From Pseudomonas helvetica (GTDB lineage: Bacteria > Pseudomonadota > Gammaproteobacteria > Pseudomonadales > Pseudomonadaceae), in assembly GCF_039908645.1 (NCBI RefSeq), contig NZ_CP150917.1, forward strand, positions 3,607,501-3,671,500: a stretch of 64,000 bases of DNA. Direction: 5' to 3'. The position numbers were made by a program, and so were the translations under genes. Numbering within the stretch: position 1 is the first letter of the stretch; each line of letters opens with the position of its first letter. Below, one piece after another: positions 1 through 64,000 of the stretch. Under the pieces are notes generated by a model. It saw only the letters and a list, made by a program, of their open reading frames with translations. It was not told the origin of the DNA and did not search any database.

Positions 1-64
1 AGACTCTCCAGGCGACCAACGTTACCCTTGCCTCGCAAAAAATCATAATAAAGAGAGTCCCGCC

Positions 65-1375
65 ATGTCACAGAGCGCCGCTGCCACCCTGGCCACCGAT
101 GACGATAAAAACGCCGTCTACAAGCGCGTTACCCTGCGCTTGATCCCCTTCATCTTTGTCTGCTACCTGTTCAACTACCTCGACCGGGTCAACGTTGGAT
201 TTGCCAAACTGCAGATGCTCGATGCGCTGAAATTCAGCGAAACCGTGTACGGCCTCGGGGCCGGGATTTTCTTCATCGGCTACGTGTTGTGTGGCGTACC
301 GAGCAACCTGGCGCTGACCCGATTTGGCCCACGGCGCTGGATCGCGCTGATGATGGTCACCTGGGGCATGCTGTCGACCTGCCTGCTGTTCGTCACCACG
401 CCGACCGGGTTCTACACCCTACGCCTGTTCACCGGTGCCGCCGAAGCCGGGTTTTTCCCGGGCGTGGTGCTGTACCTCTCGCAGTGGTTCCCGACCTTCC
501 GCCGTGGCCGCATCATGGCGCTGTTCATGTCGGCGATTCCGGTGTCCGGCCTGCTCGGCAGCCCGTTCTCTGGCTGGATTCTCAACCACTTCGCCGCCGG
601 TCAAGGTGGCCTCGCCGGCTGGCAGTGGATGTTCCTGCTGCAAGGCATTCCGACCATCACGCTGGGTGCGCTGGCGTTCTTCCTGCTCAGCGACAACTTC
701 GCCAGCGCCAAATGGCTCAAACCAGAAGAGCGTGCCGTGCTCGAAGCCGATCAAGCCATCGATTGGGCCAGCAAACCGAAGACCGCCACCGATTCGCTGC
801 TGGCCGTGTTCAAGAACCCGGCGATCTGGGCGTTCGGGCTGATCTATTTCTGCATTCAAAGCGGTGTCTACGCGATCAACTTCTGGTTGCCATCGATCAT
901 CAAGAACCTCGGTTTTGCCGATAACCTGGTGATCGGCTGGCTCAGTGCGATTCCGTACCTGCTGGCAGCCGTGTTCATGCTGATGGTCGGTCGCTCGGCT
1001 GACTTGCATAAAGAACGCCGCTGGCATTTGGTGGTGCCGATGCTGATGGGCGCGGTGGGTCTGTTGATTGCCGTGAACTTTGCGGCCAACCCGGCCATTG
1101 CGATTCTTGGCCTGACCATCGCCACTATGGGCGCCCTCACCGGCCTGCCGATGTTCTGGCCAGTGCCGACTGCCATGCTCAGCGCCGGCGCTGCTGCCGG
1201 TGGCCTGGCGTTGATCAACTCCATGGGCCAGATGGCCGGCTTCCTCAGCCCGTACCTGGTCGGTTGGGTCAAGGACAGCACCGGCTCGACCGATGCGGCG
1301 TTGTACCTGCTGGCGGGGGTGATTGTTTGCGGCAGTCTGTTGGCGCTGCGTATGACGCGCACGTTGCGCGCTTGA
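65..1375 (+). CDS. MFS transporter, anion:cation symporter (ACS) type
   Basis: A 436-residue inner-membrane transporter with about twelve hydrophobic segments. The start of the first helix carries the DRVNVGFAKLQM pattern typical of the ACS branch (phthalate, glucarate, galactonate and tartrate permeases), and a GPRRW loop follows helix 2/3. It should take up an organic anion with protons; the substrate cannot be read from the sequence. The ATG follows a purine-rich aaagagag stretch about 9 bases upstream. It is the first gene in the window, so any operon partner upstream is unseen. The aldo/keto reductase begins 100 bp downstream on the same strand and could be co-transcribed. Confidence 0.9.
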   Translation: MSQSAAATLATDDDKNAVYKRVTLRLIPFIFVCYLFNYLDRVNVGFAKLQMLDALKFSETVYGLGAGIFFIGYVLCGVPSNLALTRFGPRRWIALMMVTWGMLSTCLLFVTTPTGFYTLRLFTGAAEAGFFPGVVLYLSQWFPTFRRGRIMALFMSAIPVSGLLGSPFSGWILNHFAAGQGGLAGWQWMFLLQGIPTITLGALAFFLLSDNFASAKWLKPEERAVLEADQAIDWASKPKTATDSLLAVFKNPAIWAFGLIYFCIQSGVYAINFWLPSIIKNLGFADNLVIGWLSAIPYLLAAVFMLMVGRSADLHKERRWHLVVPMLMGAVGLLIAVNFAANPAIAILGLTIATMGALTGLPMFWPVPTAMLSAGAAAGGLALINSMGQMAGFLSPYLVGWVKDSTGSTDAALYLLAGVIVCGSLLALRMTRTLRA

Positions 1376-1475
1376 TACCCGACAATTGATCTGAGGTGTT
1401 CGATAATTCCGTTTGCCCCGTGCGGTTGTTCTGGTATTTGATTGAGCCTTTCCTACCGGCAAAAGGATTTCGCAC

Positions 1476-2489
1476 ATGACCTACCGCACACTGGGCCACT
1501 CTGGACTGCAAGTGTCCACCCTGACCCTGGGCACCATGATGTTCGGCGAGCAGACCAGCACCGAAGACTCGCTGCGGATCATCGAGAAGGCCTGGGATCA
1601 AGGCGTCAACTTCATCGACACGGCAGACGTATACACCGGCGGCCGCTCCGAGGAGATCGTCGGCGAAGCCATTGCCAGTCACCGCCATGAATGGGTGGTG
1701 GCTTCCAAGGTCGGCTTCGGCCCGGTGGACGGTGTGCCGAATCGCAGCGGGCTGAGCCGCAAGCACCTGTTCAATGGCATCGATGCAAGCCTGTCCCGCC
1801 TGGGCACCGATTACCTGGACATCTATTACCTGCACCGCGAAGACCACAACACGCCGCTGGAGGTCACGGTGTCGGCCATCGGCGACCTGATTCGCCAAGG
1901 CAAGATCCGTTACTGGGGCCTGTCCAACTACCGTGGCTGGCGGATCAGCGAGGTGATCCGCGTCGCCGAGAAACTCGGCGTCGACAAACCGGTGATCAGC
2001 CAGCCGCTGTACAACATCGTCAATCGCCAGGCCGAAACCGAACAAATCACCGCCGCCAATGCCTACGGCCTCGGCGTGGTGCCTTACAGCCCGTTGGCCC
2101 GTGGCGTGTTGAGCGGCAAGTACGCGCCAGACGCCACCCCGGACGCCAACAGCCGCGCCGGTCGCCAGGACAAGCGCATCCTGGAAACCGAATGGCGGGT
2201 CGAGTCGCTGCGCATTGCCCAGCAGATTCAGACGTACACCCAAGAGCGCGGCGTCGGCATCGTCGAGTTCGCGATCGCCTGGGTGCTGAACAACTCTGCC
2301 GTCAGCTCGGCCATCGTCGGGCCGCGCACCGAAGCCCAATGGGATGCCTACACCAAGGCCCTGGCGGTGAAGATCACGGCTGAAGACGAAGCCTTCATTG
2401 ACTCGCTGGTAACGCCGGGACACTCGTCGACGCCGGGGTTCAATGACGTGAGTCATTTCGTCTCGGGGCGTAAACCGCGCAATACCTGA
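1476..2489 (+). CDS. Aldo/keto reductase
   Basis: A 337-residue NADPH-dependent aldo/keto reductase with a TIM-barrel fold, cytosolic. The catalytic tetrad is readable: Asp and Tyr in NFIDTADVYTGG, Lys in VVASKVG, and His in YYLHRED. The C-terminal NADPH-binding part (AIVGPRTEAQWD) is present and the length is normal for the YajO/Tas-like group. It follows the MFS gene by 100 bp, so the two may handle one compound, but this is inference. A REP-type inverted repeat follows the stop codon. Confidence 0.88.
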   Translation: MTYRTLGHSGLQVSTLTLGTMMFGEQTSTEDSLRIIEKAWDQGVNFIDTADVYTGGRSEEIVGEAIASHRHEWVVASKVGFGPVDGVPNRSGLSRKHLFNGIDASLSRLGTDYLDIYYLHREDHNTPLEVTVSAIGDLIRQGKIRYWGLSNYRGWRISEVIRVAEKLGVDKPVISQPLYNIVNRQAETEQITAANAYGLGVVPYSPLARGVLSGKYAPDATPDANSRAGRQDKRILETEWRVESLRIAQQIQTYTQERGVGIVEFAIAWVLNNSAVSSAIVGPRTEAQWDAYTKALAVKITAEDEAFIDSLVTPGHSSTPGFNDVSHFVSGRKPRNT

Positions 2490-2499
2490 ATCATTCCTA

Positions 2500-2631
2500 T
2501 GTGGCGAGGGAGCTTGCTCCCGCTGGGCCGCAGGGCGGCCCCAAACCCAGGTATCGCGTTCTCACTGATGAACCGAGTTGCTTGGGTTGCGACAGCTGCG
2601 CAGCCGAGCAGGAGCAAGCTCCCTCGCCACA
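2500..2631. repeat. REP/BIME-type inverted repeat pair
   Basis: Two facing arms, tgtggcgagggagcttgctcc (2500-2520) and its near-complement at 2611-2631, enclose about 90 bp with further small palindromes. The gagggagcttgctccc core is the common extragenic palindrome of the P. fluorescens group. It lies between the reductase and a RarD-like gene and may act as a terminator or mRNA end. Confidence 0.8.
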
Positions 2632-2724
2632 GGATCAGCGTGCAGTCAGATGAACGATATTCTTTGAGCAATCCACGTTATCCTCTGCGCCCCTTGAATT
2701 ACCGCCACGTCTCGCGAGGACAGT

Positions 2725-3606
2725 TTGTCTAAAGGTATTGCTCTATCGGTGACAGCCTCGGTGCTGTTCGCCGTCATGTATTTCTACACCTCGTTGCTGT
2801 CGCCCCTGAGCGGCGTGGAAATCTTCGGCTGGCGAATGCTGCTGACCGTGCCGTGCATGACCGTGTTCATGGTGGTTTCCGGCGAATGGCGGCGCGTGGT
2901 CGAGATCCTCCGTCGGGTGGGCAGCAAACCGGCATTGTTCGGTGGCCTGCTGGTTTCCTCGGCATTGCTCGGCGTGCAACTCTGGTTGTTCATGTGGGCG
3001 CCGCTGAACGGCCACAGCCTTGACGTTTCGCTGGGCTACTTCCTGTTGCCACTGACCATGGTGCTGACCGGGCGCATCGTCTATGGCGAACAGCTCTCGT
3101 ACCTGCAGAAGATCGCCGCGTTTTTCGCCACCCTCGGCGTGCTCAACGAGTTGTATCAGGTGGGCAGTTTTTCCTGGGCGACTCTCTTGGTGGCCATCGG
3201 TTACCCGACCTACTTCGTGCTGCGCCGACGCTTGGCGTCGGACAACCTCGGTGGCTTGTGGCTGGACATGACGCTGATGCTGCCGGTGGCGTACGGGTTC
3301 GTGCACAGCGGTGAACAAGGCTTTGCCGTATTTGATCAACACCCGTGGTTGTCGCTACTGATCCCGATGCTCGGGGTGATCAGTGCTTCGGCGCTGGTGG
3401 TGTACATCATCGCCAGCCGCTTGCTGCCGTTCAGCCTGTTCGGGCTGCTGAGCTACGTCGAACCGGTGCTGTTGCTGGGGGTTGCGTTGTTGCTGGGGGA
3501 AAGTATCAAGGCGGGAGAATGGCTGACCTACATTCCGATCTGGCTGGCGGTGCTGGTGTTGGTGTTTGAGGGCTTCAAGCATTTGATGCGGCATCGCCGC
3601 CCTTGA
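2725..3606 (+). CDS. RarD-like EamA-family transporter
   Basis: A 293-residue membrane protein with about ten helices and two EamA repeats, matching the RarD branch of the drug/metabolite transporter superfamily (opening KGIALSVTASVLFAVMYFYT, then FGWRMLLTVPC). It probably exports a small metabolite; the substrate is unknown. The start is a TTG at 2725 with a gagga ribosome site 5-6 bases upstream, and no in-frame ATG is better placed. REP-type repeats lie on both sides, so it is probably transcribed alone. Confidence 0.82.
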   Translation: MSKGIALSVTASVLFAVMYFYTSLLSPLSGVEIFGWRMLLTVPCMTVFMVVSGEWRRVVEILRRVGSKPALFGGLLVSSALLGVQLWLFMWAPLNGHSLDVSLGYFLLPLTMVLTGRIVYGEQLSYLQKIAAFFATLGVLNELYQVGSFSWATLLVAIGYPTYFVLRRRLASDNLGGLWLDMTLMLPVAYGFVHSGEQGFAVFDQHPWLSLLIPMLGVISASALVVYIIASRLLPFSLFGLLSYVEPVLLLGVALLLGESIKAGEWLTYIPIWLAVLVLVFEGFKHLMRHRRP

Positions 3607-3616
3607 CCTTGACCGT

Positions 3617-3702
3617 GTAGGAGCCGAGCTTGCTAGCGATGGCAGCGCCGCAACATCCCGGCGGACCGCGGCGCTTCCATCGCTAGCAAGCTCAGTTCCT
3701 AC
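3617..3702. repeat. REP-type inverted repeat
   Basis: Arms gtaggagccgagcttgctag (from 3617) and ctagcaagctcagttcctac (to 3702) face each other across about 35 bp. It lies between convergent genes (the RarD-like gene and hpd) and could serve as a shared terminator. Confidence 0.75.
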
Positions 3703-3723
3703 AGTTTTTACAGCAGTGGCAAA

Positions 3724-4800
3724 TTACTCAGTCGAGAGCACACCACGGCGAACCTGGTCACGTTCGATGGATTCGAACAGTGCCTTGAAGTTGCCTTCGC
3801 CGAAACCATCGTCGCCTTTACGCTGGATGAATTCGAAGAACACCGGCCCCATCAGGGTTTCCGAGAAGATTTGCAGCAGCAGACGCTTGTCGCCCGCCTC
3901 TGACGAACCGTCCAGCAGAATCCCCCGCGCTTGCAGTTCGTTGACCGGTTCGCCGTGGTTCGGCAAACGGCCCTCGAGCATTTCGTAGTAGGTGTCTGGC
4001 GGCGCGGTCATGAAGCGCATGCCGATCTTTTTCAGGTGATCCCAGGTCTTGATCAGGTCATCGGAGAGGAAGGCAACGTGCTGGATACCCTCGCCGTTGA
4101 ACTGCATCAGGAACTCTTCGATCTGCCCGGCACCCTTGGACGATTCTTCGTTCAGCGGGATGCGGATCATGCCATCCGGGGCAGTCATGGCCTTGGAGGT
4201 CAGGCCGGTGTATTCGCCCTTGATGTCGAAGTAACGGATCTCGCGGAAGTTGAACAGCTTCTCGTAGAAGTTCGCCCAATACGCCATACGGCCGCGGTAC
4301 ACGTTATGGGTCAGGTGGTCGATGATCTTCAGACCAGCCCCGACCGGGTGACGGTCAACGCCTTCGATGAACACGAAATCGATGTCGTAGATCGAGCTGC
4401 CTTCACCGAAACGGTCGATCAGGTACAGCGGCGCGCCGCCGATGCCTTTGATCGCCGGCAGGTTCAGTTCCATCGGGCCGGTTTCGATATGGATCGGCTG
4501 GGCGCCGAGTTCCAGGGCTCGCTTGTAGGCCTTTTGCGAATCCTTGACCCGGAACGCCATGCCGCACACCGACGGACCGTGTTCAGCCGCGAAGTACGAC
4601 GCCACGCTGTGGGGTTCGTTGTTGAGGATCAGGTTGATCTGGCCCTGACGATACAGGTGCACGTCTTTGGAGCGGTGGGTCGCGACCTTGGTGAAGCCCA
4701 TGATCTCGAAGATCGGCTCAAGGGTGTTCGGGGTCGGCGATGCGAGTTCGATGAACTCAAAGCCCATCAGGCCCATTGGGTTTTCGTATAAATCTGCCAT
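3724..4800 (-). CDS. hpd: 4-hydroxyphenylpyruvate dioxygenase
   Basis: A 358-residue cytosolic non-haem iron dioxygenase that converts 4-hydroxyphenylpyruvate to homogentisate in tyrosine degradation. The iron ligands are visible at His162 ([10 protein letters not shown]), His241 (GIQHVAF) and Glu323 (VFFEFIQR), in the positions known for the Pseudomonas enzyme. The C-terminal [15 protein letters not shown] stretch, which caps the active site, is intact. Length is exactly that of the family in Pseudomonas. It is monocistronic here; the 250-bp upstream space (4801-5050) must hold its promoter, in which I recognise no named operator. Confidence 0.97.
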
Positions 4801-5050
4801 GGTTGGCGCCTCATCATGATGCTTTTGGAATTAACGGAACGTTAGTTACAAGCACTGCTGAGAGCGGCGGGTGGCGCGCAGGAGATACCTCGCACACTGC
4901 GGGCGAGAAAATCACCGTAGATCAATTGGAACCCAAATATCTTCATTGTCGACCCAAGGCTCTTGCGGGCGAGGCTTCTGCTGCCAGAAGACGTTATTCT
5001 TATATGCGTAACCTGATTCTACACAGCGTAACAATGTTTGTCCGCCTTCT

Positions 5051-6001
5051 CTATAAAATCCCCCTTTTTGACACCGGTGCAAGAGGTTTATTGCACAGGT
5101 AAATGCCCAGCAGAATCGCCGCGCCTCCCAGGTACATCGCCCCACTCAACTGCTCGCCCAGCAACAGCGCGCCAAGTATCACTGCCGTCAGCGGATTCAG
5201 GGCGATAAACACCCCCGAGCGGGTGGCGCCGATTTTACGAATACTGTCGTAGTACCAAATGTAGGCCAGCGCCGAGCCGAGTACCCCCAGATACAACAGA
5301 CTCAACAGCTGCGTCACCTGCAAATCGCCCAGGACCTCAAGACTCACTTCACCGCGCACGGCGCTGGTCGTGCACAACATCAGTGTGCCCAGCACAATCG
5401 AGTAGGTCACGGTATGCAGCGGGCCCAACGCCTGGTTCAGACCTTTGGAAAACAAAGAGTAAATTCCCCAACCCAACACGCAACCGAAAATCAGCAGATC
5501 ACCGATCCAGCTGTTCGCGGCGGCGCCATCAAACACCGGCTGGTTGCGACTGAAAATGACCACCCCTGCCCCAGCGATGCAGATCGCGATGCCTGCAATT
5601 TTGGTTCGACTCAAGCGCTCCTTGAACAGCAGCCACGACGCCAACCCGATGACCGCCGGATTCAGCGCCACGATCAGCGATGCCCGAGAGGCGTTGATGT
5701 AGTGCAAGCCGTAAAAGAAACACAGGTTGTAAAAGAAGATCCCGAAAAAACCCAGCATCCCCAGCTGCAACCACTGCCTGAAGGTCGGACGCATCAAAGG
5801 GATGCGCGCCAGAACCATAAACAGTAGCAAGGCCAGGCTCGCCAGCAGAAAACGCAAGCTCGCCGCAAATAGCGGGCTGAGTGAGTCGGCGAGAAACCGG
5901 CCGGCCACGAAGGTCCCACCCCAGATCATGGTGACAGTGGCGAGTTTCAGGTAGACCGGAACATCTGAATCACGGGAGCCACTTTGGACAAGGCTTTTCA
6001 T
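5051..6001 (-). CDS. DMT-family (EamA) transporter
   Basis: A 316-residue inner-membrane protein with ten predicted helices and two EamA repeats (WGGTFVAGRFLADSLSPLFA in the first, LNPLTAVILGALLLGEQLS in the second). It probably effluxes an amino acid or similar metabolite. The ATG follows a ggagattt ribosome site. It is transcribed divergently from the LysR gene at 6074 with only 72 bp between them. This arrangement usually means the LysR protein controls the transporter. Confidence 0.88.
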   Translation of the reverse strand: MKSLVQSGSRDSDVPVYLKLATVTMIWGGTFVAGRFLADSLSPLFAASLRFLLASLALLLFMVLARIPLMRPTFRQWLQLGMLGFFGIFFYNLCFFYGLHYINASRASLIVALNPAVIGLASWLLFKERLSRTKIAGIAICIAGAGVVIFSRNQPVFDGAAANSWIGDLLIFGCVLGWGIYSLFSKGLNQALGPLHTVTYSIVLGTLMLCTTSAVRGEVSLEVLGDLQVTQLLSLLYLGVLGSALAYIWYYDSIRKIGATRSGVFIALNPLTAVILGALLLGEQLSGAMYLGGAAILLGIYLCNKPLAPVSKRGIL

Positions 6002-6073
6002 AAATCTCCACGCTGAGAAGGACGTTAGATAACGTATTCTTTGCGTAATGTCTGATCATCGTAAAATGAGTAA

Positions 6074-6952
6074 ATGCTCATGACCCTTACCCAACTCGAG
6101 ATCTTTTCGCTGGTGGCCGAGCTGCACGGTTTCACCAGCGCGGCCAACCGCCTGGGCATCACCCAGTCGGCAGTGTCCCATGCCATCAAGTCGCTGGAGC
6201 AGGAACTCGGTGTCGAGTTGCTCAGACGGCATCAGGCCCACATCGAGCTCAGCGATATCGGTCAACAATTGCTGTTGCGCGCCCGCGCCATGCTCGGGCT
6301 GGCCAGCACCCTGCGCCAGGAAGCCGCGGATGCTCGCGGAATGAAGCGTGGCACGCTGCGTATCGGCTCTTTCGGACCGACCTCGTCGATCAAACTGCTG
6401 CCGAAGATTTTGCAGCACTACCGCGCGGCGTATCCCGGAATCGAGGTCCACGTTGACGAAGGCCCGGATCGGCAAGTGCTGCAATGGCTTGAAGAGCGGC
6501 GTATCGACATCGGTTTTGTGGTGTTGCCCGAAGAACGTTTCGATACGTTTGCGCTGGTGGAAGACCAGATGGTCGCGCTGATACCGGCTACTCATGAACT
6601 CGCCCGGCGCGACAGCCTGAGCTTGAGTGATCTGTGTCACGACCCGTTCATTCTCACTGAAGCAGGCTCTTCGGAGCTGGTTTCGCACCTGTTCAGCACT
6701 GCCCGGCTGACCCCGGACATTCGCTATCGCAGCTCGCAATTGCTCAGCACACTGGAAACCGTCAGCCGTGGCGACGCCTTGACGCTGGTCGCCGAACTTT
6801 CGCTGCCGAACGCGGAACACGCGCGCTACGTGAAAAGGCCCCTTAAACCACCGGTCAAACGTCAGGTTGGCCTGGCAGTACTCGACCAGCGCCAATCATC
6901 ACCGGCGACCCTCGCGTTTATCAAATTGGCCATAAGTCTGGACTACCGTTGA
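6074..6952 (+). CDS. LysR-family transcriptional regulator
   Basis: A 292-residue regulator with an N-terminal winged helix (MTLTQLEIFSLVAELHGFTS, recognition helix near SAANRLGITQSAVSHAIKSLE) and a substrate-binding domain starting near residue 90 (GTLRIGSFGPTSS). It is divergent from the EamA transporter across a 72-bp spacer, its probable target. The effector is unknown. A second in-frame ATG two codons downstream is an equally good start. Confidence 0.93.
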   Translation: MLMTLTQLEIFSLVAELHGFTSAANRLGITQSAVSHAIKSLEQELGVELLRRHQAHIELSDIGQQLLLRARAMLGLASTLRQEAADARGMKRGTLRIGSFGPTSSIKLLPKILQHYRAAYPGIEVHVDEGPDRQVLQWLEERRIDIGFVVLPEERFDTFALVEDQMVALIPATHELARRDSLSLSDLCHDPFILTEAGSSELVSHLFSTARLTPDIRYRSSQLLSTLETVSRGDALTLVAELSLPNAEHARYVKRPLKPPVKRQVGLAVLDQRQSSPATLAFIKLAISLDYR

Positions 6953-7033
6953 AAAGCGCAAAGCCTTTACCCCATCTATCATGGCCCTTGTCTGTACTCT
7001 TTTTGAGAGGCAAGCCTTCGTCCTGCCTGCATT

Positions 7034-7064
7034 TGAGAGCCCTACTCTTCTGAGAGCCCTACTC
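7034..7064 (+). repeat. Two copies of a 14-bp direct repeat before the EAL gene
   Basis: The 14-mer tgagagccctactc occurs at 7034-7047 and again at 7051-7064, separated by 3 bp. It lies 20 bp before the EAL gene start, inside its probable promoter or 5' leader. It could be a regulator site or a simple duplication. Confidence 0.6.
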
Positions 7065-7084
7065 CGTCGCCGCAGGTTCCACAC

Positions 7085-8620
7085 ATGCCCTTGACCTTCA
7101 AAGCCCGCCGCACGCCACGGACTCGCAACCTCATCACGCTGTTGGTCGGCTTGGTGCCTGTACTACTGGGTTTCGTCATTCTGCACATGCAAGCCGGACG
7201 GGTGCTGGAGCAAAGCACCCACCAAACGGCCGAAGAAGCGGTGCGGCAATTCGATTTGATGCTCGATGACACCGCGCTGGCGGCACAAGAACTGCTGCCG
7301 CTGGCCGGACAGCCTTGCGCCGATGTCAAACTGGCCCTGCGCGAACAAGTCACGCGCCGGCCCTTCGTGCGTTCGACCAATCTTGTGTGGGACAACAACA
7401 TATATTGCAGTTCACTATTTGGCGACTATCAGGCAACGGTTGATCCTGGCGAGTACACACAAGGCAAGTTGTGGTTGATGAACGGCAACCCGGTCACACC
7501 CAATACCGCGGTGCTGGTGTATCGCCTCAGCGAAGGCAAGCAAGGCGCCCTGAGCGCCCTTGACGGCTATCACCTGAGCAACGTCCTGCGGCTGATTGGT
7601 CGCCAGACTCTACTGTTACTGCACGTCGGCCCCCACTGGTTATCTACCGATGGCCAGGTCCACGAGGGCGCCCTGTCCATATTCCCGGTAGCCCGAAGCA
7701 ACCTTGCGTCTTCGCGGTATGCCTTTGAAGTAGAGGCCGGCTTTCCCGAGGGCGAAGTCTGGCGCTACATGAAAAGCGAATACCCGCCGCTGTTCAGCCT
7801 GCTGATCTTCTTTGGGGTGATTGCCGGGGCCATTGGTCATTGGCTACAGAAGCGCTCCTCATCACAGACTCATGAACTGCAACGGGCACTGGAAGCCAAT
7901 GAGTTCATTCCTTACTTCCAGCCTGTGGTTCATGGTGACAGCAAAGAGTGGGCAGGCGTCGAGGTCCTGATGCGCTGGCAACACCCAAAAGAAGGCCTGG
8001 TGCGTCCGGACCTGTTCATTCCATTCGCCGAGCATTCCGGATTGATCGTGCCGATGACCCGCTCGTTGATGCGCCAGACTGCCGCGTTGCTCGCCCCGCA
8101 TGCGCCTGTGTTCCATGAGCGCTTTCACATCGGCATCAACATCACCGCCAGCCACTGCCGTGACCTTGCACTGGTAGACGATTGCCGCGAATTTCTCGCC
8201 GCCTTCCCGCCCGGCAAGGTTGCACTGGTTCTGGAACTGACCGAGCGCGAGCTGATCGAACCCAACGCCATCACCCTTCAATTGTTCGAACAGTTACATG
8301 CGTTGGGGGTGATGATTGCGATCGATGATTTTGGCACCGGGCATTCTAGCCTGGGCTATTTGCGCCAGTTCAATGTGGACTTTCTGAAAATAGATCAGAG
8401 CTTTGTGGCGATGATCGGTGTTGATGCCTTGTCCCGCCACATACTCGACAGCATCATCGAACTCTCGGCCAAGCTGGACCTTGGTATCGTTGCCGAAGGT
8501 GTCGAAACCCTCGAACAGAGTGATTATCTTGCCCGTCACGGGGTGAACTTCCTGCAAGGCTACCTATTTGGACGACCGATGCCGGGCGCCGATTTCATTA
8601 TTGCGTTGAACAGCCATTAA
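7085..8620 (+). CDS. CSS-motif EAL-domain c-di-GMP phosphodiesterase
   Basis: A 511-residue inner-membrane protein. It has an N-terminal helix (residues 20-38), a periplasmic sensor of about 200 residues holding the Cys-Ser-Ser triplet (NNIYCSSLFG), a second helix (LFSLLIFFGVIAGAIGHWL), and a cytoplasmic EAL domain. Such CSS proteins sense periplasmic redox state through the paired cysteines and hydrolyse c-di-GMP to pGpG. The EAL signature reads EVLMRW. The other catalytic pieces (IDDFGTGHSSL, LKIDQSF, VAEGVET) are intact, so activity is likely. It stands alone, preceded by a duplicated 14-mer. Confidence 0.92.
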   Translation: MPLTFKARRTPRTRNLITLLVGLVPVLLGFVILHMQAGRVLEQSTHQTAEEAVRQFDLMLDDTALAAQELLPLAGQPCADVKLALREQVTRRPFVRSTNLVWDNNIYCSSLFGDYQATVDPGEYTQGKLWLMNGNPVTPNTAVLVYRLSEGKQGALSALDGYHLSNVLRLIGRQTLLLLHVGPHWLSTDGQVHEGALSIFPVARSNLASSRYAFEVEAGFPEGEVWRYMKSEYPPLFSLLIFFGVIAGAIGHWLQKRSSSQTHELQRALEANEFIPYFQPVVHGDSKEWAGVEVLMRWQHPKEGLVRPDLFIPFAEHSGLIVPMTRSLMRQTAALLAPHAPVFHERFHIGINITASHCRDLALVDDCREFLAAFPPGKVALVLELTERELIEPNAITLQLFEQLHALGVMIAIDDFGTGHSSLGYLRQFNVDFLKIDQSFVAMIGVDALSRHILDSIIELSAKLDLGIVAEGVETLEQSDYLARHGVNFLQGYLFGRPMPGADFIIALNSH

Positions 8621-8866
8621 TTAGCCACTTTGCGCGTTCCATGGACATCCTCAACAAAAGGATCCACGCCGCAAATTGCATCAAACAGCAACGTGCGTTA
8701 CATCATGAAAAAGACGTGATTTACTCTGAGCGAATTAACTACTACAATTTTTCTTGCCTGCACAAGATTGACAGGTGAGCCATTAACACCGAGTCGCTAC
8801 AAGGCTCTTGGCTTATAGCTTTGTTGGCGGTTGGTATCAGCCAAACACACTATTGGAGTAAAGATA

Positions 8867-9229
8867 TTGTCCAGACTCGCTGAATTTCGTGCCGCTGAAA
8901 AGGCCCTTCAAGAACAGCTCGCGCAGCTGGAATCGCTGAAGAACGACGCCGGGCTCAAGAAAGAAATCGAATTCGAAGAAAAGCTCCAGGGGCTGATGAA
9001 AACCTACGGCAAGAGCTTGCGCGACATCATCGCCATTCTCAACCCGAACCCAAAATCCGGCCTGCTGCAGGCCGCCGCACCTAAAACTCGCCGCGCCCGC
9101 GTGGTCAAGGTTTATCAAAACCCGCACACCGGTGAACTGATTGAAACCAAGGGCGGCAATCACCGTGGCCTGAAAGCCTGGAAGGAACAATATGGTGCAA
9201 GCACCGTTGACTCCTGGCTGCGCACTTAA
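8867..9229 (+). CDS. MvaT/MvaU-family H-NS-like nucleoid protein
   Basis: A 120-residue DNA-binding xenogeneic silencer. The N-terminal half is a coiled-coil oligomerisation region (RLAEFRAAEKALQEQLAQLE). The C-terminal AT-hook-like domain carries KVYQNPHTGELIETKGGNHR, the MvaT signature. I place the start at the TTG at 8867 because tattggag lies 8 bases upstream and the protein then begins MSRLAEF as in relatives. An in-frame upstream start (8831) would add 12 unrelated residues. Pseudomonads carry several paralogs, so mvaT, mvaU or mvaV cannot be decided here. A strong terminator follows. Confidence 0.92.
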   Translation: MSRLAEFRAAEKALQEQLAQLESLKNDAGLKKEIEFEEKLQGLMKTYGKSLRDIIAILNPNPKSGLLQAAAPKTRRARVVKVYQNPHTGELIETKGGNHRGLKAWKEQYGASTVDSWLRT

Positions 9230-9250
9230 GCTTTCCTGCGCCCCCTCCAA

Positions 9251-9276
9251 AAGCCCTGCCTGTGCAGGGCTTTTTT
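9251..9276 (+). terminator. Rho-independent terminator of the MvaT-family gene
   Basis: agccctgc-ctgt-gcagggct hairpin followed by six T, 20 bp after the stop codon. Confidence 0.9.
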
Positions 9277-9427
9277 ATGCTCACCTATACTTAATGCAAC
9301 GATGATCGTCGATCTAGTTGGAAACGCCGGCCAAATACCATGGGCATCCGGTACAACTTTCTGCTTAATCCCTTTGGGTATTAAACAACACCCCTCGGCA
9401 CGGCTAACGTGCAGACATCGCGCACTA

Positions 9428-9964
9428 CTAAAGTCTCAAACTGTTTCGCACACTGCGTATTTCTTCCTGACTTGCGGCATAAGCCTCGGCTTGGCCTGCG
9501 TAGGAAAAAACATAGGCCTTATCAGCATCTAGCGCTGCGACTAATGTTTGCGACAACACATGTCGTCCATTCTGGGTGACCGTACAGGTGGTTTCCAGCG
9601 CTTGCAGCCTGCTCAATGTAGCGGGATGAATTTTGTTGCAAACACTTTGATAGCCGCCCTGAAAAAAATCCTTTTGCACGGACTTGCGCATTTCCAGCAG
9701 CACACCTTGCAAATTGACTTCATGCCCAGGCTCAACCTGGCTCATGGTCAACTCCATGACCAGCACCGGATCACCGTTTGCGTCGTTTTTCACCGCCCGC
9801 TGCCTTGAAACCCTGGGCGGTGTTTGAGTTGTCGCCTCCTCTTGCGGCAATACTTGCACTGCCCAGCCGCTGGGCCAGGTAATCTCGGGAAGCACAGTCT
9901 CGGCGCGGGCAACAGCCGAAAACAGGCAGGTTAAAACAAGCAGGTAGCGATACGGTCGAAACAT
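9428..9964 (-). CDS. Exported hypothetical protein (DUF4946-like)
   Basis: A 178-residue protein with a clear Sec signal peptide (MFRPYRYLLVLTCLFSAVARA, cleavage after ARA), so periplasmic. The mature part contains two cysteines (SVCNKIH, ETTCTV) likely to form a disulphide. It resembles the DUF4946 family of pseudomonads; no activity is known to me. I prefer the ATG at 9964 to an upstream GTG four codons earlier because the signal peptide then starts normally. It stands alone between the MvaT-family gene and gloA. Confidence 0.75.
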   Translation of the reverse strand: MFRPYRYLLVLTCLFSAVARAETVLPEITWPSGWAVQVLPQEEATTQTPPRVSRQRAVKNDANGDPVLVMELTMSQVEPGHEVNLQGVLLEMRKSVQKDFFQGGYQSVCNKIHPATLSRLQALETTCTVTQNGRHVLSQTLVAALDADKAYVFSYAGQAEAYAASQEEIRSVRNSLRL

Positions 9965-10159
9965 TGCACTCAACACTGACGGGGCGAACGTTAAAGTCTG
10001 AGCCCCACCACGCCGTCAGGCAATAGCTGAACGTTTTGCTTTGGTGCAATACACCGCCTTGCGTATTATTGGCGTACTGCAAGCAAGCCTCATCAACTGC
10101 AAGCCAAGGGACAGCTCTTGTCTTGAGCGCCGTTTGCCCCACTTTTTTCTGGAGGGCCC

Positions 10160-10681
10160 ATGAGCCTGCACGAACTGAACACCTTCCCCGGCGTTACCGC
10201 CCAACCTGACACCGCCACGCAGCAATTCGTCTTCAACCACACCATGTTGCGGGTCAAGGACATCACCAAGTCGCTGGATTTCTACACGCGCATCCTCGGC
10301 TTTACGCTGGTGGAAAAGCGCGATTTCCCGGAAGCCGAGTTCAGCCTGTATTTCCTGGCGCTGGTCGATAAGAACCAGATCCCGGCCGACGCCGCTGCAC
10401 GCACCCAGTGGATGAAATCGATTCCCGGTATTCTTGAGCTGACTCACAACCACGGCACCGAGAACGATGCGGATTTCGCCTACCACAATGGCAACACCGA
10501 CCCTCGCGGTTTCGGCCACATCTGCATTTCGGTGCCAGACATCCGTGCCGCGTGCGAGCGCTTCGAAGCCCTGGGCTGTGATTTCCAGAAACGCCTGAAC
10601 GACGGCCGCATGAAGAGTCTGGCCTTCATCAAGGACCCGGATGCGTACTGGGTTGAGATCATTCAGCCGGCACCGCTGTAA
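10160..10681 (+). CDS. gloA: Lactoylglutathione lyase (glyoxalase I)
   Basis: A 173-residue cytosolic metalloenzyme converting the methylglyoxal-glutathione hemithioacetal to S-lactoylglutathione. Two vicinal-oxygen-chelate repeats are visible. The metal ligands are His in FNHTMLRV, Glu in GILELTHN, His in GFGHICISV and Glu in YWVEIIQ. The length is typical of the longer gamma-proteobacterial form. A ggaggg ribosome site precedes the ATG. A REP-type repeat and a terminator follow. Confidence 0.95.
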
Positions 10682-10693
10682 GCCCCGCCTTTT

Positions 10694-10781
10694 GTAGGGG
10701 CAAGGCTTGCCCGCGATAGGCACAATGCGGATGGCCTGATCTACCGGGTCATCGTTCATCGCGAGCAAGCTTTGCTCCTAC
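10694..10781. repeat. REP-type inverted repeat
   Basis: Arms gtaggggcaaggcttgcccg (from 10694) and gagcaagctttgctcctac (to 10781) face each other, directly after gloA. Confidence 0.7.
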
Positions 10782-10798
10782 GCTAGCCTTGGCTACAA

Positions 10799-10836
10799 AC
10801 AAAAAACCCCATGATCACTCATGGGGTTTTGTGTTT
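10799..10836. terminator. Bidirectional terminator between gloA and ahpF
   Basis: accccatgatcactcatggggt hairpin with A-rich left flank and T-rich right flank, so it can end transcripts from both convergent genes. Confidence 0.88.
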
Positions 10837-10849
10837 TCAGCGTTGACGT

Positions 10850-12412
10850 TTACGCAGGCGCAGAGGTGCGAATCAGGTGATCGAAGGCACTCAGCGATGC
10901 CTTGGCACCCTCGCCTACCGCAATCACGATCTGCTTGTACGGCACGGTCGTTACATCGCCGGCCGCGAACACACCCGGTATCGAGGTCTCGCCACGGTTA
11001 TCGACGATGATCTCGCCGCGCGGCGACAGCTCGACGGTGCCCTTGAGCCAATCGGTGTTCGGCAGCAAACCGATCTGCACGAAGATCCCTTCCAGCTCGA
11101 TGCTCAGCACTTCGCCTGACTGACGATCTTTGTAACGCAAGCCGTTGACCTTCTGCCCATCGCCGGTCACTTCAGTGGTTTGCGCACTGGTGATCACGGT
11201 CACGTTCGGCAGGCTGTGCAACTTTCGCTGCAACACCGCATCGGCACGCAACTGCACATCGAACTCCAGCAACGTGACATGAGCAACGATACCGGCCAGG
11301 TCGATGGCCGCTTCGACCCCCGAGTTACCGCCACCAATCACCGCAACGCGCTTGCCTTTGAACAGCGGGCCGTCGCAGTGCGGGCAGTACGCCACGCCTT
11401 TGTTGCGATATTGCTGCTCGCCCGGAACGTTCATTTCACGCCAGCGAGCACCGGTCGCGAGGATCACGGTCCTGGCTTTCAGTGAAGCGCCGCTGGCGAA
11501 CTGGATCTGATGCAGCTCGCCGTTTTTACCCGGCAGCAGCTTGTCGGCGCGCTGCAGGTTCATGATGTCGACGTCGTATTGCTTGACGTGTTCTTCCAGC
11601 GCGACGGCGAGCTTCGGCCCTTCGGTCTCCTGTACCGAGATAAAGTTCTCGATCGCCATGGTGTCCAGCACCTGACCACCAAAACGCTCGGCTGCAACGC
11701 CGGTACGAATGCCTTTACGGGCGGCGTAGATTGCTGCCGAAGCACCGGCTGGGCCGCCGCCGACGACCAGTACGTCAAAGGCGTCTTTGGCGCTGATCTT
11801 CTCGGCCTGACGCTCGATGGCGCTGGTGTCGATCTTGGCGATGATTTCTTCCAGGCCCATGCGCCCCTGAGCGAAATTCACGCCGTTCAGGTAGATGCTG
11901 GGCACGGCCATGATTTGCCGTTCAGTGACTTCGTCCTGGAACAGCGCGCCGTCAATGGCGACGTGACGGATGTTCGGGTTCAGCACCGCCATCAGGTTCA
12001 GCGCCTGGACCACGTCCGGGCAGTTCTGGCACGACAGCGAGAAGTAGGTCTCGAAGTTGAACTCGCCTTTGAGCGAGCGAATCTGTTCGATCACCTCGAT
12101 ACTGGCCTTCGAAGGGTGACCGCCAACTTGCAGCAAGGCCAGCACCAGCGAAGTGAATTCGTGCCCCATGGGGATACCGGCGAAACGCAGGCTGATATCG
12201 CTTCCCGGGCGGTTCAACGAGAACGATGGCTTGCGCGCATCGGTACCGTTGTCGAGCAAGGTAATTTGTTGGGAAAGACTGGCAACGTCTTTGAGTAACG
12301 CGAGCATTTCCTGGGATTTCGCGCCGTCGTCGAGGGAGGCGACGATCTCGATCGGCTGGGTGACCCGCTCCAGGTATGACTTCAACTGAGCTTTAAGATT
12401 GGCGTCCAACAT
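10850..12412 (-). CDS. ahpF: Alkyl hydroperoxide reductase subunit F
   Basis: A 520-residue flavoprotein that passes electrons from NADH through FAD and two disulphides to AhpC. The N-terminal double thioredoxin fold carries CQNC (near residue 125). The FAD motif [19 protein letters not shown], the redox CPHC pair and the NAD motif [12 protein letters not shown] follow in order. I place the start at [11 protein letters not shown], with ggaaa 9 bases upstream, rather than 5 codons earlier. It lies downstream of ahpC on the same strand, separated by a terminator hairpin that would set ahpF expression below ahpC. Confidence 0.96.
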
Positions 12413-12441
12413 ACGGGCGATTTCCATTTTGTATACGGTAG

Positions 12442-12481
12442 AAAAAACAACGCCCGAGCGAATCTCGCCCGGGCGTTTTTT
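12442..12481. terminator. Terminator/attenuator between ahpC and ahpF
   Basis: gcccgagcgaatctcgcccgggc hairpin flanked by A-rich and T6 runs. Read on the minus strand it follows ahpC and precedes ahpF, so some ahpC transcripts should stop here. Confidence 0.8.
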
Positions 12482-12534
12482 GGGCGGTGCAGCTTACTTA
12501 AGTGCGGATTAGCGCTCTTGAGTGGCTCACAGAC

Positions 12535-13098
12535 TCAGATCTTGCCGACCAGGTCCAGGGACGGAGCCAGGGTGGCCTCGCCTTCTTTCCACTTGGCTGG
12601 GCAGACTTCGCCCGGGTGAGCGGCAACGTACTGGGCAGCCTTGATTTTGCGCAGCAGCTCGGAAGCGTCACGGCCTACACCGCCGTCGTTCAGTTCGACG
12701 ATTTTGATCTGACCTTCAGGGTTGATCACGAAGGTGCCACGGTCAGCCAGGCCGACTTCTTCGATCAGCACGTCGAAGTTACGGGAGATCACGTGGGTCG
12801 GATCGCCAATCATGGTGTACTTGATTTTTTCGATCGCTGGCGAAGTGTTGTGCCATGCAGCGTGGGCAAAGTGGGTGTCGGTCGACACGCTGTAGATTTC
12901 TACGCCAAGCTTCTGGAATGCATCGTAGTTGTCAGCCAGGTCTTCCAGCTCGGTTGGGCAAACGAAGGTGAAGTCGGCTGGGTAGAAAAACACGACGGAC
13001 CATTTGCCTTTCAGATCGGCGTCCGACACTTCGACGAATGCGCCGTTTTTGAATGCGGTAGCGTTGAACGGTTTTACGTGGCTGTTGATGATAGGCAT
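12535..13098 (-). CDS. ahpC: Alkyl hydroperoxide reductase subunit C (2-Cys peroxiredoxin)
   Basis: A 187-residue peroxiredoxin that reduces hydrogen peroxide, organic peroxides and peroxynitrite. The peroxidatic Cys47 lies in DFTFVCPTE and the resolving Cys166 in [10 protein letters not shown]. The start at 13098 has a ggagag ribosome site; a longer in-frame extension upstream is non-coding. It is followed by ahpF. OxyR control is usual for this gene. I see ctat and atag half-sites near 13199-13227, but their spacing does not match the OxyR consensus, so I do not claim an operator. Confidence 0.97.
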
Positions 13099-13340
13099 CG
13101 TTGACTCTCCGTCAGGGGTTGAGAAGTTGATGGAGTGAATCCTACCCACTCGACCGACGGATGGCTCATTGGCAAACCTGATGCTACTCATTGGTTTTCG
13201 CTATTAGCCAGCACTATCAATAGAAGAAAACCGTATCAATTCGCCAACAGCCTGTTCAGCGATCCAGGCCATCCCGAGAAACGGGCTGGCCTGCGCGATC
13301 AACGCAGAGCCAGATACCGTTTCAGAGAGAATGGGGACGA

Positions 13341-14699
13341 TTAGCCCGCTACCGGTGTGCGCATGGTGACGAACTCTTCGGCAGCGGTAGGATGCACGCC
13401 GATGGTTTCGTCGAAATCGCGCTTGGTGGCGCCAGCCTTCAAGGCAATCGCCAGGCCCTGAACGATCTCACCCGCTTCCGGGCCGACCATGTGGCAACCC
13501 AAAACCTTGTCGGTCTTGGCGTCCACCACCAATTTCATCAATGTGCGCTCCTGGCACTCGGTCATGGTCAGCTTCATCGGCCGGAAACGGCTTTCGAAAA
13601 TCTGCACCTCATAACCTTCTTCCCTAGCCTGCTCTTCACTCAGGCCAACGGTGCCAATGTTCGGCAAGCTGAATACCGCCGTGGGAATCATCTTGTAGTC
13701 GACCAGACGATACTGCTCAGGCTTGAACAACCGACGCGCCACCGCCATGCCTTCAGCCAGGGCTACCGGCGTCAATTGCACGCGACCGATCACATCGCCA
13801 ATCGCCAGAATCGATGGCTCAGCGGTTTGATACAACTCGTCGACTTCGACAAAGCCTTTCTTGTCGAGCGTGACCTTGGTGTTCTCCAACCCCAGGTTGT
13901 CGACCATTGGACGACGCCCCGTGGCGTAGAACACGCAATCTGCCTGCAACTCGCGACCATCCTTGAGGGTCACGTTCAAACTGCCATCAGCCTGCTTTTC
14001 GATGCGCTCGATGTCGGCATTGAATTGCAGATTCATCCCGCGCTTGGTCAGTTCCTCCTGCAAATGCTTACGTACAGAGCCGTCGAAGCCACGCAGGAAC
14101 AGCTCACCGCGATACAGCAAGGTGGTTTCGGCGCCCAGCCCGTGGAAAATCCCGGCGAACTCTACGGCGATATAGCCGCCACCGACCACCAGAACGCGCT
14201 TGGGCAGCTCTTTGAGGAAAAACGCCTGGTTGGAGCTGATGGCGTGCTCATGCCCCGGAATCTCGGGGATCTGCGGCCAGCCGCCGGTGGCAATCAGAAT
14301 GTGCTTAGCGGTATGCCGCTCGCCGTTGATCTCGACCTCATGCGGGCCAACGATTTTGGCGTGACCTTCATGCAAGGTTACGCCGCTGCCGACCAGCAGA
14401 TTGCGGTAGATGCCGTTCAGCCGATTGATCTCGCGATCCTTGTTGGCGATCAGCGTTGCCCAATCGAAATTCGCCTCGCCCAACGACCAGCCAAAGCCCT
14501 GCGACTGCTCGAAGTCTTCGGCAAAATGCGCCCCGTAAACCAACAACTTCTTCGGCACGCAGCCAACGTTGACGCAAGTCCCGCCCAGATAGCGGCTCTC
14601 GGCCACTGCCACTTTCGCGCCGAAACCTGCTGCGAAACGTGCTGCTCGTACACCGCCGGAACCGGCGCCAATCACATAAAGGTCAAAATCGTAGGCCAT
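13341..14699 (-). CDS. gor: Glutathione-disulfide reductase
   Basis: A 452-residue FAD enzyme reducing oxidised glutathione with NADPH in the cytosol. The FAD motif [19 protein letters not shown] opens the protein. The redox pair is Cys42/Cys47 ([13 protein letters not shown]), and the NADPH motif [13 protein letters not shown] and the C-terminal catalytic HPTAAEE are present. The ATG at 14699 has a gagga ribosome site; an 80-codon upstream extension in frame runs through the galU terminator and is not coding. It is downstream of galU on the same strand, a conserved Pseudomonas pair. Confidence 0.96.
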
Positions 14700-14781
14700 T
14701 TTCAATCTCCTCGGCAGGCCACAAGCATACCCGCTGCAGCTTTCTCGGTCAGCGCTGCGAATGACATGGGGCCGGAAAACG

Positions 14782-14806
14782 AAAAAGCCACCCGAAGGTG
14801 GCTTTT
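14782..14806 (-). terminator. Terminator between galU and gor
   Basis: aaaagccacccgaaggtggctttt hairpin; on the minus strand it follows galU by about 25 bp and ends in a T run. Confidence 0.85.
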
Positions 14807-14829
14807 CAGAACAAAACTGCGAAGCGCTT

Positions 14830-15669
14830 TTAGTAAGCCTTGCCAGTCTTGTAGAAGTGTTCGAAGCAGAAGTTGGTCGCTTCGATGTAGCCTTCAGCGC
14901 CACCGCAGTCGAAACGCGTGCCTTTGAACTTGTAGGCAATCACGCAACCGTCTTGCGCCTGTTTCATCAGGGCGTCGGTGATCTGGATCTCGCCGCCTTT
15001 GCCTGGCTCGGTTTCTTCGATCAGCTTGAAGATGTCCGGGGTCAGGATGTAACGACCGATGATCGCCAGGTTGGATGGAGCATCTTCCGGCTTTGGCTTC
15101 TCGACCATGTTGCGGACGCGGTACAGGTCGTCACCGATCAAATCGCCAGCGATCACGCCGTATTTGTGGGTTTCCTGCGGGTCGACTTCCTGGATCGCGA
15201 CGATGGTGCAACGGTACTGTTTGTACAGTTTGACCATCTGGGTCAGTACGCCGTCGCCGTCCAGGTTGACGCACAAGTCGTCCGCCAGCACGACCGCGAA
15301 CGGTTCGTCACCGATCAATGGACGGCCGGTCAGAATGGCGTGACCCAGGCCTTTCATTTCGGTTTGACGGGTGTAGGAGAACGAGCACTCGTCGAGCAAT
15401 TTGCGGATGCCGACCAGGTACTTCTCTTTGTCAGTACCCTTGATCTGGTTTTCCAGCTCGTAGCTGATGTCGAAGTGGTCTTCCAGGGCGCGTTTGCCAC
15501 GACCAGTCACGATGGAGATTTCTGTCAAACCAGCGTCCAGCGCTTCTTCAACGCCGTACTGGATCAGTGGCTTGTTCACCACCGGCAGCATTTCTTTAGG
15601 CATGGCTTTAGTCGCTGGCAGGAAGCGAGTACCGTAACCGGCTGCTGGGAACAAGCATTTCTTGATCAT
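14830..15669 (-). CDS. galU: UTP-glucose-1-phosphate uridylyltransferase
   Basis: A 279-residue nucleotidyltransferase making UDP-glucose for lipopolysaccharide, exopolysaccharide and trehalose precursors. The nucleotide-binding opening [20 protein letters not shown], the VLADDLCVN metal-binding stretch and the [19 protein letters not shown] segment are typical. Length matches the Pseudomonas enzyme. It is upstream of gor with a terminator hairpin between them. Confidence 0.96.
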
Positions 15670-15924
15670 AAAAGTCCTTAAAAGGGCTGTGTGTACGAGT
15701 TTCGGCGCAGTCTAATCAGCCGGCGAGCACCTTACAATGCCCCACACTGGCTAACCGATGCCATCATAGAGAAATATTCTGGCGGATAGTTCCGCAACGA
15801 CGCAGATTAGCCTCCAGGCCAAGGCGTACGGAACAACGCAAAGACTTCACTTTAGACCAGTGAACGCGCCGGGGCACGTTTCCAGTTATCATTGCGCGAT
15901 TGAACCAGCCAACGAGGCAGATAG

Positions 15925-16113
15925 ATGTCGGCAGCAAAAAGCGTAAACGGTTACCTGATCAATCAAGCCAAAGATCGCCAGTGGTGGGTCGACAGCGTCA
16001 GCGGCGAAAACATCGCCGGGCCTTTCCCCACGGAAGCGTTGGCGATTGAAGTCGCCTCGGTGCTGCAAGACACCCCGCCTGCACCCAAGCGGCGCGGCGC
16101 CAAACCTGAGTAA
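15925..16113 (+). CDS. Small conserved hypothetical protein
   Basis: A 62-residue soluble protein (begins MSAAKSVNGYLINQAKDRQW, basic proline-rich tail PPAPKRRGAKPE). It has no catalytic motif that I recognise; the WWVDSVSGENIAGPF segment looks like a small beta-rich domain. A strong terminator 15 bp downstream supports a real, separately transcribed gene. Confidence 0.7.
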   Translation: MSAAKSVNGYLINQAKDRQWWVDSVSGENIAGPFPTEALAIEVASVLQDTPPAPKRRGAKPE

Positions 16114-16128
16114 CACAGCCCTCGAAAG

Positions 16129-16155
16129 AGCCCTGCTAACGCGCAGGGCTTTTTT
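16129..16155 (+). terminator. Rho-independent terminator
   Basis: agccctgctaacgcgcagggct hairpin followed by six T, just after the 62-residue gene. Confidence 0.88.
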
Positions 16156-16250
16156 GTGTTTGTCTGTACCGAAATGGTTGTTCGCTATAGCATCTGGCTT
16201 CAGGGCGACTCGCGCCCCTTACACACTGTTCACTCGATGACGACCCAAAC

Positions 16251-16532
16251 ATGAAAAAATATCTGGCTCTGATTGCGGTGCTGGCCTTGAGCGGTTGCGC
16301 TACTGCATCCAAAACCTATCTGAACAATGGCGAGCAAGGCCTGTCAATCGACTGCTCGGGTGAAGCCAACTCCTGGGCCAAATGTTATCAAATGGCTGAC
16401 GATTCCTGCGCGGGTACCGGCTATCGGATCATTGGCACCGATGGCACGCCAGCCACCAAGGAAAGCGACAAGACCCTGGGCGTCGACGTTGGCAACTACA
16501 AGAGCCGCAGCGTCGTAGTGGTGTGCAAGTAA
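16251..16532 (+). CDS. Small lipoprotein
   Basis: A 93-residue lipoprotein precursor: MKKYLALIAVLALSGCATAS, with lipobox LSGC and modification at Cys16. The mature part has five more cysteines, including CYQMADDSC and a C-terminal VVVVCK, suggesting disulphides in the periplasm. Residue +2 is Ala, so outer-membrane sorting is expected. Function unknown. No strong ribosome site is visible before the ATG. Confidence 0.75.
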   Translation: MKKYLALIAVLALSGCATASKTYLNNGEQGLSIDCSGEANSWAKCYQMADDSCAGTGYRIIGTDGTPATKESDKTLGVDVGNYKSRSVVVVCK

Positions 16533-16552
16533 CCGGCAAGACGCTATGGCCG

Positions 16553-16783
16553 TTACATGTGAATTTCGGCGAATTTGATCCCGAGCCCGCGTACTGTCTC
16601 GATCAAATCATCCAGCCGACTAAATGATTCGACCTCGTCGTTTTCATCCACCAGGAAATAGCTGCGCCCTGCACTTTTCTTGAAGAACACAATCCACTCC
16701 CCGGAGTTTGCCGGGTTTTGAATCACATGCGTCGCAGAGATGTGCCCCTCTGCATGCCGCTCTTTTACTTGCTCTCGCTTCAT
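16553..16783 (-). CDS. Hypothetical protein
   Basis: A 76-residue soluble protein (MKREQVKERHAEGHISATHV...). The start at 16783 has ctggag 7 bases upstream; an in-frame extension upstream lacks such a site. It contains a predicted beta-rich middle (EWIVFFKKSAGRSYFLVDEN). I do not recognise the family; it resembles small pseudomonad proteins of unknown role. Confidence 0.6.
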   Translation of the reverse strand: MKREQVKERHAEGHISATHVIQNPANSGEWIVFFKKSAGRSYFLVDENDEVESFSRLDDLIETVRGLGIKFAEIHM

Positions 16784-16919
16784 TGACCACTCCAGAAATG
16801 ACAGTGCCGCCCAAGCCCGAAGCTGGACGGCACTCCTGCTGATTGACGACAGTTTATCGGACGATACGGTCAATCAGCCAATTTCAAATTCAGCGAGCGA
16901 GAGAGAATCGCCGAAAAAA

Positions 16920-17276
16920 CTATGAGCCAGAAATGCATGTGTTGGCCGCATCCTGCACATCTCCAGGCCGAATTGGCACATTGGACATGCTTTCGTGGAG
17001 CTTGATGCTACTTCCGCCGGATCGCTCTTCGATGTCAAACACCGCAGACGGACTCGCAGACAGTTTTCCTGCAACAATGACCCGGACGCCATCCTTGTTG
17101 TAGGGCTCCATTTGCACAGCCCCTCGGGTACTGGCCAAATGTTTGGCCACGCAGTCGGCGTACGCCTGAGGTTTTTTCCCCGAGATCACATTCATGGTTG
17201 GCAGCGTCTGACTAATGTCCGAGACAGTCGCGCAACCACTCATCGCCAACGCCAGTACCAAAACACCCCGCTTCAT
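16920..17276 (-). CDS. Putative lipoprotein
   Basis: A 118-residue lipoprotein precursor with signal MKRGVLVLALAMSGCATVSD and lipobox MSGC (Cys15). The mature domain carries a Cys pair (YADCVAKH and ANTCISGS) that could form a disulphide. Such small secreted proteins are common in pseudomonads; the role is unknown. It stands alone on the minus strand. Confidence 0.72.
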   Translation of the reverse strand: MKRGVLVLALAMSGCATVSDISQTLPTMNVISGKKPQAYADCVAKHLASTRGAVQMEPYNKDGVRVIVAGKLSASPSAVFDIEERSGGSSIKLHESMSNVPIRPGDVQDAANTCISGS

Positions 17277-17487
17277 ACTAATCCTCCCTTAAAGACGCTC
17301 CGACAGCGCAAATACTGTTTTTCTCCGGAGACCGCTGCTTTATCACCCATAAAAACCCGAATAGCTGTTTTTAATTGTCAAAGCACCTCGCGGTAGCCCA
17401 ATAATAAACCGTTCGGGCTGATAAACTGCGCCATCGCCCATGCTATCGTTTTGATTTTGTAGAAAAAGCCCTTCTGGAGGCGCCCCC

Positions 17488-17790
17488 ATGAAATTTATCC
17501 ACCAGCGCGAGCACCTCAATGAAGATGACATCGTCGTCATTCAATGCTCCCAAATGTGCAACATCCGCTTGATGAACGACGCCAATTTTCGCAGCTTCAA
17601 GAATGGCGGCCGCCACACTTACCACGGCGGCGCGTTTGACACCTTCCCTGCGAAAATCACCGCGCCAAGCACCGGCTTCTGGAACATCACCATCGACACG
17701 GTCAACCGCCGGCCGATCAGCGTGACCCGCAAACCGACCCTGACCCACTCGATCAAAATCATCCGCCGGTCCAGCTCGAAACTTAGCTGA
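17488..17790 (+). CDS. DUF1883-family protein
   Basis: A 100-residue soluble protein beginning MKFIHQREHLNEDDIVVIQC, which I recognise as the DUF1883 fold (a small beta-sandwich). In other bacteria this domain is sometimes fused to a TIR domain; here it stands alone. The start has ctggagg about 9 bases upstream. A 55-residue gene follows after 35 bp and may be co-transcribed. Function unknown. Confidence 0.72.
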   Translation: MKFIHQREHLNEDDIVVIQCSQMCNIRLMNDANFRSFKNGGRHTYHGGAFDTFPAKITAPSTGFWNITIDTVNRRPISVTRKPTLTHSIKIIRRSSSKLS

Positions 17791-17825
17791 GACCTCGGCC
17801 CGCACTGCGACAGACAGGTACGACC

Positions 17826-17993
17826 GTGGCCCAAACGACTAAATACGTCATCAAATACAAACTCAACGAAGAACGCCGTTTCGAGTTTGCCCAGCTTGAA
17901 ACCGGCACCGAAGAAGAAGCCAGAGCGGCACTTGAAGCGATTCACGGCGACTTGTCCGGGATCAGCGATATAAAGGTCAGCAAAGCGCTGTAA
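17826..17993 (+). CDS. Small hypothetical protein (55 aa)
   Basis: A 55-residue ORF starting with GTG: MAQTTKYVIKYKLNEERRFE..., ending ISDIKVSKAL. Alternating charged residues and a helix (TGTEEEARAALEAIHGDL) suggest a small alpha/beta protein. It lies 35 bp after the DUF1883 gene on the same strand. The ribosome site is weak (cagg 9 bases upstream). No family recognised. Confidence 0.6.
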   Translation: MAQTTKYVIKYKLNEERRFEFAQLETGTEEEARAALEAIHGDLSGISDIKVSKAL

Positions 17994-18010
17994 CCCCTGG
18001 CACAACCACT

Positions 18011-18040
18011 CCGGAGTTCGACCGCAAGCACCGGAGTGTC
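18011..18040 (+). promoter_or_regulatory. Ada-box-like operator upstream of the repair operon
   Basis: A 30-bp element with ccggag at both ends and gaccgcaagc in the middle, 58 bp before the 2OG oxygenase start. 27 of 30 positions recur at 19545-19574 before ada. The core reads AGT-N6-GCAA, one base from the E. coli Ada box AAT-N6-GCAA. Confidence 0.55.
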
Positions 18041-18097
18041 GCCCGCCTTCGTACTCCCCAGACTGGCACACCTCAACCTTGAGTTCAGGAGCCGGAC

Positions 18098-18874
18098 ATG
18101 TCGATTTCTTTGCCGCACAACACCTCGGTAGCGCGTTATATCGACGGTGTCCGTGCAATAGGCGAACAGTCTCTGATCTCGCGTATCAATGGACTGGATT
18201 GGCCTTCCCTGGAGCAATACCTCGACCGGGACGGCTGCGCGACAATCAAAGGACTGCTCAACCCCGAGCAATGTGCAGACCTCAGCGCGCTCTATGCTCA
18301 GCCTGCGCTTTTCCGCTCGCACGTGATAATGGCCCGGCATGGTTTCGGGCGCGGCGAGTACCGGTATTTCAGATACCCGCTGCCGGATATCGTTGCTTGC
18401 CTGCGCGGCACGCTCTACTCAAGGCTTGTCCCGCTGGCCAATCGCTGGAATGAACGGATGGGCTTGCCCGGGCGCTTTCCCACGGAACACGCAGCCTTCC
18501 TGCAACGTTGTCATGACGCGGGACAGGAGCGCCCTACGCCGCTGTTGCTGCAATATGGTCCGCAGGACTACAACTGTTTGCATCAGGATCTGTATGGCGA
18601 GCATGTGTTCCCGCTGCAAGTGGCGATTCTGCTGTCCACTCCCGGCGAAGATTTTACCGGCGGCGAATTCGTGCTCACCGAGCAACGCCCACGGATGCAA
18701 TCACGGCCCATGGTGATGAGCCTGGAAAAAGGCGATGCGCTGATTTTTGCCGTGCATCAGCGCCCGGTCAAAGGTGTTCGCGGCGATTACCGGGTGAACC
18801 TGCGCCACGGCGTCAGTCGCCTGCACAGCGGCAAACGGCATACCCTTGGAGTGATCTTTCACGATGCGCAGTAA
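18098..18874 (+). CDS. 2OG-Fe(II) oxygenase associated with alkB and ada
   Basis: A 258-residue dioxygenase of the prolyl-hydroxylase-like group. The iron-binding HxD is in CLHQDLYGEHV (near residue 167), and the distal His and 2-oxoglutarate-binding Arg are expected in the C-terminal YRVNLRHGVSRLHSGKRHTL stretch. It is the first gene of a three-gene cluster; the next gene (alkB) overlaps its end by 11 bp. Location behind an Ada-box-like element suggests induction by alkylation and a repair or protein-modification role. The substrate is unknown. Confidence 0.85.
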   Translation: MSISLPHNTSVARYIDGVRAIGEQSLISRINGLDWPSLEQYLDRDGCATIKGLLNPEQCADLSALYAQPALFRSHVIMARHGFGRGEYRYFRYPLPDIVACLRGTLYSRLVPLANRWNERMGLPGRFPTEHAAFLQRCHDAGQERPTPLLLQYGPQDYNCLHQDLYGEHVFPLQVAILLSTPGEDFTGGEFVLTEQRPRMQSRPMVMSLEKGDALIFAVHQRPVKGVRGDYRVNLRHGVSRLHSGKRHTLGVIFHDAQ

Positions 18875-19541
18875 AGCGATGCCTCCAGCGACCTTCGAGC
18901 TGTTTGCCGATGAAGACCGGCAACCGGCCAGAACCGAGCAAATCGGCGAACAGTCTTTCGTTCTGCGAGGTTTCGCCCTGCCCTGGGTGGCGCAATTGCT
19001 GCCGGTGCTGGAGACGATTTTACTGGCCGCACCGTTTCGGCAGATGGTCACTCCTGGCGGTTTCACCATGTCTGTAGGCTTGAGCAGTTGTGGCACGCTG
19101 GGCTGGACCACCGATCACAGTGGCTATCGCTACACTCGCATTGATCCCGTCAGCGGCCAGCCCTGGCCGGCGATGCCCGAGGTCTTTCGGGAACTGGCAC
19201 AGGCTGCCGCACGAGAAGCCGGTTTCCATCACTTCGAGCCCGATGCCTGCCTGATCAACCGATACCTGCCGGGCGCCAAGATGTCGTTGCATCAGGACAA
19301 GGATGAACGATCCTACGATCCACCGATTGTTTCGGTGTCCCTCGGTCTGCCGGCGATGTTCCTGTTCGGCGGCTTCAAGCGCAGCGACACGAGCCTGCGA
19401 GTGCCGCTGTTTCACGGTGACATCGTGGTCTGGGGCGGCGTGGATCGCTTGCGTTATCACGGCGTGCTGCCGCTCAAGGACGGTCATCACCCGCAACTGG
19501 GCGGACAGCGAATCAACTTCACCTTCCGCACGGCGGGATGA
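18864..19541 (+). CDS. alkB: AlkB-type DNA repair dioxygenase
   Basis: A 225-residue 2OG-Fe(II) dioxygenase that oxidatively removes methyl groups from 1-methyladenine and 3-methylcytosine. The iron ligands are in SLHQDKDE (His, Asp) and RYHGVLPL (His), and the 2-oxoglutarate-binding arginines in GGQRINFTFRTAG. The nucleotide-recognition lid includes GLSSCGTLGWTTDHSGYRY. The start overlaps the upstream oxygenase by 11 bp, so translation is coupled. ada follows after 89 bp with its own operator-like element. Confidence 0.93.
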   Translation: MRSKAMPPATFELFADEDRQPARTEQIGEQSFVLRGFALPWVAQLLPVLETILLAAPFRQMVTPGGFTMSVGLSSCGTLGWTTDHSGYRYTRIDPVSGQPWPAMPEVFRELAQAAAREAGFHHFEPDACLINRYLPGAKMSLHQDKDERSYDPPIVSVSLGLPAMFLFGGFKRSDTSLRVPLFHGDIVVWGGVDRLRYHGVLPLKDGHHPQLGGQRINFTFRTAG

Positions 19542-19544
19542 CAT

Positions 19545-19574
19545 CCGGAATTTGACCGCAAGCGCCGGAGTGTC
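19545..19574 (+). promoter_or_regulatory. Ada-box-like operator upstream of ada
   Basis: Near-copy of the 18011-18040 element, 57 bp before the ada start. The core aat-ttgacc-gcaa fits the known AAT-N6-GCAA Ada box exactly. Confidence 0.6.
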
Positions 19575-19630
19575 CTCAGCGCCCACACTCGCTAGGCTGC
19601 GTATGAATAAACCTTCTACCGGTATCCCCC

Positions 19631-20734
19631 ATGACCACTGCCAAACCCACCACAGAACAAGATCCCCGTTGGTCCGCGGTGCTGGCGCGCGACCCGCGCG
19701 CTGACGGTCAGTTCGTCTACGCGGTGAAAACCACCGGGATCTACTGCCGCCCGAGCAGCCTGGCGCGATTGCCGAAACCGGAAAACGTCGAGTTTTTCGA
19801 TACCGAGGAACAGGCTCAGGCGGCCGGTTATCGTCCAAGCAAACGCGCTGCAACAGACCAGACTCATCTCGCCGCGCAACACGCCGCACTGGTCGCTGCA
19901 GCCTGTCGGCAGATCGAGGCTGCCGAGACATTGCCCAGCTTGAACGAACTGGCAGAGACCGCACGAATGAGCGCTTTCCACTTTCACCGGGTGTTCAAGG
20001 CTGTCACTGGCCTGACACCCAAGGGCTATGCCACTGCACAACGTTCACGCAGGGTTCGTGAACGCCTGGAAGTCGCCGGTTCGGTGACCGACGCGCTGTA
20101 TGAGGCAGGTTTCAATTCCAACAGCCGCTTCTACGAGTCCGCCGATCATCTGCTTGGCATGAAGCCCAGCGACTACCGCGCTGCGGGCCAGAATACCGAC
20201 ATCCGCTTTGCCGTCGGCCAATGTTCATTAGGGGCGATTCTGGTGGCGCAAAGTCAACGCGGGGTGTGCGCGATCCTCTTGGGGGATGATCCCCATGCGT
20301 TGGTCTGCGACCTTCAAGACCGGTTCCGCCAGGCCAACCTGATTGGCGCCGACCATGACTTCGAACAGCTGATTGCCAAGGTGGTGGGTTTCATCGAAGC
20401 CCCGGCGCTTGGCCTGGACCTGCCGCTGGATGTGCGCGGCACGGCGTTTCAGGAGCGAGTGTGGATGGCGCTGCGGGATATTCCGGCGGGCAGCACCGCC
20501 AGCTACGCCGAAATAGCCCAGCGTATCGGCGCGCCAAAAGCCTTCCGTGCCGTGGCCCAGGCCTGCGGTGCCAACAACCTCGCGGTGGCCATTCCCTGCC
20601 ATCGGGTGGTGCGCAGCGATGGCGATCTCTCGGGCTACCGCTGGGGGGTGGAGCGCAAGCGTCAACTGCTTGCGCGTGAAACCAAATCTCAGAAAATGCC
20701 GATATGCACGGCCACTGACTCAGGGCCGGTATAG
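19631..20734 (+). CDS. ada: Ada methyltransferase/regulator with a degenerate zinc domain
   Basis: A 367-residue protein with the three Ada parts in order: N-terminal metal domain (1-75), AraC-type helix-turn-helix (near 100-185), and C-terminal O6-methylguanine methyltransferase with acceptor Cys323 in IPCHRVV. It should remove O6-methyl groups and activate the repair cluster. The zinc domain is unusual. Cys39 in GIYCRPSSLAR is kept, but the other three E. coli zinc cysteines are Ser43, Ser70 and Ala73 (YRPSKRA instead of PCKRC). Zinc binding, and methyl-switch activation as known from E. coli, are therefore doubtful. Its last 46 bp overlap a convergent gene. Confidence 0.93.
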   Translation: MTTAKPTTEQDPRWSAVLARDPRADGQFVYAVKTTGIYCRPSSLARLPKPENVEFFDTEEQAQAAGYRPSKRAATDQTHLAAQHAALVAAACRQIEAAETLPSLNELAETARMSAFHFHRVFKAVTGLTPKGYATAQRSRRVRERLEVAGSVTDALYEAGFNSNSRFYESADHLLGMKPSDYRAAGQNTDIRFAVGQCSLGAILVAQSQRGVCAILLGDDPHALVCDLQDRFRQANLIGADHDFEQLIAKVVGFIEAPALGLDLPLDVRGTAFQERVWMALRDIPAGSTASYAEIAQRIGAPKAFRAVAQACGANNLAVAIPCHRVVRSDGDLSGYRWGVERKRQLLARETKSQKMPICTATDSGPV

Positions 20735-21147
20735 GCCTCGAAGTCGGTGGCAAATCGGCGTTTGACCTGCGGATTGGCCTCGAAATACGCCCAGATGCTG
20801 CCCCACGCCTCGATGACACAGCCCGGCATCGGCCCCTTCGCCTCGAAAACCAGATACTGGCCGCCCTGCACCTCAATGCTTTCGTAACCGGGGGCGGCTT
20901 CATTGACCGCCACCCCGGCCGTCACATCGAAAGCCCCGGATGCATCGGACTCATAGCTGGAGTACACCCCGTAAGCCGGTGAGTCCGGTTGCTTATTGCC
21001 AATCTTGTCAAACAGCCCTTCGACAAAAAAACGCTGCCACATCGGACCGATTCTGGCGGTAGCTGCCTGCTGCTCGGCGCTGTTAAACGTACGTACACGC
21101 AATCCCGATACGCGGAATGGCGAAACCTCAAGTTGTTTCAAATCCAT
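20689..21147 (-). CDS. GyrI-like small-molecule-binding protein
   Basis: A 152-residue protein matching the AraC effector-binding/GyrI-like (SHS2) fold: MDLKQLEVSPFRVSGLRVRT opens the domain, and YGVYSSYESDASGAFDVTAG and YLVFEAKGPMPGCVIEAWG are typical. Such stand-alone domains bind amphipathic small molecules or affect gyrase. It is convergent with ada, and their 3' ends overlap by 46 bp. The start has an agaaactg sequence upstream rather than a strong ribosome site. Confidence 0.8.
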   Translation of the reverse strand: MDLKQLEVSPFRVSGLRVRTFNSAEQQAATARIGPMWQRFFVEGLFDKIGNKQPDSPAYGVYSSYESDASGAFDVTAGVAVNEAAPGYESIEVQGGQYLVFEAKGPMPGCVIEAWGSIWAYFEANPQVKRRFATDFEAYTGPESVAVHIGIF

Positions 21148-21332
21148 GGAACAGTTTCTCCGTCGTTAACGATTCACATCCACCACAAGCGGCCACCATG
21201 CCATTGGCGTGAGCGCTGGCACAACCGGACGCTACAACTTTGTTGCGCTCGGCATCTGCGCCTAAAGGCCACTGGCCTTGTGACGCTGACTCCTGCTACA
21301 AAAGCGGCTCTTGTCATAAGGAGGACGTTGCG

Positions 21333-22397
21333 ATGAACCCGTGGCCTGACACCCGTATTCTTGATCTGCTCGGCATTGAATTGCCGATCATCCAGGCTCC
21401 CATGGCCGGCGCCACCGGATCGGCCATGGTCATTGCAGCCAGCAATGCCGGCGCCCTGGGCTCAATGCCCGCGGCCATGCTCAGCGTCGAACAGTTGCGC
21501 GAAGAGCTGAAGGTCATCCGGCAACACAGCCAGCGCCCGTTCAACGTGAACTTCTTCTGCCATCAACCACCCGTGGCCGACGAGCAACGCGCTCAGCAAT
21601 GGAAAAAACTGCTGGAACCGTATTACCGCGAGCTGGGCGCTGACTTCGACGCACCGACCCCGGTTTCCAATCGTGCGCCGTTCGATGCCGCCGCCTGCGC
21701 GGTGGTCGAAGAGTTCCGTCCGCAGGTGGTGAGTTTTCACTTCGGCCTACCGGAAAAAGCCCTGCTCGATCGGGTCAAAGCCACTGGCGCGAAGGTCCTG
21801 TCTTCGGCAACTACCGTCGATGAGGCCATCTGGCTGGAACAGCATGGCTGCGACGCGATTATCGCCATGGGCTACGAGGCCGGAGGCCATCGCGGGATGT
21901 TTCTCAGCGATGATCTGAACAGTCAGGTCGGTACCTTTGCCCTGGTACCACAGATCGTCGATGCCGTCAGCGTACCGGTGATCGCTGCGGGCGGGATCGG
22001 CGACGCACGCGGGATTGTCGCCGCCTTCGCCTTGGGGGCCTCGGCAGTGCAACTGGGCACCGCCTACCTGTTTACCCCGGAAGCCAAGGTCAGCGCCTCC
22101 CATCACCGGGCCTTGCGTAGCGCCAAGGAAAGCGAGACGGCGCTGACCAATATTTTTACCGGGCGTGCGGCGCGAGGGATTCTCAATCGGGTCATGCGCG
22201 AACTCGGCCCGATCAGCCCGCAAGCTCCGGCCTTCCCATTGGCCGGCGGCGCGCTGATGCCACTGCGTGCCAAGGATGAAGCGGACTTCAGCAACCTCTG
22301 GGCCGGACAAGCGCTACGGCTTGGGATTGAATTACCGACCGCTGAGTTGACCCGGCGGCTGGCTGACGAGGCGCTGGCCTTGATGGCGCGTCGCTAA
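21333..22397 (+). CDS. Nitronate monooxygenase-like flavin oxidoreductase
   Basis: A 354-residue FMN TIM-barrel enzyme of the nitronate monooxygenase / 2-nitropropane dioxygenase family. It likely detoxifies nitronates such as propionate 3-nitronate. The opening ELPIIQAPMAGATGSAMVIA, the MGYEAGGHRG segment and the phosphate-binding GGIGDARGIVAAFALGASAV are present. I place the start at 21333, which has a perfect aaggagg 9 bases upstream; 31 in-frame codons further upstream lack support. It stands alone, followed by a REP-type structure. Confidence 0.88.
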   Translation: MNPWPDTRILDLLGIELPIIQAPMAGATGSAMVIAASNAGALGSMPAAMLSVEQLREELKVIRQHSQRPFNVNFFCHQPPVADEQRAQQWKKLLEPYYRELGADFDAPTPVSNRAPFDAAACAVVEEFRPQVVSFHFGLPEKALLDRVKATGAKVLSSATTVDEAIWLEQHGCDAIIAMGYEAGGHRGMFLSDDLNSQVGTFALVPQIVDAVSVPVIAAGGIGDARGIVAAFALGASAVQLGTAYLFTPEAKVSASHHRALRSAKESETALTNIFTGRAARGILNRVMRELGPISPQAPAFPLAGGALMPLRAKDEADFSNLWAGQALRLGIELPTAELTRRLADEALALMARR

Positions 22398-22470
22398 ACA
22401 CCATTTGATCGTTCCCATGCTTTGCGTGGTAACGATCAAAAACCCCCGTAGCAGCTCTGCGTTCGGCCCC

Positions 22471-22615
22471 GTAGCAGCTGTCGAGCCTGCGAGGCTGCGT
22501 TCGAGGACGAAGTCCTCGCAAATCCCGCAAACGCGGTTTGTCTGGAAAAACACGTTGCCTGATTTGACGACCGCTGCGCGGCCGAACGCAGCCTCGCAGG
22601 CTCGACAGCTGCTAC
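22471..22615. repeat. Long REP-type inverted repeat
   Basis: A perfect 33-bp arm (22471-22503, starting gtagcagctgtcgagcctgc) has its exact complement at 22583-22615, across 79 bp. A partial third arm (gtagcagctctgcgttcgg) lies at 22448-22466. It would form a large cruciform or RNA hairpin between the nitronate monooxygenase gene and modA. Confidence 0.85.
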
Positions 22616-22692
22616 GAGGTACGGGGGAACGGGGAACAGAGCGCGTGTCGGCTCATTGGGTACTATTTGATACGTTCCGTTTGTCGGCAATT

Positions 22693-23560
<868 letters not shown>

Positions 23561-24241
23561 ATGACGCTATCGAGTGCCGATTTTTCCGCCATCTGGCTGA
23601 CCCTCAAGCTGGCCTCCCTGACGACGGCCATCCTGCTGGTCATCGGCACTCCGATTGCGTTGTGGCTGTCGCGTACCCGCTCCTGGTTGCGCAGGCCCAT
23701 CGGCGCTATCGTCGCCCTGCCCCTGGTGCTGCCGCCGACGGTGATCGGCTTCTATTTACTGATGACCCTCGGCCCTAACGGGGTCATCGGCCAGTTCACC
23801 CAAGCACTGGGGCTGGGCACGCTGACGTTCAGTTTTGCAGGGCTGGTGATCGGTTCGGTTATCTACTCGATGCCCTTTGTCGTCCAGCCACTGCAGAACG
23901 CCTTCTCGGCGATTGGCCCGCGTCCGCTGGAGGTGGCCGCCACCTTGCGCGCCAACCCCTGGGACACTTTTTTCAACGTGATCTTGCCGCTGGCCAGGCC
24001 AGGCTTTATCACTGCGGCCATTCTCGGCTTCGCCCATACCGTCGGTGAGTTCGGCGTGGTGCTGATGATCGGCGGCAATATCCCGGACAAAACCCGGGTG
24101 GTGTCGGTGCAGATCTACGATCATGTCGAAGCCATGGAATATGGCCAGGCCCACTGGCTGGCCGGGGCAATGCTGGTGTTCTCGTTCCTGATATTGCTGG
24201 CGCTGTACTCCAGCCGCAAAACCAAAGCCGGCTGGAGCTGA
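23561..24241 (+). CDS. modB: Molybdate ABC transporter, permease
   Basis: A 226-residue inner-membrane permease with five to six helices. The ABC-coupling EAA loop is visible as [25 protein letters not shown]. It forms the channel of the ModA2BC complex. The start follows the modA stop directly and the stop is 3 bp before modC, so the three genes are translated together. Confidence 0.95.
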
Positions 24242-24244
24242 TCG

Positions 24245-25333
24245 ATGACCTCAACGATTCACGCTCGGCTGAAACTGAGCTACCCGGATTTTTCCCTGGA
24301 CGTCGACCTGCACCTGCCCGGCCGCGGCGTCACGGCGCTGTACGGTCATTCCGGCTCGGGCAAAACCACCTGCCTGCGCTGCATTGCCGGACTGGAAAAG
24401 GCCGAACAAGGCTTTATCCAGATCAATGATGAAATCTGGCAGGACAGCGACAAAAAACTCTTTGTCGCCCCGCACAAACGGGCGCTGGGTTATGTGTTTC
24501 AGGAGGCCAGTCTGTTTCCCCATCTGTCGGTGCTGGCCAACCTGGAATTTGGCCTGCGGCGTATTCCACGCCAGCAACGCCGGGTCGACATGGCCCACGC
24601 CACCGAACTGCTGGGAATCAGCCACTTGCTCGGCCGACATCCACAACACCTCTCGGGCGGCGAGCGCCAACGGGTCGGTATTGCCCGGGCGTTGCTCACC
24701 AGCCCGAAACTGCTGTTGATGGACGAGCCACTGGCCGCGCTGGACTCGCAGCGCAAAAGCGAAATCCTGCCGTACCTCGAACGGCTGCACGACGAACTGG
24801 AAATCCCGGTGCTGTACGTCAGTCACTCGCAGGATGAGGTCGCACGACTGGCCGACCACATTGTCCTGCTGAGCTACGGCAAAGCCCTGGCCAGCGGGCC
24901 CATCGGCGAAACGCTTGCGCGGCTCGACCTGCCACTGGCCTTGGGCGACGACGCCGGCGTAGTGATCGAGGGTCAAGTGACGGACTACGACGCCCATTAC
25001 CAACTGCTGACCCTGCAACTGCCCCGCAGCCAATTGAATGTGCGGGTCGCGCATTCGCCTATGGCCGTGGGCAAGTTGTTGCGCGTCAAAGTCCAGGCTC
25101 GCGATGTCAGCCTGAGTCTTCAGGGCGGTGAACTGAGCAGCATCCTCAATCGCCTGCCAGTGACAGTCACCAGCGAAATTTCCGCGGACAACGCCGCCCA
25201 TGTGCTGGTACGCCTGGACGCTTCGGGAACACCGTTGCTCGCGCGCATCACCCGCTACTCCCGCGATCACTTGCAACTGCATCCCGGCCAGCAACTATGG
25301 GCGCAAATCAAGGCGGTGGCGGTCCTCGCGTAA
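24245..25333 (+). CDS. modC: Molybdate ABC transporter, ATPase
   Basis: A 362-residue ATPase with Walker [10 protein letters not shown], signature [16 protein letters not shown], Walker [12 protein letters not shown] and switch His in YVSHSQDE. The C-terminal third is a TOBE/Mop domain (residues 290-355) that binds molybdate and gives product inhibition in ModC. It is the last gene of modABC. The operon lies 2.6 kb from a molybdenum hydroxylase operon. Confidence 0.95.
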
Positions 25334-25514
25334 ACGGCTGGGGCGTGCAACAAGACCATAAGCGTTGTAAGGGGAAAGTCTTTTGAGCTAGGCTAGCCGC
25401 CTCTCCCCTATGCCGGATGACCTTTCGACGTGAACAACTAAGCCTTTCAAAAATGTATGCGCAACAAGCTGCCACCGGCACTTGTTGGTCTTTTCGACAT
25501 TTTTTGGAGGTGCC

Positions 25515-27167
25515 ATGACTCACGTCACGCGTCTGCCTGCGCTCGTAACCCTGAACCGACTGTCCTATCAGCTCGCCAATGGCGAAACACTGTTCGACTC
25601 CCTGAACCTGCACTTCGATCATCGTCCCACCGGCATTGTTGGCCGTAACGGCGTCGGCAAATCCGTGCTTGCCCGACTGATTGCCGGCGACTTGACGCCC
25701 GCTTCCGGCACACTCAGCCGCTTTGGCAGCGTCGCCTATGTGGCGCAAGAGCCGATTGCGATCAGCGGCCAGAGCGTTGCGCAAGCGGCGGGTATCGCCG
25801 AGACACTCGATGCGCTCGCCCGGCTGGCCAGCGGCAGCGCATCCACCCAAGACCTTGAACAGGCGGCTGAACGCTGGGATCTGCCCGAACAATTGCGCCT
25901 GTTGCTCGATGAAGCCGGCCTGCCAGAGCTGACGGTGCAACACCCTATGGACGCCCTCAGCGGCGGCCAACGTGCCCGCATCGCACTGATCGGCGCATTC
26001 CTCAGCCAGGCCGATTTGCTGGTGCTGGATGAGCCAACCAACCATCTGGATGTTGACGGCCGCCGCTGGCTAATGGACCGGCTCGAACACTGGCGCGGAG
26101 GGGTGATCGTGGTCAGCCATGATCGGACGCTGCTCAACAGCCTTCAACGCATCGTCGAACTCAGCGCACTGGGTGTGCAGGTCTTTGGTGGTAATCATGC
26201 GGCTTACCTTGAGCAGCGCGAAGTCGAGCAAGCTGCGGCGCATGCAGCCCTTGAGCACAACCGCACCCTGCGCAGTCGCGAGCTGAAACGGCTACAGCGC
26301 GAACACGACACCATTCAGCGACGCGCTGCCGGATCACGCAAAAACGCTGAAACTGCCAACGTCTCACGCTTCGAACGCGCCAGGATGAAAGGTGCGGCCA
26401 CCGAGATCATGGGCCACGTACGTCACGCTCATCAGGCCCACAAATCAGCGATGAATGAGCAGGTACGGGAGGCCAACGCACGGATTAAACCGTCAGAGCC
26501 GGTGCTGATGACCCTGCCGGGAACCGCTGTGCCGGCCAACCGACAGGTGATCACACTGATCGACGCGCAACTGCCCTGGCTGGCACCCGAGGCGCCAACG
26601 ACATTCCTCACTATTTCACTTGCAGGCCCTGTGCGCATTGCGCTCAGTGGGCCGAACGGCTGCGGAAAATCCACCTTGCTGAAAATGCTCGCAGCGCACT
26701 GCAACCCTGTCAGCGGTGATTGCCTGACCCACGTGCCCAACGCTTACCTTGACCAACGATTGGAGTTGCTCGATCCAGAACGCTCCATCGTCGAGCAGTT
26801 GAACCTGCTCGACACACCGCTATCGGAAGGCTCGGTGCGCAGCCGGCTGGCCCAACTGCAACTGGACGCTGTGCGGGTGAACGTGCCGACTCGCCTGCTC
26901 AGCGGTGGCGAACGTCTGAAAGCGGCTATTGCCATCGCATTATGGCGAGAAAACCCGGCCCAGTTGCTGTTGCTCGACGAGCCGACCAATCACCTCGACC
27001 TTGCGTCTGTGCAGGCACTGGAACAGGCATTACGCGACTTTCCCGGAGCGCTCATTGCCGCCTCCCATGACACCGAATTCCTGCGGGCCCTGGCGCCCAC
27101 GCATACCTTGCACTGGCAGCCTACGGGGTGGAACCTGCAACGTGTCGAAGCGCGGTCTGAGCATTGA
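25515..27167 (+). CDS. ABC-F family ATPase
   Basis: A 550-residue soluble protein with two ABC domains and no membrane helices. First domain: Walker A GRNGVGKS, signature LSGGQRAR, Walker B LLVLDEPTNHLD. Second: GPNGCGKST, LSGGERLK, LLLLDEPTNHLD. A basic linker (residues 245-330, RELKRLQREHDTIQRRAAGS) joins them. ABC-F proteins act on the ribosome in translation control or antibiotic protection; this subtype is unassigned. I start at 25515, where ggagg lies 5 bases upstream, rather than 11 codons earlier. Confidence 0.88.
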   Translation: MTHVTRLPALVTLNRLSYQLANGETLFDSLNLHFDHRPTGIVGRNGVGKSVLARLIAGDLTPASGTLSRFGSVAYVAQEPIAISGQSVAQAAGIAETLDALARLASGSASTQDLEQAAERWDLPEQLRLLLDEAGLPELTVQHPMDALSGGQRARIALIGAFLSQADLLVLDEPTNHLDVDGRRWLMDRLEHWRGGVIVVSHDRTLLNSLQRIVELSALGVQVFGGNHAAYLEQREVEQAAAHAALEHNRTLRSRELKRLQREHDTIQRRAAGSRKNAETANVSRFERARMKGAATEIMGHVRHAHQAHKSAMNEQVREANARIKPSEPVLMTLPGTAVPANRQVITLIDAQLPWLAPEAPTTFLTISLAGPVRIALSGPNGCGKSTLLKMLAAHCNPVSGDCLTHVPNAYLDQRLELLDPERSIVEQLNLLDTPLSEGSVRSRLAQLQLDAVRVNVPTRLLSGGERLKAAIAIALWRENPAQLLLLDEPTNHLDLASVQALEQALRDFPGALIAASHDTEFLRALAPTHTLHWQPTGWNLQRVEARSEH

Positions 27168-27257
27168 ATCAAGCGACGAACAGCACAGACCGCTTTTGCA
27201 CCTTTTCAACTTGCTTCTATAGTTGATGTGTACATGACTGGAGCGTCCGGTGACGCC

Positions 27258-27482
27258 ATGGAAGACATATTCGTTGTGAAGCGTTGCAACAAGGCCACCG
27301 TTCAGGGTCGCCGTGCGGGTGAAGTGTCTGGTCAGCAGCCGATAACGGCGGTCTGGTACCGGATCGCCGATACACGCACGGGTGGCGGCTTTATCGGTGA
27401 CGGTTATGAGCGTATGGAAGATGCCATGAAGGAGTGCCGACGGCTCAATGCCGCCAGCTCGCGGGTCTCGCGCAAAGTCTGA
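27258..27482 (+). CDS. Small hypothetical protein
   Basis: A 74-residue protein (MEDIFVVKRCNKATVQGRRA...) with a compact beta-rich look and a C-terminal helix. The start is uncertain: ATG at 27258, or upstream in-frame GTG 27228 or ATG 27234, none with a strong ribosome site. A strong terminator at 27566 supports a real transcript. No family recognised. Confidence 0.55.
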   Translation: MEDIFVVKRCNKATVQGRRAGEVSGQQPITAVWYRIADTRTGGGFIGDGYERMEDAMKECRRLNAASSRVSRKV

Positions 27483-27565
27483 AACCCAGGCTGCACGTGG
27501 CTCCGCTGCCATTGGCATTGCGGGTCTATACTGATTCCAGCTGAAGGATCGGCACCCCCATCGGC

Positions 27566-27591
27566 AAACGCTCGCGCCCGGCGAGCGTTTT
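27566..27591 (+). terminator. Rho-independent terminator
   Basis: aaacgctcgcgcccggcgagcg hairpin followed by tttt, 84 bp after the small hypothetical gene. Confidence 0.8.
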
Positions 27592-27632
27592 GTTGCTCGA
27601 TCAAAAGCTTCTCTGATACGGAGGTGTTTCTC

Positions 27633-27863
27633 ATGTCCGAAAAAGAGTCCATCACTACCTTGCTGACCCTGCTCGACTCACGTCAGGCGCGCTTGGCGGC
27701 TGCCTGCAAGGAAATCGCCGACTGGGTCGATATCCATGGCGGCCACCCCACCGCGATGAAAATTCGCGACCGTCTGCAAGACATCGAGAAAGATGCCCCG
27801 CTGATTCAGAACGCGCTGACATCACTCAAACCTGTCGACCGGCCACTGCCTCGATTCCGCTAA
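27633..27863 (+). CDS. Small hypothetical protein
   Basis: A 76-residue, mostly helical protein (MSEKESITTLLTLLDSRQAR...). The ATG at 27633 has ggagg 9 bases upstream. It is convergent with xdhC. The pattern of Leu and charged residues suggests a helical bundle; no function is known to me. Confidence 0.65.
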   Translation: MSEKESITTLLTLLDSRQARLAAACKEIADWVDIHGGHPTAMKIRDRLQDIEKDAPLIQNALTSLKPVDRPLPRFR

Positions 27864-27931
27864 GCAAGTCCCGGCTCATATGCTGAAGTCGGGACTCGCC
27901 AGGGATCGGCAGCACACCGACACGCTGTTTT

Positions 27932-28903
27932 TCAGAGTTGATCCCGAGCTATACCACTGCGAATGCGCAGAATATCGGCGAGCACCGCCAAGGCGATTTC
28001 CGCGGGTGTCTTGCTGCCCAGATTAAGCCCAATCGGCGCGTGAATACGGGCCAGCTCAGCTTCGCCCAAACCACCGATACGCCGTAAACGCTCAAAGCGC
28101 TTTTGCGAGGTTTGCATGGAGCCCATCACACCGATGTAAAACGCCTCGGTGCGCACCGCTTCCATCATGGCCAGGTCGTCGATGCGCGGATCGTGTGTCA
28201 GCGCCACCACGGCGGTATCGCTGTGGCAACCACCATTGGCGATGAACATCGACGGCAACTCGCGACGAATCTCCACGTTCTCAAGGACCACACCATCGAG
28301 GACTTCATCACGCGGATCGCACAGAATCACTTCGAAACCCAGCCCCACCGCAAACTCGGCACACGCCTGGGACACGCTGGAATAACCGGCGAGCAACAAG
28401 CGTTGGGCCGCACCGACACGCACACGCACCCGGTCGATTTCCCGTTCGATACGCGGCCCGTGTTCACGGTCAACCAGTAGACTGCGTGCGCCGCTGGCCA
28501 GATTCACTTCGCGAATCAAACGACGCTGCCCCAGCAACGCGGACTCCAGTTCGCGCAGATGGGCCTGGACCTCGCACTCAGGTTCAAGCTTTTCCACCAG
28601 TACGTCGAGCAACCCGCCGCAGGGCAGTTTTATCGTGGAACGCGGATCATCGCCCTCGCCGTAACGCACCACCGAAACGGCGTCGAGGAACGCCCCTTCG
28701 GCCATGCGCGCCAGAAAGTCGTCCTCGACGCAGCCGCCCGACAACGAGCCAATCCATTGCCCGCTGTCGTTGACCGCCAACATCGAGCCCGGCGCACGAG
28801 GCGCCGAGCCGTAGGTGCCGAGCACGCTGCAGAGCCATACACGCTGACCAGCGCTGGACCAGACCAACGCTCGCCGAACCACTTGCAGGTCAAGATGCTG
28901 CAT
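27932..28903 (-). CDS. XdhC-family molybdenum cofactor maturation protein
   Basis: A 323-residue XdhC/CoxF-family protein that binds Moco, helps sulphurate it and inserts it into molybdenum hydroxylases. The N-terminal XdhC domain shows GSAPRAPGSMLAV and GSLSGGCVEDDF with the conserved Cys. The C-terminal Rossmann domain has HDPRIDDLAMMEA and YIGVMGS. It is the last gene of the operon with the large, 2Fe-2S and cytochrome subunits, starting 1 bp after the cytochrome stop. I prefer Met at 28903; an in-frame start 10 codons upstream lies inside the cytochrome gene. Confidence 0.9.
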   Translation of the reverse strand: MQHLDLQVVRRALVWSSAGQRVWLCSVLGTYGSAPRAPGSMLAVNDSGQWIGSLSGGCVEDDFLARMAEGAFLDAVSVVRYGEGDDPRSTIKLPCGGLLDVLVEKLEPECEVQAHLRELESALLGQRRLIREVNLASGARSLLVDREHGPRIEREIDRVRVRVGAAQRLLLAGYSSVSQACAEFAVGLGFEVILCDPRDEVLDGVVLENVEIRRELPSMFIANGGCHSDTAVVALTHDPRIDDLAMMEAVRTEAFYIGVMGSMQTSQKRFERLRRIGGLGEAELARIHAPIGLNLGSKTPAEIALAVLADILRIRSGIARDQL

Positions 28904-28904
28904 A

Positions 28905-30152
28905 TCAGTGTGCCTTGTGCTCAACGGGAGCATCTGCCTTCAATTGCTCGATCTGGCCGATCAACAGATCAGCCGGTTGACCGCCCCAGGCCTGACGCAA
29001 ATAGCTGATCAGGTCCGTCATTTGTTGATTGCTCAACTTGTCGGCGAAACCCGGCATCGGTTGCATGCGCTCAAAGCCGGCAAATTTTTGCTCGCCAATT
29101 CCGTCTTCAATCACCCGCAACAGGTTGCGTGGATCTTCCAGGCGCAACGTGGTGTTGCCTTGCATCGCCACCGCGATGTGCGGCTTGCCCTCGCCGTTGA
29201 CGCCATGGCAACCGGCGCAAACGTTCAGGTAATCCTGACGGCCGCGCCGGGCGCTTTCGGTCATTTTGTCCAACGGCACTTCGCTCAACACCCGCGCTTG
29301 CGGTGGCGGGTCGCCGAGCAGGAAAATCGCCATGGACGCCAGATCCGGCTCATTGAGGTTCTGGGTGCTGTTATGAAACACCGGGAACATCTCGTTGAAC
29401 ATCGTACCTTGAGCGCTCATGCCGTGCTTGAGGAAAGAACTCAGGTCCTGATGCGTCCAGCCGCGTGCCGCCAGATCATTGGCGAGCAAGCTCGGCGCCA
29501 GATAGCCATTGAGCAGGCCGCCGGTCAAGCGTTTGTCTTGTTGCATCGCGCCGGGCAAACCACGCGGCGTGTGGCATTCGCCACAGTGACCGAGTACGTC
29601 GACCAGGTACTGGCCGCGTTTCCAGTCTTCACTTTTGCCTTCAGCCGGCGTCAGTTTCACGTCCTTGCCGTAGAGCATGTTCCAGCCCATCAACCCCAGA
29701 CGCACGTTGAACGGAAAGCTCAGGCGGGTGACCGGTGCAGCACGGTTGATCGGCGCGACTGTCTGCAGGTACGCGTGGATGGCGTCGGAGTCTTCACGCG
29801 GCATCAGGTGATACGAGGTGTATGGCATCGCCGGGTACAGGTTGGCGCCGTCACGACGCTTGCCTTCGGTCAGCGCAGCGAAGAATTCGTCATCGCTGTA
29901 CTGGCCGATCCCGTGGTCTTTGTCCGGGGTGATATTGGTGCCATAAATGGTGCCGAACGGTGACACGATCGGCAGGCCGCCCGCGTAAGGCGCGCCACCG
30001 GGTGCGGTGTGGCAAGCCATGCAGTCCGCCGCCCGCGCCAGGTATTCACCGCGCTTGATCTGCTGCTGATCGGCTGCCTGGGCCTGCTGGATCGCCATCA
30101 GCGAAACGGCCAGGCCAACCGCCGTGCCAAGACTGGAAAGTAGTCGCTTCAT
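28905..30152 (-). CDS. Triheme cytochrome c subunit of the molybdenum hydroxylase
   Basis: A 415-residue periplasmic cytochrome with signal peptide (cleavage after QQAQA) and three haem c sites: DCMACH (44-48), HCGECH and VCAGCH. This matches the cytochrome subunit of membrane-linked alcohol, gluconate and aldehyde dehydrogenases. It should take electrons from the 2Fe-2S subunit and pass them to the respiratory chain. The ATG at 30152 has a strong aggagg 5 bases upstream; the longer in-frame ORF runs back into the neighbouring gene. It starts 2 bp after the 2Fe-2S gene stop. Confidence 0.93.
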   Translation of the reverse strand: MKRLLSSLGTAVGLAVSLMAIQQAQAADQQQIKRGEYLARAADCMACHTAPGGAPYAGGLPIVSPFGTIYGTNITPDKDHGIGQYSDDEFFAALTEGKRRDGANLYPAMPYTSYHLMPREDSDAIHAYLQTVAPINRAAPVTRLSFPFNVRLGLMGWNMLYGKDVKLTPAEGKSEDWKRGQYLVDVLGHCGECHTPRGLPGAMQQDKRLTGGLLNGYLAPSLLANDLAARGWTHQDLSSFLKHGMSAQGTMFNEMFPVFHNSTQNLNEPDLASMAIFLLGDPPPQARVLSEVPLDKMTESARRGRQDYLNVCAGCHGVNGEGKPHIAVAMQGNTTLRLEDPRNLLRVIEDGIGEQKFAGFERMQPMPGFADKLSNQQMTDLISYLRQAWGGQPADLLIGQIEQLKADAPVEHKAH

Positions 30153-30154
30153 GC

Positions 30155-30694
30155 TCAACCCTCCTTGACCAGGCCGAGATCGGTCAACACGTGGCGCGTG
30201 GCGCTGTAATAGCGCACGTAGCCGGTGCAGCGGCAAATGTGGTTGCCGAGGCTGTCTTCGATAACTGCTTCCAGTTGGCTTTTGCTGATCGGCTGACGCT
30301 GGAGTTTTTCCACCAGTACGGTCGCGGCGTTGACGAAGCCCGGGGCGCAATAGCTGCACTGGAAGGCGAATTCGTCGACGAAGCGTTGCTGGATCGGGTT
30401 CAGCTCAGTGACCTTGCCACTTTCATCGCGGCGCGCATGGCCTTCGATGGTGCGGACTTTCTTGCCCTCGAAGTAATGCGCGCCGGTAATGCAGGTGCGT
30501 ACTTCTTCGCTGGTGCCGTCGGGGTTGTCGACAATTACCACGCAGGCGTGACAAATGCCCTGGCCGCAGCCCAGGCGCGAGCCGGTGAGGTTTCGGTATT
30601 CGTGCAGGTAGTCGATCATCGGCAGATCATCAGGGACCTCGACGGGACCGACGGATTGACCATTGAGGGTCATTTGAAGCGGACGGTTAGCCAT
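30155..30694 (-). CDS. (2Fe-2S)-binding subunit of the molybdenum hydroxylase
   Basis: A 179-residue subunit with both cluster sites of the xanthine oxidase family. Plant-type site: Cys43, Cys48, Cys51 and Cys68 (LGCGQGICHACVV...RTCIT). Second site: Cys113, Cys116, Cys154 and Cys156 (FQCSYC...HICRCTGY). It carries electrons from the molybdenum site to the cytochrome. The start at 30694 has aaggagg and overlaps the large-subunit stop by 8 bp, so the two are translationally coupled. Close to isoquinoline 1-oxidoreductase alpha and NicA-type small subunits. Confidence 0.94.
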   Translation of the reverse strand: MANRPLQMTLNGQSVGPVEVPDDLPMIDYLHEYRNLTGSRLGCGQGICHACVVIVDNPDGTSEEVRTCITGAHYFEGKKVRTIEGHARRDESGKVTELNPIQQRFVDEFAFQCSYCAPGFVNAATVLVEKLQRQPISKSQLEAVIEDSLGNHICRCTGYVRYYSATRHVLTDLGLVKEG

Positions 30695-33518
30695 TGAGGG
30701 CCTCCTTGATGCGTGCTGGAGTGATAGGCAGGTCACGGACCCGTTTGCCGATTGCATGGGCCACGGCGTTGGCGATGGCGCCCACCACCGGAATCATCAC
30801 CACTTCGGCGATGCCCTTGGACGGGTCGCTCGGCGACAATGGCGGGAGGATTTCCGAAGTCTGCGTCCAGACCGCGACGTCCTTGGCACGCGGCAAACGG
30901 TAACGGTTGAAGTTCCAGTCACCCTCCCCCGGTCCACCTTCGTACAGCGGCATTTCTTCCAGCAGCGCGTGGCCGATGCCCATGGCAATCCCGCCCTCGA
31001 GCTGGCCCTTGACCAGTTCTGGCACCAGCACCCGGCCACATTCAAGCCAGGAGTGATGGTTGAGGACTTTCACCTCGCCCGAACCCTTGTTCACTTTCAG
31101 TTCAACCAGCGTCGCCACGGGGCTGTAATAGGTCACCGCCGCGTTGTTCAACTGGGTCGCCGGGTAGGCAATGTTCTGCCGATCCAGCAGGTGGAAACCG
31201 GCGCTGTTCATCTGCGCCTTGATCGCGTTCGGCGCACCGTCGCCATACTTCACGGCGAGACCGTCGAGCGGTAGACGCTCGCGCACGCCATTGATGCTGT
31301 ACTCCGCCTCGGCCCAGCTCCAGCGGTTGAAACCGTGCACCGTCGCGCCAGTCACCAGACCGCGCTCATGGGCACGTTTGGCCAGCACCGCAAATGGCAG
31401 CGGTTCCATGCCGTTGGCGGTCAGTTTACCGTCCACCCAATGCGCGTCTTCGCGGCGCAGCACATACGGGTTGGCCTGACCACCGAACGGCCCCTGACGC
31501 CAGATTTCGACGGCGGCCGGCCATAGACCGTGATTGAACAACACACGCGCCGCTTCACGGGTCGCATGGCTGAAGTAATAGGCGGAGTTGGTTGCCGACG
31601 ACGCCGAGGCAATTTTGCCGACCCAACGCGGATTGCGCAGCATGGCGTCCTGCTCGGCCTGACTCATGAGGTACGGGTTGCCGCTGCTGCTCAGTTGCAG
31701 CTCTTTCCATTCGGTTTCGCCGGTCTTCACTTCACTGGCCGGGTTGCCGAGGAAATCGGCGACCACCAAAGCCTGGGAAGTGGACATGCCGGTGCCAATC
31801 TCGATGCCGATGTGGCGCAGCGTGATATGCCCGTCAGCGCTGAATTCGATACTGGCCATCGGTGCTTCGGAACCGGTGCCGAAGTCTTTCTGGCAAATGG
31901 CGAAGCCGATGCCGTACCAGTTGTCCGGGTCCTTGGCGTCCTCTTGTTTTTTCAACGCGTGACGGTTTTTCCAGAGCTCGTTGCCAGCCGCCTTTTCGAG
32001 AATTTCATGCAGGCGCAACGCACCGGCCGGCACTGCGCCCTGGGTGTTTTTCATCCCGGACAGCAGCACGTTTTTCTTGCGCAGATCGATGGCATCAATG
32101 CCCAGCCGATCAGCAATTTCGTCCACCATCATTTCGGTGGCGGCCATGCTTTGCAGGGTGCCGTAGCCCCGCATGGAGCCGGCTTCAACACCACGTGAAT
32201 GGTACGCGGTCACTTGCAGGTCGTTCTGCGGCATGTAGTAAATCGACTGTGCGGCTGTCGCACCAACCGCCGCCACCGAAGGGCTGTAGTTGATCCGCCC
32301 ACCACCGTCGACGCTCATGTCCGCGCGGAAAATCTTGAAGCTGTGATCCTGTTTGTCGACGGCCAACTGGTAGCGAATGTCGAACGGATGACGCTTGATA
32401 CCGCTCTGGAACTGCTCGTAACGGTCGTTGGCCAGACGCACCGGCACACCGCCGCCATACAACGCCGCCAGCGCCGCGTAGTAGACAAAGATGTTGTGGT
32501 CTTTGGAGCCGTAGCCGACGGTGTAGCCAGGGTGCATGTTCAGCGTGCTCAAGCCGAAACGCGACGGCGCAATCATCTTCGCGGTTTCAGTTGCAGCCTC
32601 CAGCGGGCACTGGGTCGCGACGACAAAATGCAGGGTCTTGGTCGTCGGGTCGTACCAGCCATTGCCGTTGTCGGGTTCCATTGCAGCCGGTTCAATCGAC
32701 GGCGTCTTGTAGCGCTCGTCGAAAACCATCCAGCCTTCTGGCGGGGTTTCCAATTGCTGTTTCATGCGATCGGCATAAAACAGACCGCGCTCGGTCAGGT
32801 TGCCATGCAGGTTCGGCTGGGCGTTCCACACCGGACGCCGTTCGCGAATCATCGGGAACAGGATCGAGTCCTTCAGGCTGGCGAATTCATCTTCATCTGC
32901 CGAGGTCGCCCCACCGACCCGCACGTAACGGAAACTGCCATAAGGATCGCGCGTGTAAAACGGCGCCTTGGCGCCGTAGCGGATCGCTTTGTCGTTGAAC
33001 TTGAGCATGTTCTTGGCCTGGCGGAAACGCTCGAAGTCGTTCCAGATCAGGATCGCTACCGGGTGGCCGATGAACATCGGCACCTTGCCGGTTGGCAGCA
33101 GCGGATCGGGCGCGTGGTCTTCAGGGAAAACGATGCCGTCCTTGTCCAGGTCTTCAGCCGTGACGATGCGATCAGGCTGCAATTCGGCCCCCAGCAACGA
33201 CAGGTCGAAACCGTCATAAATGCGGTCGGCGCGAATGGTTTTGAGCAGCATCGCGTGGCCTTGTTGCTGCGGCCAGCCCGGCATGTCCTTGGCGCGGATG
33301 TCGCGGGCAAATACCTTGCTGCCGCACACCTTGGACAATGAGTCGTTGCGCATGCGGGCCTTGCCGTTGTTGCCGAGCCATTGCTCGGACGGCACGGTCA
33401 CGCTGTTTTCCATCAAGGCAGCCAATGCCTGGGAGCTGAGCGGGGTCAGCGTCACGCTGACGCCAGCGATCAACCCGCCCTGTAGAAAGGAGCGCCGGGA
33501 TATATCACGGTTGGACAT
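30687..33518 (-). CDS. Molybdenum hydroxylase large subunit (IorB-like), Tat-exported
   Basis: A 943-residue molybdopterin-binding subunit of the xanthine dehydrogenase family. A Tat signal opens it (ISRRSFLQGGLIAGVSVTL), so the complex is assembled in the cytoplasm and exported to the periplasm. Moco-binding features include RGYGTLQSMAATEMMVDE, GIEIGTGMSTSQALVVADFLG and a C-terminal GIAEVVMIPVVGAIANAV with the likely catalytic Glu. It is first in a four-gene operon (large, 2Fe-2S, cytochrome, XdhC). The substrate is probably an aldehyde or N-heterocycle but cannot be read from sequence. Confidence 0.92.
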   Translation of the reverse strand: MSNRDISRRSFLQGGLIAGVSVTLTPLSSQALAALMENSVTVPSEQWLGNNGKARMRNDSLSKVCGSKVFARDIRAKDMPGWPQQQGHAMLLKTIRADRIYDGFDLSLLGAELQPDRIVTAEDLDKDGIVFPEDHAPDPLLPTGKVPMFIGHPVAILIWNDFERFRQAKNMLKFNDKAIRYGAKAPFYTRDPYGSFRYVRVGGATSADEDEFASLKDSILFPMIRERRPVWNAQPNLHGNLTERGLFYADRMKQQLETPPEGWMVFDERYKTPSIEPAAMEPDNGNGWYDPTTKTLHFVVATQCPLEAATETAKMIAPSRFGLSTLNMHPGYTVGYGSKDHNIFVYYAALAALYGGGVPVRLANDRYEQFQSGIKRHPFDIRYQLAVDKQDHSFKIFRADMSVDGGGRINYSPSVAAVGATAAQSIYYMPQNDLQVTAYHSRGVEAGSMRGYGTLQSMAATEMMVDEIADRLGIDAIDLRKKNVLLSGMKNTQGAVPAGALRLHEILEKAAGNELWKNRHALKKQEDAKDPDNWYGIGFAICQKDFGTGSEAPMASIEFSADGHITLRHIGIEIGTGMSTSQALVVADFLGNPASEVKTGETEWKELQLSSSGNPYLMSQAEQDAMLRNPRWVGKIASASSATNSAYYFSHATREAARVLFNHGLWPAAVEIWRQGPFGGQANPYVLRREDAHWVDGKLTANGMEPLPFAVLAKRAHERGLVTGATVHGFNRWSWAEAEYSINGVRERLPLDGLAVKYGDGAPNAIKAQMNSAGFHLLDRQNIAYPATQLNNAAVTYYSPVATLVELKVNKGSGEVKVLNHHSWLECGRVLVPELVKGQLEGGIAMGIGHALLEEMPLYEGGPGEGDWNFNRYRLPRAKDVAVWTQTSEILPPLSPSDPSKGIAEVVMIPVVGAIANAVAHAIGKRVRDLPITPARIKEALNG

Positions 33519-33877
33519 GGATCATCCTCTGGACGGTTATGAATTCCGCCCATATCGTTATGGTGTACAGGGAAAACCTCAGGAGCCCTTCCTCGCAATG
33601 CGAAGGGCTGAAAAGCCGAAAAGCTGACCTATTGGTTAACTTTATAGAATTTGTCAGGCCTCGGCAAAAGTAATCTATGCAGACTCATTGGAGAGCCTGT
33701 CGACGAATGGACAATATTGAGGACGAAAAAAAGCCCGCATGCGGGCGGGCTTGAAGGGGATATCACAAAGGAGTCAGGTCAATTTAGGCCGGTCGGAGTG
33801 AAGACTTCGTGAAAGGGTTGTCATGGTTACGGAAATATCACCGCCCCCCACGCAAGCCAGCGCCTTATCAACGCCCC
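33519..33877. other. Intergenic region upstream of the molybdenum hydroxylase operon
   Basis: 359 bp without a gene. It should hold the operon promoter on the minus strand and contains one hairpin at 33726-33752. I see no recognisable operator. Confidence 0.6.
33726..33752 (-). terminator. Terminator
   Basis: gcccgcatgcgggc hairpin followed on the minus strand by seven T; it probably ends the transcript of the small membrane-protein gene at 33878-34156. Confidence 0.75.
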
Positions 33878-34156
33878 TCACACTCCCTCACTGTGTCTTT
33901 TTCGTCTCGCCCCTTTACTCCATTTTTTACTGACCGACTTGCGAATGGGTTCAAGAAGAAAGAACAGTACATAGCCCGAGAGGACGAGCGCGAGATCGAT
34001 CCATGATTCAGCAATGGGGCCTACGAAGTATTCAATGCAGTATTTAGCAACGAACAGCAACGCAATGCCGCCAAGCACCATCAATATGAGCACTGCAAAA
34101 TCTGAAAGCCTTTCCTTCAACTGGGTATATCTCCTGACTCTGTGCGGCAACCTCAT
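33878..34156 (-). CDS. Small membrane protein
   Basis: A 92-residue protein with two predicted helices (FAVLILMVLGGIALLFVAKY and IDLALVLSGYVLFFLLEPI) and a strongly basic tail (KKWSKGARRKRH), consistent with an inner-membrane protein with cytoplasmic ends. I chose the start at 34156 (agg 9 bases upstream); an in-frame extension of 35 codons has mixed composition. Function unknown. Confidence 0.6.
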   Translation of the reverse strand: MRLPHRVRRYTQLKERLSDFAVLILMVLGGIALLFVAKYCIEYFVGPIAESWIDLALVLSGYVLFFLLEPIRKSVSKKWSKGARRKRHSEGV

Positions 34157-34253
34157 GTGAGACGCCTGGAAATCTCCATTGCTCCGGGAAATCTGCAATG
34201 ACGCCGCAGAGCCATACTGGCAGTCCTGAGCAAGCTGTAATGGCGACCCGCAC

Positions 34254-34484
34254 TTATTCAAGGTGAATTCGATGAGACTTCACTTCACTTGCGTAGAGGG
34301 CCAGCCGTTCTTCGGCGGTCTCCAACACCTGACACGTCTTCAGCAATGACTGGGCATCGACCTCGTTACCGGTCTGTCTCAGCCGCTCGGCAATGGCTTT
34401 GAGCTCCACCGCCGACCATCGCAAATCAGACGCAAGGTTCTGGAAGTCGCTGCGCAGTTCGTGCTCGGGTTTGTTGAGTAACAT
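34254..34484 (-). CDS. Small helical hypothetical protein
   Basis: A 76-residue, almost wholly helical, charged protein (MLLNKPEHELRSDFQNLASD...). The start at 34484 follows a cggaggg ribosome site. No family recognised. The upstream in-frame codons (to 34547) are not preceded by a ribosome site. Confidence 0.62.
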   Translation of the reverse strand: MLLNKPEHELRSDFQNLASDLRWSAVELKAIAERLRQTGNEVDAQSLLKTCQVLETAEERLALYASEVKSHRIHLE

Positions 34485-34682
34485 GGCAATTCCCTCCGCG
34501 TCACGGCATCTCTCGATGCGACGCTCTGAAAATCGTTTCCACTGCAAAAGACTTGATAACCCTCTTGTGCACTGGATGCAACTCCCAGATTTACCACCTC
34601 GCTTGCACGACGAATCAAGCCTGCCGCCAGATCATTCGGTACAAGTCCAATCGTCGGACTGCGGCTTGACCTGATCGTTGTC

Positions 34683-34925
34683 TCAGCCTGCGAACGCTCT
34701 ACGCCCGGCTTTCAACTCAGTACGCAGTTCGCCGATAAAATTGGCGATCTCCCGGACACTGGTCAGCGTCGATGTCGACACGCCAGTGATCAGCAGTGCA
34801 ACACGTCCGGATTCGGGATCGACAATCGTGACCCTCAACGATCCGTCGGGATTCACCGTGCAGGTGCACGAGAGTGGATAGAAACCGGACTCCACAATCT
34901 GGCAAAGCTGAAGAAGAGGAAACAT
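34683..34925 (-). CDS. DUF1652-family protein
   Basis: An 80-residue protein matching the DUF1652 pattern of pseudomonads: LCQIVESGFYPLSCTCTV, then NPDGSLRVTIVDPESGRV, then IANFIGELRTELKAGRRAFA. These are small soluble proteins, often in several copies per genome; function is unknown. It stands alone before the carbonic anhydrase gene on the opposite strand. Confidence 0.75.
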   Translation of the reverse strand: MFPLLQLCQIVESGFYPLSCTCTVNPDGSLRVTIVDPESGRVALLITGVSTSTLTSVREIANFIGELRTELKAGRRAFAG

Positions 34926-35170
34926 GGCATTCCGTCCATGGGGAGATAGTGTGCGGGAGTGTTACCTAAGCTTTACAGGTTAGCCGACCCCGGCAAAAGC
35001 GAACGGATTAAGCTCAAAGTGTTAGGTATTTCGCACTTTGTAAACGTGCGCCCCCCCTGAAACGAGCCCCGGCAAACCATCTAGACTCCAACGCAGAAGT
35101 GCTGAAGTTTCCCGCAAGTATTAGCCCTTGATAGCGAGCCACTCCCACCCAAATACCGAGTACACAAATC

Positions 35171-35923
35171 ATGTGTGAATCCTGTGATTCAAGCTCCGCG
35201 CCGGAGGCAGACGGACGGCGTCGTTTTCTCCGGCTTGCAGGACTAGGCGCCAGCGCCCTGCTGCTTGCCGGTGTGCTGCCTGACAGCATCGCCCAGGCCG
35301 CCGAGAAAAAGGCTTCGCCTCCAAAACCACAAAATGCGATCAGCCCCGACAAGGCCCTTCAACGACTGATAAACGGTAACAAGCGATATATCAACGGCAC
35401 CTCAAAGACGCACGACTTCAAGGCCGAGCGTGAAGCCTTGGTCACCGGCCAGAACCCGTTCGTAGCAGTATTGAGTTGTGCTGATTCGCGCATTGCCCCC
35501 GAGTACGCGTTCGACACGGCCCGTGGCGACGTTTTCGCGGTGCGTGTCGCGGGCAATTTCGTCACGGAGGAAGGCCTGGCAAGCCTGGAATACTCGGTCC
35601 TGGTGCTCGGCGCACCACTGATTCTGGTGCTGGGGCATGAAGACTGCGGCGCACTCAATGCCGGCATCAAGGCAACAAAGGACAATGCGGTTTTCCCCGG
35701 TCAAATCCAGAAACTGACTGACGCACTGAGGCCCTCTATCGAGAAGGTACTCAAGGATCCGGGAAATCTTCTCGAGAACGCGACCGTGCAAAACGTCAAA
35801 GACACGGTAAACAACCTCAAGAAAGCCTCACCTGTGCTGACTGAAGCGCTGAGCAAGGGCACATTGAAAGTTGTCGGGGGCATCTATCGCCTGGCCAGCG
35901 GCAAAGTGGATCTGATTGCCTGA
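35171..35923 (+). CDS. Beta-carbonic anhydrase with Tat-type signal
   Basis: A 250-residue beta-class carbonic anhydrase interconverting CO2 and bicarbonate. The zinc site is visible: Cys103 with Asp105 and Arg107 (LSCADSRIAP), His156 and Cys159 (GHEDCGA). The N-terminus carries GRRRFLRLAGLGASALLLAG, a twin-arginine signal ending near AQAA, so the enzyme is probably periplasmic. This is unusual compared with the cytosolic housekeeping enzyme. It stands alone; a terminator is not obvious. Confidence 0.9.
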   Translation: MCESCDSSSAPEADGRRRFLRLAGLGASALLLAGVLPDSIAQAAEKKASPPKPQNAISPDKALQRLINGNKRYINGTSKTHDFKAEREALVTGQNPFVAVLSCADSRIAPEYAFDTARGDVFAVRVAGNFVTEEGLASLEYSVLVLGAPLILVLGHEDCGALNAGIKATKDNAVFPGQIQKLTDALRPSIEKVLKDPGNLLENATVQNVKDTVNNLKKASPVLTEALSKGTLKVVGGIYRLASGKVDLIA

Positions 35924-35985
35924 TTCGCAAGATGCATCTCACCCAACGGTGAGATGCATGGCTTGTACTTGCTGGCGAGCGCCAC

Positions 35986-36162
35986 TTAGAGGGGCCTGGC
36001 TTTATCGTGCAGTGTTTCCAGCTCGCTCTCGACCGCGCTTTGAACATCCTTCCACTTTTTCGGATTATCTGGCTGGAGCTCGTCGCGGTCCTGCCGAGCT
36101 TCACCTGAGCGGCTTGGCTCAGCGGGTTTTTTAATACGTGGTGCTTGCGGATCGGTCCTCAT
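35986..36162 (-). CDS. Small hypothetical protein (58 aa)
   Basis: A 58-residue, very hydrophilic ORF (MRTDPQAPRIKKPAEPSRSG..., ending TLHDKARPL). The start at 36162 has a gaggtgag ribosome site 6 bases upstream. The N-terminal half is probably disordered and the C-terminal half helical. It is convergent with the carbonic anhydrase gene. Function unknown. Confidence 0.6.
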   Translation of the reverse strand: MRTDPQAPRIKKPAEPSRSGEARQDRDELQPDNPKKWKDVQSAVESELETLHDKARPL

Positions 36163-36263
36163 GGCTCACCTCTCGTACGCCCTGCAGTCGATACGTATTA
36201 GAAGTTTAGAAACGCCCCATGTTCAAAACCAGTACCAGCCAGCGGCAAATTTCAGGCAAAAAA

Positions 36264-36295
36264 AAGCCCAAGCAGCTGATGGACGCTTGGGGCTT
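36264..36295 (-). terminator. Terminator
   Basis: aagcccaagc ... gcttggggctt hairpin; on the minus strand it ends in eight T. It probably ends transcription of the lipoprotein gene at 36450-36878. Confidence 0.75.
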
Positions 36296-36449
36296 AAAAA
36301 TGCGTAAACCGTGGTAGGTGAACACGGGCGCGATAATAGCTCACCACTCGAGATGTAACAAGATATTTACATCTTTTTTCCACACAAAAATCACCTAAGC
36401 CCTTAAATAACCACATTTTTTTAAAGGTCGAAGCTCGTACATCGCTACT

Positions 36450-36878
36450 TCAGCGAGAGCTTGGCGCTATTGAAATGCCCTCGCTCGCATCACCGTAAAT
36501 TCGAAAATGCCTGACCTCTCCGGCATCCATGGTCGTTACCACCTCGCGTAAGGAAATGCCTAACGAACACAGGCCGTTACCCTTCAGGTCTTCTCCTGCG
36601 CCGACAAAGACTTCCCCGGGCTTGGTGAAAAACCTTGCTCCTTCACCAGGTCCCACTCGCGCAACAAAATCACCGTTCACATAAACACCGATGTAGCAGG
36701 CCGAACCCAGCAAACCGCCATCACGCGTCACAAAAATCGTTCCGCTGTTTCCCTCGATGGGTTGCTGAAACGCAAAAACCCGATCACTTGGAACCCGAGC
36801 GGCTTTTTCTGCTGGAACTGGAGAAGTCATGCACCCTGAAATGAATAAAAAGGCTGCAACTCCTATCAAAATCCGCAT
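36450..36878 (-). CDS. Putative lipoprotein
   Basis: A 142-residue lipoprotein precursor with signal MRILIGVAAFLFISGCMTSP (lipobox ISGC, Cys16). The mature domain is beta-rich (GTIFVTRDGGLLGSACYIGV, GDFVARVGPGEGARFFTKPG) and resembles small periplasmic proteins sometimes labelled DUF2846-like; I am not sure of the family. A gagggc ribosome site precedes the ATG. Confidence 0.72.
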   Translation of the reverse strand: MRILIGVAAFLFISGCMTSPVPAEKAARVPSDRVFAFQQPIEGNSGTIFVTRDGGLLGSACYIGVYVNGDFVARVGPGEGARFFTKPGEVFVGAGEDLKGNGLCSLGISLREVVTTMDAGEVRHFRIYGDASEGISIAPSSR

Positions 36879-37040
36879 GTTGAGCCCTCGTAAATCCAGG
36901 CCAAGGCTTTATCACCAGCGAGTGAACAGGATAGGTCCCGGGATCGGGATCCCATGGCTGAATGCATGACAATGAGTATAGATGTCAGGGATGAGAACCT
37001 GATCGATGGCCGTGGCTGGCCAGGGTTATTTCTACGCCGT

Positions 37041-39668
37041 TTATCGCCCGCTCGGGCTGCTCAGCATCCATTGCATGAACGCCCCGGAAGACAATGGGAC
37101 AGAGAAGAAATATCCCTGCCCGACCTCATAACCTTGCGCTCTGAGAATGTCACGCTGGGCAGCGTGCTCAATGCCTTCAGCGACAACATGCAAGGAAAGT
37201 CCCTTGCCAATACCGATGACAGACTCGCTTAGTGCACGGCAGGAAGCATCATGCTCCAGGTCATCAACAAAACTCTTGTCCAGTTTCAGCTCACTGATCG
37301 GCAACCGCCGCAAGTACCCCAGGCTGGAATAACCCGTGCCAAAGTCATCGATCGCCAGACGCACACCCAAGGCATGCAGGTCCTGGATGGTTTGCTCTGA
37401 ACCAGGGCTGTTGCAAAGCAATACGCCTTCCGTCACCTCCACGCACAAATCGGCGGGCTGCAATTTACATCGGCGCAATTGCTCGGCGATCAGCCCCACC
37501 AGATTCAGATTGTGAAAGTTGATCGGTGACAGATTGATCGACATGGACGGGACCACGAGTCCTTGCTGGCGCCACTGCGCCAATTGCCCGCAGGCCTCTT
37601 GCAATACCCATTGGCTCAACTCATTGATTAACCCGCACTCCTCGGCCAAGGGGATGAATCGCATTGGCGAGATACTGCCCAGTGTTGGGTGTTCCCAGCG
37701 TGCCAGCGCCTCTACGCCGACAAGACGCCCGTTCCTCAGATCGACTTGTGGCTGATAAACCAGGTGAAGAGCATTGTCAGCCAGGGTCACACGCAACGCC
37801 GTCTCAAGTATCAAACGTTCCTGAGCGATCTTGTTCATCTCTTCGAGAAAAAAACTGAAGCTGCCACGGCCGGTACGTTTGGCCTGGTACATCGCAATAT
37901 CGGCGCAATGCAGCAGGCTTTCCATATCCTGCCCGTCAACTGGAAACATGCTTATACCGATACTGGCGGACAGGACCACGGAGGTGCCGGCTATATTGGC
38001 CGCAATACTCAGGGTCATCTTCAACCGCTCGAGAAAGGTCGTAACCTGCGTGGCATTCATCCTTGGAAGCACCAGAACGAACTCATCGCCGGATAACCGC
38101 CCGACAATGTCCGACTCCCTGAGCACACTGCGTAGCCGTTGCGCCACGACTTGCAGCAACTCGTCGCCCGAAGCATGCCCCAGCGCATCGTTGACCTGCT
38201 TGAAGCGGTCCAGGTCGACAAACAGTACCGCCAGTTCAGCCTGCTCCTGAGCAACTTCGGCAATGGCGCGATCCGCTTGTGCCAGCAAAAAACTGCGATT
38301 GGGCAAGCCGGTCAACGCATCATAAAACGCCATTTTTCGAATGGATTCACGCGCCTCTTCCCGCTCGAGTGCCAACATGCACAGGTGCGTACCCGCCGTC
38401 ACCAGGTGAGCATGCAAGGTATCGGGACCGCGACACTCCCTGAAATAGAGTGCAAAGGTGGCAGCGATCCGCCCTGCCCCGTTGCGCACAGGAATAGACC
38501 AGCACGCTCGCAAACCCGACTTTTCGGCCAGAGACTTGTAATCCGCCCAGAGCGGATCGTGGATGATATCCGTCACCAGAACCGGTTCGCCCCTGTAGGC
38601 CGCTGTCCCGCAAGACCCGGCAACAGGACCTATCGGTAACCCCTCGATCGCTCTCGAGTAATCGGTCGGCAAACCAGGACTGGCCAGCGGGTGCAGAAAT
38701 CCTTCCGGGTCCACGCTCAGGATCGAAACGATGACTTCTGGCGCGATGCGTTCGATCTCCTGACACATCAGGGTCAATACGCTTTCCAAAGACTGCTCTT
38801 TCAAAAGAGCCCCTATCACCTTGTCCTGTAACACCTCGTGCAGCTTTGACCGGGTGATGTCAGTCAGCACTATGACAATGTTGTCGACCTTCCCTTGAGC
38901 ATCGAACACGGGGGTCGACGAAATATGCACCCACAACCGTTGACCATTACGCTTGCTGATCAGTGCACTGGCTTCACTGGGCTCACCACGCAGGACTCTT
39001 TCCAGCACCGCTTGCGCACGCGTTTCGGCCTGAATATCGGAGACAAAGAACATCAAAGGCGACCGCCCGATGACCTCCTCACGGGAATACCCGAGCAGTC
39101 GAATAAGCCCGTCATTGACATAGATGAGACGCGCATCGGCGTCGACAATACAGGTGGCAGAACTGGTGATATTGACCGACATCGACAGCAATCGGTGTTC
39201 GATATCTTTCATGCGCGTCTGCGTCACATCCTTGAGGAAGGCCGCATAAAGGATTCGGCCCTGCAAGGTGATTTTCGAGATCGACATCGCGCCCCAACGC
39301 GCCTCACCATCCTTGCGCGTGATATGGATATCCCGGCTAGCGCCCACGATCTTGTTGACCCCGGTCTCCCGGTTTGCGCCGACATAACCGTCATGGTGGG
39401 GACGTATGGCATGAGGAACCAATCTATTGACATTGCTTCCCAGTATTTCTACACGGGAACACCCCCAAAACTGTTCGGCAGCCGCATTGAAAAACACCAC
39501 GTTGTTCTGGTCATCAATGACCACCACGGCATCGACAGCCTGCTCCAGTGTTTGCACGAAAAAGTCTTCTGCCTCTTCGCCGCTCGCCAGTCTGACTCTC
39601 GTGTCCATAATCGCCACTTTGCCAATGCCACCACGGCCCGCCATCCCTGGCTGCGTGTGAGGCGTCAT
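37041..39668 (-). CDS. PAS-PAS-GAF-GGDEF-EAL signalling protein
   Basis: An 875-residue cytosolic c-di-GMP protein. Order: PAS (near 30-150, AVDAVVVIDDQNNVVFFNAA), PAS (near 160-270), GAF (near 280-440, GPVAGSCGTAAYRGEPVLVT), GGDEF (near 450-610), EAL (near 625-870). The GGDEF signature reads RLSGDEFVLVL, so the first Gly is Ser. The EAL domain is complete (GVEALARWEH, IDDFGTGYSSL, KLDKSF, VAEGIEH), so phosphodiesterase activity is likely and cyclase activity uncertain. The start at 39668 has gaagg 6 bases upstream; Met21 is an alternative. Confidence 0.93.
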   Translation of the reverse strand: MTPHTQPGMAGRGGIGKVAIMDTRVRLASGEEAEDFFVQTLEQAVDAVVVIDDQNNVVFFNAAAEQFWGCSRVEILGSNVNRLVPHAIRPHHDGYVGANRETGVNKIVGASRDIHITRKDGEARWGAMSISKITLQGRILYAAFLKDVTQTRMKDIEHRLLSMSVNITSSATCIVDADARLIYVNDGLIRLLGYSREEVIGRSPLMFFVSDIQAETRAQAVLERVLRGEPSEASALISKRNGQRLWVHISSTPVFDAQGKVDNIVIVLTDITRSKLHEVLQDKVIGALLKEQSLESVLTLMCQEIERIAPEVIVSILSVDPEGFLHPLASPGLPTDYSRAIEGLPIGPVAGSCGTAAYRGEPVLVTDIIHDPLWADYKSLAEKSGLRACWSIPVRNGAGRIAATFALYFRECRGPDTLHAHLVTAGTHLCMLALEREEARESIRKMAFYDALTGLPNRSFLLAQADRAIAEVAQEQAELAVLFVDLDRFKQVNDALGHASGDELLQVVAQRLRSVLRESDIVGRLSGDEFVLVLPRMNATQVTTFLERLKMTLSIAANIAGTSVVLSASIGISMFPVDGQDMESLLHCADIAMYQAKRTGRGSFSFFLEEMNKIAQERLILETALRVTLADNALHLVYQPQVDLRNGRLVGVEALARWEHPTLGSISPMRFIPLAEECGLINELSQWVLQEACGQLAQWRQQGLVVPSMSINLSPINFHNLNLVGLIAEQLRRCKLQPADLCVEVTEGVLLCNSPGSEQTIQDLHALGVRLAIDDFGTGYSSLGYLRRLPISELKLDKSFVDDLEHDASCRALSESVIGIGKGLSLHVVAEGIEHAAQRDILRAQGYEVGQGYFFSVPLSSGAFMQWMLSSPSGR

Positions 39669-39856
39669 AAGAACCTTCAGACCAGGAAGGGGCCTACCAT
39701 CGGAGCAACGCGCACTACTGTTTCTAAATCGAAGGGCGGGACTTATTCACTCTAGTCGCACCCATACGTCACTGCGCCCGTGGCTTGAAATCACAGGATA
39801 GCCTCGAAGTGACTGACCGACCGATCCAGTCCACCCGTACGACGCCCGAAAACGAG

Positions 39857-39881
39857 AAAGCCCAGCATCAGGCTGGGCTTT
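39857..39881 (-). terminator. Terminator of the DUF5329-like gene
   Basis: aaagcccagcatcaggctgggctt hairpin; on the minus strand it lies just after the stop at 39899. It may work in both directions. Confidence 0.82.
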
Positions 39882-39898
39882 CTTGATTTCAGATCGAC

Positions 39899-40297
39899 TC
39901 AATGAAGCTGACGCTGCCTCTGTAGCTCGGTCTTCAGCCAGAGACTTGCAGGTTGTACGCCTGCTGGGCATCGCACTTCATAGAGGCTGCCACTCATGCT
40001 GCTTTTAGTGGCCGCCAGATCGATGAAGTCTTCTGTACTGCTGATCATGTTCTTGCCTTCGAGATAGTTCAGCTTTTTCTCCAGATGCGCCCGAGCCTGG
40101 GAGCCCGGATATTCGCTTCCGTTACGCACAAACCGACACTCACTGTGTTCGACAAAATCCAGCAAGCTCTTTATCTCTTGAGCGGCTTGTGGCGTGGTTT
40201 GAGCCTGGGCATTGGTCATCATTACGATCAGACCAATACCCGCCGCCATCAGCCATTGGCTGACGGGGCGAACCGTCCTTGCTGTCAGAGTCTGCAT
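39899..40297 (-). CDS. Exported protein, DUF5329/YfeK-like
   Basis: A 132-residue protein with a Sec signal (cleavage after MMTNAQAQ). The mature part, EIKSLLDFVEHSECRFVRNG followed by a LEKKLNYLEGKNMISSTEDF segment and a second Cys in EVRCPAG, matches the DUF5329 family (E. coli YfeK). It is probably periplasmic with one disulphide. Function unknown. A gaggaaagg ribosome site precedes the ATG. Confidence 0.78.
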   Translation of the reverse strand: MQTLTARTVRPVSQWLMAAGIGLIVMMTNAQAQTTPQAAQEIKSLLDFVEHSECRFVRNGSEYPGSQARAHLEKKLNYLEGKNMISSTEDFIDLAATKSSMSGSLYEVRCPAGVQPASLWLKTELQRQRQLH

Positions 40298-40329
40298 GAC
40301 CTTTCCTCGTCCCGACCAGGCCTCAAGCG

Positions 40330-40554
40330 TCAGTCGTCTCTGTCGTCATGATCACGTTTGTGGTAACGACCTTCGCCCTGATCATTGTCACGACGCTCGT
40401 ATCCGCGGTCATCATGGCGATCATAACGACGGTGATACTCTCGACCACGGTCGTGATCTCGACCGTACCCGTCTCCATCTTCCCAGTAAGGCCAGCAGCC
40501 TCCCAGCAGGAGAGAGCTTGAAATGGCCAGGATCATTATCGCTGTGCGCTTCAT
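40330..40554 (-). CDS. Small His/Asp/Arg-rich lipoprotein
   Basis: A 74-residue lipoprotein precursor: MKRTAIMILAISSSLLLGGC, modified at Cys20, followed by WPYWEDGDGYGRDHDRGREY and a tail of His, Asp, Arg and Tyr. The composition suggests a disordered, possibly metal-binding, cell-envelope peptide. A 50-residue paralog sharing the signal peptide and the GGCWPYW start lies at 41937-42089. Function unknown. Confidence 0.75.
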   Translation of the reverse strand: MKRTAIMILAISSSLLLGGCWPYWEDGDGYGRDHDRGREYHRRYDRHDDRGYERRDNDQGEGRYHKRDHDDRDD

Positions 40555-40710
40555 ATGAACATCCTAAAAGCAAGGGTCAGTGCTACGGAGAAGGAATGTC
40601 GCTATCCGCCAGTTTAGTCTGGAGAGCGTTCAACCATAGTTACGACCATGAAGCGGATCAATGATTCACTAGTGAGAGACGACACATTAAAAAACCAGAT
40701 CCGGTGATCA

Positions 40711-40953
40711 TCAAGTCTTATTGATTTCAGGGGCGTTACCGGTGCGTCGCGCGACTTCGATCCCCCAGTCCAGCGCGTCCTCCATGTCCAGCAGATGCGG
40801 TTTTGGGTCGTGATCCTCAAAGAGGACCGTGCCGTCAGGCTGGTAAACACCGATGAACATCTGCAACGAGCCGTCTCTCAAAATCTTGGCCTTGACCTCG
40901 ATCTTGCGTCCGTTCGAAAGCGTTTCCGAGTGGATCATATGGCGCTCAGTCAT
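40711..40953 (-). CDS. Small conserved hypothetical protein
   Basis: An 80-residue soluble protein (MTERHMIHSETLSNGRKIEV..., EDALDWGIEVARRTGNAPE). It has a beta-strand-rich start and a helical end. The start at 40953 follows agggatg 7 bases upstream. I recognise it as a small protein common in pseudomonads but know no function. Confidence 0.65.
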   Translation of the reverse strand: MTERHMIHSETLSNGRKIEVKAKILRDGSLQMFIGVYQPDGTVLFEDHDPKPHLLDMEDALDWGIEVARRTGNAPEINKT

Positions 40954-41229
40954 TGCTGCATCCCTCTGTTGGTTGTTAGTCGAGTAACCCGCACTAAAGA
41001 GCCCACCGCGTACGGGCTGTTTTTTTGCTTCTGTGTAAACTCTCGACAACGTGCCACTATCGCAGTCGAACTTTGGCTTTGCCGCGCCCTCTACAGTTCT
41101 AGTGCTCTCTCTATCGTCAATGCACTGACGAGAGCAGCTTGGCGACCGGAAGCAACAACGCACGTTTCAAAATGCTCAATAGTCAAAATAGCAGTCTGAA
41201 CACAAAAACTACTTATTGAGGTGCACAGC

Positions 41230-41667
41230 ATGCGAATCACACTGCTTACCCTTGCTCTAGGTGCCCTGATCACACAAGGAGCAATGGCCGCTGGAGATGG
41301 CACCGCAGCCGTTGGCGGAGGCCTTGGCGGCGCACTGGGCAACATAGTTGGTCAGCAAATGGGCGGAAGCACCGGTGCAGCGATCGGCGCGGGTGTAGGA
41401 GGAGCTGCAGGCAGCGCTGTCGCTGCGCCGAGGGGCAACAAAACCAACGCCGCGATCGGCGGGGGGCTCGGCTCGGCGGGTGGTTCGGTGATTGGTCATC
41501 AGTTGGGTGGCTCAACCGGCTCCACCATTGGCGCAGGCCTCGGCGGTGCCGCGGGCGGCGCACTCGGCAATAACCTGTCCGACGATAATCGCAATCGTGG
41601 CTCAGAGGGCAGAGGTTACAACGGTAAACACCATCATAAATACAAGAATAAGTACAAACACGATTAA
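41230..41667 (+). CDS. Glycine-zipper membrane/envelope protein
   Basis: A 145-residue protein with a signal peptide (cleavage near QGAMA) followed by two long glycine-zipper stretches (GGGLGGALGNIVGQQMGGST and GGGLGSAGGSVIGHQLGGST) and a basic His/Lys/Tyr tail. The GxxxG repeats are typical of helix-packing in the membrane. The ATG at 41230 is 9 bases from gagg; the GTG three codons earlier is an alternative. A terminator follows. Confidence 0.75.
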   Translation: MRITLLTLALGALITQGAMAAGDGTAAVGGGLGGALGNIVGQQMGGSTGAAIGAGVGGAAGSAVAAPRGNKTNAAIGGGLGSAGGSVIGHQLGGSTGSTIGAGLGGAAGGALGNNLSDDNRNRGSEGRGYNGKHHHKYKNKYKHD

Positions 41668-41692
41668 ACGGTTGAGTTGACGTGCACGTTCT

Positions 41693-41716
41693 AGCCCGAT
41701 CTCATGTCGGGCTTTT
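41693..41716 (+). terminator. Terminator of the glycine-zipper gene
   Basis: agcccgatctcatgtcgggct hairpin followed by tttt, 26 bp after the stop. Confidence 0.85.
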
Positions 41717-41936
41717 CCCTTCGATCCCGTCATACCTTTATCACACCTGCCAAGCATACTGGGACCAGCCAAAAGGATTTGGCCCCATCTACAGAAAATA
41801 CGCCAACCTCGTAGAGACTCCTTTCTTTGCCGGGATCGCTCCAGCCGCGGCTATTTGCTATACGACGCCCTCCAGCCGGCAGTCCATGAGACTGCCGGGC
41901 TCGACACGAATCTATCCTGGCTCTGCTACTTCGAAC

Positions 41937-42089
41937 TCATGCACGGCGATACTCTTGTGCCTGATGATAGTCACCGTAGTAACGCCCACGATCATGTCCG
42001 CGACGGTCATGGTCATGCCAATACGGCCAGCAACCACCCAGTAACAACGCCGCTGACACCACAAAAATCAAAGCAGTTGTGCGTTTCAT
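41937..42089 (-). CDS. Tiny lipoprotein (50 aa), paralog of the 40330-40554 gene
   Basis: A 50-residue lipoprotein precursor: MKRTTALIFVVSAALLLGGC, then WPYWHDHDRRGHDRGRYYGD and a short tail ending EYRRA. The signal peptide, the GGCWPYW start and the Asp/His/Arg-rich tail match the 74-residue protein at 40330-40554. The start has ggagaag 5 bases upstream, a good ribosome site. It is shorter than most automatic length cut-offs and easily missed. Probably envelope-anchored and disordered; role unknown. Confidence 0.72.
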   Translation of the reverse strand: MKRTTALIFVVSAALLLGGCWPYWHDHDRRGHDRGRYYGDYHQAQEYRRA

Positions 42090-42203
42090 TTGATCTTCTC
42101 CGGGCAGGCCCGTGCCTGACGTTATAGTTGTTTGATGTCCTCATATTGAGGAGGTTCAAAACACCCGGTTGCCGAAGACCCCAGCCCACTGAATTGAAAC
42201 CGG

Positions 42204-42407
42204 TCACTCATTCGCCTTGAAGTCCCCGAACTCGTGGGGCAGCTCCATCCAGGCATCAAGAGATGCAATCTGTCGCGCTACAGCCGCATCCCATTCCGCG
42301 CCTATAGCCCTGTTCTCACGCATCATTTTGTGAACGGCGACCGTAGCTTCTTCATATTCATGATGAACCTCTAACGCTTTCGCCAAAAACTCTTCTTGCC
42401 GGTTCAT
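42204..42407 (-). CDS. Small hypothetical protein
   Basis: A 67-residue helical protein (MNRQEEFLAKALEVHHEYEE...). The start at 42407 has ggag 10 bases upstream. The in-frame sequence upstream lacks a ribosome site. No family recognised. Confidence 0.58.
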   Translation of the reverse strand: MNRQEEFLAKALEVHHEYEEATVAVHKMMRENRAIGAEWDAAVARQIASLDAWMELPHEFGDFKANE

Positions 42408-42778
42408 AGGAGCGCTCCAAGGACAGGAAAAAAGTATTGACCCGCAACCACTGGTGCGCCAATCGGCAAGAAGTCGTACATCGGATGTGTCTGTCGGCCT
42501 CCACGAGCCGGCGAGAAGTTTTTTGGGTGAGAGGGTCAGCGGCCGAAAAGAAGAGGGATCAATGAGCCCAATGCACTGGTGCGCGAGCAGTTGGCCAAAG
42601 TCGCAGCTACTTTTCCCTGTATCGGCAATCAGACTCATTGATCATTGCCCAGCTCAATGTTGGGCGATTTCCATTTAGCCAAATGGAGATGCATGAGCAC
42701 GCCGACAGCGTGCTATGCACTATTTTTTTAACAAAGCAGCTTCGGCACGTCTAATAACCTTTTGCCCCGCCCTTATAG
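42408..42778. other. Intergenic region at the left edge of the accessory island
   Basis: 371 bp with no convincing gene. Two hairpins are visible: tgcccagctcaatgttgggcg near 42647-42667, and agcacgc-cgaca-gcgtgct at 42696-42714 followed within 10 bp by seven T. The second looks like a plus-strand terminator whose gene has been lost. Composition changes from core-like to accessory-like here. Confidence 0.45.
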
Positions 42779-43279
42779 GCTCAGGAAATATCCCCACGCC
42801 CGCCGGTTGTCACCGAATCTAAAGCTGACTTTTACGTAGGTCCATCCGGACCGGACTCGACACTGCCAGCCACCGGCTACCGGTACATGGGTTATAAGAA
42901 CGCAGATGGAAGTCTCAACGCTCATGCGCAGAAGACCATCGACACCCAGGAAGCCCTGGTTTTGACAAATTCGATACTGGATACGCTGCGACAAAAGCTT
43001 TGCAGGTTCGAGCGCCTAAACACGTTACTGCGGCCGATCCGTCTCCAGCGTGGAGTGATGGCCGTCTGCGCTTGAAGTTCGACACGTTGCAGCTCTACAA
43101 GGACGGAACGCCGAACGTTACTGTTCCGCACGAGTTAGGTGGCACCGGCCCGAATCGGGAGCCTTTCACCAAGGCCTACCCCGAGTACGGTACCGGTGGT
43201 TCAAGGCAACTTATTCCAAAAACCGGGCGATCCCACTTACATTAAAGTAGATGAAGTCACTATTTTTCCGGAGAAATAA
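42779..43279 (+). pseudogene. Orphan C-terminal toxin tip of a polymorphic toxin, frameshifted
   Basis: The first frame reads TESKADFYVGPSGPDSTLPA, then GYRYMGYKNADG, up to about 42957. The sense continues in a second frame (FDKFDTGYAATKALQVRAPK, then KFDTLQLYKDGTPNVTV, then PYGTGG-like YPEYGTGGSRQL) to about 43210. It ends in a third frame with GDPTYIKVDEVTIFPEK and a stop at 43277-43279. That order is what I associate with C-terminal domains of Rhs or haemagglutinin-type toxins, possibly ADP-ribosyltransferase-like (YRYM). There is no start codon and no upstream toxin body: it is a displaced, inactivated tip. The stop is 2 bp before an immunity-type gene. Confidence 0.65.
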
Positions 43280-43281
43280 AA

Positions 43282-43503
43282 GTGCTGACCGACCAGCAGG
43301 CCCGCTTATCGCTCAAGGAGTTGATTCATAAATACCTGAAAGGCAAAGATCCTGAGCATGATCGCCTGATCGAGATAGTTGAGGATCCTTCGCGCCAAGT
43401 GCCCATCAGAGGAGTACTTGAGCACATTAGAAAATTCAACAATGTGCAATTTACGCAACCAGAACTGGACCTGATCGACGAGCTTTTATACGCGCATGGG
43501 TAA
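43282..43503 (+). CDS. Probable immunity protein of the orphan toxin tip
   Basis: A 73-residue acidic helical protein (MLTDQQARLSLKELIHKYLK..., PELDLIDELLYAHG) starting with GTG. ggag lies 8 bases upstream, inside the last codons of the toxin remnant, and the toxin stop is 2 bp before the GTG. This coupling and size are typical of immunity genes behind C-terminal toxin modules. It is intact although the toxin is broken. I do not recognise its Imm family; the assignment rests on position. Confidence 0.55.
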   Translation: MLTDQQARLSLKELIHKYLKGKDPEHDRLIEIVEDPSRQVPIRGVLEHIRKFNNVQFTQPELDLIDELLYAHG

Positions 43504-43631
43504 GTTGATCTGTCATTAATAATCCTCCTGCGCGCACAATTCACATGGCCTCTTTGAGTGTTTTCCACCTCCTTGGGTTCTTCCTGGCCAGTCCCCCGTG
43601 GAAAGGGCAAATTCGCGAGCCGAGCGGCAAT

Positions 43632-43740
43632 ATGAGGATGTATCAAAACCAACTCGCTTTAGAGACGGCCCTCATGGAGCTGACGCTTCAATCCGAGGAG
43701 CAAAGGCTAAGCGAGATCGGCGAAAATATTCGTGGCCTCG
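43632..43740 (+). pseudogene. Remnant related to the ORF split by the IS66 transposon
   Basis: The translation MRMYQNQLALETALMELTLQ followed by ENIRG matches the minus-strand ORF at 49231-49401 (MYENQLAFEAALMELTL, DNVRG). Similarity stops after IRG and the frame then runs into the 3' end of the NERD gene on the other strand. It has no clear ribosome site. I read it as a truncated relative in opposite orientation. Confidence 0.5.
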
Positions 43741-43761
43741 TAAGACGAAGTACCTGGATGA

Positions 43762-44535
43762 CTAATCCAAATCCTGTTTCGCTCGACATTTCGGGTAGGC
43801 GCTGCAGCCCCAGAATCGCTCTCCTGCTCTATCGCCTGTCTTACGGATACGAATTTCGAAAGCGCTTCCACACCGCGGGCAACTGCGTTTCGCGAAAGGG
43901 TCGTTTCGCTGTTTCAGGCGCTGTACATGCTCGTGGTGGGTAGTGAGCGTACTGTCCCTCTTCCGGCTCTCCAGCGCCTTCACCATTGCACTCACCTGCG
44001 CTTCGTTAAACACAGGCCGCTGAAAGGACTTGATATAGCGGATACAGCTGACGCCTTGGGTGACATTGTCCGGCATGACGGTCTTGAAGCTACTGCCGCC
44101 GACGAAGGCGATTACAGAATGGATGTGCTCGGGCGGAACGCTGAGCAGCGCTTCTAGTGCCTTCAAATGCTTGTAATTCTGCCGCAGCGGGTTCTGGAAC
44201 CTGAAGCGATGCCGGAAGATCTGCTGTGTCCACTGGGCCTGGCTCTCACCTCCGAAGATCCAGCCGCCCATGTTTTTAGTCTCCAGCACGAAAATACCAA
44301 AAGGTGACAGGAACACATGATCGATCTGGGTAGTGCCATCGGGCGTATCCAGTGTGACGTTGTGCAACCGGAGGTAGACCTGACCATCCAAGCCATAGTG
44401 GGCGAATGTCCGCACCAGCCGCTCACCAAACCAGCCCTTGAACCAGGGTGTCTTGATGATAATGACCAGGAGCAACAATGGCAGCAGCCACTTCAGCATG
44501 TCGAATAGCGGCTGGAGCATCACGAAAATATTCAT
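43762..44535 (-). CDS. NERD-domain protein with topoisomerase-type zinc finger
   Basis: A 257-residue protein. An N-terminal membrane helix (LKWLLPLLLLVIIIKTPWF) is followed by a NERD (nuclease-related) domain, with GERLVRTF, TTQIDHVFLSPFGIFVLETK (Asp, Glu-x-Lys of the nuclease-like core) and WTQQIF. The last 50 residues are a C4 zinc ribbon of the topoisomerase type (CPRCGSAFEIR...FWGCSAYPKCRAK). This architecture is widespread; a DNA-processing role is inferred from the fold, and the helix would anchor it to the membrane. It lies at the left of the accessory island. Confidence 0.88.
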   Translation of the reverse strand: MNIFVMLQPLFDMLKWLLPLLLLVIIIKTPWFKGWFGERLVRTFAHYGLDGQVYLRLHNVTLDTPDGTTQIDHVFLSPFGIFVLETKNMGGWIFGGESQAQWTQQIFRHRFRFQNPLRQNYKHLKALEALLSVPPEHIHSVIAFVGGSSFKTVMPDNVTQGVSCIRYIKSFQRPVFNEAQVSAMVKALESRKRDSTLTTHHEHVQRLKQRNDPFAKRSCPRCGSAFEIRIRKTGDRAGERFWGCSAYPKCRAKQDLD

Positions 44536-44842
44536 CGCGTCCTTTGCGTGTCGAAGGTGTGTGAGTACGCCGGATGAGGCTACGCCTTCACCCTTTTGAT
44601 CCTTTCTAGCTTAGGCGAAGTAACTGACGCTGCTTTCGGCCCTGGCGGTGTAAAAACGTTTTAACGCAGGTTTTGACAATCCGAACTGGAACGAAAATCG
44701 CGCTTCTACACAATCTTTTGCGTCTGCTGAATTAACCAAGCGCTGGCAGATTTTACGTAGCGACGCAGACTTCAAAACGGTGCCTGCGTATTTACACAAC
44801 CAGGGGAAAACGGCCAGAAGTAGCCATTCATAGCCTCCCGAC
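44536..44842. other. Region with an ORF-like element lacking a start
   Basis: 307 bp. On the minus strand 44611-44830 is open without a good start codon and reads like a protein (ASLRKICQRLVNSADAKDCV, then EARFSFQFGLSKPALKRFYT). I recall similar segments scattered in pseudomonad intergenic DNA but cannot name it. It may be a non-coding repeat or gene relic. Confidence 0.3.
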
Positions 44843-45100
44843 CTATGCAGAGATTCGATTTACCGGGGAGTTCCCGTTAAGCAAACGCCCCCACCTTATC
44901 CAAAATCGAATGTCCGGCTTCATTAGACCACTACAGTGCACTAGGATCTGCAGAAACTGCTCCAGGTTAAGACGGTGCGAGTCGTCATTCGGATTGCTAC
45001 GGTTCAGCAGCGCGGTGTGGCTCATGCCCATCAGATGAGCCAATTTCTTCGGCCCCGCCTCCAGCACTGCCTCATGAATTGCGCGATGTACCTGTTCCAT
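44843..45100 (-). pseudogene. Phage CII-family regulator truncated by an IS end
   Basis: An 85-residue reading frame starting with MEQVHRAIHEAVLEAGPKKL and AHLMGMSHTALLNRSNPNDD, then HRLNLEQFLQIL. This is the typical N-terminal part of phage CII-type regulators with a helix-turn-helix. After about 55 codons (position 44936) the frame enters the IS3-type end at 44911-44935 and the remaining residues are unrelated, so the C-terminal half is lost. The start has agagg 8 bases upstream. It lies beside a cro/cI-like pair. Confidence 0.65.
44911..44935 (-). mobile_element. Isolated IS3-type terminal inverted repeat
   Basis: Read on the minus strand it begins tgtagtggtctaatgaagcc and ends ggaca. The right end of the IS3 remnant at 57742-57766 read the same way begins tgtagtggtcaactaatccc and ends ggaca. 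Both are 25 bp. Here it interrupts the CII-like gene; the rest of the element is missing. Confidence 0.6.
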
Positions 45101-45167
45101 TCGGGAAACCTCTTTGCGGTTGTCGTAGCGGCGCGTCCGAACGATGAGCAACACTTTGCTCATCGAT

Positions 45168-45413
45168 TCAGGCAGCGGATTGCTCGGAACTAACGGATGA
45201 GTTACGCAGGTATGCCCAATCGATATCGGGCCTGACTTCTTCACAGGTCACCGCCCTCTCCGACTCGCGCTCGAGCTTGATGGCGAGAGCTGGGTTGGCA
45301 CGACGGAAGCCGTGAGCAATCTGTTTGAGTTGGCCCACACTGGTGTCGCAACGCTTAGCCAGGGCATCCAGCAAAACGGCGTCCAGGGAGCGCATGAGTT
45401 CAATTAGCTTCAT
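45168..45413 (-). CDS. Cro-like phage regulator
   Basis: An 81-residue Cro/YdaS-like protein with an N-terminal helix-turn-helix (LDALAKRCDTSVGQLKQIAH). A strong tggagg ribosome site precedes the ATG at 45413. It is divergent from the cI-like gene at 45513, the classic layout of a lysogeny switch. The paired genes and repeats between them mark a prophage remnant. Confidence 0.78.
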   Translation of the reverse strand: MKLIELMRSLDAVLLDALAKRCDTSVGQLKQIAHGFRRANPALAIKLERESERAVTCEEVRPDIDWAYLRNSSVSSEQSAA

Positions 45414-45438
45414 GGTTATCCTCCAAAGAGGCCTAAAA

Positions 45439-45492
45439 TTACTCTTTGCTAAACCTCATCGAAATAGCAATTTATAACTTACTGTTTGCTAA
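45439..45492. promoter_or_regulatory. Candidate operators of the cro/cI switch
   Basis: ttactctttgctaa (45439-45452) and ttactgtttgctaa (45479-45492) differ by one base and lie 40 bp apart (about four helical turns) between the divergent cro- and cI-like genes. They are good candidates for repressor sites. The region also contains the promoters. Confidence 0.6.
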
Positions 45493-45512
45493 CGCAAGGA
45501 CACTATTCACCT

Positions 45513-45938
45513 ATGGATATGAAAACTCTTCGAGTCGAAGCGCTGCGGCGCGTCATCGGCTCACTCAGCCAGAAAGACTTCGCCGACCTGCACGATCTGG
45601 ATGCGTCTTATTTGTCCCAGATCCTCAATGGGCATCGAGGCCTGGGCGAAAAAGCAGCACTCAACCTCGAGCAGAAGATCGGCTTGGCGCCTGGTGTTCT
45701 GGTCAACCCGGGCAGCTATGGAGCGAACGTCATTGAGGGCGAGTTCACCCGTCACGAGGTCGTGCGTGATCAGTCCCCTGCCTACCAAGCGATGTTAGGG
45801 ACCGCCTCACCCAAGGCGATTGCCATCATTGAGAAACTGGCCAGAGCCACGGCAAAGGGCAAGCTGAAGGAGTCTGACCTGGTACTCCTGGAAGGCATCG
45901 CGGGACTGCTTGAGAAGGCCAACGCCGAAAAGCCCTGA
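45513..45938 (+). CDS. Short phage CI-like repressor
   Basis: A 141-residue XRE-family repressor. The DNA-binding domain is clear: LRRVIGSLSQKDFADLHDLD, then ASYLSQILNGHRGLGEKAAL. Its relatives in Pseudomonas phages usually continue into a LexA-like S24 peptidase domain with catalytic Ser and Lys. Here the protein instead ends in a short helical tail (KLKESDLVLLEGIAGLLEKA), so RecA-triggered self-cleavage is not expected. Several start codons are possible (45486, 45513, 45519); I chose 45513. A terminator follows. Confidence 0.78.
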   Translation: MDMKTLRVEALRRVIGSLSQKDFADLHDLDASYLSQILNGHRGLGEKAALNLEQKIGLAPGVLVNPGSYGANVIEGEFTRHEVVRDQSPAYQAMLGTASPKAIAIIEKLARATAKGKLKESDLVLLEGIAGLLEKANAEKP

Positions 45939-45948
45939 CCCAAGATAG

Positions 45949-45978
45949 CAAAAGCCTGGCGCTAGGCCGGGCTCTCTT
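45949..45978 (+). terminator. Terminator after the cI-like gene
   Basis: agcctggcgctaggccgggct hairpin, A-rich before and ctctt after. Confidence 0.65.
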
Positions 45979-46375
45979 CACTACCCCTCCAGTAAGTCAG
46001 ACTCCCTGCTCTGCCACATAGCCTGCAGCTTCGTCAGCCCCTTGCCGGTGATCAGCTTCGATATCAAGAGTTTCTTCGTGAATTTCTTTAAAGTCCTGAA
46101 CCGTTGGATTTCGCCCCAACTTTTTTGCAACCACGACGTATGCTTCGCGGCCAAGCCTCCAAACGGAAGGAAGCGACTGGCACCCGAGCATGGAAGACGA
46201 CACGCTCCTACTGCTTGGACGATAGAGGCCGCAACCCCGTACGGCGAGCAGCCCTATAGCCATCGCATCAAAGCCCTTGGACCATGCCAAGGTGCTTAGC
46301 TTATGCCTTTCAAATGTGCTATACGTTCAGTTGACACCAGCGCCACCTCAGTGCGGCCTTGATTCGGAGCTAGCC
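45979..46375. other. Region without a convincing gene
   Basis: 397 bp between the cI-like gene and the toxin-antitoxin pair. A minus-strand frame (45997-46290) includes GREAYVVVAKKLGRNPTVQD and may be a relic of a phage gene, but it has no start site and no recognised family. The plus-strand promoter of the antitoxin gene should lie near its right end. Confidence 0.35.
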
Positions 46376-46645
46376 ATGTCACGCAAAGTAGACAAACGTC
46401 CTATGACGGATGATCAGATCACAGTACAGGAATCTCGGATTCCAGATATTGCCCTGAAAGCGTTTAACAACGCATATAAAATGGCAATCGCTAATGGTGC
46501 TTCTGTACTTGTCGCTAAAGATGGCCAACTATTTGAGGTGACGGAAAAAACTTCAGTAGCTCTGCGCTCGATAGGCACTTACGGCAATCTAAAAAGTGGT
46601 ACACGCCTGCACATCAACAAACAATCAAGCAAGGTCGTTTCTTGA
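46376..46645 (+). CDS. Probable antitoxin of a zeta-type module
   Basis: An 89-residue basic protein (MSRKVDKRPMTDDQITVQES..., SLKSGTRLHI-like NLKSGTRLHINKQSSKVVS). ggag lies 6 bases before the ATG. Its stop TGA overlaps the TTG start of the zeta-like toxin gene by 4 bp, the coupling expected of an antitoxin. I do not recognise the family; the role is inferred from position. AT-rich compared with the core genome. Confidence 0.6.
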   Translation: MSRKVDKRPMTDDQITVQESRIPDIALKAFNNAYKMAIANGASVLVAKDGQLFEVTEKTSVALRSIGTYGNLKSGTRLHINKQSSKVVS

Positions 46646-47382
46646 GCACACCAAGAATACGCATATTTGCAGGACCAAATGGATCAGGAAAAAGCACCTT
46701 CAATCGGCTAGTTCCCGCCCACTTATTGGGAAACTACATCAATCCCGACGATATAGAGCGTGCAATTAGCGATACCGGATATTTCGACTTTACCTCATAC
46801 CACATTGAGTCTCACAAAGAGGGGGTTTTTTCTTTTTTTCGTGAGCACGCCTTACTCAAGAAATCCCCTAAATCCTTAGCGAAACTCGACTCTCTTTCAA
46901 TTGAAGGGTAAAGACTCAGCTTCTCAAGCACTGAAATCGATTCGTATGTTGCATCAGCGCTTTCTGACTTCATACGTAGGTCATTGATCAAAGAAGGTAT
47001 CAGCTTTACCTTTGAAACAGTCATGTCCTCTCCGGACAAAGTTGAACTACTGACCGAAGCTCGAGATGCGGGATACAGAGTATATGTTTACTACGTAGCT
47101 ACAGCCGACCCTGAGATCAACGTCGCCCGGGTTGCGTATCGCGTATCTCAGGGTGGACACAATGTCCCACCTGAAAAAATAAGAGAGCGTTACTGGAGAT
47201 CTCTGGGACTCCTATCTGACGCTATCCTCGTCTCAAATAGAGCATATATCTTCGATAACTCAGACGAAGGTAGCGAGGGGCTGACACAGATAGCTGAAAT
47301 CACGGATGGAGAGCTGATTGAAATTAAATCAGATACACAACCACCTTGGTTTCAAGAGTTTGTGATTGACAAACTAACGTAG
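46642..47382 (+). pseudogene. Zeta-type toxin gene interrupted by one in-frame stop
   Basis: A 247-codon frame open apart from TAA at 46909-46911. The N-terminal part has the P-loop of zeta toxins (RIRIFAGPNGSGKSTFNRLV) and NPDDIERAI. After the stop the same frame continues without shift through SLIKEGISFTFETVMSSPDK, YRVYVYYVATADPEINVARV and GGHNVPPEKIRERYWRSL, which carry the family's substrate-site arginines. Zeta toxins phosphorylate UDP-N-acetylglucosamine and block wall synthesis. One substitution would restore the gene, so this is a recent loss, a sequencing error or a readthrough site. Start is TTG at 46642. Confidence 0.75.
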
Positions 47383-47397
47383 ACAGTCTCCCCTCCC

Positions 47398-47842
47398 TCA
47401 ACACGAGACACACGCTCCCGAGCCGGAAACTTCGGCCTCGCTAACGATGCCCGACTCAAACTGCGACAGCCACTTCTCTAGGCGCTCCATGACCTCAGGA
47501 GAATCGGTGCACTTATGACCAGGCCCCGCCTTAATGATCAGCTGAAGATTTTCAGGCAGATCACGGGCCTTACTACCGAAGTACCAGAACGACTTAGCTA
47601 TCAGGACGTTCTTGCCACTCAAATCACGGTCCATGTGATAGCAATCATGGTGATCGCTTTCGCATTGAAACCAGTCGCCCTCCTCGTCCTTGAAGTAAAG
47701 GTTATCACCTTGGCAATCAGCTGCCCTTCTCCGCTGTGCGCCGAATCACAGGCTTGCAGGTTGCCAGCGTTAAGACCCCGCCATGAGGATTTGGAGCAAA
47801 GCCATGGTCATGAGTGATCACGTATGAATAGATGCGCGACAT
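47398..47842 (-). pseudogene. Nmad2-like gene with internal deletion
   Basis: The start (ATG at 47842, gggagc upstream) reads MSRIYSYVITHDHGFAPNPH and GGVLTLATCKPVIRRTAEKG, then hits a stop. The sense resumes in another frame with GDNLYFKDEEGDWFQCESDH, then MDRDLSGKNVLIAKSFWYFG and ends VSGSGACVSC. This is the order I associate with the nucleotide-modification-associated domain 2 family. Roughly 100 codons between the two parts are missing, so the gene is dead. The family is linked to modified-nucleotide metabolism, often in phage or defence settings. Confidence 0.6.
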
Positions 47843-47993
47843 GCCAATTGCTCCCTGTAGAAAGCAGCAACAAAAGAACACAGCTTAAGCTATCGGGGGT
47901 GGACTGTACCGGTTGCTAATGGTGATCCAACCACCTGAAATGGTACGGTCAATCTACTGGCCCTCCGCGGCACCCATCAGTAGAGATGAGAGC

Positions 47994-49247
47994 ATGGCAG
48001 CACTCGAAAAGCGCTATCCCCGCGAATCCTTCACCAAGAAGCTGGAACGGATCTGCCAGAGGCTTGATGAAGCCTGTGAACGCAGCATTACCTACAGGCA
48101 CATCTACAGCGACGAGACGTGTCAGGTCGAGATCACATCAATCTGGGTTGTTGGCTCCTATGCTCGTGGAGCGATAACTTGTGGCGATTTGGACTTGGTG
48201 ATGGGGTACAACCGCATCAAGGGTGGACTGCCCTCATCACGGGTCTTAGCAAAAGCTTTCTTTGGCTCACTCCCCCTTGTGCGTTATTACCCTGGCAGCC
48301 CGGCCGAAAACACCTCAGGAGTAGCCTTTCCCGAAGCCATCCAAATATGGTCCGGGCCTGGGTGCGATTGGAAGGCATCGATCAAATCAATTACACCGAA
48401 TCCGAATGCAGGAAGAGCCGCGCGCAAGACCGATTCGATCCCTTTACGCGACGAACAACTGCGCACTTATGGCGATGAGTATCAAGATGCTGCCGACCTA
48501 GAGCGCGACGGTCTGTGGGGGTGGGAGTTTGTCGAGATTGGCGCCCCAATGCTTGCCCCTTTTCCAACAGAAGAGCTAACCGATGATGAGCAACATCTCT
48601 TGCATGGCGCTACCTTTATGGGGCGCAAGTCCCAGCAACTCATTCCAGCGCTCATCAGGCTAATGAGAAAGCTGGAACCATACGGCTCGTGGACTTCGGT
48701 AGGTGGAGTCCAATCACGACTACGGTGCGGAGGGACAGAAATTGATCTCGGACGCCCAGGGCTCCCTCTGCGCTTCTTTGATCACAATCCTTGGGTGCAC
48801 CAACTGGTATTGATCCCTCACATTAGCGCTAGGGGGCCAAACGGTGCTTGGATTATTCGGCGAGGCCCCAATCACCCTGATCTACAGGCAATTGCTGGAA
48901 GGTATGCTTACTTCCTCGCTAGCTCAGGCGGCCCAAACAAAATTATCTACTGCGACAAGTCTCAGTACATGGCACCTGCCGCATTAGAACTCCTCCATTC
49001 CCGCGAGGAGGCGCAAGTACTAGCCAAGCTTTGGAGTGAAGGTGACGAAACTATAGAAACAGACATCGGTAGAGCCGAAGGGGTCGAGTTGCTCTCACTT
49101 TTTGGTCTAGTAGACATCGTAGAGATTGGAGACCACCAGCTTGCAATGACACATTCTGGGTCAAGCTATCTGGAGCGAGATGAAGCAACAATGGACGACA
49201 TTGTCGCCACCCTTCCCCTGACGACTAAGATCAATTCTGAAGCTTGA
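47994..49247 (+). CDS. Orphan nucleotidyltransferase-fold protein
   Basis: A 417-residue soluble protein. The N-terminal domain has the polymerase-beta-type nucleotidyltransferase signature: Gly54-Ser55 followed by Asp65-x-Asp67 (WVVGSYARGAITCGDLDLVM). The middle (near 185-250) and C-terminal parts (LHSREEAQVLAKLWSEGD) match nothing I recognise. The GS-x-R-G ... D-x-D arrangement fits minimal nucleotidyltransferases, tRNA-type enzymes and the CD-NTase group alike. No effector gene lies beside it. The start is uncertain: 47994 or upstream 47940. It converges with the split small ORF, overlapping its end by 17 bp. Confidence 0.65.
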   Translation: MAALEKRYPRESFTKKLERICQRLDEACERSITYRHIYSDETCQVEITSIWVVGSYARGAITCGDLDLVMGYNRIKGGLPSSRVLAKAFFGSLPLVRYYPGSPAENTSGVAFPEAIQIWSGPGCDWKASIKSITPNPNAGRAARKTDSIPLRDEQLRTYGDEYQDAADLERDGLWGWEFVEIGAPMLAPFPTEELTDDEQHLLHGATFMGRKSQQLIPALIRLMRKLEPYGSWTSVGGVQSRLRCGGTEIDLGRPGLPLRFFDHNPWVHQLVLIPHISARGPNGAWIIRRGPNHPDLQAIAGRYAYFLASSGGPNKIIYCDKSQYMAPAALELLHSREEAQVLAKLWSEGDETIETDIGRAEGVELLSLFGLVDIVEIGDHQLAMTHSGSSYLERDEATMDDIVATLPLTTKINSEA

Positions 49248-49417
49248 GCTTGGCTAGGCCCTGCTTGATATGCCCGGCGTTCTTACCAATTGCCTGTAGA
49301 GCTCCGCGGACGTTGTCGCCAGTCCCTACATGGCCCTGGCTCTCAACCAGTAGCGTCAGCTCCATCAGAGCAGCCTCAAAGGCAAGCTGGTTCTCGTACA
49401 TTCTTTCGAGGATGTCG
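49231..49417 (-). pseudogene. 3' part of a small ORF split by the IS66 transposon
   Basis: Joining 53383-53353 to 49409-49231 on the minus strand removes the transposon and one target copy. It leaves an unbroken 70-codon ORF: MPDQYALPDILERMYENQLA, then FEAALMELTLLVESQGHVGT, ending AKLKLQN. The piece left here could still be translated from the internal ATG at 49401 (56 residues). The product is a small helical protein of unknown role; a truncated relative lies at 43632. The exact fit of frame and target duplication shows the insertion was into this ORF. Confidence 0.7.
49410..49417. repeat. Left copy of the 8-bp target-site duplication
   Basis: ggatgtcg immediately before the left terminal repeat (gtaagcg at 49418); the same octamer follows the right terminal repeat at 53353-53360. 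Confidence 0.85.
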
Positions 49418-49542
49418 GTAAGCGTCTGCCGAACCCACCTTCCTGATGCCTACGCTTAGGGCGATGGAGTCCATCTATTGAGATGCCCTCTCCCGTCGGG
49501 CAAACTCCGGTTGCTTCATTGACCGATAACAGGAGTTTACGG

Positions 49543-49797
49543 ATGCCATTTCCACTGACGGAACATAATGCCTTGTTGGCCCTGAAGGGCGTAGGGCCAG
49601 CTGTTATCGCTCGCCTTGAGCAGATGGGCATTGACTCGCTAGCGGTGCTCAGCAAAGCGAATGCTTGTGACATCCTGGCTCAGGCATCGGCAGCCGTGGG
49701 ATCGACTTGTTGGAAGAATAGCCCCCAAGCTCGGGCCGCCATTAACGCGGCCATTGAGCTTGCAAAGGACTCTCAGTTGAGCACACCGGGTGCGTAA
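49543..49797 (+). CDS. Helix-hairpin-helix protein (transposon passenger)
   Basis: An 84-residue protein with one helix-hairpin-helix motif (LLALKGVGPAVIARLEQMGI), then a second helical half ending AAIELAKDSQLSTPGA. Such motifs bind DNA backbone without sequence preference. The ATG at 49543 has aggag 7 bases upstream. Its end overlaps the WYL regulator start by 8 bp, so the two are co-translated. It lies just inside the left terminal repeat of the IS66 element. Resembles Cdd1-like helix-hairpin-helix proteins; role unknown. Confidence 0.72.
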   Translation: MPFPLTEHNALLALKGVGPAVIARLEQMGIDSLAVLSKANACDILAQASAAVGSTCWKNSPQARAAINAAIELAKDSQLSTPGA

Positions 49798-50503
49798 AGC
49801 TGATCGCTTATTTCAATTGGTAAATCTGATTCGTGTCCATCAGCCAATCTCTGCTGAACGACTGGCTAGCCGAGTCGGAGTTTCCGTTCGCTCAATCTAT
49901 CGATACATCGACGACCTTTCCTTCAGTGGAATCCCAATCTATGGTACCGCTGGCGTGGGGTACGCCTTGGATGCCGATTTTGAGATGCCGCCTTTAACGT
50001 TGAACAGGCTCGAACTGGATGCATTGATGCTTGGGATGGAAATGCTTTCAGCTTCTGCCGATAACGATCTAAGTGCTGCTGCAAGGATGTTGTTGAGCAA
50101 AATCTCAGCATCCATAGTCCATCACAAGGTTGACCCCGGCTCAGCAAAAATCAGGGCACTTGGAACAACACCGTCCTCGACGCGTGGCCATCTGGCAACC
50201 CTTCGAAATGCCATCGAAAACACTCAGGCGCTGAAGATAACTTATACCAGCCTGGACGGTGCGGTTTCGCAACGCGTCATTTCCCCCCTTGGCCTTTTCT
50301 ACTGGGGAGGGAAGTGGACAGTTGGCAGCTGGTGTAGTGCCAGGGCGGCTTACCGCGATTTTCGGGTCGACCGCATAGCCTCCATCGCTATTGCCCAACA
50401 ACCCTCGCCCGACAATCCTGCCCTTGATCTCCAAGCGTATATGAAGCATCAGGCAAGCCAGTGGAAGGCGATCACCACTACTGACACTACGCTGTCAGTA
50501 TGA
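49790..50503 (+). CDS. YafY-type WYL-domain transcriptional regulator (passenger)
   Basis: A 237-residue regulator with an N-terminal winged helix (RKADRLFQLVNLIRVHQPIS, recognition part VGVSVRSIYRYIDDL) and a WYL domain (LKITYTSLDGAVSQRVISPL, GLFYWGGKWTVGSWCSARAA). WYL proteins sense ligands or nucleic acid and are often linked to DNA damage, mobile DNA or defence. The start is GTG at 49790, inside the previous gene. It probably controls the short passenger operon. Confidence 0.88.
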   Translation: MRKADRLFQLVNLIRVHQPISAERLASRVGVSVRSIYRYIDDLSFSGIPIYGTAGVGYALDADFEMPPLTLNRLELDALMLGMEMLSASADNDLSAAARMLLSKISASIVHHKVDPGSAKIRALGTTPSSTRGHLATLRNAIENTQALKITYTSLDGAVSQRVISPLGLFYWGGKWTVGSWCSARAAYRDFRVDRIASIAIAQQPSPDNPALDLQAYMKHQASQWKAITTTDTTLSV

Positions 50504-50547
50504 GCCACTCATAATTGGGACTCCCTAACACACAGAAGGTCATCCCT

Positions 50548-50856
50548 ATGCAGCGCTCATCTCATGTACTCGAATTAGCCATTTTCAAGGTCAAACAGGA
50601 ATGCGTTGCGCAGGTGCCTGTGCTCCGCGCAGGGCTTCGTGAAACGTTAAAGACCTTTCCTGGTTTGATCGAGTACCGCGCCTACTGCCCTATGAGCGAC
50701 GACCGAATCTTCGCGGACTTAGCAATGTGGGACAGTCTTGAGAACGCACAAAAAGTGGCAAAGGCGTTCAATGATGGAGATCCGAGATTCTCTGAGTATA
50801 TGTACGCTATTGAAAACCTGACGTTCATGAGTCACCTCGTTCCAGAGATGAGTTGA
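50548..50856 (+). CDS. Dabb/ABM-fold small protein (passenger)
   Basis: A 103-residue alpha/beta-barrel protein of the Dabb or antibiotic-biosynthesis-monooxygenase type: HVLELAIFKVKQECVAQVPV, then FPGLIEYRAYCPMSDDRIFA and DLAMWDSLENAQKVAKAFND. Such dimeric proteins degrade or bind small molecules, some under stress. The ATG has agaagg 10 bases upstream. It is third of the passenger genes, 44 bp after the WYL regulator, its likely controller. Confidence 0.75.
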   Translation: MQRSSHVLELAIFKVKQECVAQVPVLRAGLRETLKTFPGLIEYRAYCPMSDDRIFADLAMWDSLENAQKVAKAFNDGDPRFSEYMYAIENLTFMSHLVPEMS

Positions 50857-51036
50857 CCCCGACGGACTGCCAGAGCAGGCAAGAAAGACCGATGCCTTTG
50901 CTGTCAGGCATCGGTGTCGTCACTTCCAGTGTAAGTGTCCTCAGATCACCTATTGCTATGTTCCGGGCTGCAAACTGACGTTATCTGGTAAAACCGTTTC
51001 GAAAAAACGTATCGTCCGCCCTCACACCTTGCGTGA

Positions 51037-52547
51037 CTAAATGGGCGACCACGTATGCGGCAGCAACTCGGTAATCTTACTCGCACGCTGCGTCGGCAGG
51101 CGAGTAAGAACATCCTTCAAGTAAGCATACGGATCATGCCCATTGAGCCGTGCCGACTGGATCAAACTCATGATCGTCGCCGCACGTTTACCGCTGCGTA
51201 ACGAACCCGCGAACAGCCAGTTCGAACGCCCAAGAGCCCACGGCCGGATTTGATTCTCGCACCAGTTATTATCGATGGGCACAGCACCGTCAGCGCTATC
51301 CAGCGTTTGAGGCTGTAATCCAACGCCTTGGCGATGGCCGATCCCTCAGGCACAAGCTGCCTTTGGGCGATCATCCAGATATGAAGTGCGTCGATGATCG
51401 GCGCTGCTTTTTCCTGCCGTATTCGCTGCCGGACACCCGGTTCCAGCTCGCGAGCCTCTCGTTCAACTTCGTACAAGGCCGCGATGTAGTGCAGCGCTTT
51501 TTCGGCGATCTGGCTCTTGTTGGTCGCGTGCAAGTCGAAGAACTTTCGGTGTGCATGGGCCATGCAGCCGATCTCCGTGACGCCCAGTTCAAAGCCTGCC
51601 TTGTAGCCAGCGAAGTCGTCGCAGACCAGCTTGCCGTTCCAGTTGCCAAGGAAGTTTCGGGCATGTTCGCCGGCACGGCTCGGACTGAAGTCATAAACGA
51701 CCGCAGCAAGTTTAGAGAACTGGCTGGTGGCATAGGCCCAGACGTAAGCACGATGAGTCTTCTTCGCGCCAGGCGTCAGCATTTGTACCGGGGTTTCGTC
51801 GGCGTGGACGACGCCGTGCGTCAGCACGACTTCGCGCAAAGCGTCGATTAGCGGTTGGAGTTGTACGCCGCAGTTGCCCACCCACTGCGCCAAGGTCGAA
51901 CGAGCGATGGGCAGTCCGGCTCGGCCGAAGATTTTCTCTTGGCGATACAGCGGTAGATGGTCGGCGAACTTGGCCACCATGACGTGGGCCAGCAGGCCCG
52001 CTGTCGGGATGCCCTTGTCGATGACGTGCGCCGGTACCGGCGCCTGGATCAGCGTTTCGCATTGTTCACAGACCCATTTCCCACGGATGTGGCGCTCGAC
52101 CGTGAATACGCCGGGCGTGTAGTCGAGCTTTTCGCTGGCATCTTCGCCGATGCGTTTTAAGGCGCAGCCGCAATGGCAGTGGCTATTGTCCGGTTCGTGA
52201 TGGATCAACGTGCGAGGGAACTGCGATGGCAGCGGTGCTCGCTTGGGTTGCTGGCGCACTTTGACTTCGACAGGTGCCGGTTGCGGCGCCTCAAGCTCCG
52301 CTTCGATAGCGGCGATATCGGTGTCGATCAAATCGTCGAGCAAGCTGGCCTGATCCGGACTTAGCTGCTCACTGCGCTTGGCAAATTTGAAGCGCTTGAG
52401 CTGTGCGATCTCGTGGGCCAGCTTCTCGTTAACCGATTTCTGATGGGTAATTTGCTTGTCCATTGTCTCGACGCGCTGGATCAACTGCGCCGCCAGGGCA
52501 CGCAGTTCTTCAGGGTTTAATTGGTCGAGATTTGGATGCGAAGTCAT
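51037..52547 (-). pseudogene. tnpC: IS66 transposase TnpC, frameshifted
   Basis: The first frame (start 52547) covers most of the enzyme: zinc-finger region (HCHCGCALKRIGEDASEKLD, CEQCETLIQAP), DDE acids in VVHADETPV and VCDDFAGYKAG, and the HAHRKFFD block. At about 51290 the frame is lost after LKRWIALT, where about 17 bp (the RFIDDGA segment in relatives) are missing. The rest continues in another frame as PIDNNWCENQIRPWALGRSN to the stop at 51037. The catalytic Glu (NWCENQ) is thus disconnected and the transposase inactive. Confidence 0.88.
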
Positions 52548-52630
52548 GCCGCCAATTTTGCCAGAGAGGGCTGGTGGCGACGATAGACTGATGGGCCAAT
52601 TGCGCTGGCAAGCGGGCCATGGCAGGCGAG

Positions 52631-52965
52631 TTAGAGCACCGTGATGACTCCTCCAGAACCGACGCGTTGCCAAGGTAACCCGAGTACCAGGGCTCGAAGT
52701 TGCTCGACGTCCAACTCGACTTCAGAGCCGTGCCGCCCCCCTGGCCAAAAGAAGCGCCCTTGATTCTAGCGCCGAGCTGCAAGCCAAATCCCCACCCCGT
52801 CATGCACCAACACTTTCATACGATTGGCGCGGCGGTTGGCGAACAGATATGCACAGTGCGGCTTCGCCGCACCGAACACCGCCACGACCCGCGCCAGCGC
52901 GGTTTCTGTGCCGGCTCGCAGTCCATGGGCTCAGTGGCGAGCCAGATGGAGTCGATGCGGATCAT
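52631..52965 (-). pseudogene. tnpB: IS66 accessory protein TnpB, broken
   Basis: Starts MIRIDSIWLATEPMD at 52965, overlapping the tnpA stop (ATGA). One base is missing right after GAC (gactgcgag in place of gacatgcgag), shifting the frame. The correct frame resumes (VHDGVGIWLAARR) but has TAG at 52766-52768 before NQGRFFWPGGRHG, and ends at 52631. Total length is one base short of 112 codons. Confidence 0.85.
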
Positions 52966-53279
52966 TGAGTTAGTCCGCGAAGGAATCGGGTACAGCCATC
53001 AGGATCGGAAGCCGGCCATTTCACGGTCATCGTTCCTTGCCCGCATGGCAACTCGATGCTGATGGACTTCTCGTTCGGAATGTTTGGTTCCAACTTCACC
53101 GGCAAGAAAGCGGGCAAGTCAGTGAACTGATGATCGCGGTAAAGCGGCAACCATTTGCGCACGACGTTGGCGTTGATGCCGTGACTCATCGCGACACTGG
53201 CAACAGAGGCGCCCGGTTGCAGGCATTCCTGGACGACTTGGGTTTTGAAGGGCTTTGGATAAGAGGTTCGTTGGCGCAT
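52962..53279 (-). CDS. tnpA: IS66 accessory protein TnpA
   Basis: A 105-residue IS66 OrfA with helix-turn-helix (RTSYPKPFKTQVVQECLQPG, ASVASVAMSHGINANVVRKW). It appears intact and overlaps tnpB by the usual ATGA. It lies 73 bp inside the right terminal repeat, so its promoter is in or near that repeat. Confidence 0.85.
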   Translation of the reverse strand: MRQRTSYPKPFKTQVVQECLQPGASVASVAMSHGINANVVRKWLPLYRDHQFTDLPAFLPVKLEPNIPNEKSISIELPCGQGTMTVKWPASDPDGCTRFLRGLTQ

Positions 53280-53352
53280 GGCGATCCGTTAATGGGTGGG
53301 CACCATCGCCCTAAGCGATGGCGTCAGGAAGGCGTGTTTGCCGGACGCTTAC

Positions 53353-53383
53353 GGATGTCGGGGAGGGCATATTGATCAGGCAT
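53353..53383 (-). pseudogene. Right target duplication and 5' end of the split small ORF
   Basis: ggatgtcg at 53353-53360 repeats 49410-49417. Beyond it, 53361-53383 read on the minus strand starts ATG and encodes MPDQYAL, in frame with the remainder at 49409-49231. Confidence 0.7.
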
Positions 53384-53441
53384 GAGGTCGATTCCATTCG
53401 GGGAATCGAAAGCCTAGCAGTTAGAGGGGAGCGAGCAACAA

Positions 53442-53467
53442 AAAGCCCGCAGGTGGCGGGCTCTCTT
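53442..53467. terminator. Terminator-like hairpin
   Basis: aaagcccgcaggtggcgggct hairpin then ctcttt; A-rich on the left, so it could act in either direction between the transposon and the 53591 gene. Confidence 0.65.
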
Positions 53468-53590
53468 TAGATGGAGCCAAATCCCTTTGGCTGAACGCAT
53501 TGTGCTTGGTGGATGTGACGAAGGCGTGACGGGGGGCAGCAACAAAAAACGGCGTAGGCCGAAGCTTTCTACAGTTCTGGCTATCAAATA

Positions 53591-54070
53591 TCAACGATGG
53601 ATGAACTGCTGCTGCATGAAGTCGTTATCTTCTTCCACTGGCCGGGGGTACCTGCTTTGATCAAGCATCTCGTGAAGTCGCCTTGAGTGGCTGGCCTGGT
53701 CAAACGCCACCTGGCATTCCGTCTTGTCGAAGAACGATCTGAGGTGTGAGAGGGCGAGCTCAAAATTAGGGCTCTCCACGCGTAAACAGATAAGCGTGAG
53801 ATCGAGCTGATCGGTGAGGTCTCTGTACATATTGACGGCGAGTATGCTGCCACCATTATTTTCGGCATGGTAAACATGGACGTCGCCGGTACCGTTGTAC
53901 GAATGGGCAAAGTACAGCTTATGCAGGTCGAGAATGCTGGCTGGGATGCCAAGGATATTGAATACCGCCTGCAGATCGACGTTAGGGATTTTTTCGCCGT
54001 CTTGCCACGTAACAACGTCAGACATTGATACACAGATGTCGAATTCTTTGGCGCAGATAATTTTGGTCAC
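53591..54070 (-). CDS. Hypothetical protein
   Basis: A 159-residue soluble protein starting with GTG (MTKIICAKEFDICVSMSDVV...), with ggaagag 6 bases upstream. It appears alpha/beta (SILDLHKLYFAHSYNGTGDV, LDLTLICLRVESPNFELALS). It has no membrane segment or motif I recognise. It lies just right of the IS66 element in the accessory island. Confidence 0.65.
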   Translation of the reverse strand: MTKIICAKEFDICVSMSDVVTWQDGEKIPNVDLQAVFNILGIPASILDLHKLYFAHSYNGTGDVHVYHAENNGGSILAVNMYRDLTDQLDLTLICLRVESPNFELALSHLRSFFDKTECQVAFDQASHSRRLHEMLDQSRYPRPVEEDNDFMQQQFIHR

Positions 54071-54187
54071 TGGAGACTCTTCCGCTGAGCGCTTGGGTTG
54101 CCGATCCTATCATCACATTGAGCCTTTTTCTCAGCGCGGCTGAATTTGGCGGGGTCGACGAAGAGCTAGGTAAGGACGGGCGGAATG

Positions 54188-54212
54188 AAAAAGCCCGGCG
54201 CCAGGCCGGGCT
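54188..54212 (-). terminator. Terminator
   Basis: aaaaagcccggcgccaggccgggct; on the minus strand the hairpin ends in five T, downstream of the 54299-54631 gene. Confidence 0.75.
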
Positions 54213-54298
54213 ACTAGGCGAGCGGACAACCCCATGCACAAAGCTTGGCGCGTGGTGCTGTGATGGGAGCGGGCTGCTCGATCTTTATAGATGTCGTT

Positions 54299-54631
54299 CT
54301 AGGCGGATTTTAGTAAGGCTGAACACTGGGCGTCATGCCGTGCTCTGAACGGTGCAATATTCTTCGGAGTCATTTTTCCCGGGATTTCCTTGGCCAGCTC
54401 TACCATTTTTTGCGCGACGTCATCCTGCGCCACTGGAGTGTCTCCAGCGCGTTTCAAAAATACGTAAAAGGCTTTCGAGGACTGTTTTCGGCTCATATCT
54501 GGCTGGTCGCCTGCCACTGACAGTATTTCGTAGTAAGCCGCGCAGCGGATATTTTCATCATTTTCACTGCTGGCTTGGGTAGTAAAGGGGGTGGCGCAGA
54601 GTAGGGTTAGGAGCAGAGGAGACAAGCGCAT
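54299..54631 (-). CDS. Exported hypothetical protein
   Basis: A 110-residue precursor with signal peptide MRLSPLLLTLLCATPFTTQA. The mature part is helical with two cysteines (NIRCAAYYEIL and DAQCSALLKSA), likely a disulphide-bonded periplasmic helical bundle. The in-frame Met seven codons upstream (54652) is an alternative start; neither has a strong ribosome site. Function unknown. Confidence 0.65.
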   Translation of the reverse strand: MRLSPLLLTLLCATPFTTQASSENDENIRCAAYYEILSVAGDQPDMSRKQSSKAFYVFLKRAGDTPVAQDDVAQKMVELAKEIPGKMTPKNIAPFRARHDAQCSALLKSA

Positions 54632-54788
54632 GCGAGTGAGTCCATTCATCAAGGGGGAAGCATTTTATCAGCTCGAGGGGCTGATGCAAAAAGCCCCGGC
54701 GCTTGGCGTAATGCTGTTCACTTAATTACCCCGCACAATACATCCTGCCTTCACCTCATCCGCATGAACCACTAGCAGATCTTCCCGA

Positions 54789-55112
54789 TCAGCGCGGGCG
54801 AGGCGACACTGGCGGGCTTGACCAGCGCCCCATATCCGGCGCGTCCATCTCTGCCTGAGTGCAGCCCAAGTGCTTGGCCCTTTCTAGGGTCGACCAGATT
54901 TCGCCGCCCGAATCTACTGGTCTGCCCTGCAATTTGAGAACGAACTTTTGGCCTTCGATTACGTTGCTCGTTCCCGCGCACTCCCAAACGCGCTGCTTTT
55001 CAGATGTGGGCATGGGCGCATCTAGTCGCGCCTGAGCACCCTCGGAAAGCTGGGGAGGCTTGCCGGCGCAACCTGCAAGGGCAAGCGCTAGTAGTACTTG
55101 GGTGAATCGCAT
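54789..55112 (-). CDS. Putative lipoprotein
   Basis: A 107-residue lipoprotein precursor: MRFTQVLLALALAGCAGKPP (lipobox LAGC), start 55112 with aaagga upstream. The mature part includes RVWECAGTSNVIEGQKFVLK and KHLGCTQAEMDAP. The C-terminal end (RWSSPPVSPRPR) looks foreign, while another frame reads YGALVKPASVASPALIGKIC to 54772, so a late frameshift is possible. Confidence 0.6.
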   Translation of the reverse strand: MRFTQVLLALALAGCAGKPPQLSEGAQARLDAPMPTSEKQRVWECAGTSNVIEGQKFVLKLQGRPVDSGGEIWSTLERAKHLGCTQAEMDAPDMGRWSSPPVSPRPR

Positions 55113-55227
55113 GTAAATTCCTTTTAATTTGTTTGTATGCTTTCGAAGCCGTACAACCTCGGTGTTCGGTAACTCGTTGCTCTGCCTCAGCGCTTTCAAT
55201 GGCATCCGGTGATCGACGGGCAGCTGA

Positions 55228-55707
55228 TCATTTGGCGGGTTGAGATCTGAGCTGCTTCATCGACCATTGCACCACATCCCTGCCAGCATCGTTACCAGAG
55301 GCCCAAACCGAGGCGGTAATGAACTCCATTACCAGCTCGTCGCCGTTAAAGCGCCCGTTAAAGGTCTGAGTGGTGGTGGCTTGAAGAATGCCTTCACTGC
55401 TTCTATTGACAGTGCGCCGCTCGCCCTTTAATTGGTCCCTCTGGCGCGTGTAAATGGTCGGATTATCCACCCCAGGATGATCGTGGGTGTAGTACGCCCA
55501 TCGCTTCATGACAACGTCCTGAGTTTCCTTGGTCCGCCACCAGATGAAGTGACTATCATCCTTAAAGTAAACATAAACGTGATATCGATAGTGATCAGGA
55601 TCTTCTTTTTCAGCGTACCAAAGCCTATCGGGTACCTGGTAGCTTGGGGCTGTAGCGCAACCTGAAAGAAGCAAGCCCATAACGAGCGAGAAAAGCAGCT
55701 TTTTCAT
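55228..55707 (-). CDS. Putative lipoprotein
   Basis: A 159-residue lipoprotein precursor: MKKLLFSLVMGLLLSGCATA, lipobox LSGC. The mature part is aromatic-rich (DRLWYAEKEDPDHYRYHVYV, HFIWWRTKETQDVVMKRW), predicted beta. Met at 55707 is preferred to the one three codons upstream. Third of several small envelope-protein genes in a row on the minus strand; no family recognised. Confidence 0.68.
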   Translation of the reverse strand: MKKLLFSLVMGLLLSGCATAPSYQVPDRLWYAEKEDPDHYRYHVYVYFKDDSHFIWWRTKETQDVVMKRWAYYTHDHPGVDNPTIYTRQRDQLKGERRTVNRSSEGILQATTTQTFNGRFNGDELVMEFITASVWASGNDAGRDVVQWSMKQLRSQPAK

Positions 55708-55751
55708 AAATTCCATTTCAATTTATAAATCGACGATCAGGTAACTAGAAT

Positions 55752-55916
55752 TCAGCCGCGCGCGCCATAGAACTGGTTCAGCGCTATCAGCTCAAAAATA
55801 GCCACCAGCACGCAGAATGCAACAAAACCGCGCGTGAAGGCCCTGCGAGGCTTTTCGTAAGGCTGGAGATTAGCGAGACCACCGAGAAGGTCGGATAAAA
55901 ATTCGAGTAACCCCAT
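55752..55916 (-). CDS. Small membrane protein (54 aa)
   Basis: A 54-residue ORF (MGLLEFLSDLLGGLANLQPY...) with one clear membrane helix (GFVAFCVLVAIFELIALNQF) after a basic stretch (EKPRRAFTR), predicting an N-in topology. It is short and easily missed. Neighbouring lipoprotein genes on the same strand suggest an envelope setting. Function unknown. Confidence 0.58.
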   Translation of the reverse strand: MGLLEFLSDLLGGLANLQPYEKPRRAFTRGFVAFCVLVAIFELIALNQFYGARG

Positions 55917-56107
55917 CAGCAATCTGCCTCGCTGTTAATACATCCAGCCTTCAGCTGGGACGTTTACGTTTCAATGAAGAACCCTATCAGTCGCTGCTTT
56001 GCTTTCCGCTTGCTTCTTCAGCATTGAGTAACCCTTCTGCAGGGCAATACTTGCTCTGTCTTTCAATTGTTAACGCGAATACATCGCCACTTCCGGTCGG
56101 TCCCGTG

Positions 56108-56689
56108 CTAGAGGCAGGGGTTGAAGAATTCAAGAATGGGTGTTCTGGAGATGATGGGGATGGTAGTGCCAGGAACCGTCCCAGCACCGTAAGCCACACG
56201 GTCTGTACCCTTGATGAACCCCCCCTCAATGCCGGTGAATGATTTCCGATCGGACGCTACCATCCGATCCAGGATCAGTTTCTTTTTCGCGAAATCGGTT
56301 TTTACGTCGGGCCATTGGAGCCAGAATTCGTACGCCTTCTCTCGGGTGAACAGAAGGAAATTCGGCGCTTTTTCTATGCCTTCACTTAAGTGAGCGCACA
56401 TTACTTCCGTCGGTTTGATACGCATGAGGGGGCGATATTTTTTCCCTGCGTACTCGGTAACCAAGAGGTCAGTTTGTGTTAGCACCACCAAAGCATCCGA
56501 GCGGCGGCAAGGCACAGAATCTCCGTAGAGGTGCTCGCACCATGCCATTTCAACGATCGTAATGATATCGCTTGGATTGAGACGAAGGTCGCGCTCAAGG
56601 TTGGCTCGGTCTGCTGGTTGTTCGTAAGGGATATGGCCGCAGCCAGTGAGAGCCAAGCAGATCATGGCGATTGTTATTGCGAACCGCAT
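56108..56689 (-). CDS. Putative lipoprotein
   Basis: A 193-residue lipoprotein precursor: MRFAITIAMICLALTGCGHI, lipobox LTGC. The mature domain has cysteines in AWCEHLYGDSVPCRRSD and EVMCAHLSE, and a beta-rich core (ALVVLTQTDLLVTEYAGKKY). The C-terminus (PIISRTPILEFFNPCL) lies where the IS-rich right part begins. Function unknown. Confidence 0.68.
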   Translation of the reverse strand: MRFAITIAMICLALTGCGHIPYEQPADRANLERDLRLNPSDIITIVEMAWCEHLYGDSVPCRRSDALVVLTQTDLLVTEYAGKKYRPLMRIKPTEVMCAHLSEGIEKAPNFLLFTREKAYEFWLQWPDVKTDFAKKKLILDRMVASDRKSFTGIEGGFIKGTDRVAYGAGTVPGTTIPIISRTPILEFFNPCL

Positions 56690-57088
56690 CTGTGCGTCCT
56701 TGCCTTAAGAAAAAATTGGTTTCGCGCCCGATCAGCGCGAATACATCACCCGCCAGAACAAGTGCTGGTCTGAGGTTCGGTGAAGTTGTTGCTGCCGTCC
56801 GAGCCCAGGACTAGGCACGCCCTGATCGCCCGTACAGCTTGCTAACGGCGCGAAATTTATCACTATTAAATCGCCACTACGAGCAGGAATAAGTGCTACT
56901 CGGCGTCCTCACTAGAAATTAGCAAACGATATTTTAGCAATTTGAACTGACTGAATATTTAGCTTTTGATAATTTTGCACCACTTCTCCTTTACCTCATG
57001 GCAAACCCAGAGCCTTCACCATTTTTGCGAAAGCCGACAACGCGGTGGGCCTTTGTTCGCCCTGGAGAAACCACTTTGTTGGCAGCCC
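56690..57088. other. Region between the lipoprotein gene and the IS3 remnant
   Basis: About 400 bp without an intact gene. On the minus strand near 57070-57000 a frame reads GEQRPTALSAFAKMVKALGL then stops. That looks like the C-terminus of an HTH-type antitoxin cut off by the IS3 remnant. ttagcaaa and ttagcaat at 56929-56953 resemble the ttgctaa operators of the cI switch, perhaps by chance. Confidence 0.35.
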
Positions 57089-57761
<673 letters not shown>

Positions 57762-57766
<5 letters not shown>

Positions 57767-57992
57767 CGTGCTCCGCAACCATCCGCCCCCCCATCCTCCA
57801 ACCAGCCACCTGCGCCAGCCCACGGTCAGCGTAAGTCTGGTCAGCGGCCACAACCGGAATCACCACCTCATCAACGCGCTTCACCTCAACGTTGATCCGC
57901 CAGACCTCCTGGCCGCTCTCCAGTGTTTCGCACTCCATGTAGTTCCAGAGCCGAAATCCTTCGTGCTCGTCGTAAATATCGTGCTTGGTCAT
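57762..57992 (-). CDS. Hypothetical protein
   Basis: A 76-residue acidic protein (MTKHDIYDEHEGFRLWNYME...). It is predicted to be mostly beta (SGQEVWRINVEVKRVDEVVI). Its last codons overlap the IS3 terminal repeat by a few bases, so its C-terminus may have been altered by the insertion. No family recognised; probably a phage or island gene. Confidence 0.5.
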
Positions 57993-58046
57993 GTGGTGAT
58001 CTCTTTGGGGTGACCGCATCGTAGCACCTCAAAAGGATTGGGCGGG

Positions 58047-58283
58047 TCATCGTCCAAGCAGCCTAGTAGCAAGATCAATACCGCACTTTCGTGCGTCGTC
58101 AAATGTAATCCAGGCGCCAAGCTCTTCGCCAATCCTCGTGTAGCGTCCACATTCATTGAGCCAGACGATAATGACTCGTTGCGTCGAACTACCCGGCTCG
58201 CCCCAAATGAAGTCGATCGTTGCTTTCCTACCATTCGGATGAACGTAGTCCACGGGATGCGGCCTTTCATTGACTAAGTCCAT
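58047..58283 (-). CDS. Hypothetical protein
   Basis: A 78-residue soluble protein (MDLVNERPHPVDYVHPNGRK...). The start at 58283 has ggag 7 bases upstream. Beta-rich first half (ATIDFIWGEPGSSTQRVIIV), helical end. No family recognised; small phage-type gene. Confidence 0.52.
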   Translation of the reverse strand: MDLVNERPHPVDYVHPNGRKATIDFIWGEPGSSTQRVIIVWLNECGRYTRIGEELGAWITFDDARKCGIDLATRLLGR

Positions 58284-58360
58284 GTTGGTCTCCGGCCTAG
58301 TGCAGATCATCGATTAATAGCCCACTTCCAACCATCACGCTACATCAGTGAGGAATCCCC

Positions 58361-58669
58361 ATGCCCACAGAAAACAACCCGGCCGAGCCATTGCCGAGCT
58401 TGGCGACCGGCACCGCCCTCAATTCAGCGACTTGGACTGACTTCGTCGAACGCCTTCGCTATGACTGCAACGGCGCCGGCGTTAAATGGCACCACACAGC
58501 GGCCGCGCTTTTCACCGTACAGACCAAGCGTATCGATTATGGCTATGAGATTGATTACGCCGAGGGCAGGGTCGTGACTCTGGAGGATCGGTCGTGGTTC
58601 AGCCCCAAAGAATACTGGAACGACCTGGACGACGAAGAGCGCGCCGAAGCCGGTTGTGAATACCCATGA
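58361..58669 (+). CDS. Hypothetical phage-type protein
   Basis: A 102-residue acidic protein (MPTENNPAEPLPSLATGTAL..., FSPKEYWNDLDDEERAEAGC). agga lies 6 bases upstream. WTDFVERLRYDCNGAGVKWH suggests a small helical domain. It resembles accessory early genes of Pseudomonas prophages; function unknown. The next gene starts 24 bp downstream. Confidence 0.58.
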   Translation: MPTENNPAEPLPSLATGTALNSATWTDFVERLRYDCNGAGVKWHHTAAALFTVQTKRIDYGYEIDYAEGRVVTLEDRSWFSPKEYWNDLDDEERAEAGCEYP

Positions 58670-58693
58670 TCGGGTATCGATGGAGATTGCAGG

Positions 58694-58855
58694 ATGAGCG
58701 AAGTAATGCGTTATGACCTTGATGCGGGCGATGATGAAAGCCGGGCCTGCATGATGCCAATAGATGGCGGTGATTATGTGGAGGCGATCGACTTCGACCG
58801 GGTGAGCGCCGAGCGTGAGGCCCTGCAACAGCGCCTGAACGCAGCGGATCGATGA
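58694..58855 (+). CDS. Small phage-type protein (53 aa)
   Basis: A 53-residue ORF (MSEVMRYDLDAGDDESRACM..., ending RLNAADR). The end, AIDFDRVSAEREALQQRLNA, is the short coiled-coil tail seen in many small early proteins of Pseudomonas prophages. ttgcagg lies just before the ATG. It follows the 58361 gene on the same strand. Confidence 0.6.
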   Translation: MSEVMRYDLDAGDDESRACMMPIDGGDYVEAIDFDRVSAEREALQQRLNAADR

Positions 58856-58882
58856 GTTGACCGCCCAGCACCAAGGCGAGCC

Positions 58883-59110
58883 CTAGTCCGTACTGATCTC
58901 AATGTCTTCTGGGAATACGAGCTTTCCATACCAACCGTGCCCGGCCGTAAGAGCAGATATCGGAGCAAGCAACAGCGCCGCCAATAACAAGGCCCTTTTC
59001 AATCCGCCGACGTTGCTGACCATTACCCTGCAGATAAGCCACAGATGAAGAAGGCTTGCAGCACTCGCAAGGAAGATAAACCCGAAGGCCTGAAACGAGC
59101 TGACATCCAT
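58883..59110 (-). CDS. Small membrane protein
   Basis: A 75-residue protein with two predicted helices (FIFLASAASLLHLWLICRVM and ALLLAALLLAPISALTAGHG). The start may be 59110 (gggaa upstream) or 59119. Probably an island-encoded inner-membrane protein. Function unknown. Confidence 0.5.
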   Translation of the reverse strand: MDVSSFQAFGFIFLASAASLLHLWLICRVMVSNVGGLKRALLLAALLLAPISALTAGHGWYGKLVFPEDIEISTD

Positions 59111-59187
59111 GTTTCCCATATTCCTAAAAGCCGCAGCATAGCGCTTTCAAAGCACTGCCGGCCAATAACTCCCTCCCCTTCAAAGTC

Positions 59188-59206
59188 AGCCGCTATAGCG
59201 GCAAAG
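59188..59206. repeat. 19-bp repeat with internal palindrome, copy 1
   Basis: agccgctatagcggcaaag, containing the 14-bp palindrome gccgctatagcggc. An identical copy is at 59516-59534, 328 bp away, upstream of the ATG at 59543. Confidence 0.7.
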
Positions 59207-59219
59207 CTCTGTCGCCCGG

Positions 59220-59495
59220 TCATGGGCACGGTAAAAAATCCCCCAAGCGTGCACGGGCAATTGGGATGGCATACTCAAGCAGTTCAAGAGGAACATTCTG
59301 CTCAAACAGAGTCACTTCATAGCGCAGCGTTTCGTCGTTGCGAAAGATCTCGAACACCACGCCTTTGTTACCTCTCCAGCACTCAAGTGCGAGGCCATCG
59401 TGGCCTTGAATCACGCTTGAGGCGCAGCAGAACAAATATTCAACTCCATTCACTACCACGTTGCACCTCCAATTTTTCAGGGGGCGACGATACAT
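59220..59495 (-). CDS. Hypothetical protein
   Basis: A 91-residue protein (MYRRPLKNWRCNVVVNGVEY...). The start at 59495 has gggagagag just upstream. Beta-rich with a helical end (LLEYAIPIARARLGDFLP). It lies between the two copies of the 19-bp palindromic repeat. No family recognised. Confidence 0.5.
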   Translation of the reverse strand: MYRRPLKNWRCNVVVNGVEYLFCCASSVIQGHDGLALECWRGNKGVVFEIFRNDETLRYEVTLFEQNVPLELLEYAIPIARARLGDFLPCP

Positions 59496-59515
59496 CTCTC
59501 TCCCAACCATTGAAT

Positions 59516-59534
59516 AGCCGCTATAGCGGCAAAG
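59516..59534 (+). repeat. 19-bp repeat with internal palindrome, copy 2
   Basis: Second copy of agccgctatagcggcaaag, ending 8 bp before the ATG at 59543; it covers the place expected for the leader or operator of that gene. Confidence 0.7.
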
Positions 59535-59542
59535 GAACAGTC

Positions 59543-59848
59543 ATGCCTGAAGAAAATGTTTTGATCCAGCCGCTGCCTGTCAAGCGCGACGTTGATGGCT
59601 GGTGGTCCCATCCCGACTACCTGTCGGAGTTCGACGATGAAATCACTGAAGCGCAGTTCCATGAATGGTGCCTGCGCCACCAGATGGAAACGAAGATCAC
59701 TTACATGGAAAGCGATGTCGACGCCGATGGCCGAGGTGTACAAGCACGCCGATCAGCCGCTCAAAGATGCCCTGGACCTATTTTATCTGACAGGGCAACG
59801 AATCGCCGATACGTTGAAAATGGACGAACGAGATATCCGCGACGATAG
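59543..59848 (+). pseudogene. Small phage gene cut by a deletion into the integrase
   Basis: Starts MPEENVLIQPLPVKRDVDGW and continues WSHPDYLSEFDDEITEAQFH, a protein type I know from Pseudomonas prophages. After about residue 60 (position 59725) the frame continues in DNA that encodes the integrase in another frame, giving a meaningless tail. The point marks a deletion that removed the end of this gene and the start of the integrase gene. Confidence 0.6.
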
Positions 59849-60224
59849 ACTGGCGGTGCAGCAAGGGAAAACCCGAGCAAAAAGGCGGATTGAGATTGTT
59901 GGAGAGTTGAAGGTTGTGATTGACCGAATCCTTGCCAGAAAGGCCGGTCATAAGATCCGCACCAGCAAACTAATTGTTATGGATAACGGCCAACCTATGA
60001 CCACCAGCATGTTGCGAGGGAGGTTTGATGCGGCGCGAGAAGCGGCGGGAGTTGAAAAGGCTGACTTCCAGATGCGTGACTTGCGAGCAAAAGCCGGCAC
60101 TGATAAGGCAGAGTCGAGCGGAGATATCCTGCAAGCACGGGATCAGCTTGGTCATACGACTGTTGTTATGACTGAAAACTACATCCGTAAACGCATAGGC
60201 AAAAAGGTCACGCCAACCAAGTGA
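59727..60224 (+). pseudogene. int: Tyrosine-type phage integrase, N-terminally truncated
   Basis: The remaining 165 codons hold the catalytic domain: Arg in LFYLTGQRIADTLKM, the conserved box RDLRAKAGTDKAESS (Arg kept), LGHTTVVMTENYIRKR with the His and Tyr nucleophile. The N-terminal DNA-binding half is missing; the ATG at 59727 is simply the first in frame after the deletion point. The gene points at tRNA-Leu 81 bp away, the usual place of an integrase beside its attachment site. It shows that the island arrived at least partly as a prophage. Confidence 0.82.
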
Positions 60225-60263
60225 ATTGCGGAGCGGGTTATTATTTTGCGGAGTGAAATTGAT

Positions 60264-60298
60264 AAGGGCCTGCATGAGGTATCTCATGCAAGCCCTTG
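60264..60298 (-). terminator. Terminator of tRNA-Leu and probable attachment zone
   Basis: aagggcctgcatgag-gtat-ctcatgcaagccctt forms a long hairpin directly after the tRNA-Leu gene. The att core probably lies in the tRNA 3' end or here; I could not find its partner copy. Confidence 0.65.
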
Positions 60299-60305
60299 AT
60301 ATTCA

Positions 60306-60392
60306 TGGTGCCCGAAGCCGGAATCGAACCGGCACGCCCTTACGAGCGGGGGATTTTAAGTCCCATGCGTCTACCAGTTTCGCCATTCGGGC
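60306..60392 (-). tRNA. tRNA-Leu (anticodon TAA)
   Basis: 87 nt with encoded CCA. Acceptor gcccgaa pairs with ttcgggc; anticodon loop cttaaaa gives TAA; a long variable arm typical of leucine tRNA follows; T-arm ggttcgattcc is intact. Its 3' end faces the integrase remnant. Confidence 0.95.
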
Positions 60393-60546
60393 GGTAGCGC
60401 GGTGAAGCCTTCAAGAACAATCGAATGAACGATCACTCTTTTGGTGCGGTGCAGCAGGGGAAGAAATATATACACCCCTTCCCCTCTAAGCAAGTTCGCT
60501 GACGTCAAATTCAAGACAAAATCTTGCCGTCTACTGCAAATAAAAA

Positions 60547-60575
60547 AGCTCCGTAAATCAGTGATCTACGGAGCT
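60547..60575 (-). terminator. Terminator between tRNA-Cys and tRNA-Leu
   Basis: agctccgta ... tacggagct hairpin; on the minus strand it follows tRNA-Cys and ends in six T. Confidence 0.8.
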
Positions 60576-60583
60576 ATTTATAG

Positions 60584-60657
60584 TGGAGGCCGAGGTCGGA
60601 ATCGAACCGGCGTAGGCGGATTTGCAATCCGCTGCATAACCATTTTGCTACTCGGCC
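60584..60657 (-). tRNA. tRNA-Cys (anticodon GCA)
   Basis: 74 nt with encoded CCA. Acceptor ggccgag pairs with ctcggcc; anticodon loop tttgcaa gives GCA; T-arm ggttcgattcc is intact. Confidence 0.95.
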
Positions 60658-61062
60658 CCAAACGTCCGATGCCTTAAAAACAACATCAAACGCATACAAA
60701 CTGAAGAGGGAAACTGGATTGTTATCTGTTTCCAACCCTTTGATATCTAAAGGGTTTTTCTCGTTCCTGAATCAGGAATGGACGCAATTCTGGACGTGTT
60801 CGCCGGGCATGTCAAGGACAGGAAGAAAAAAATTCTATAGCTCCCTACCGGATACACTCCACAGCCGGGCAGACGATATCACGGGGCAATGCGCCCACGA
60901 GCATCACCACTGGATATTTCGCCATTCGTACCTACGCTGATTCGCGAGGGATCCAGGTTTCTGGCGGGCTGTGGCTGAGTGAGGTACGACATCGACACGG
61001 ATAATGCCGGCCTTACCACTAAGGCGACCTGAATAAAACGTTTCAACCCATGGAGTAAAAAT
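60658..61062. other. Intergenic region upstream of tRNA-Cys
   Basis: 405 bp with no gene I can support. A tRNA-Gly often precedes Cys and Leu tRNAs in pseudomonads; only a weak tRNA-like half (gccttaccactaaggcgacc near 61004-61030) is visible, too degraded to call. The tRNA promoter on the minus strand should be near 60690. Confidence 0.5.
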
Positions 61063-61737
61063 ATGGACCTATCCAGAAACTTGCTTATCGGCGTTGCCTT
61101 GACCGGCCTGCTGCTTGGCGGTTGCACCTCAAAAGTGACACAGAAGGAACAATACTCGGGGTTTCTTCCCAACTACAGCAACCTGCAAGAAGTCACCACC
61201 CCCAGCGGCGAGAAAGCCATGCGTTGGGTGACGCCTTCCTGGAACCCGAACGCTTACAACACGGTGGCCTTCAAACAACTGGAACTGTACCCGGCCCCCA
61301 AGCCCAATGAGCGAGTCAACCGCCAGACGCTGGATCAGCTGCAAACCTACATGACGGACAGTGCCAAGAGCACACTGAGCCAGAAGTACCGTGTGGTGCC
61401 AAACGTTCAGTCGGCCCCTGCCGGTTCGCGAGTCCTGATCGTACGCGCCGCGATTACCGGGGTCACAGCCTCTAACGAAGGCATGAAATGGTATGAAGTG
61501 GTTCCGGTCGCAGCTGCGATAGGTGCGACTCAGGCGGCCACCGGTCACCGCGACCAAGACACCGAGTTGTACATCGAAGCTGAGATGGTTGACGCGAGCA
61601 ACGGCCAAACCGTGGCTAAAGTCGCTCGCAAGGTCTTCGGTGAACAGTTGGAGAATACAAGCCAGCAGGTGACAGCCAACGACTTCAAGGCAGCACTGAA
61701 GAAGCTGACCAGCGACATGCAGGCATTCCTTCGCTAA
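61063..61737 (+). CDS. DUF3313-family lipoprotein
   Basis: A 224-residue lipoprotein precursor with signal MDLSRNLLIGVALTGLLLGG ending in lipobox LGGC (Cys21). The mature domain (YSGFLPNYSNLQEVTTPSGE, ITGVTASNEGMKWYEVVPVA, DTELYIEAEMVDASNGQTVA) matches DUF3313, a family of outer-membrane lipoproteins of unknown function. A terminator follows, so it is monocistronic. Confidence 0.85.
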   Translation: MDLSRNLLIGVALTGLLLGGCTSKVTQKEQYSGFLPNYSNLQEVTTPSGEKAMRWVTPSWNPNAYNTVAFKQLELYPAPKPNERVNRQTLDQLQTYMTDSAKSTLSQKYRVVPNVQSAPAGSRVLIVRAAITGVTASNEGMKWYEVVPVAAAIGATQAATGHRDQDTELYIEAEMVDASNGQTVAKVARKVFGEQLENTSQQVTANDFKAALKKLTSDMQAFLR

Positions 61738-61751
61738 CAACAGGGTAAAAC

Positions 61752-61782
61752 GCCGACTCAGTTCACGGGGCTGAGTCGGCGG
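61752..61782. terminator. Terminator between convergent genes
   Basis: cgccgactcag ... ctgagtcggcg hairpin between the DUF3313 gene and the convergent puuA-like gene. Confidence 0.8.
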
Positions 61783-61785
61783 TTG

Positions 61786-63132
61786 TTACAGATACCAGCG
61801 ATACTCGCGCGCACTGATCTCCTGCATGAAGGCCAGGTGGTCCTGGCGCTTGTTCTCGCAGTACACATCAACAAACTCCGCCCCCAAACCCTCACGCAGT
61901 TGTGGCTGATGCTGCATGGCGCGCACGGCTTCGAGCATTTCCAGCGGAAAATCGATCCCGCTGTTGCGGTCTTCATTGAGCGCTGCGATCGGCTCGCGAC
62001 CGGCTTCCAGCCCCTGCTCCAGTCCCACCAGAATCGCTGCCAGCACGAGATAAGGGTTGGCGTCCGCGCCCGCCAGGCGATGCTCGATACGCAAATTTTT
62101 CGAATCCGAATCGGGAATCCGCACACACGCATCGCGATCCTCGAAACCCCAGCTGGCAAGTGTCGCCGCGTTCACCGTACCGCCCAAACGCCGGAAGGCG
62201 TTCTGGTTCGGCGCGAAGATCGGCATGCAATGCGGCAACAGTTCCAGGCAGCCGGCCACCGCATGCCGCAGTGCTTGCTGCTGGTTGGCGGCCAGCAGGT
62301 TTTTACCCTCGGCATCATAGAGGCTGACATGCACATGCATGCCGCTGCCCGGATGCTGCAAGTAAGGCTTGGCCATGAAGCTGGCGCGGTAACCGTGTTT
62401 GAGCGCGACGCCACGGGTGCTACGGCAAAACAGCGCCGCCCAGTCGGCAGCACGCAGGCCGTCATCAAGATGACCGAAGTTGATCTCGAACTGGCCCGGC
62501 CCAAGTTCGGCAGTGATCACCGTGGTATCGATGCCTTGCGCCCTCGCCGCTTCGACCATTTCATCGAGCACTGGCGAAAAGCGCGACAGCCGCTCGATGT
62601 GCATGTTCGGTTGATCATCGGCATCGTCCGACAGCTGATCGCGGGGGAACTGCGGCTGCCCGTCGCGCAGCTGTTTATCGAACAGATAGAACTCCAGCTC
62701 GAACGCCACCACCGGATGAATACCTTTGCCACGCAACCGCTCCAACACCTGCGCGAGGACCTCGCGGGGCTCGAAGACGATTGGCTTCTCGGTGCCGTCC
62801 GAGGTGATCAGCATCTGACCCAGTGGCTTGGATTCCCAGCTCACCGGCTTGAGCGTGCCGGGCACCAGGCGCCGCAGAGCATCCGGGTCGCCGTCGTTAA
62901 AACAGTAGTCGCCGATTTTGAACAGCCCACCCTGCACGCCCAGTAACACGCAGTTCTGCGGCAGCTTGAGGGCGCTGCCGGCAGCCACCTTTTCGAGCAT
63001 CTCTATCGGATAGCGCTTGCCGTAGAAATGCCCGGGAATGTCCAGGGAGATCAGGTCGACATAGCGCACCTCGGGGTAGCGTTGGCGAAAAGCACGAACC
63101 TCAGCCAGCAGATCAGAGCAGGCAGCATCCAT
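61786..63132 (-). CDS. puuA: Glutamine synthetase-like gamma-glutamylpolyamine synthetase
   Basis: A 448-residue glutamine synthetase-fold enzyme, ligating glutamate to an amine such as putrescine with ATP. Typical features are VVAFELEFYLFD (metal site), ELGPGQFEINFGH, LQHPGSGMHVHVSLYD (ammonia/amine site) and NLRIEHRLAGADANPYLVLA. It differs from true glutamine synthetase by lacking the adenylylation loop. Start 63132 has aagga 12 bases upstream. It is downstream of a PuuR-like regulator and a PuuB-like oxidase on the same strand, which supports polyamine use; the exact amine is inferred. Confidence 0.85.
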   Translation of the reverse strand: MDAACSDLLAEVRAFRQRYPEVRYVDLISLDIPGHFYGKRYPIEMLEKVAAGSALKLPQNCVLLGVQGGLFKIGDYCFNDGDPDALRRLVPGTLKPVSWESKPLGQMLITSDGTEKPIVFEPREVLAQVLERLRGKGIHPVVAFELEFYLFDKQLRDGQPQFPRDQLSDDADDQPNMHIERLSRFSPVLDEMVEAARAQGIDTTVITAELGPGQFEINFGHLDDGLRAADWAALFCRSTRGVALKHGYRASFMAKPYLQHPGSGMHVHVSLYDAEGKNLLAANQQQALRHAVAGCLELLPHCMPIFAPNQNAFRRLGGTVNAATLASWGFEDRDACVRIPDSDSKNLRIEHRLAGADANPYLVLAAILVGLEQGLEAGREPIAALNEDRNSGIDFPLEMLEAVRAMQHQPQLREGLGAEFVDVYCENKRQDHLAFMQEISAREYRWYL

Positions 63133-63155
63133 CGTTGTTGTTCCTTTTATTGTTA

Positions 63156-63713
63156 TCAGGTGTAAACCCAAAGCACTCGCGTGAGCTGGTCGGTGAGGTT
63201 GCCGTAGCGACAGCGTGTGTGACTGTCGAGCTGAAAACTATCACCGGCCTGCAAGGTGACCGGCTCGTCGTCATCGCCCAACCACAGCGTCAATGCGCCT
63301 TCCAGCACATAGCCGCCCTGCTCGGAGCTGTCGCTCAAGTGCCGCTCGCCACTGCTGGCGCCGGCCTCCAGTTGGCTTTCGAGCATCGAGAACGAGGCCC
63401 TGATCTTCGGCGAGACCAGAATGTCGGTAATCCCGTTGGCGTAGTACAACGTGCGGCGCTCATCCGGCCGGGTCACCCAAGGCAACACCTTGGGTTTCGG
63501 CAAGCTGTAAAAGTAGGTGGTTGGCACGCCGAGGGTTTCGCTGATCGCGGTCAGGTCTGCCACGGTCGGCCGTGACAAGCCACGTTCGACTTGCGAAAGA
63601 AAGCCCACGGAACGGTCGATTTTGTCGGCCAATTCCTTGAGGGTGTATTTCTTGTGCTTGCGCAGATCGTGGATCAGGATCGCCAGCGCGGCGATTTCTT
63701 CTTGCTTGTTCAT
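63156..63713 (-). CDS. XRE-cupin regulator, PuuR-like
   Basis: A 185-residue regulator with an N-terminal helix-turn-helix (LRKHKKYTLKELADKIDRSV, GFLSQVERGLSRPTVADLTA) and a C-terminal cupin (GEQGGYVLEGAL-like SSEQGGYVLEGALTLWLGDD, LQAGDSFQLDSHTRCRYGN). This two-domain layout is that of PuuR, the putrescine-responsive repressor of the Puu pathway. It lies between the puuB- and puuA-like genes and probably represses both. The start at 63713 follows a weak ggaatt sequence. Confidence 0.85.
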   Translation of the reverse strand: MNKQEEIAALAILIHDLRKHKKYTLKELADKIDRSVGFLSQVERGLSRPTVADLTAISETLGVPTTYFYSLPKPKVLPWVTRPDERRTLYYANGITDILVSPKIRASFSMLESQLEAGASSGERHLSDSSEQGGYVLEGALTLWLGDDDEPVTLQAGDSFQLDSHTRCRYGNLTDQLTRVLWVYT

Positions 63714-63738
63714 GCCAGTAATTCCGGAAGATGACTCA

Positions 63739-64000
63739 TCAAATGCTGTCGCGCAGTCGGTACCAGGCCTTGCCGATGGCTTCCAATGGCGCTGCCAGGT
63801 ATTTACCGCCGGGAAAGCTGTCATTACGCAAACACTGGTACAAGGCCAACTCGTCCGGCTGACCGAGAATCGCATCGGACACGGCGCGAGCCCCCGCCAA
63901 TGTAGGAAGCACTCCATGCCCGGAATAACCCTGTAGCCAGTAGAGGTCGCCGCGCCGGCCAATGTCGGGGGTGCGCTTGAGGGTCAGGTCGATATGCCCG
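63739..64000 (-). CDS. FAD-dependent oxidase, PuuB-like (partial, C-terminus)
   Basis: The last 86 codons of a gene entering from the right edge: GHIDLTLKRTPDIGRRGDLY, then WLQGYSGHGVLPTLAGARAV, ending KAWYRLRDSI. The YSGHGV stretch is the C-terminal FAD-binding end of DAO-family oxidases such as gamma-glutamylputrescine oxidase. The stop is 26 bp before the PuuR-like start, so the three genes probably form one operon. The 5' part is outside the window. Confidence 0.82.
   Translation of the reverse strand, partial: GHIDLTLKRTPDIGRRGDLYWLQGYSGHGVLPTLAGARAVSDAILGQPDELALYQCLRNDSFPGGKYLAAPLEAIGKAWYRLRDSI

Follow-up and report, generated by a model that had tools for sequence, protein, structure and literature searches.

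IS66 elements are defined by terminal repeats beginning GTAA. This repeat form agrees with the description of Pseudomonas IS66 elements in the part of PMC12888890 available to us. In the same part of that paper, ISPa75 is presented as an IS66 element with a passenger gene, fosZ, downstream of the transposase, and seven of the 25 Pseudomonas IS66 entries in ISfinder are stated to carry passengers, for which the term tIS66 is used. The passenger-side end of ISPa75 is described there as resembling the IRL of ISPsy43 (PMC12888890), which by our own reading is the tnpA side.

Here, we analysed a window of 64,000 nucleotides of Pseudomonas helvetica, part of a 6.44-Mb single-contig genome, and found in it an IS66-family element of 3,935 bp (49418-53352) with three passenger genes inside. 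In our assessment this is very probably a passenger-carrying IS66 (tIS66) that inserted as a unit, gained its cargo through the loss of an inner tip and later underwent decay of its core, the order of events and the transposition itself being read from sequence alone. Positions below are those of the window, and labels beginning with L and G are ours for loci and genomes. The features are as follows.

49231 to 49417, minus strand: C-terminal part of the interrupted target gene (left-flank protein search and flank joining)
49410 to 49417, no strand: left copy of the 8-bp target duplication, GGATGTCG (sequence reading and end scan)
49418 to 49475, plus strand: outer left IS66 end, tnpA-side-like by local score, with the same boundary elsewhere
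49476 to 49542, plus strand: leader of the HhH gene (by reading), similar in the HhH loci L055, L057 and L058
49543 to 49797, plus strand: passenger 1, a small helix-hairpin-helix (HhH)-like protein of 84 aa (relatives' names; pooled dN/dS 0.30)
49790 to 50503, plus strand: passenger 2, an HTH_11 and WYL regulator (YafY-like) of 237 aa (Pfam; pooled dN/dS 0.14)
50548 to 50856, plus strand: passenger 3, a small ABM-like protein of 102 aa, the 'Dabb' of an earlier note on this DNA (weak Pfam match; pooled dN/dS 0.16)
50888 to 50915, minus strand: hairpin resembling a terminator, lying between passenger 3 and tnpC (by consensus match alone)
51013 to 51047, plus strand: remnant of an inner, tnpC-side IS66 end (score 25, maximum of 2000 shuffles 13; first five bases not conserved)
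51037 to 52547, minus strand: tnpC, IS66 DDE transposase (Pfam), with a frame change near 51288-51291
52631 to 52965, minus strand: accessory gene tnpB, with a frame change near 52921
52962 to 53279, minus strand: accessory gene tnpA, open over its full length, 105 aa
53291 to 53352, minus strand: right IS66 end, tnpA side (end comparison)
53353 to 53360, no strand: right copy of the target duplication, GGATGTCG (sequence reading and end scan)
53353 to 53383, minus strand: N-terminal part of the interrupted target gene, the octamer being common to both parts (flank joining)

Both ends of the element begin GTAAGCGTC, a GTAA-type start, and the octamer GGATGTCG lies directly outside both edges, at 49410-49417 and 53353-53360, in keeping with the 8-bp target duplication of the family. 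In a direct end-to-end comparison, 50 of 62 positions of the end repeats are identical, whereas none of 20,000 letter shuffles exceeded 30, and a repeat finder reports 65 nt at 80%. A shared 8-mer at the spacing of the element occurs at seven of 60,049 position pairs in the window, the GGATGTCG pair included. The outer left end scores 40 locally against the tnpA-side end of L009 (pF045_1), an element 91.1% identical over half of the query, and 36 against the window's own tnpA-side end, but only 18 against the tnpC-side end of L009. The earlier note had reported matching terminal repeats with the same octamer at both outer edges and three non-transposase genes between the left end and tnpC, and had cited as known for IS66 a gtaa start and 8-bp duplications; all of this is borne out, with an HhH-like, an HTH-WYL and a third gene lying within the IS66 ends and inside the duplication.

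A DNA search for the empty site with the right flank returned mostly the stretch from query position 90 on, outside the junction, and the left-flank protein was used instead. When the two flanks are joined with a single octamer between them, a 69-aa minus-strand frame starting MPDQYALPDILERMYENQLAFEAAL opens. The left part of this frame has matches in 102 of 199 genus genomes, own included, and the small protein family has seven matches in the own genome, the window copy among them. Fifteen of the best-scoring homologue loci were fetched; one is the own interrupted copy, and in all 14 others the junction point is read through without a stop. Because the joined flanks form an open frame and these 14 loci are uninterrupted, the full 3.9 kb must have entered as a single piece. 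Further along the window, an integrase-like frame (59592-60224, by reading) lies next to two tRNA genes (60309-60392 and 60587-60657), and the region between about 43 kb and 60 kb is possibly an integrated island.

The passenger part (query 49418-51005) was compared with 398 genus genomes, own included, with about two candidates scored per genome, so that extra copies can be missed. Matches were found in 124 of the 398, many only through the 60-bp end or the HhH gene. Most of the block is present at 92-97% identity in eight genomes besides the own (G119, G277, G237, G134, G038, G039, G096 and G103), the ABM-like gene lacking its end in G096 and most of HhH being absent from G103. A second collection comprised 79 distinct loci, nine of them at least 92% identical in WYL; five of these nine are, judged by length, contigs of the first collection, and four represent new genomes (Pseudomonas sp. 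H3(2019), Pseudomonas sp. GV085, P. laurylsulfativorans and P. fragi D12). The block is thus found in 13 genomes, own included, with 12 unrelated left flanks: the left flanks lack similarity except for G119 and G277 (98.9% over 920 bp), and the right flanks, compared in nine of the 13 genomes, show none. The window, L045, L046, L048, L049 and L053 share the base at which the left boundary falls, marked by GTAAGCGTC or a close variant of it, and their flanks are visibly different. In G119 and G277, tnpC-like sequence has taken the place of the left tip.

In L046 (G134; NZ_VWXK01000001.1, recorded as Pantoea sp. Ap-967), the same block lies in another IS66 element (4943-9374), which has an exact 8-bp duplication of its own, AAATGATT, on both sides and an IS66 core only 70-75% identical to that of the window. 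Left-facing ends are found in L046 near 4943, 5000, 6544 and 6679, and the outermost lies 57 bp outside the block's own end, so that the block's own left tip is unused there. Among 16 sources scanned for ends (L050 and L081 being one place), matching octamers were seen only in the window and L046, several of the other 14 being truncated or rearranged. Since the block recurs elsewhere behind the same outer left end, and also lies within a second IS66 element bracketed by a duplication, the WYL, HhH and third genes moved with the element, as the earlier note had claimed. Pseudomonas accounts for 70 of the 72 plasmid records matching the element; among the 40 of the 72 that were listed, no near match reaches the passenger part, and a plasmid search with the WYL protein returned 638 records, all under 60% identity. 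Two further arrangements were observed at these loci. Between the innermost left-facing end of L046 and its tnpC, a 168-aa kinase-like protein (6719-7225, by reading) forms a further passenger, and beside the same block in L076, IS66-like ends enclose a 135-aa protein and a LysE-like transporter (7139-8721, by reading), with no matching octamer at the edges of this stretch.

The IS66 end of L009 and L012 falls at the point matching about 51008, where L009 has the duplication CTCTAAGC (by reading). The inner end of the window is without its first bases, and the target duplication lies elsewhere. Another candidate end, at 50931 (GTAAGTGTC), was rejected with a score of 10 compared with 25 for the inner remnant. 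The remnant and the end point of L009 and L012 are also what would be expected if a plain 2.3-kb IS66 (about 51008-53352) had inserted beside resident passenger genes, the left repeat and octamer being leftovers of another IS66. We regard this as highly improbable: the octamers pair at 49410 and 53353, while the bases before the inner end, TCGAAAAA, do not match GGATGTCG; the flanks join into one gene across the outer edges, which contradicts such an insertion; and the block recurs elsewhere with the same outer boundary. The result named in the earlier note as speaking against it, relatives always ending near 50.9 kb with the passengers outside, is found in part, for L009 and L012, and is opposed by the recurrence of the block together with its outer end.

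The same inner junction is present in G119, G277 and G220. A 453-bp fragment from elsewhere in the own genome (G000:C1:1030383-1030835; L002 1501-1953), 99% identical to window 50622-51074, also has it, so that the unit probably predates the insertion seen here. The fragment adjoins an ORF with an RYADD stretch, which we take to be like that of group II intron reverse transcriptases. At the other side of the block, the sequence upstream of HhH from about 49476 on is also present at L055, L057 and L058, where no IS66 end is seen (by reading), and this places the joint between IS and host sequence near 49475.

The tnpA-side type of the outer left end is the type that an inverted left copy would give, had two IS66 copies flanked the genes, moved together with them as a composite transposon, and the left copy later been deleted to its last 60 bp. 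IS66 remnants are found outside the block in L043, L044, L047, L048 and L049. A composite transposon has a full IS copy on each side, and on the left only about 60 bp of an IS66 end are found here; moreover, several loci show the same short end meeting the HhH leader at roughly this position, so that the joint is older than the window copy, and the examined loci have no match to tnpA, tnpB or tnpC in the interval from the left end to HhH. This makes a composite origin rather improbable. The right edge of the matched block bears on another reading, a cassette without transposase, bounded by IS66 ends, that was mobilised in trans before fusing with an IS66 close by. In L046, L047, L049, L050, L076 and L080, a left-facing IS66-like end follows this edge within about 15 bp, at break points that differ (about query 1237 in L049, 1501 in L076, 1514 in L050, 1539 in L080, and 1550 in L046 and L047). 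Such an arrangement fits a cassette, but none of the 16 end-scanned sources has a right-facing end directly after the block together with a matching octamer, and the ends that do follow face left, as deletion by an adjacent IS66 would also leave them; the differing break points, too, are as adjacent deletions by IS66 would give. We consider the cassette unlikely.

The preferred reading is a tIS66 that acquired its genes by a change of ends, and the tnpA-side-type outer end and the tip-less inner remnant suggest how the cargo was gained. An ISPsy43-type IS66 core (inner end about 51008, right end 53352) lies beside an HhH-WYL-ABM-like block whose far side bears another IS66 end, of the tnpA-side type. 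After loss of the inner tip, the transposase may have paired this far end with the core's own tnpA-side end, whereby the genes between the paired ends would have become cargo. All 3,935 bp entered the small gene together, duplicating 8 bp, with tnpC and tnpB presumably decaying later, while the passenger frames are conserved across genomes.

The core has the gene set of the family, with a TnpC DDE transposase carrying IS66 domains (DDE_Tnp_IS66 at 9e-84, zf-IS66 and LZ_Tnp_IS66, with the C-terminal element on the second piece) and both accessory genes. However, tnpC lies in two frames that correspond to residues 1-420 and 425-508 of the L009 protein, and tnpB, 92-93% identical to that of L009, is likewise in two frames, so that the intact transposase genes of an autonomous transposon are absent; tnpA matches the NCBIfam model IS66_ISRel24_TnpA at 6.1e-24. 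No intact helper tnpC was found among 16 own-genome matches to one tnpC query: the window's own is split, another, 36% identical over residues 28-504, is interrupted by two stops, and the others are partial. The frameshifts in tnpC and tnpB, with no intact relative in the own genome by this one query, rule out a functional complete transposon. The element is disabled, its ends whole and its transposition machinery broken, and the 'complete' 3.9-kb transposon of the earlier note holds for the ends and fails for tnpB and tnpC. In other IS66 copies, a group II intron (Rfam RF00029) sits inside tnpC, at 4674-4750 in L044, 3948-4024 in L049 and 3228-3301 in L062, and by sequence also near 9475 in L080, where Rfam reports none at the gathering score. 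The site is a tnpC codon at about residue 437 in these different copies, and the alignments in L044, L049, L062 and L080 stop at the same base.

In the passenger block, the WYL protein matches Pfam WYL (1.3e-17) and HTH_11 (2.3e-14). The HhH-like protein has Pfam matches below cut-offs only, and many of its relatives are named helix-hairpin-helix or 'Pathogenicity locus'. For passenger 3, Pfam yields a single match with an E-value of 10 or less, ABM (E 0.0013; 19.3 bits, under the 23.1 cut-off), and the protein's named relatives are in part antibiotic biosynthesis monooxygenases and in part hypothetical proteins; the identification as Dabb in the earlier note is unsupported. Terminator-like sites number four, compared with 4.4 expected in shuffles. 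Pooled dN/dS was calculated by the Nei-Gojobori method from pairs of full-length copies without gaps or stops in the 13 genomes, using 10/13 copies of HhH, 13/13 of WYL and 12/13 of the ABM-like gene, the excluded copies being truncated or gapped. The pooled values of 0.30, 0.14 and 0.16, respectively, indicate that the passenger genes are under purifying selection. Their frames are kept across genomes, whereas tnpB and tnpC have decayed in the window copy, and the passengers would accordingly be functional cargo in this scheme.

WYL regulators commonly control neighbouring genes. Judged from weak domain matches, the likeliest role of the cargo is that of a small unit for stress response or detoxification, governed by the WYL regulator. 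PADLOC matched the WYL protein to WYL-domain models (two CRISPR-associated, one DRT-associated) and weakly to Cas3c, and gave nothing for the other three proteins submitted; with matches of this kind for the WYL protein only, the block was not called a defence system. Chromosomal pairs in Pseudomonas (L084, L086, L087 and L089) have the same order, WYL then ABM-like, with WYL 67-72% identical, and the fetched stretches contain neither HhH nor IS66 matches at an E threshold of 1e-4. Since such pairs are found without HhH, the HhH-WYL-ABM block may join two host sources.

To place the element among its relatives, 39 distinct tnpC loci (40 regions, one repeated) were surveyed from the top 44 matches, a sample weighted towards relatives of one query in which repeated copies of an element, whether in one genome or several, count separately. 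Exactly matching octamers were found in 18 of the 39, and no matching pair in 21. Of the 18 duplication-bracketed copies, six are classic (four in one genome) and 12 have 0.8-3.4 kb beside tnpC. The frames of the passenger stretch were listed for nine of the 12, and the encoded proteins, named by reading, resemble a chemoreceptor, CrcB with a pyrophosphatase, a SulP transporter with UspA and NUDIX proteins, an EamA-type transporter, a GFA-type protein and a GNAT acetyltransferase. Compared by reading with the classic L194, an inner-end remnant with changed tip is seen in three of the 12 passenger-bearing copies (L185, L198 and L200, two in one genome); L216 is borderline, and the remaining eight show no remnant in an ungapped test, which also misses the gapped remnant of the window (13 of 25 mismatches, random median 14), so that its negatives are weak. 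The tip-loss step is thus supported for the window element and a few others, and not as a general route. More tentatively, and with the balance of our judgement somewhat against it, Pseudomonas IS66 elements might grow one way by stacking ends: upon loss of the tnpC-side tip, or the landing of another element next to that end, the transposase would turn to the next left-facing end outward and carry along the genes between as cargo. On this view, the HhH-WYL-ABM block would belong to a pool of mobile blocks that swap cores, two of which are seen (window and L046), and are kept by selection after core decay.

In comparison with known systems, the classic IS66 copies without passengers (L194-L197, L215 and L222) have the same kind of ends and exact 8-bp duplications, but their left end lies 34-38 bp from the tnpC match with nothing between. 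The ISPsy43 plasmid records (H2-H4), called tIS66 in the part of PMC12888890 available to us, are 89.6-89.7% identical over query 1611-3548, the tnpC-tnpB part. They show no near match past query 3548, on the tnpA side, nor anywhere in the passenger part, and in pFKN the passenger side holds a chemotaxis receptor gene. Identity with ISPsy43 as the same named element was rejected, as the records match 49% of the query and none of the 72 covers 80%. No description of the window element was found among the titles and abstract beginnings listed in the literature searches. Gene-by-gene annotation would miss that its passenger block moves with an IS66, and the exact duplication, the empty-site reading and the second bracketed unit together indicate that ordinary IS66 elements move host-gene blocks between Pseudomonas-type genomes.

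Like the window element, ISPa75 and other Pseudomonas tIS66 have, in the portion of the source consulted, a tnpA-tnpB-tnpC core, a passenger downstream of the transposase gene and different target duplications (PMC12888890). The window element differs from ISPa75 as described there in its three other passenger genes, its broken tnpB and tnpC, and its visible tip-less inner end, of which that portion makes no mention for ISPa75 (PMC12888890). Passenger-bearing IS66 elements are therefore already described in that source and are frequent in our survey; what the window element adds is an unusually clear record of assembly, offering a testable picture of how an IS gains cargo, in which the inner end is disabled and a tnpA-side-type outer end is used.
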